Assembly: GCA_026415985.1 (NCBI GenBank)
Contig: JAOAGA010000033.1
Span: 1 to 13,466 of the forward strand
Direction: 5' to 3'
DNA from: Pseudomonadota bacterium
GTDB taxonomy: Bacteria; CALINM01
DNA length: 13,466 bases
Made by a program: the position numbers and the translations under genes. Position 1 is the first letter of the stretch. Each line of letters begins with the position of its first letter. The notes under the pieces are model-generated. The model saw nothing but the letters and a program-made list of their open reading frames with translations. It was not told where the DNA came from and did no database searches. Shown here piece by piece: positions 1-13,466 of this stretch.

Positions 1-600
1 TATACAAAAAATTATGTCGTTGAAGAAAAAAATTATTGTCCCATCTTCCCAAAAATCACCAAGATTATTGTTTTGCCTTTTAGCGAGGGGATTAAAGATG
101 CATCAGGTGTTAAAAAAGAAGGTGATATTGAAAGCTTCGCAGGGGAGAAGATGGCTAACTTCACCGAAAACAGACTAAAAGAGATAGGATGCTTTCAGGT
201 TGTTACATGGGAAGAGGTTAAAAGCAAGATGGAACAGAATGGTATAAATTATGACGGTTATGATTCAGTTAAAGCTGAACTGATAAAAAGCTTAGGGGAT
301 CTGTTCAAGGCAGAGGCGGTGTTAAAGGGGCATGTTCTTAAGTATGTAGATAAGATTGGTGGTAAGTATGGTATCAGCAGGCCTGCGAGTGTAAGCCTTT
401 TAATAAATCTATATGATACAAAAGATGGTTCACTTATCTGGCATGGTTCTTACAAGGAAACTCAGATATCCCTGTCTGAAAACCTGTTAAATATTGATCT
501 TTTTCTAAAAAGAGGTTTTAAATGGCTGACTGCAGATGAACTGGCCAAGTTTGGTATATCTGAGATTATCAGTAAAATTCCCGGGGTTTCAAATAAATGA
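1..600 (+). CDS. Putative lipoprotein, CsgG/LpoB/GNA1162-like (5' end missing)
   Basis: The reading frame is open from base 1 to the TGA at 598-600, so the gene begins upstream of the window. A TTG at 73 lies inside the conserved first strand and is unlikely to be the start. The 199 visible residues begin with a strand ending IIVLPFSE (about 22-29), followed by a helix, a GCFQVVTWEEV strand-helix, an AEAVLKGHV strand and a strand-rich end with the phrase GSLIWHGSYKETQ. This order resembles the TolB-N-like alpha/beta fold of CsgG, LpoB and GNA1162-type envelope lipoproteins. The signal peptide and lipobox would be outside the window. Its stop overlaps the hisA start (ATGA), so it is co-transcribed with the his genes without an obvious link in function. 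The family call is a fold impression and no specific role can be given. Confidence 0.6.
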   Translation, partial: YTKNYVVEEKNYCPIFPKITKIIVLPFSEGIKDASGVKKEGDIESFAGEKMANFTENRLKEIGCFQVVTWEEVKSKMEQNGINYDGYDSVKAELIKSLGDLFKAEAVLKGHVLKYVDKIGGKYGISRPASVSLLINLYDTKDGSLIWHGSYKETQISLSENLLNIDLFLKRGFKWLTADELAKFGISEIISKIPGVSNK

Positions 601-1337
601 TAATAATACCAGCAATAGACTTACTTGGCGGAAAATGTGTCAGACTTCTTCAGGGCGACTATAAGAGGGTTACCGTATACTCTAATTATCCTGAAGAGGT
701 TGCAATGAGCTTTGAACAACAGGGAGCAGAACTTATACACATTGTAGATCTTGATGGTGCCAAGTCAGGTAAACCGGAAAACATTAAAACCATAGAAAAA
801 ATAGTCAGAAGTATAAGCATACCTGTTGAGGTGGGTGGTGGCATAAGAGATATTGAAACTGCGAAAAGGTATAGTTCCATCGGGGTAAAAAGAATTGTGA
901 TAGGCACTAAAGCGTTGGAAGATCCGGATTTTTTCAGCGAGCTTTCTTATAAGGTAGATGCTAATATTATAGCGGGAATTGATGGAAAAAACGGTAAGGT
1001 TGCCATAAAGGGATGGACGGAGATCTCTGAAAAATCAGTAATAGAACTGGCAAAGATTGTTGAAAAAAAAGGGGTTAAAGGTATTATTTATACCGATATC
1101 TCTAAAGATGGCATGAGGGTGGGACCAAATTATGATGCAACAGTTGATTTGTCAAAGAATGTTTCTGTACCGGTTATTGCTTCAGGAGGTGTTGGTTCCT
1201 TAGATGATATAATGAAATTTTTTAATTATACTATTAGAAATATTTATGGTGTCATAGTTGGAAAAGCTTTATATGAGGGTGATATAAACCTAAGGGAAGC
1301 AATTACGATAACTAAGGAAAAGAACAGTGCTTACTAA
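597..1337 (+). CDS. hisA: HisA, ProFAR isomerase (histidine biosynthesis)
   Basis: Cytoplasmic enzyme of histidine synthesis that opens the ribose ring of ProFAR by an Amadori rearrangement to give PRFAR, the substrate of HisF-HisH. The 246 residues are the usual length for a single (beta/alpha)8 barrel. The catalytic pair is visible: Asp8 in PAIDLLGGK on strand 1 and Asp129 in [15 protein letters not shown] on strand 5. The two phosphate-binding glycine turns are VGGGIRD (79-85) and ASGGVGS (195-201). The ATG at 597 overlaps the TGA of the preceding gene by ATGA, and the 3' end overlaps hisF by 11 bases. There is no hisH immediately upstream, where it often lies, so the glutaminase subunit must be encoded elsewhere. 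The distinction from HisF is clear from the NGKVAIKGW segment. Confidence 0.97.
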
Positions 1338-2097
1338 AAGAATTATACCCTGTCTTGATGTAAAGGATGGAAGGGTCGTTAAGGGTGTAAACTTTGTTGA
1401 ATTAAAAGATGCAGGTGATCCTGTTGAGTCTGCCGTTGCCTATAACTCTGCAGGCGCAGATGAGCTTGTTTTTCTTGATATAACTGCATCTTATGAAAAC
1501 AGAGGAATTATAATTGATGTCGTTAGAAGAACAGCAGAAAAGATTTTTATGCCCCTTACGGTAGGCGGTGGGATCAGGACAGTTGACGATATAAGAAATC
1601 TTTTAAAGGCAGGCGCAGATAAGGTTTCTATTAATACTCAGGCGGTTTTGAATCCTGAACTAATCAGGGAGTCTTCATACAAATTCGGTAGTCAGTGTAT
1701 AGTGGTGGCTATTGATGCCAAAAGAAGGTATGATAATGGCAAGATGAGTTTTGAGGTTTTTACTCACGGTGGGCGGAAGCCTACTGGTATAGACGCTGTA
1801 TGGTGGGCAAAAAGGGTTGAGGAGCTGGGGGCGGGAGAGATACTTTTAACAAGTATGGACAGAGATGGCACAAAGATAGGATATGATATTGAGCTAACAA
1901 AAAGTATAGTGGATGCGGTTAATATACCCGTTATAGCCTCTGGCGGAGCGGGGGAGTTGGTCCACTTTTATGAGGCAATAAAATACGCCGGTGCAGATGC
2001 TGTTTTAGCAGCCTCTTTGTTTCATTACGGAGTTCTCACCATTGAAGAAACAAAAAAATATTTATCTGAAAGGGGTATAAGGATTAGAACTATATGA
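1327..2097 (+). CDS. hisF: HisF, imidazole glycerol phosphate synthase cyclase subunit
   Basis: Cyclase half of IGP synthase. It uses ammonia delivered by the HisH glutaminase to convert PRFAR to imidazole glycerol phosphate and AICAR. The 256 residues are full length. Catalytic Asp11 ([16 protein letters not shown]) and Asp130 (VVAIDAKR) are in place, as are the phosphate turns VGGGIRT (79-85) and ASGGAGE (204-210). The start is GTG at 1327, inside the end of hisA. It is supported by an AAGGA at 1314-1318 eight bases upstream and by the conserved [11 protein letters not shown] beginning. The TGA overlaps the hisE ATG by ATGA. HisH is not in the window, so the partner is encoded elsewhere. 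Confidence 0.97.
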
Positions 2098-2426
2098 TAC
2101 TCAATGATGTTTTCGAGGTAATAGAAAAGAGGTTTGAAGAAGGAGATCCGGAAAAATCATATACCGCTAAGCTAAAAAAGGAGGGCATTGAAAAGATACT
2201 GAAAAAGATACAGGAAGAAACAATGGAGCTGATCTTAGCGGGTTGGGAAGGAGAGAAAAAGAAGATAATAGCAGAGGCTTCAGATCTGCTATTTCATACA
2301 ATGATTCTTCTAAAGTATAGAGATGTTAAATTTTCTGATATTGAAGATGAGTTCAGAAAACGTTTCGGGATCTCTGGAATAGAAGAGAAAAAACTAAGAA
2401 AAATAAAAAAAGGAGCAGAAAAATGA
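2094..2426 (+). CDS. hisE: HisE, phosphoribosyl-ATP pyrophosphatase
   Basis: Second step of histidine synthesis: hydrolysis of phosphoribosyl-ATP to phosphoribosyl-AMP and pyrophosphate. The 110-residue protein is all-helical and belongs to the MazG-like NTP pyrophosphatase superfamily. The conserved SYTAKL phrase is at 22-27. The metal-binding acidic positions are seen as EE at 41-42, E45, and EASD at 61-64. It is a stand-alone HisE and not the HisI-HisE fusion of enterobacteria; no HisI domain is attached and no hisI gene is in the window. Both ends overlap neighbours by ATGA, with hisF upstream and the SlyD gene downstream, which indicates translational coupling. Confidence 0.95.
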
Positions 2427-2920
2427 AAGTAGCAGAAAGAACAGTAGTTACATTGGATTATGTCTTAAAATATGCTGATGGAGAAGTAATTGAGTCAAGC
2501 ATAGAGACAAACCAACCCATTGAGTTTGTTTATGGTAAGGGTTTTTTATTGCCAGCCCTTGAAAAGGCAATATTAGGTTTGGAGGTGGGGGATAAAAAAA
2601 CAGTTAACCTGACTCCGGAAGATGCTTATGGCGAGTGGAAAGAAGAGGGGCTTGTAACCATTCCCAGAAATCAGTTTCCTGAAGATGCTGATGTGGAAGA
2701 AGGAATGATGTTTATGATGGAAAATGAGGATGGCGGAACTATGCCCCTAACAGTAGTTAAGGTAGAGGGAGATAATGTGGTTGTTGACTTTAACCATCCC
2801 TTAGCAGGTGAAGAGCTTGTTTTTGATATAACAATCAAAGACATAAGAGAGGCAACACTGGAGGAGTTGTTACAATCACCGTCAGGATGCGGACCTTCCT
2901 GCGATAAGGGTTGTTGCTGA
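2423..2920 (+). CDS. slyD: SlyD-type FKBP peptidyl-prolyl isomerase with cysteine tail
   Basis: Peptidyl-prolyl cis-trans isomerase and folding helper of the SlyD subfamily. The FKBP part is split by the chaperone 'insert-in-flap' domain (roughly 71-126). Typical features are VTLDYVLKYADGEVIESS near the N terminus, FVYGKGFLLPALEKAILGL (35-53) and LTPEDAYGEW (63-72). The C-terminal tail is only about 14 residues and carries four cysteines (156, 160, 164, 165) but no histidine, unlike the long His/Cys-rich tail of E. coli SlyD. SlyD in E. coli delivers nickel during NiFe-hydrogenase maturation; a similar role here is an inference, helped by hypCDE and a nickel-type importer further along. The ATG overlaps the hisE TGA, and AGGAG at 2411-2415 gives good spacing. 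Confidence 0.93.
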   Translation: MKVAERTVVTLDYVLKYADGEVIESSIETNQPIEFVYGKGFLLPALEKAILGLEVGDKKTVNLTPEDAYGEWKEEGLVTIPRNQFPEDADVEEGMMFMMENEDGGTMPLTVVKVEGDNVVVDFNHPLAGEELVFDITIKDIREATLEELLQSPSGCGPSCDKGCC

Positions 2921-2974
2921 TTATTTCACTAAAATTTTTAAAAGGAAAATTTTTTAAGATAGCCTGAAAAGAAG

Positions 2975-3385
2975 ATGAGAAAAGTTCTTTACGCAAAATA
3001 TATGACAAGATGTATGGGATGCATGTCCTGTATGCTTGCCTGTTCGAGACGTTTAAGAAATAGCTTGTCTGTGGCCAAATCTGCTATTAGGGTTAGAACA
3101 AAGGGCGGATATTCGAGCGGACAGATGACCGCCCTTCATTGTTTAGGTTGTGAAGAACCGCCCTGCATAAACTATTGTCCCAGGGGAGCTCTTGGTAAAA
3201 GAGAGAAGGGAGGTATCAAGATTAATGTTTCTCTTTGCGATGGTTGCAGGGAATGTTTAAAAGGTTGTCCTGTATCGGCAATCTTTTTTGATGATGAGAA
3301 AAATCTTCCAATTTTTTGTATCCACTGTGGTAATTGTGTAAGTTTCTGTCCCCATAATTGCTTAGCCATAGAGGAGTTGCCTTAA
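2975..3385 (+). CDS. Four-cluster [4Fe-4S] ferredoxin, electron-transfer partner of the AOR-like enzyme
   Basis: A 136-residue iron-sulfur protein with 16 cysteines in four clear groups: 13/16/19/23, 56/59/64/68, 88/91/94/98 and 115/118/121/125. This is the layout of the DmsB/HycB-like polyferredoxins, with four [4Fe-4S] clusters. There is no signal peptide, so it acts in the cytoplasm. The stop codon overlaps the ATG of the downstream aldehyde oxidoreductase-like gene by one base (TAATG), which makes it the likely electron acceptor or donor of that enzyme, comparable to the small subunit of AorAB-type enzymes. The ribosome site before 2975 is poor (GAAAAGAAG directly against the ATG). The alternative ATG at residue 10 is no better and would sit very close to the first cluster, so 2975 is kept. 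Confidence 0.9.
   Translation: MRKVLYAKYMTRCMGCMSCMLACSRRLRNSLSVAKSAIRVRTKGGYSSGQMTALHCLGCEEPPCINYCPRGALGKREKGGIKINVSLCDGCRECLKGCPVSAIFFDDEKNLPIFCIHCGNCVSFCPHNCLAIEELP
3371..3376 (+). promoter_or_regulatory. Ribosome binding site deciding the AOR-like gene start
   Basis: GAGGAG lies eight bases before the ATG at 3385. It supports that codon over the upstream in-frame TTG at 3358, which would overlap the ferredoxin gene by 28 bases and lacks a similar site. Confidence 0.75.
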
Positions 3386-5145
3386 TGGATATAAAGGTTC
3401 TCTATATTAATCTAACCGATGAAACCTTTGAAATCAGAGTGAGAAATGATTTGAAAAGGTACTTGGGCGGAACGGGGCTTGCTTTTCAACTCTTTCAGGA
3501 AGAAGCAAAGATTGACAGAGAACCTCTTTCTGAAGAACAGCCTGTTGTTATATCCTCAGGGTTTTTATCACCCTATTTCCCAACCGCCACAAAAAGTATC
3601 GCTATATTTTTTTCTCCCCTGAATAATAACCTGGGAGAAAGTCATGCGGGAGGAAGACTATCCTTAGCTCTGAAATTAGCAGGGATTTCAGCTTTGGTGA
3701 TAAAAGGAAAATGTAACTCACTGAAATATTTGATTATAAACGATGGGATAGTTAAATTTCAAACCGCAGAACATCTGAAAGGGCTGAAAGCCACTGAAAC
3801 TGCTACTTACATAAGAGAGAAAGAATCAAATGCAGGTTTAAGAAGCATATTGAGAATAGGCCCCTGCGGAGAGAAAAAGGTAGCCTTTTCATCGGTAGTG
3901 GTTGATACCTACAGACACTTTGGCAGGTTGGGATTAGGAGCACAGTTTGGTGCAAAAAATTTAAAGGCTCTTATTGTTACCGGTTCCGGTAAGGAAGAAC
4001 CAAAACCAGATAATATCAAAGGATATAAGGAGCTTTTTGAAAAATTGCATAAAACTGTGATAGGCGGTTCGATGAAAAAATACCATGAGTTGGGAACTGC
4101 TGAAAATGTAACTATTCTCAATGAATTGAAGGCATTGCCCACTAAAAATTTACAGGAAAATCATTTTGAAAGGATAGAGGAAATATCCGGAGAAAGCTTG
4201 GCAGAATTCAGCCTCACAAGAAAATTTGCCTGTGCGGGGTGTCCGTTGGGCTGTATTCATATAGCTACTGTCAGAAGAAGATTTGACAAGGAAGAAGAGT
4301 GGGAGAGAGTTGATATTTCCTATGATTATGAACTTATCTATTCACTGGGTACCTTAATTGGTATAGGTGATAGAACTTTGTTGTTATCAATGATGGAGAA
4401 GATTGAAGAGTTGGGCCTTGATGCAATTTATGCAGGTGTTTTTCTTGCCTGGGTAGTGGAGGCTTTTAAAAAAGGATTAATTAATTCTGAAGACATATTT
4501 GTTGATTCAATTGATTTCGGAGATTATGAGAATCTGAAAACTGTTCTTAAAAATCTGGTGTTCAAAGATAATGAATTTTACATTTTGGCAAGAGAAGGTG
4601 TTCATAAATTAACCGAAAAATACGGGGGAGGGGATTTTGCACTCCTTGCATTCAATAATGCCATTGCAGGTTACCATACCGGCTATGCAAACTTGCTTGG
4701 TCAGCACATTGTTGGGATAAGAAATGCCCATACAGATAATGGTGGTTATTCAATAGACCAGTCTTGCAGAGATATTAATGATATAAAGTTTATAATTGAT
4801 AAGCTCTACGAAGAAGAGATTTTCAGATCAGCCTTTAACTGTACAGGCATTTGTCTCTTTGCAAGAAAAGTTTATGACATAGAAACACTTCAGCAGTGCA
4901 TAAACTCCTTGAATATCGATTTTGATACGCATGATCTGATGGATTTAGGTGAAGAAATATATCTGAAAAAACTTGCCTTTAAAATTAAAAAGGGGTTTAA
5001 TCTTAAGGAATATAAATTTTCAAAGAGGTTTTTTGAAACTACCGCAATGGGAAAAAGTCTCGATGAAGCCTTGACATACGAAGGCGTAAAATATTTTAAT
5101 GAGATGGTTATGGAAAAAATGAAAAGGAGAGGGTTATTGCCTTGA
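3385..5145 (+). CDS. Aldehyde:ferredoxin oxidoreductase-family tungsten/molybdenum enzyme
   Basis: Large subunit of the AOR family, which binds a tungsten (or molybdenum) bis-pyranopterin and one [4Fe-4S] cluster and oxidises aldehydes or reduces acids using ferredoxin. At 586 residues it is close to the usual 600. Visible landmarks are KRYLGGTGLAFQLF (about 24-37), HAGGRL (87-92), GPCGEKKVAFSSVV (159-172) and GRLGLGAQFGAKNLKA (180-195). The cluster ligands are CAGCPLGC (Cys283, 286, 290) with Cys490. A TTG nine codons earlier (3358) keeps the frame open, but the ATG at 3385 has GAGGAG at 3371-3376 with eight-base spacing and overlaps the ferredoxin stop. The two pterin-contact motifs, DxxGLC/D in Pyrococcus AOR, read ExxGLD (341-346) and NxxGIC (485-490). 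The substrate cannot be named. Confidence 0.92.
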   Translation: MDIKVLYINLTDETFEIRVRNDLKRYLGGTGLAFQLFQEEAKIDREPLSEEQPVVISSGFLSPYFPTATKSIAIFFSPLNNNLGESHAGGRLSLALKLAGISALVIKGKCNSLKYLIINDGIVKFQTAEHLKGLKATETATYIREKESNAGLRSILRIGPCGEKKVAFSSVVVDTYRHFGRLGLGAQFGAKNLKALIVTGSGKEEPKPDNIKGYKELFEKLHKTVIGGSMKKYHELGTAENVTILNELKALPTKNLQENHFERIEEISGESLAEFSLTRKFACAGCPLGCIHIATVRRRFDKEEEWERVDISYDYELIYSLGTLIGIGDRTLLLSMMEKIEELGLDAIYAGVFLAWVVEAFKKGLINSEDIFVDSIDFGDYENLKTVLKNLVFKDNEFYILAREGVHKLTEKYGGGDFALLAFNNAIAGYHTGYANLLGQHIVGIRNAHTDNGGYSIDQSCRDINDIKFIIDKLYEEEIFRSAFNCTGICLFARKVYDIETLQQCINSLNIDFDTHDLMDLGEEIYLKKLAFKIKKGFNLKEYKFSKRFFETTAMGKSLDEALTYEGVKYFNEMVMEKMKRRGLLP

Positions 5146-5870
5146 ATATTCTTATTGTCACACCAACCTATAACGAGATAGAAAATATTAAGAGATTAAT
5201 ACCATCTTTATTGTCGTTAAGCAACGAGATTAATGTATTGGTAGTAGATGATAACTCTCCCGATGGTACAGGAAACTATGTGGAAGAATTATCAAAGACT
5301 AACGAAAGGGTTTTTGTTCTGAAAAGGCCCGGCAAGATGGGTTTGGGAACAGCCTATGAAGACGGTTTTGCCTGGGCATTAAAACATCCAAAAAACTTTG
5401 ATTATATCATACAGATGGATGCGGATTTTTCCCATAATCCGGAAAAGATACCCGAGTTTATTGAAATGCTAAACAGTAGTTATGATGTAGTGGTAGGTTC
5501 GAGATATCTAAATGGTGTTTCCGTTGTAAACTGGCCTATTAAAAGGCTAATGCTTAGCTATTTTGCCAACTGGTATGCAAGAACCTTTTCGGGCTTAAAG
5601 ATAAGGGATTGTACTGGAGGGTTTAAAGGCTTCAAGAGAGCTGTTCTTGAAAAAATACCCTTTCATCTCATCCGTTCCGATGGCTATGCCTTTCAGATAG
5701 AGGTTAATTATTTCTGCCAGAAATTAGGTTTTAAGATGGTTGAGGTTCCTATAATTTTTATAGACAGACATTCCGGCACATCAAAGCTATCAAGAAGAAT
5801 CGTCTATGAGGCACTTTTCAGGGTTATCGTATTATTTCTTGATAGAATTTTTAATCTAAAGAAGGTTTAG
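5142..5870 (+). CDS. Polyprenol/dolichol-phosphate mannose synthase-like glycosyltransferase (GT2)
   Basis: Family 2 glycosyltransferase of the DPM1 type, which transfers a sugar (classically mannose from GDP-mannose) to a polyprenyl phosphate at the cytoplasmic face of the membrane. The 242 residues are the catalytic domain only. Motifs are TPTYNEIENI (7-16), VVDDNSPDGTG (34-44), the metal-binding DAD in QMDADFSHNP (91-100), VGSRYLNG (118-125), DCTGGFKGFKR (156-166) and RHSGTSKLS (209-217). There is no long C-terminal membrane domain, only a hydrophobic stretch near 222-234. The start is TTG at 5142, overlapping the AOR stop as TTGA. AAGGAGAGGG at 5124-5133 supports it, and the NILIVTPTYNE beginning matches the family. 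The sugar donor is not determinable from sequence alone. Confidence 0.92.
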   Translation: MNILIVTPTYNEIENIKRLIPSLLSLSNEINVLVVDDNSPDGTGNYVEELSKTNERVFVLKRPGKMGLGTAYEDGFAWALKHPKNFDYIIQMDADFSHNPEKIPEFIEMLNSSYDVVVGSRYLNGVSVVNWPIKRLMLSYFANWYARTFSGLKIRDCTGGFKGFKRAVLEKIPFHLIRSDGYAFQIEVNYFCQKLGFKMVEVPIIFIDRHSGTSKLSRRIVYEALFRVIVLFLDRIFNLKKV

Positions 5871-5883
5871 GGAGGATGCGGAT

Positions 5884-6069
5884 ATGATAAATGAGTTCTA
5901 TGCCTTTCTGACTGTAGTTGGTTTCCTGGGTTGGGTGGGTTTTACAATCCTGTTTATATTTAAAGCCTTTGGGGATAAAGGAGAGTTTTATCCAAAAAAA
6001 GGTGCATCAATAGGTGTAGTTATAGCAGTTTTCTACTTTCTTTGGATATTAGGTATGTTAAAGGCATAG
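5884..6069 (+). CDS. Small two-helix membrane protein, unknown function
   Basis: A 61-residue protein with two strongly hydrophobic segments (about 5-27 and 43-58) joined by a short charged loop, KAFGDKGEFYPKKGAS. A GGAGG at 5871-5875 directly follows the glycosyltransferase stop and sits eight bases before the ATG, so it is very likely translated and co-transcribed with that gene. I do not recognise a family. Because the upstream DPM1-like enzyme lacks its own membrane anchor, this could be a membrane partner, by analogy with eukaryotic DPM3, but that is only a neighbour-based guess. The gene is followed by the longest non-coding stretch of the window. Confidence 0.75.
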   Translation: MINEFYAFLTVVGFLGWVGFTILFIFKAFGDKGEFYPKKGASIGVVIAVFYFLWILGMLKA

Positions 6070-6105
6070 TATTATAATCATCTTACCCGGCACGTTTAAA
6101 AAAGA

Positions 6106-6135
6106 TTGACATTATTTCTGATTAAATAGTAAAAT
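6106..6135 (+). promoter_or_regulatory. Sigma-70-type promoter of the metal-transport operon leader
   Basis: TTGACA (6106-6111), a perfect -35 box, and TAAAAT (6130-6135), a five-of-six -10 box, are separated by 18 bases. Transcription would begin near 6141-6143, only a few bases before the long hairpin at 6145. A TATAAT at 6137-6142 also exists but would need a 25-base spacer from this -35. No second promoter is evident between the hairpin and the next gene. Confidence 0.65.
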
Positions 6136-6144
6136 TTATAATAT

Positions 6145-6209
6145 AAGCCACGAAGGCTTAATATTTCAGATTTGAAAATCTGAAAATGCTTTCGTGGCTT
6201 TTTTATTTT
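6145..6209 (+). terminator. Terminator-like leader hairpin, possible attenuator or small RNA
   Basis: AAGCCACGAA (6145-6154) pairs perfectly with TTCGTGGCTT (6191-6200), and the stem extends through G-T, G-C and C-G pairs to about 13 pairs. Inside it a second perfect hairpin, TTTCAGATT / AATCTGAAA (6164-6172 / 6177-6185, loop TGAA), sits above a small internal loop. Six T and then ATTTT follow at 6201-6209, as in an intrinsic terminator. On the + strand the T-run is on the correct side; the complement has no comparable run. It could end transcription from the small membrane protein gene, but the promoter at 6106 places it at the very start of the next transcript. That suggests a leader attenuator or a short RNA of about 65 bases. 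Confidence 0.75.
6164..6185 (+). repeat. Perfect inverted repeat inside the leader hairpin
   Basis: Nine-base arms TTTCAGATT and AATCTGAAA flank a TGAA loop. Besides forming the apical hairpin of the leader RNA, the palindrome lies about 20-45 bases downstream of the predicted transcription start and could instead be a repressor operator. The sequence alone does not separate these two readings. Confidence 0.6.
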
Positions 6210-6260
6210 CCACGAAGCCTGCCCGATTTCTTCTTATTAGCTTGAAAAATTTTTCTTAAC

Positions 6261-6265
6261 GGAGG
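6261..6265 (+). promoter_or_regulatory. Ribosome binding site deciding the barrel protein start
   Basis: GGAGG sits two bases from ATG 6268 and five bases from ATG 6271. Normal spacing favours the second of the two tandem ATG codons. Confidence 0.6.
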
Positions 6266-6270
6266 TTATG

Positions 6271-7032
6271 ATGAAAAAATTTTGTCTTACCTTGTTATTG
6301 GTTTTGTGTCTTTTCAAAATTGGCCATTCTGCTCATCCCCTTATAACAGATGATACAGGTACTCAGGGTAAAGGTAAGTTTCAGCTGGAACTAAACAGTG
6401 AGTATTCTGTTGATAGTCAGGACGGAATAAAGGAAAAGGTTTTTGAGTTTGCTCCTATTTTGAGTTACGGAGTTTTTGATAATCTCGATGTTATCATTTC
6501 TGTTCCTTATCAATCAATTAAGACTGAAGATAATACAACATTAACCGAAAGTAAAGAGAGCGGTGTCAGTGACCTATCTCTTGAATTAAAATGGAGATTT
6601 TTTGAGGCCGATGGTTTAAGTTTTGCTCTGAAACCGGGTGTATCTTTTCCTACGGGAGACGAGAATAAAGGACTTGGGTCAGGTAAAACTGATTACTCAC
6701 TTTTTTTAATAACAACAAAAGAAATTAAGCCAGTCAATCTACACCTCAATTTAGGATATATAAGAAATGAAAACAAGTTTCAGGAGAGAAAAGATATTTT
6801 TCATTTATCCCTTGCAGGAGAGTATGAAGCTACTGAAAAACTTAAACTTGTTGCAAATATGGGAACTGAGACAAATGCAGATCCCGCTTCGAAAACTGAT
6901 CCTGCCTTTGTTTTAATAGGTTTTATTTATTCTTTTTCTGATAAATTCAGCTTTGATGCAGGATATAAATATGGCTTGAATAAACCTGAAACAGATAATA
7001 CCTATCTTTTAGGTATTACTTTTAAGTTCTAA
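6271..7032 (+). CDS. Outer-membrane beta-barrel protein, MetA-pathway/transporter family, likely metal channel
   Basis: About 253 residues with a clear signal peptide (MKKFCLTLLLVLCLFKIG, likely cut after HSA). The mature part starts HPLITDDTGTQGKGKFQLE and is made of alternating amphipathic strands, ending in TFKF with a terminal phenylalanine, as in outer-membrane barrels. The opening phrase and strand pattern fit the family annotated as 'putative MetA-pathway of phenol degradation' (Phenol_MetA_deg), an outer-membrane barrel group with poorly tested functions. It lies 11 bases before the cbiM/nikM gene, so an outer-membrane nickel or cobalt channel is the best contextual guess. Start choice: GGAGG at 6261-6265 is only two bases from the ATG at 6268 but five from the ATG at 6271, which is preferred. 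The two differ by one methionine. Confidence 0.8.
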   Translation: MKKFCLTLLLVLCLFKIGHSAHPLITDDTGTQGKGKFQLELNSEYSVDSQDGIKEKVFEFAPILSYGVFDNLDVIISVPYQSIKTEDNTTLTESKESGVSDLSLELKWRFFEADGLSFALKPGVSFPTGDENKGLGSGKTDYSLFLITTKEIKPVNLHLNLGYIRNENKFQERKDIFHLSLAGEYEATEKLKLVANMGTETNADPASKTDPAFVLIGFIYSFSDKFSFDAGYKYGLNKPETDNTYLLGITFKF

Positions 7033-7043
7033 GGAGGCAAATT

Positions 7044-8072
7044 ATGCATATGGCAGATGCTTTGATAAGCCCGGAGGTAGGAGTTGGTTTCTGGGCTTTG
7101 TCTTTAGGTGGTATTATATACAGTGCCAGGAAGCTTAAGGAAAAGATAGATGAAAAAACTATTCCTCTGATGGGAATTTTAGGTGCCTTTGTCTTTTCAG
7201 CTCAGATGATTAATTTTACAATTCCTGCAACTGGTTCAAGCGGGCATTTAGGTGGGGGTATGCTATTGGCAATACTGTTAGGTCCCTATGCGGGCTTTAT
7301 AGTAATGGCTTCAATATTGACTGTTCAGGCTCTTTTCTTTGCAGACGGCGGACTTCTGGCTTTAGGATGTAACATCTGGAACTTAGGATTTTATACCGCC
7401 TTTGTTGCTTATCCCTTTATTTACAAACCCCTTTTCAAAAATGGTAAAAACATATTTTTAGCAACCATTCTATCTGCAATTTTGGGGCTTCAGATGGGTG
7501 CGTTTAGTGTCGTTTTGCAAACATATTTCTCCGGAGTTACGGAACTTCCTTTTACTACCTTTTTAATGCTTATGCAACCTATTCATCTTGCTATAGGAAT
7601 AGTTGAAGGTATAGTTACAGCAGGTATAATAAGATATCTTATTCAGATCAGACCTGAACTTTTTGAAAGCCTGTCCGGAAACGGTGAAGCTCTGGTAAGT
7701 TTAAACCTAAAAAAGGTTACCGTAACTTTACTTTTACTGACTGTTTTGACTGGTGGGTTTTTAAGCTGGTTTGCATCAACTCATCCCGATGGCTTAGAAT
7801 GGTCAATAGAAAAGATTTATGGAAAGCCAGAAATACCGGAAAAAGACCATAAAATTACAGAGTTTTTGAAAAATTTGCAAGAAAAGATAGCCTTTTTACC
7901 AGATTATTCCTTTAAAAAATCAAACAAAGAACAAGAAAAAGAAGAAGCTGAGAAATATCCGAATTTGGATGCAGGGACAACTTTTTCCGGTCTCATAGGT
8001 TCTGCAATTGTTTTAGCGGTTATATTTTCAACAGGTTTTTTAATAAAAACATTAAAAAGGCGTAAAAATTAA
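7044..8072 (+). CDS. cbiM: CbiM/NikM substrate-binding component of ECF nickel/cobalt transporter, fused PDGLE domain
   Basis: Membrane S component that captures Ni2+ or Co2+ in an energy-coupling-factor importer. The N terminus MHMADALIS is the family hallmark: its free Met1 and His2, together with His68 in SGHLGGG, form the metal site known from NikM and CbiM structures. Several membrane helices follow to about residue 200. The C-terminal part (about 224-342) adds a helix, the PDGLEWS motif (248-254), a charged loop rich in Lys and Glu (about 290-305) and a last helix (about 315-335). This is the CbiN/NikN-like PDGLE module fused to the M component. AAGGAGG at 7031-7037 supports the ATG at 7044, and the His2 requirement makes this start secure. 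The neighbouring hyp genes favour nickel. Confidence 0.95.
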   Translation: MHMADALISPEVGVGFWALSLGGIIYSARKLKEKIDEKTIPLMGILGAFVFSAQMINFTIPATGSSGHLGGGMLLAILLGPYAGFIVMASILTVQALFFADGGLLALGCNIWNLGFYTAFVAYPFIYKPLFKNGKNIFLATILSAILGLQMGAFSVVLQTYFSGVTELPFTTFLMLMQPIHLAIGIVEGIVTAGIIRYLIQIRPELFESLSGNGEALVSLNLKKVTVTLLLLTVLTGGFLSWFASTHPDGLEWSIEKIYGKPEIPEKDHKITEFLKNLQEKIAFLPDYSFKKSNKEQEKEEAEKYPNLDAGTTFSGLIGSAIVLAVIFSTGFLIKTLKRRKN

Positions 8073-8146
8073 TAAGATAAATTTTTTATTGTTGAGGTAG
8101 GCGTTTTATTATTAGTTTTTTTAAAATTTTTAGAGAGGATATTATA

Positions 8147-8185
8147 TTGCAGGGTAGTTCTTTCTTTGTTACCATATTAAGATAA
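8147..8185 (+). CDS. Possible 12-codon upstream ORF coupled to cbiQ/nikQ
   Basis: A TTG at 8147 opens a 12-codon frame (MQGSSFFVTILR) that ends in a TAA overlapping the cbiQ ATG as TAATG. AGAGAGGA at 8132-8139 is well placed before the TTG, while the cbiQ ATG itself has no convincing ribosome site. This looks like a coupling peptide that brings ribosomes to cbiQ. It is too short for coding statistics, and the frame is open upstream to 8096 without a better start codon. Confidence 0.3.
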   Translation: MQGSSFFVTILR

Positions 8186-8985
8186 TGAGATTCGATGAGG
8201 AGTTTTTTAATTTAGGTTATATTGATAAACTTGCTTATCAAAATACCTTTATTCACAGGTTGGATGCAAGAATTAAGGTTTTAATCTCTGTTCTTTTTGT
8301 AATTTCTGTTGTTTCCTTTCCTAAATATGAGATTTTAAGGTTAATGCCTTATTTCTTGTTTCCTGTTATCTTTATAGCCTTGGGCGATATTCCTGTTGGT
8401 TTTTTGGCGAAAAGGGTTTTAATAGTTTCAGGATTTATCTTTTTTATAGCCCTATTCAACCCAATTATTGACAGAAAAGTTGCCTTTTATTTTTTTAATA
8501 TCCCCGTAAGTTATGGGCTCATATCATTTTTCTCGATTTTTATAAAGTTTTTTCTCACCATTAGTATCCTGATTTTATTGGTTGCCACAACATCTTTTTC
8601 AGGTATCTGCTATGCACTGAGATATTTTAGGGTTCCAGAGATATTTGTTAATCAGCTGCTGTTTCTTTACAGATATATTTTTGTTCTTTTTGAAGAGACA
8701 ATGAGGATGGTGAGGGCAAAGGAACTTAGAAGTTTTGGTAACAAAGGGGGGGACATAAAATCTTTTATAAAGTTAACAGGTAACCTTTTAATAAAAAGTA
8801 TAGAAAGGGCGGAGAGAATTTATTACGCCATGTTATCCAGGGGTTTTGTTGGGAGTATGCCCTATTTGAGAAAAAAAAGAATTGACATTTATGATATATC
8901 TTTTTTTGCCATATCTTTTGTATTTTTAGTATTTTTTAGATTTACCAATATATCAACAGCCATAGAAAATTTTATAAAAAGGTGA
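8185..8985 (+). CDS. cbiQ: CbiQ/NikQ transmembrane component of ECF nickel/cobalt transporter
   Basis: T component that couples ATP hydrolysis by CbiO to metal transport by CbiM. The 266-residue protein has the family N terminus (FIHRLDARIKVLI, 22-34), several hydrophobic helices between 31 and 160, and a last one near 236-254. The two cytoplasmic coupling-helix signatures are AKELRSFG (178-185) and AMLSRGF (215-221), the 'A..RG' motifs that contact the ATPase. It lies 112 bases after cbiM, the largest gap inside the transport block, and has no obvious ribosome site of its own. The ATG overlaps the stop of a short possible upstream ORF (TAATG). Eight bases separate it from cbiO. Confidence 0.93.
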   Translation: MRFDEEFFNLGYIDKLAYQNTFIHRLDARIKVLISVLFVISVVSFPKYEILRLMPYFLFPVIFIALGDIPVGFLAKRVLIVSGFIFFIALFNPIIDRKVAFYFFNIPVSYGLISFFSIFIKFFLTISILILLVATTSFSGICYALRYFRVPEIFVNQLLFLYRYIFVLFEETMRMVRAKELRSFGNKGGDIKSFIKLTGNLLIKSIERAERIYYAMLSRGFVGSMPYLRKKRIDIYDISFFAISFVFLVFFRFTNISTAIENFIKR

Positions 8986-8992
8986 TTGGAAA

Positions 8993-9733
8993 ATGAGCCA
9001 TCATATTGTTAAATTTGAGAATGTGGTATATAAATACCCCGATGGGACTTCTGCACTTAACGGTATTAGTTTTCTTATTACCCACGGCGAATCGGTGGGT
9101 ATAGTTGGCGCAAACGGTTCTGGTAAGACAACACTTCTTATGCATTTGAATGGATATCTTCTGCCAAGTAGTGGTGTAATAAATATCGGCGATATTGTCT
9201 TAAATAAAAAAACAAGACAGGAAGTAAGGAAAAAGGTCGGTGTTGTATTTCAGAATCCCGATGACCAGCTTTTTATGCCAACGGTTTATGAGGATGTGGC
9301 CTTCGGACCTATAAACATGGGGATGGAGGAAAGCCTGGTTGAAGAGAAAGTAAAATCTGCCTTAAATACTGTCAATTGTCTTGAACTTATAAACAAGCCA
9401 CCCCATCACCTGTCAGGTGGTCAAAAAAGGGCTATTGCCATTGCAACAGTTATTGCTATGGATCCTGATATACTGGCTATGGATGAGCCCTCATCTAACT
9501 TGGATCCTAAATCAAGACGGGCGCTGATAAACCTTTTGAAAGGCTTCAATCACACCAAGATAATTGCCTCTCATGATCTGGATATGATACTGGATGTCTG
9601 TGAAAGGTGTATTGTAATAAAAGAAGGTATTGTTGTTGCAGACGGTTCCGTCCAAAAGATATTAAGCGACAAAGATTTATTGGAAGAAAACAATCTGGAG
9701 TTGCCTTTAAGATTGCAGAATCTTAAGATATAA
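8993..9733 (+). CDS. cbiO: CbiO/NikO ATP-binding component of ECF nickel/cobalt transporter
   Basis: ABC-type ATPase that powers the importer from the cytoplasmic side, probably as a homodimer since only one ATPase gene is present. All motifs are intact: Walker A GANGSGKTT (39-47), Q-loop Gln87 in VFQNPDDQLF, signature LSGGQKRAIAIA (140-151), Walker B ILAMDEPSS (160-168) with catalytic Glu165, and the switch His194 in ASHD. The FQNPDDQLF phrase and the 246-residue length are typical of CbiO/EcfA proteins. AAGGTGAT at 8979-8986, overlapping the cbiQ stop, serves as ribosome site. A 66-base AT-rich gap without a clear terminator leads to hypC. Confidence 0.96.
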   Translation: MSHHIVKFENVVYKYPDGTSALNGISFLITHGESVGIVGANGSGKTTLLMHLNGYLLPSSGVINIGDIVLNKKTRQEVRKKVGVVFQNPDDQLFMPTVYEDVAFGPINMGMEESLVEEKVKSALNTVNCLELINKPPHHLSGGQKRAIAIATVIAMDPDILAMDEPSSNLDPKSRRALINLLKGFNHTKIIASHDLDMILDVCERCIVIKEGIVVADGSVQKILSDKDLLEENNLELPLRLQNLKI

Positions 9734-9799
9734 TCTCTTTTTACCATTTAAATCATTTTTTTATTAGAGTAAAATATTAATTTTAATTTAGGAGGTTAT

Positions 9800-10033
9800 A
9801 TGTGTTTGGCAATACCGATGAAGGTCGTTAATGTGCTTGACGACTTTTGTACTGTTGAACTTAACGGTGTGTCCAAAACCTGTTTTATAGGTTTTCTGGA
9901 AGATAAAATTGATATCGGAGATTTTTTACTTGTCCACTCCGGCATGGCAATTAAGAAGTTAAATTTAGAGGAGTCAGAGGCAATTCTTAAGGAGATTTCA
10001 TTACTTATTGAAGGAGAGTCAAGTGAATCCTGA
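9800..10033 (+). CDS. hypC: HypC, NiFe-hydrogenase maturation chaperone
   Basis: Small chaperone that, with HypD, forms the scaffold on which the Fe(CN)2CO group is assembled and then handed to the hydrogenase large-subunit precursor. The 77 residues begin MCLAIPMKV, and the exposed Cys2 (after Met removal) is the essential iron-binding residue, which makes the start at 9800 certain. FLLVHSGMAIKKL (47-59) is the conserved second half of the OB-like fold. GGAGG at 9791-9795 precedes it. The 3' end overlaps hypD by 11 bases, which fits the known HypC-HypD complex. It opens the hyp block after the importer genes; TAAAAT at 9770-9775 could be a -10 box, but no matching -35 box is seen. Confidence 0.97.
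   Translation: MCLAIPMKVVNVLDDFCTVELNGVSKTCFIGFLEDKIDIGDFLLVHSGMAIKKLNLEESEAILKEISLLIEGESSES
10011..10016 (+). promoter_or_regulatory. Ribosome binding site deciding the hypD GTG start
   Basis: AAGGAG inside the end of hypC lies six bases before the GTG at 10023. The upstream in-frame TTG at 10008 precedes this site and would encode it, so it is not a credible start. Confidence 0.75.
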
Positions 10034-11126
10034 TATTTTTAAAGATAAAGAGCTTGTTAAAAAAACTCTCAATGCCCTGAAAAAGAAAGTAGAAAAACTC
10101 GAAAATATCAGATTAATGGAGTTTTGTGGAACTCATACCCATAATATTTTTCAGTATGGTTTTAGAAATGCCTTTTTACCTCATATAAGATTTATTGCAG
10201 GACCGGGTTGTCCGGTCTGTGTTACTTCTGAGGAAGATTTAGCAGAGGTGAAGTTTCTTTTTGATAATTATGATGTTGGAATAATAGCCTATGGGGATTT
10301 GTTAAAAGTTCCTTTAAAAGGAAAAAGCCTTTTGGATTACAGAGCGGAAGGAAGACCTGTAGAGGTAGTTTACAGTGCTATAGATGCAGTTAAGATTGCA
10401 GAAAACAAAAAAGATAAAGAGTGGGTATTTCTTGGGGTTGGCTTTGAAACAACTACTCCCGGGACTTCTGCAAGTATAATGATAGCTGAAAAAAAGGGTA
10501 TTAAAAATCTTAGCTACCTATCTTTTCACAAAAATACCAAAGCAGTTCTAAAAGCTCTTGGAACTTTAGGGAATTTATACGCCGATGGTGTAATACTACC
10601 GGGTCACGTTTCTGCAGTAGTTGGTTATAATTATTTCAGAGAAATTGAAAAATTTGGTATTCCTGCAGTCGTAGTTGGTTTTGAACCCCTTGATCTGCTG
10701 GCTGGCATTAGCGAACTGATTGATATGATTTTGAAAAAAGAGGTAGGAATTAAGTGTGCCTATCCCCGGGCTGTTAATGAAAGGGGCAATGAAAAGATGC
10801 TAAGGGCAATCGAAGATACCTTTGATACAATAGATGCTTACTGGCGTGGTCTTGGAATAATAGAGAACGGTGGTTATGAATTAAAGAATTTCTATGACGG
10901 ATTTAATGCAAGGAAAAAATACTCCATTCCCAAAGAGCTTCCAGTAGATAAGGAAAAAGGCTGTAGATGCGGAGACGTATTAATTGGCAGGATAGAACCT
11001 ACGGATTGTCCTTTATTTAAAAAGGTCTGTAGCCCTGCAAATCCTATAGGTCCCTGTATGGTCTCCTATGAAGGAACCTGTCTTGCCTATTATAAATGGG
11101 GGGTTGAAAACCAACGTTTGGATTAA
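10023..11126 (+). CDS. hypD: HypD, Fe-S scaffold for hydrogenase Fe(CN)2CO assembly
   Basis: Iron-sulfur protein that with HypC and HypE assembles the Fe(CN)2CO cofactor of NiFe hydrogenases in the cytoplasm. Counting from the GTG start (367 residues), the conserved motifs are EFCGTHTH with Cys35, GPGCPVC with Cys63 and Cys66, GFETTTPG (about 140-147) and LPGHVSAVVGYNYF (192-205). The C-terminal [4Fe-4S] region holds CRCGD, TDCPLF, KKVCSP, GPCMVS and GTCLAYY, with cysteines at about 314, 316, 329, 336, 345 and 353. The GTG at 10023 is chosen because AAGGAG lies six bases upstream and NPDIFKD is a normal beginning. It overlaps hypC by 11 bases, while a 76-base gap separates it from hypE. Confidence 0.97.
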   Translation: MNPDIFKDKELVKKTLNALKKKVEKLENIRLMEFCGTHTHNIFQYGFRNAFLPHIRFIAGPGCPVCVTSEEDLAEVKFLFDNYDVGIIAYGDLLKVPLKGKSLLDYRAEGRPVEVVYSAIDAVKIAENKKDKEWVFLGVGFETTTPGTSASIMIAEKKGIKNLSYLSFHKNTKAVLKALGTLGNLYADGVILPGHVSAVVGYNYFREIEKFGIPAVVVGFEPLDLLAGISELIDMILKKEVGIKCAYPRAVNERGNEKMLRAIEDTFDTIDAYWRGLGIIENGGYELKNFYDGFNARKKYSIPKELPVDKEKGCRCGDVLIGRIEPTDCPLFKKVCSPANPIGPCMVSYEGTCLAYYKWGVENQRLD

Positions 11127-11202
11127 GGTTAAGCTTCAGAAATAAATAAATTGATAAAAGTGACCTATTTAATTAAGCTGACAGAAGGGAGAGGATACTT
11201 AA

Positions 11203-12207
11203 ATGAACGAAGGGAAAAAGATATCACTTAGCTTAGGAAGCGGAGGGAAGATCAGCTTTGATTTTGTTAAAAAAGAGATTATATCAAGGTTTTCTAACCC
11301 TATTCTTGACTCTCTTGGCGATGGTGCTAATATTTTAAATAATCTGGTGGTTACAACTGATAACTTTACAGTTCATCCGGAGTTTTTTGATGGCGGAAAT
11401 ATAGGAATTTTATCCTTTTGCGGTATGGTTAATGATTTGGCATCTATGGCAAGTAAACCTATGTATATGACAATGGGGCTTGTTATCGAGGAAGGTTATG
11501 ATTATAAAAAACTTTTAAAGATAATCGATGATATAAAAAATCTTGCCGATAATTTTGATGTAAAGCTAATTTGCGGTGATACGAAGGTTGTGGAAAAAGG
11601 GAAAATGGAAGGAATCCATATTTCAATTACAGGTATTGGTTTAAGGATGACCGATTACAGTTTGCCGGTTAAAAACTATAAAAATGGTGATAAGATAATT
11701 TTGACGGGCACACTGGGAGAGCATACCATTTCTGTCTTAAAGGCAAAAGGGGCAATCGAGTTTGATGGTGTTATCAACTCCGATGTGGCTCCACTCTGTG
11801 GCGTCATAGAAAACCTGATTAAGGAAGGTGTCAGACCAAAATTTATACGGGATGTTACAAGAGGGGGCTTTTCTGCTGTTCTTAATGAGCTTTCCTACAT
11901 CGGTAATATTGAGATTTTGATAGATGAGGAAAAGATTCCTGTCAATGATTCGGTAAAGGCTATATGCGATATTTATGGTTACGATATATATAGCTTGGCC
12001 TGTGAGGGTAGAATGGTCATTGTGGTGGAGGACGAAGAGGCTGAAAAAGCGGTTTCTGTTTTAAAGGATTTTGAGGTTTCGAAGGGATCATCCGTTGTAG
12101 GAGAGATTTTAAGCAATGATAGACAGCTTGTTGTATTAAAAACCATGTATGGCGGAAAGACAATTCTTGATATGCCATTAGGCGAGATATTACCAAGAAT
12201 ATGTTAA
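11203..12207 (+). CDS. hypE: HypE, carbamoyl dehydratase for hydrogenase cyanide ligands
   Basis: ATP-dependent enzyme of the PurM/SelD fold that converts the carbamoyl group placed on its C-terminal cysteine by HypF into thiocyanate, the source of CN for the active-site iron. The 334-residue protein ends in PRIC, the universal HypE tail with the acceptor Cys334. Other landmarks are SLGSGGK near the start (10-16), VTTDNFTVHPEFF (50-62), GMVNDLASMASKP (74-86), ICGDTKVVEKG (122-132) and RDVTRGGFSAVLNE (221-234). A GAGGA at 11191-11195 supports the ATG at 11203. HypF, needed to load it, is not in the window, nor are hypA and hypB. The aldolase gene follows after 18 bases, suggesting shared transcription. 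Confidence 0.97.
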   Translation: MNEGKKISLSLGSGGKISFDFVKKEIISRFSNPILDSLGDGANILNNLVVTTDNFTVHPEFFDGGNIGILSFCGMVNDLASMASKPMYMTMGLVIEEGYDYKKLLKIIDDIKNLADNFDVKLICGDTKVVEKGKMEGIHISITGIGLRMTDYSLPVKNYKNGDKIILTGTLGEHTISVLKAKGAIEFDGVINSDVAPLCGVIENLIKEGVRPKFIRDVTRGGFSAVLNELSYIGNIEILIDEEKIPVNDSVKAICDIYGYDIYSLACEGRMVIVVEDEEAEKAVSVLKDFEVSKGSSVVGEILSNDRQLVVLKTMYGGKTILDMPLGEILPRIC

Positions 12208-12225
12208 CATAAAAAGGAGGGTACC

Positions 12226-13221
12226 ATGGCATTAGTTCCGATGAAACAAATACTTGATGAAGCAAAAAAAGGGAATTATGGTGTCGGTGCGTTTAACGTC
12301 AATAATATGGAGCAAATTCAGGCAATCATGGAGGCGGCAAGACGGACAAAATCACCTGTGATTGTTCAGGCAAGCAGAGGAGCCCTTAAATATTCCAATC
12401 TTATATATCTTAAATATCTTATCGTTGCGGCAAATGAAGAAAATCCTGATATACCTATAGCAATGCATTTAGATCACGGCAACGGACTTGAGGTTGTTAA
12501 ACAGGCCATAGATTTAGGTTTTACTTCCGTTATGATTGACGGTTCTCTTATGGAAGACGGAAAAACTCCCAGCACTTATGAATATAATCTTGAAATTACA
12601 AAAAAAGTTGTTGAGTATGCCCACAGATTCGGGATAACAGTTGAAGGGGAGTTAGGAACATTGGGTGGTATAGAAGATGGTGTTGGTTCCGGAAAGATAC
12701 ATTTAACAGACCCCGATCAGGCAGAGGAGTTTATAAAGGAGACCGGAGTTGATGCCTTAGCTGTTGCCATAGGCACATCTCACGGTGCCTACAAATTTAA
12801 AGCAGAACCCAAACTTGCCATAGATATTGTTAAGGAAATCAACAGGAGATGTCCTGAGGTGCCTCTCGTTATGCATGGTTCTTCTTCGGTGCCTGCCGAG
12901 CTTGTTGAGATAGTTAATAAATATGGTGGTAAAATGCCTAACGCAAAGGGAGTTCCGGTGGAGTCAATACAGGAGGCTATAAAATACGGTGTTAGAAAGA
13001 TTAATGTTGATACCGATTCGAGGATAGCAGTCACTGGTGCCATAAGAAAGGTATTTTATGAAGAGCCTGACAAGTTTGACCCGAGAGATTACCTAAAACC
13101 GGCAAGAGAGGCAATGACTAAGGTGGTAGAAGCAAGAATGATTGCCTTTGGTTCCGCAGGGCATGCCTTTGATTACAAACCAATGAGCTTAGAAGAAATG
13201 AAAAAGTTTTACTTGAAGTAA
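12226..13221 (+). CDS. fba: Class II fructose-1,6-bisphosphate aldolase
   Basis: Zinc-dependent aldolase that cleaves or forms fructose-1,6-bisphosphate from DHAP and glyceraldehyde-3-phosphate, used in glycolysis and gluconeogenesis. At 331 residues it fits the longer class IIB type. Seen are the catalytic Asp83 and zinc ligand His84 in MHLDHGNG (80-87), EGELGTLGG (140-148), zinc ligands His186 (GTSHGAYK) and His217 (VMHGSSS), and NVDTD (260-264) of the phosphate site. The insert LMEDGKTPSTYEYN (108-121) is typical of this subgroup. AAGGAGG at 12214-12220 precedes the ATG. Its placement 18 bases after hypE is unusual in function but fits a long operon, which ends at the terminator at 13257. 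Confidence 0.96.
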   Translation: MALVPMKQILDEAKKGNYGVGAFNVNNMEQIQAIMEAARRTKSPVIVQASRGALKYSNLIYLKYLIVAANEENPDIPIAMHLDHGNGLEVVKQAIDLGFTSVMIDGSLMEDGKTPSTYEYNLEITKKVVEYAHRFGITVEGELGTLGGIEDGVGSGKIHLTDPDQAEEFIKETGVDALAVAIGTSHGAYKFKAEPKLAIDIVKEINRRCPEVPLVMHGSSSVPAELVEIVNKYGGKMPNAKGVPVESIQEAIKYGVRKINVDTDSRIAVTGAIRKVFYEEPDKFDPRDYLKPAREAMTKVVEARMIAFGSAGHAFDYKPMSLEEMKKFYLK

Positions 13222-13256
13222 AAAGTTTGGGAAGTTAGTAAAAGATTCCGGTATAT

Positions 13257-13285
13257 CTATTCTGATTACTCAGATTAGTTTTTTT
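13257..13285 (+). terminator. Intrinsic terminator after fba
   Basis: CTATTCTGA (13257-13265) pairs with TCAGATTAG (13270-13278) around a TTAC loop, giving eight pairs and one T-T mismatch. Seven T follow at 13279-13285. It lies 36 bases after the fba stop and plausibly ends the transport-hyp-fba run. Confidence 0.7.
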
Positions 13286-13300
13286 GTAAGAGTTTATTTG

Positions 13301-13316
13301 GTTTTTTTAAAAAAAC
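13301..13316 (+). repeat. AT palindrome upstream of the flavodoxin gene
   Basis: G followed by seven T, seven A and C forms a perfect 16-base palindrome 33 bases before the flavodoxin start. It may be part of an upstream curved or regulatory region. In AT-rich DNA such runs also arise by chance, so the meaning is open. Confidence 0.35.
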
Positions 13317-13348
13317 TTTAGTCAGCAAAAATTAGAGAGGAGGTTTTT

Positions 13349-13466
13349 ATGAAAAAGGTTCTTGTTACTTATTATTCAAAAAGTGGTAATACAAAAAAAA
13401 TGGCAGAAATTATTGGTGAAGAATTAAAGGCAAAGAATTTTGATGTTACGGTAAAAGGTGTAGAAG
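13349..13466 (+). CDS. Flavodoxin-like FMN protein (3' end cut by window)
   Basis: The first 39 residues read as a flavodoxin: a hydrophobic first strand KKVLVTYYS, then the FMN-phosphate loop SKSGNTKKMAE (10-20) and helix 1, then a second strand FDVTVKG. This is the standard N-terminal signature of flavodoxins and of flavodoxin-fold quinone reductases. A strong GAGAGGAGG lies just before the ATG at 13349. It is separated from fba by a terminator and so probably has its own promoter, which I could not identify. With only about a quarter of the protein visible, a short-chain flavodoxin carrying electrons cannot be separated from a WrbA-like or multidomain relative. Confidence 0.85.
   Translation, partial: MKKVLVTYYSKSGNTKKMAEIIGEELKAKNFDVTVKGVE

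Follow-up and report, generated by a model that had tools for sequence, protein, structure and literature searches.

Nickel importers, NikKMLQO systems and TonB-dependent receptors are known targets of the NikR repressor and its operators, and the RNA element described here has a similar regulon. Unlike this element, NikR is a DNA-binding protein, and the two were mutually exclusive in the genomes tested. According to a 2009 survey, fewer than half of the organisms that carry NikABCDE also have NikR, from which regulation independent of NikR was inferred (PMC2667541). NikR is missing from many nickel-using bacteria, and the element is a concrete candidate for the control of their nickel uptake. 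In the literature searched, in which subscription papers were only partly covered, no nickel-uptake leader RNA or signature sequence was described.

Several described RNAs share features with the element. The NiCo (czcD) riboswitch (RF02683) is also a cis-acting RNA tied to nickel and cobalt genes, and is a larger RNA with four helices. It sits 5' of putative cation efflux genes (PMC9294342), whereas the element consists of two small hairpins and precedes import genes. The RNA targets of the ANTAR proteins NasR, AmiR and EutV resemble the element in having two hairpins with conserved loops, one of them overlapping a terminator, and in being off by default; their loops are hexaloops with A1 and G4 (PMC8164766). 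In contrast, the loops of the element are ANGAA (five bases) in the first hairpin and mostly tetraloops or AUGAA (five bases) in the second. An ANTAR-domain protein was found in 3 of 53 element-bearing genomes and was absent from the other 50, including G000 and G001. An ANTAR target was rejected on both grounds, loop size and the missing protein.

The TwoAYGGAY RNA (RF01731), whose name denotes two AYGGAY motifs, was a two-motif look-alike in a permissive scan (21 bits, E 0.43); this match fell far under the gathering score of 43, and the loops of the element have no GGA core. Guanidine-IV riboswitches and the Gd4v motif are, like the element, small, built into a terminator and often in control of transport genes. 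The guanidine-IV motif GGAM-1 reportedly has no conserved ACG trimers and stands before guanidine-linked genes (PMC7736828); Gd4v is associated with a different set of genes (PMC9788692). Gene context and the published descriptions led to the rejection of both, and neither gave an Rfam match.

With Rfam 15, no family matched the element at its gathering score, and permissive scans returned only sub-threshold noise. RF02683 was absent from the gathering-score scan and from the permissive matches, and RF00174 (cobalamin) was found nowhere in the window, the whole 13,466-nucleotide stretch analysed, by either scan; the same type of scan detected RF00174 at another locus (L012). The initial annotation, made from the sequence alone, had judged the hairpin too short for a cobalamin riboswitch and had not recognised the NiCo (czcD) pattern in it. 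The element appears to be a new class of an established type of device, a transcription attenuator or riboswitch candidate.

The leader and operon in the window

The leader lies upstream of an operon that begins with a putative nickel/cobalt channel and contains cbiM, cbiQ and cbiO genes:

6268..7032, plus strand: outer-membrane beta-barrel (Phenol_MetA_deg; Pfam E 4e-21), putative Ni/Co channel, first controlled gene
7044..8072, plus strand: cbiM/nikM with fused PDGLE domain, substrate component of an ECF Ni/Co importer (CbiM E 9.7e-62)
8185-8985, plus strand: cbiQ, transmembrane component (Pfam)
8993-9733, plus strand: cbiO, ATPase component (Pfam)
9800-10033, plus strand: hypC (Pfam)
10008-11126, plus strand: hypD (Pfam)
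11203-12207, plus strand: hypE (from reading of the translation only)

Since hypC, hypD and hypE belong to [NiFe]-hydrogenase maturation, the operon context points to nickel. Upstream of the barrel gene, the following leader features were identified:

6106..6135, plus strand: sigma-70-type promoter TTGACA-18-TAAAAT (11 of 12 consensus matches)
6145..6159, plus strand: hairpin 1 (P1), AAGCC-ACGAA-GGCTT = AAGCCACGAAGGCTT (from sequence; conserved in 99 + 80 copies)
6164..6185, plus strand: hairpin 2 (P2), TTTCAGATT-[TGAA]-AATCTGAAA (from the fold and family-wide stem and loop scores)
6188..6200, plus strand: terminator 3' arm GCTTTCGTGGCTT (from the fold and covariation on alignments A7 and A9)
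6199..6209, plus strand: intrinsic terminator T-run TTTTTTATTTT (from sequence)
6210..6223, plus strand: second, decayed motif copy CCACGAAG-CCTGCC, just after the T-run (from sequence)

In a promoter scan, the -35 box TTGACA (6106-6111) and -10 box TAAAAT (6130-6135), separated by an 18-base spacer, ranked first of 10 promoter-like sites in 5500-7500 (shuffles 5.8 +/- 2.5). Transcription is predicted to start at about 6142-6145, the foot of hairpin 1, and no plus-strand promoter-like site was found from 6136 up to the barrel ATG at 6268. A 61-amino-acid hydrophobic open reading frame without a Pfam match lies just 5' of the promoter (5884-6069).

The sequence at 6145-6200 folded at -28 kcal/mol (z = -6.8 to -8.0), and no shuffled sequence was equally stable. 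The outer stem has 13 pairs (6145-6157 with 6188-6200) and the inner stem, P2, pairs 6164-6172 with 6177-6185 around the loop TGAA, with a T-run at 6199-6204. This hairpin was missed by a simple terminator scan because the scan permits loops of only 3-8 bases. The promoter, the two-tier hairpin with its T-run and the lack of a second promoter before the barrel gene had all been described in the initial annotation and were recovered here. Beyond that description, the outer 5' arm also folds locally, and a partial second copy of the motif is present at 6210-6223, resembling the single, terminator-free element of the relative G001 (CCACGAAGGCCTGCC). P1, with the signature sequence CCACGAAGG, doubles as the 5' arm of the terminator, and pairing of the 3' arm at 6188-6200 with 6145-6157 and hairpin 1 are mutually exclusive. 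Judged from sequence, fold and covariation, the leader has the predicted parts of an intrinsic transcription attenuator: its own promoter, two exclusive folds and a terminator before the gene.

Conservation of the element

The small phylum of the window was sampled by three genomes, G000, G001 and G002. The latter two represent a different genus, and barrel-protein identity is 60-62%. Their leaders (L042 5905-6005 and L043 58-144) keep the promoter, CCACGAAGGC at the start and a second hairpin, GCGAAA-AGAA-TTTCGC; they have no terminator, though hairpins 1 and 2 are kept. In G001, the predicted fold of the leader covers the ribosome-binding site, which suggests a translational version of the element. 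A terminator private to the window was rejected, as the same CCACGAAGGC is in the same place in both relatives. The remaining exact CCACGAAGGC sites in G000 and G001 were within coding genes and were attributed to chance.

A barrel-protein scan of named genomes yielded 80 loci in Nitrospirota, Desulfobacterota and other groups. Several of these carry CCACGAAG upstream, with a second hairpin, CTTTCGTGG and a T-run behind it; extra copies were found upstream of a cbiM without a barrel gene (L061) and elsewhere. A first covariance model, built from eight copies, detected the element in 74 of 395 Nitrospirota genomes (the phylum of G146), and a second, built from 93 matches, in 90 of 395 Desulfobacterota genomes (the phylum of G147), so that, in the two phyla, about one genome in five among those searched carries it. 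Element-bearing genomes had from one to eight matches, and at six loci intact copies stood in tandem, 8-12 bases apart. No match was found in the four genomes searched of another phylum, and weak R1 matches of 22-32 bits were mostly ordinary short terminators. The element thus spans at least three phylum-level groups: Nitrospirota, Desulfobacterota and the small phylum of the window. The covariance-model search of homologous loci proposed in the initial annotation returned the same element before nickel/cobalt uptake genes, with a covarying terminator stem; the opposite outcome that it had envisaged, stems unconserved in relatives, did not occur, the element being conserved both in relatives and in other phyla.

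Structure and covariation

The element is about 60 bases long and consists of hairpin 1 (GCC-ANGAA-GGC), hairpin 2 and a 3' arm that re-pairs with hairpin 1 into an intrinsic terminator. Within CC-AYGAA-GG, the CC, GAA and GG were invariant in 99 distinct copies, an invariance of the 5' arm that is partly by construction, since the seeds were collected by a search for CCACGAAG. In 80 Desulfobacterota copies, the fourth base was any of the four and covaried with its partner in the terminator arm (CG 59, TA 11, GC 6, AT 3 and one mismatch). Across the terminator stem, double-change cells numbered 20 in the first set (3.1 in shuffles) and 41 in the second (5.5 in shuffles), on alignments (A7 and A9) that were themselves fitted to the model; most of this signal was lost when the partner position was slid. 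Outside the CC/GG, P1 was nearly always pairable (first outer pair in 98 of 99 copies), and its own covariation was weak (G-C 88, G-U 8, A-U 2).

P2 could not be aligned family-wide by MAFFT and was scored for each sequence against shuffles. It was found in most copies, with a stem score of 11.9 as against 6.2 in shuffles, and 73 of 99 copies had the loop consensus, compared to 2.4% in shuffles. The commonest loops were AGAA, AGCA and UGAA (four bases) and AUGAA (five bases). Sigma-70-type promoters directly preceded the element in 28% of 186 copies, compared to 4.5% in shuffles. The terminator fold was better than a fold with P1 forced by a median of 12-13 kcal/mol; transcripts are therefore expected to terminate by default, and the polymerase would read through only if something held P1 and P2.

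Genes downstream of the element

Pfam scans covered the first downstream open reading frame of 96 copies in the first phylum set and 68 in the second (Desulfobacterota). In the first set, these were CbiM (22), barrel (19), OprB (15), methyltransferase (9), DsbD_2-like proteins of NicO type (6), TonB (5), TonB-dependent receptor (4), CbiQ (2), DUF4198/NikK (1) and CooT (1); an LGPDH motif was visible in the DsbD_2-like sequences. In Desulfobacterota, TonB-dependent receptors were the most frequent (15), with CbiM (8), barrel (5), TonB (5), FecCD (4), methyltransferase (4), ExbB (3), OprB (3), FmdE (2) and DUF4198 (2). The genes that follow, named by reading rather than by profile, were NikK-CbiM-NikL-CbiQ-like at OprB loci, and a TonB-dependent receptor and a NikA-like binding protein at methyltransferase loci. 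Proteins downstream of the element resembled another such protein in 139 of 164 cases; in a control, 7 of 154 open reading frames near other T-runs resembled these proteins.

Collectively, these profiles suggest a regulon devoted overwhelmingly to nickel/cobalt acquisition, made up of CbiM/NikM, NikK, barrels and porins, TonB/ExbB, TonB-dependent receptors and NicO-like permeases. Gene content alone does not separate cobalt from nickel. Some copies, mainly in Desulfobacterota, stand before genes that have no evident metal link (epimerase, flavin reductase, transposase). The element defines a regulon in environmental bacteria.

One locus (L307; G505 contig 15) is a nickel-acquisition island with several element copies and genes for a methyltransferase, TonB-dependent receptors, NikA-like and DUF4198-like proteins, TonB-ExbB-ExbD and a FecCD-type transporter. 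Its methyltransferase (FWDxxAKWYxLWxEH) could be a member of a metallophore pathway. At L308 (8026-8553), a copy precedes what sequence reading indicates is a likely [NiFe]-hydrogenase maturation protease, so the regulon may reach past transport.

Mutual exclusion with NikR

A search for the NikR_C domain (PF08753) detected it in 0 of 53 genomes with the element, G000, G001 and G002 among them, as against 17 of 27 genomes without it (Fisher p = 8e-11), a comparison in which phylogeny was uncontrolled, the element-free genomes were drawn from the low end of a list along which element-positive and element-negative genomes alternate, and the two groups may differ in phylogeny as well. Of 78 barrel loci, 14 had a NikR gene no more than 2 kb upstream and 7 had the element, and no locus had both. 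At L012, the barrel gene is downstream of the cobalamin riboswitch detected by the RF00174 scan. With NikR, a cobalamin RNA or the element before the barrel gene, the same gene is therefore under different control in different lineages. Among the loci where a nikR gene directly precedes the barrel gene, L010, L011 and others have a GTAGCACGAT...GTAAC-like site, which may be the NikR operator.

Proposed mechanism and alternatives

We consider it probable that the element is a nickel-status transcription attenuator replacing NikR, off by default and opened by stabilisation of P1/P2, and, as part of the same judgement, that the window feature is the leader of a barrel-cbiMQO operon for nickel import and belongs to this widespread attenuator family. 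RNA polymerase would start just 5' of hairpin 1. In the default state, the 3' arm would displace hairpin 1 to form the intrinsic terminator, and transcription would stop after about 60 bases. Under nickel shortage, something would stabilise the two-hairpin form (P1 plus P2, with their related NGAA-type loops); with P1 and P2 held, the terminator could not form and the import genes would be transcribed. We infer the nickel signal from gene content and the exclusion of NikR, and the direction of the switch is likewise inferred. The initial annotation had offered two readings, a conditional attenuator that senses a metal or the cell's metal status, or an abundant short RNA. The first of these gains support from the position of the element before nickel/cobalt uptake genes in at least three phylum-level groups, from covariation in the terminator stem and from NikR exclusion in the genomes tested.

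The agent acting on P1/P2 may be an RNA-binding protein or a ligand, and these two possibilities are more specific forms of the attenuator explanation. To open when nickel runs short, the RNA would need a signal that positively reports starvation, and a simple riboswitch that binds nickel would not supply one. It is quite possible, if tentative, that a metal-responsive RNA-binding protein in its apo form recognises the paired NGAA-type loops and blocks termination. An apo-protein suits the logic of starvation, which an RNA-binding protein fits best, and the energetics are default-off; two similar adjacent loops, one overlapping the terminator, also resemble the dual-hairpin targets of ANTAR proteins (PMC8164766, PMC3369931). 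However, ANTAR proteins are missing from 50 of the 53 element-bearing genomes, no other partner was identified, and such a partner would need to be conserved over at least three phyla.

Somewhat more doubtful is an orphan riboswitch, in which P1 plus P2 would form an aptamer for Ni2+/Co2+ or a nickel-related metabolite that decides between terminator and read-through. No partner protein was found and ANTAR was excluded, and the spread over three phylum-level groups would suit an RNA sensor. The P1-P2 block is reused in G001 with another output, a hairpin covering the ribosome-binding site, as modular aptamers are, and the tandem copies are reminiscent of some tandem riboswitches. On the other hand, the core is very small, with two short hairpins, and a ligand that stabilised P1 would turn the importers on in its presence, the wrong sense for a nickel sensor. 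The element does show what is looked for in a riboswitch, an aptamer-like core conserved across phyla together with a specific regulon; that it is a new metal-sensing RNA (riboswitch) class controlling nickel uptake in place of NikR in Nitrospirota, Desulfobacterota and the phylum of the window is a reading we hold with considerable reservation.

A plain terminator, one that only stops transcripts arriving from upstream or that attenuates partially and constitutively and senses nothing, is improbable. The structure makes a good intrinsic terminator, but a promoter of its own lies 5' of it, both in the window and family-wide; signature loops, a second hairpin, a specific regulon and NikR exclusion are unexpected for a generic terminator, and P1 and P2 persist in G001 and G002 where the terminator does not. 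That GCC-ANGAA-GGC, a near-palindrome near the transcription start, is a repressor site with incidental hairpins is very improbable, since its variable base covaries with a terminator-arm partner about 30-60 bases away through all four Watson-Crick pairs, which indicates RNA pairing and not a DNA operator.
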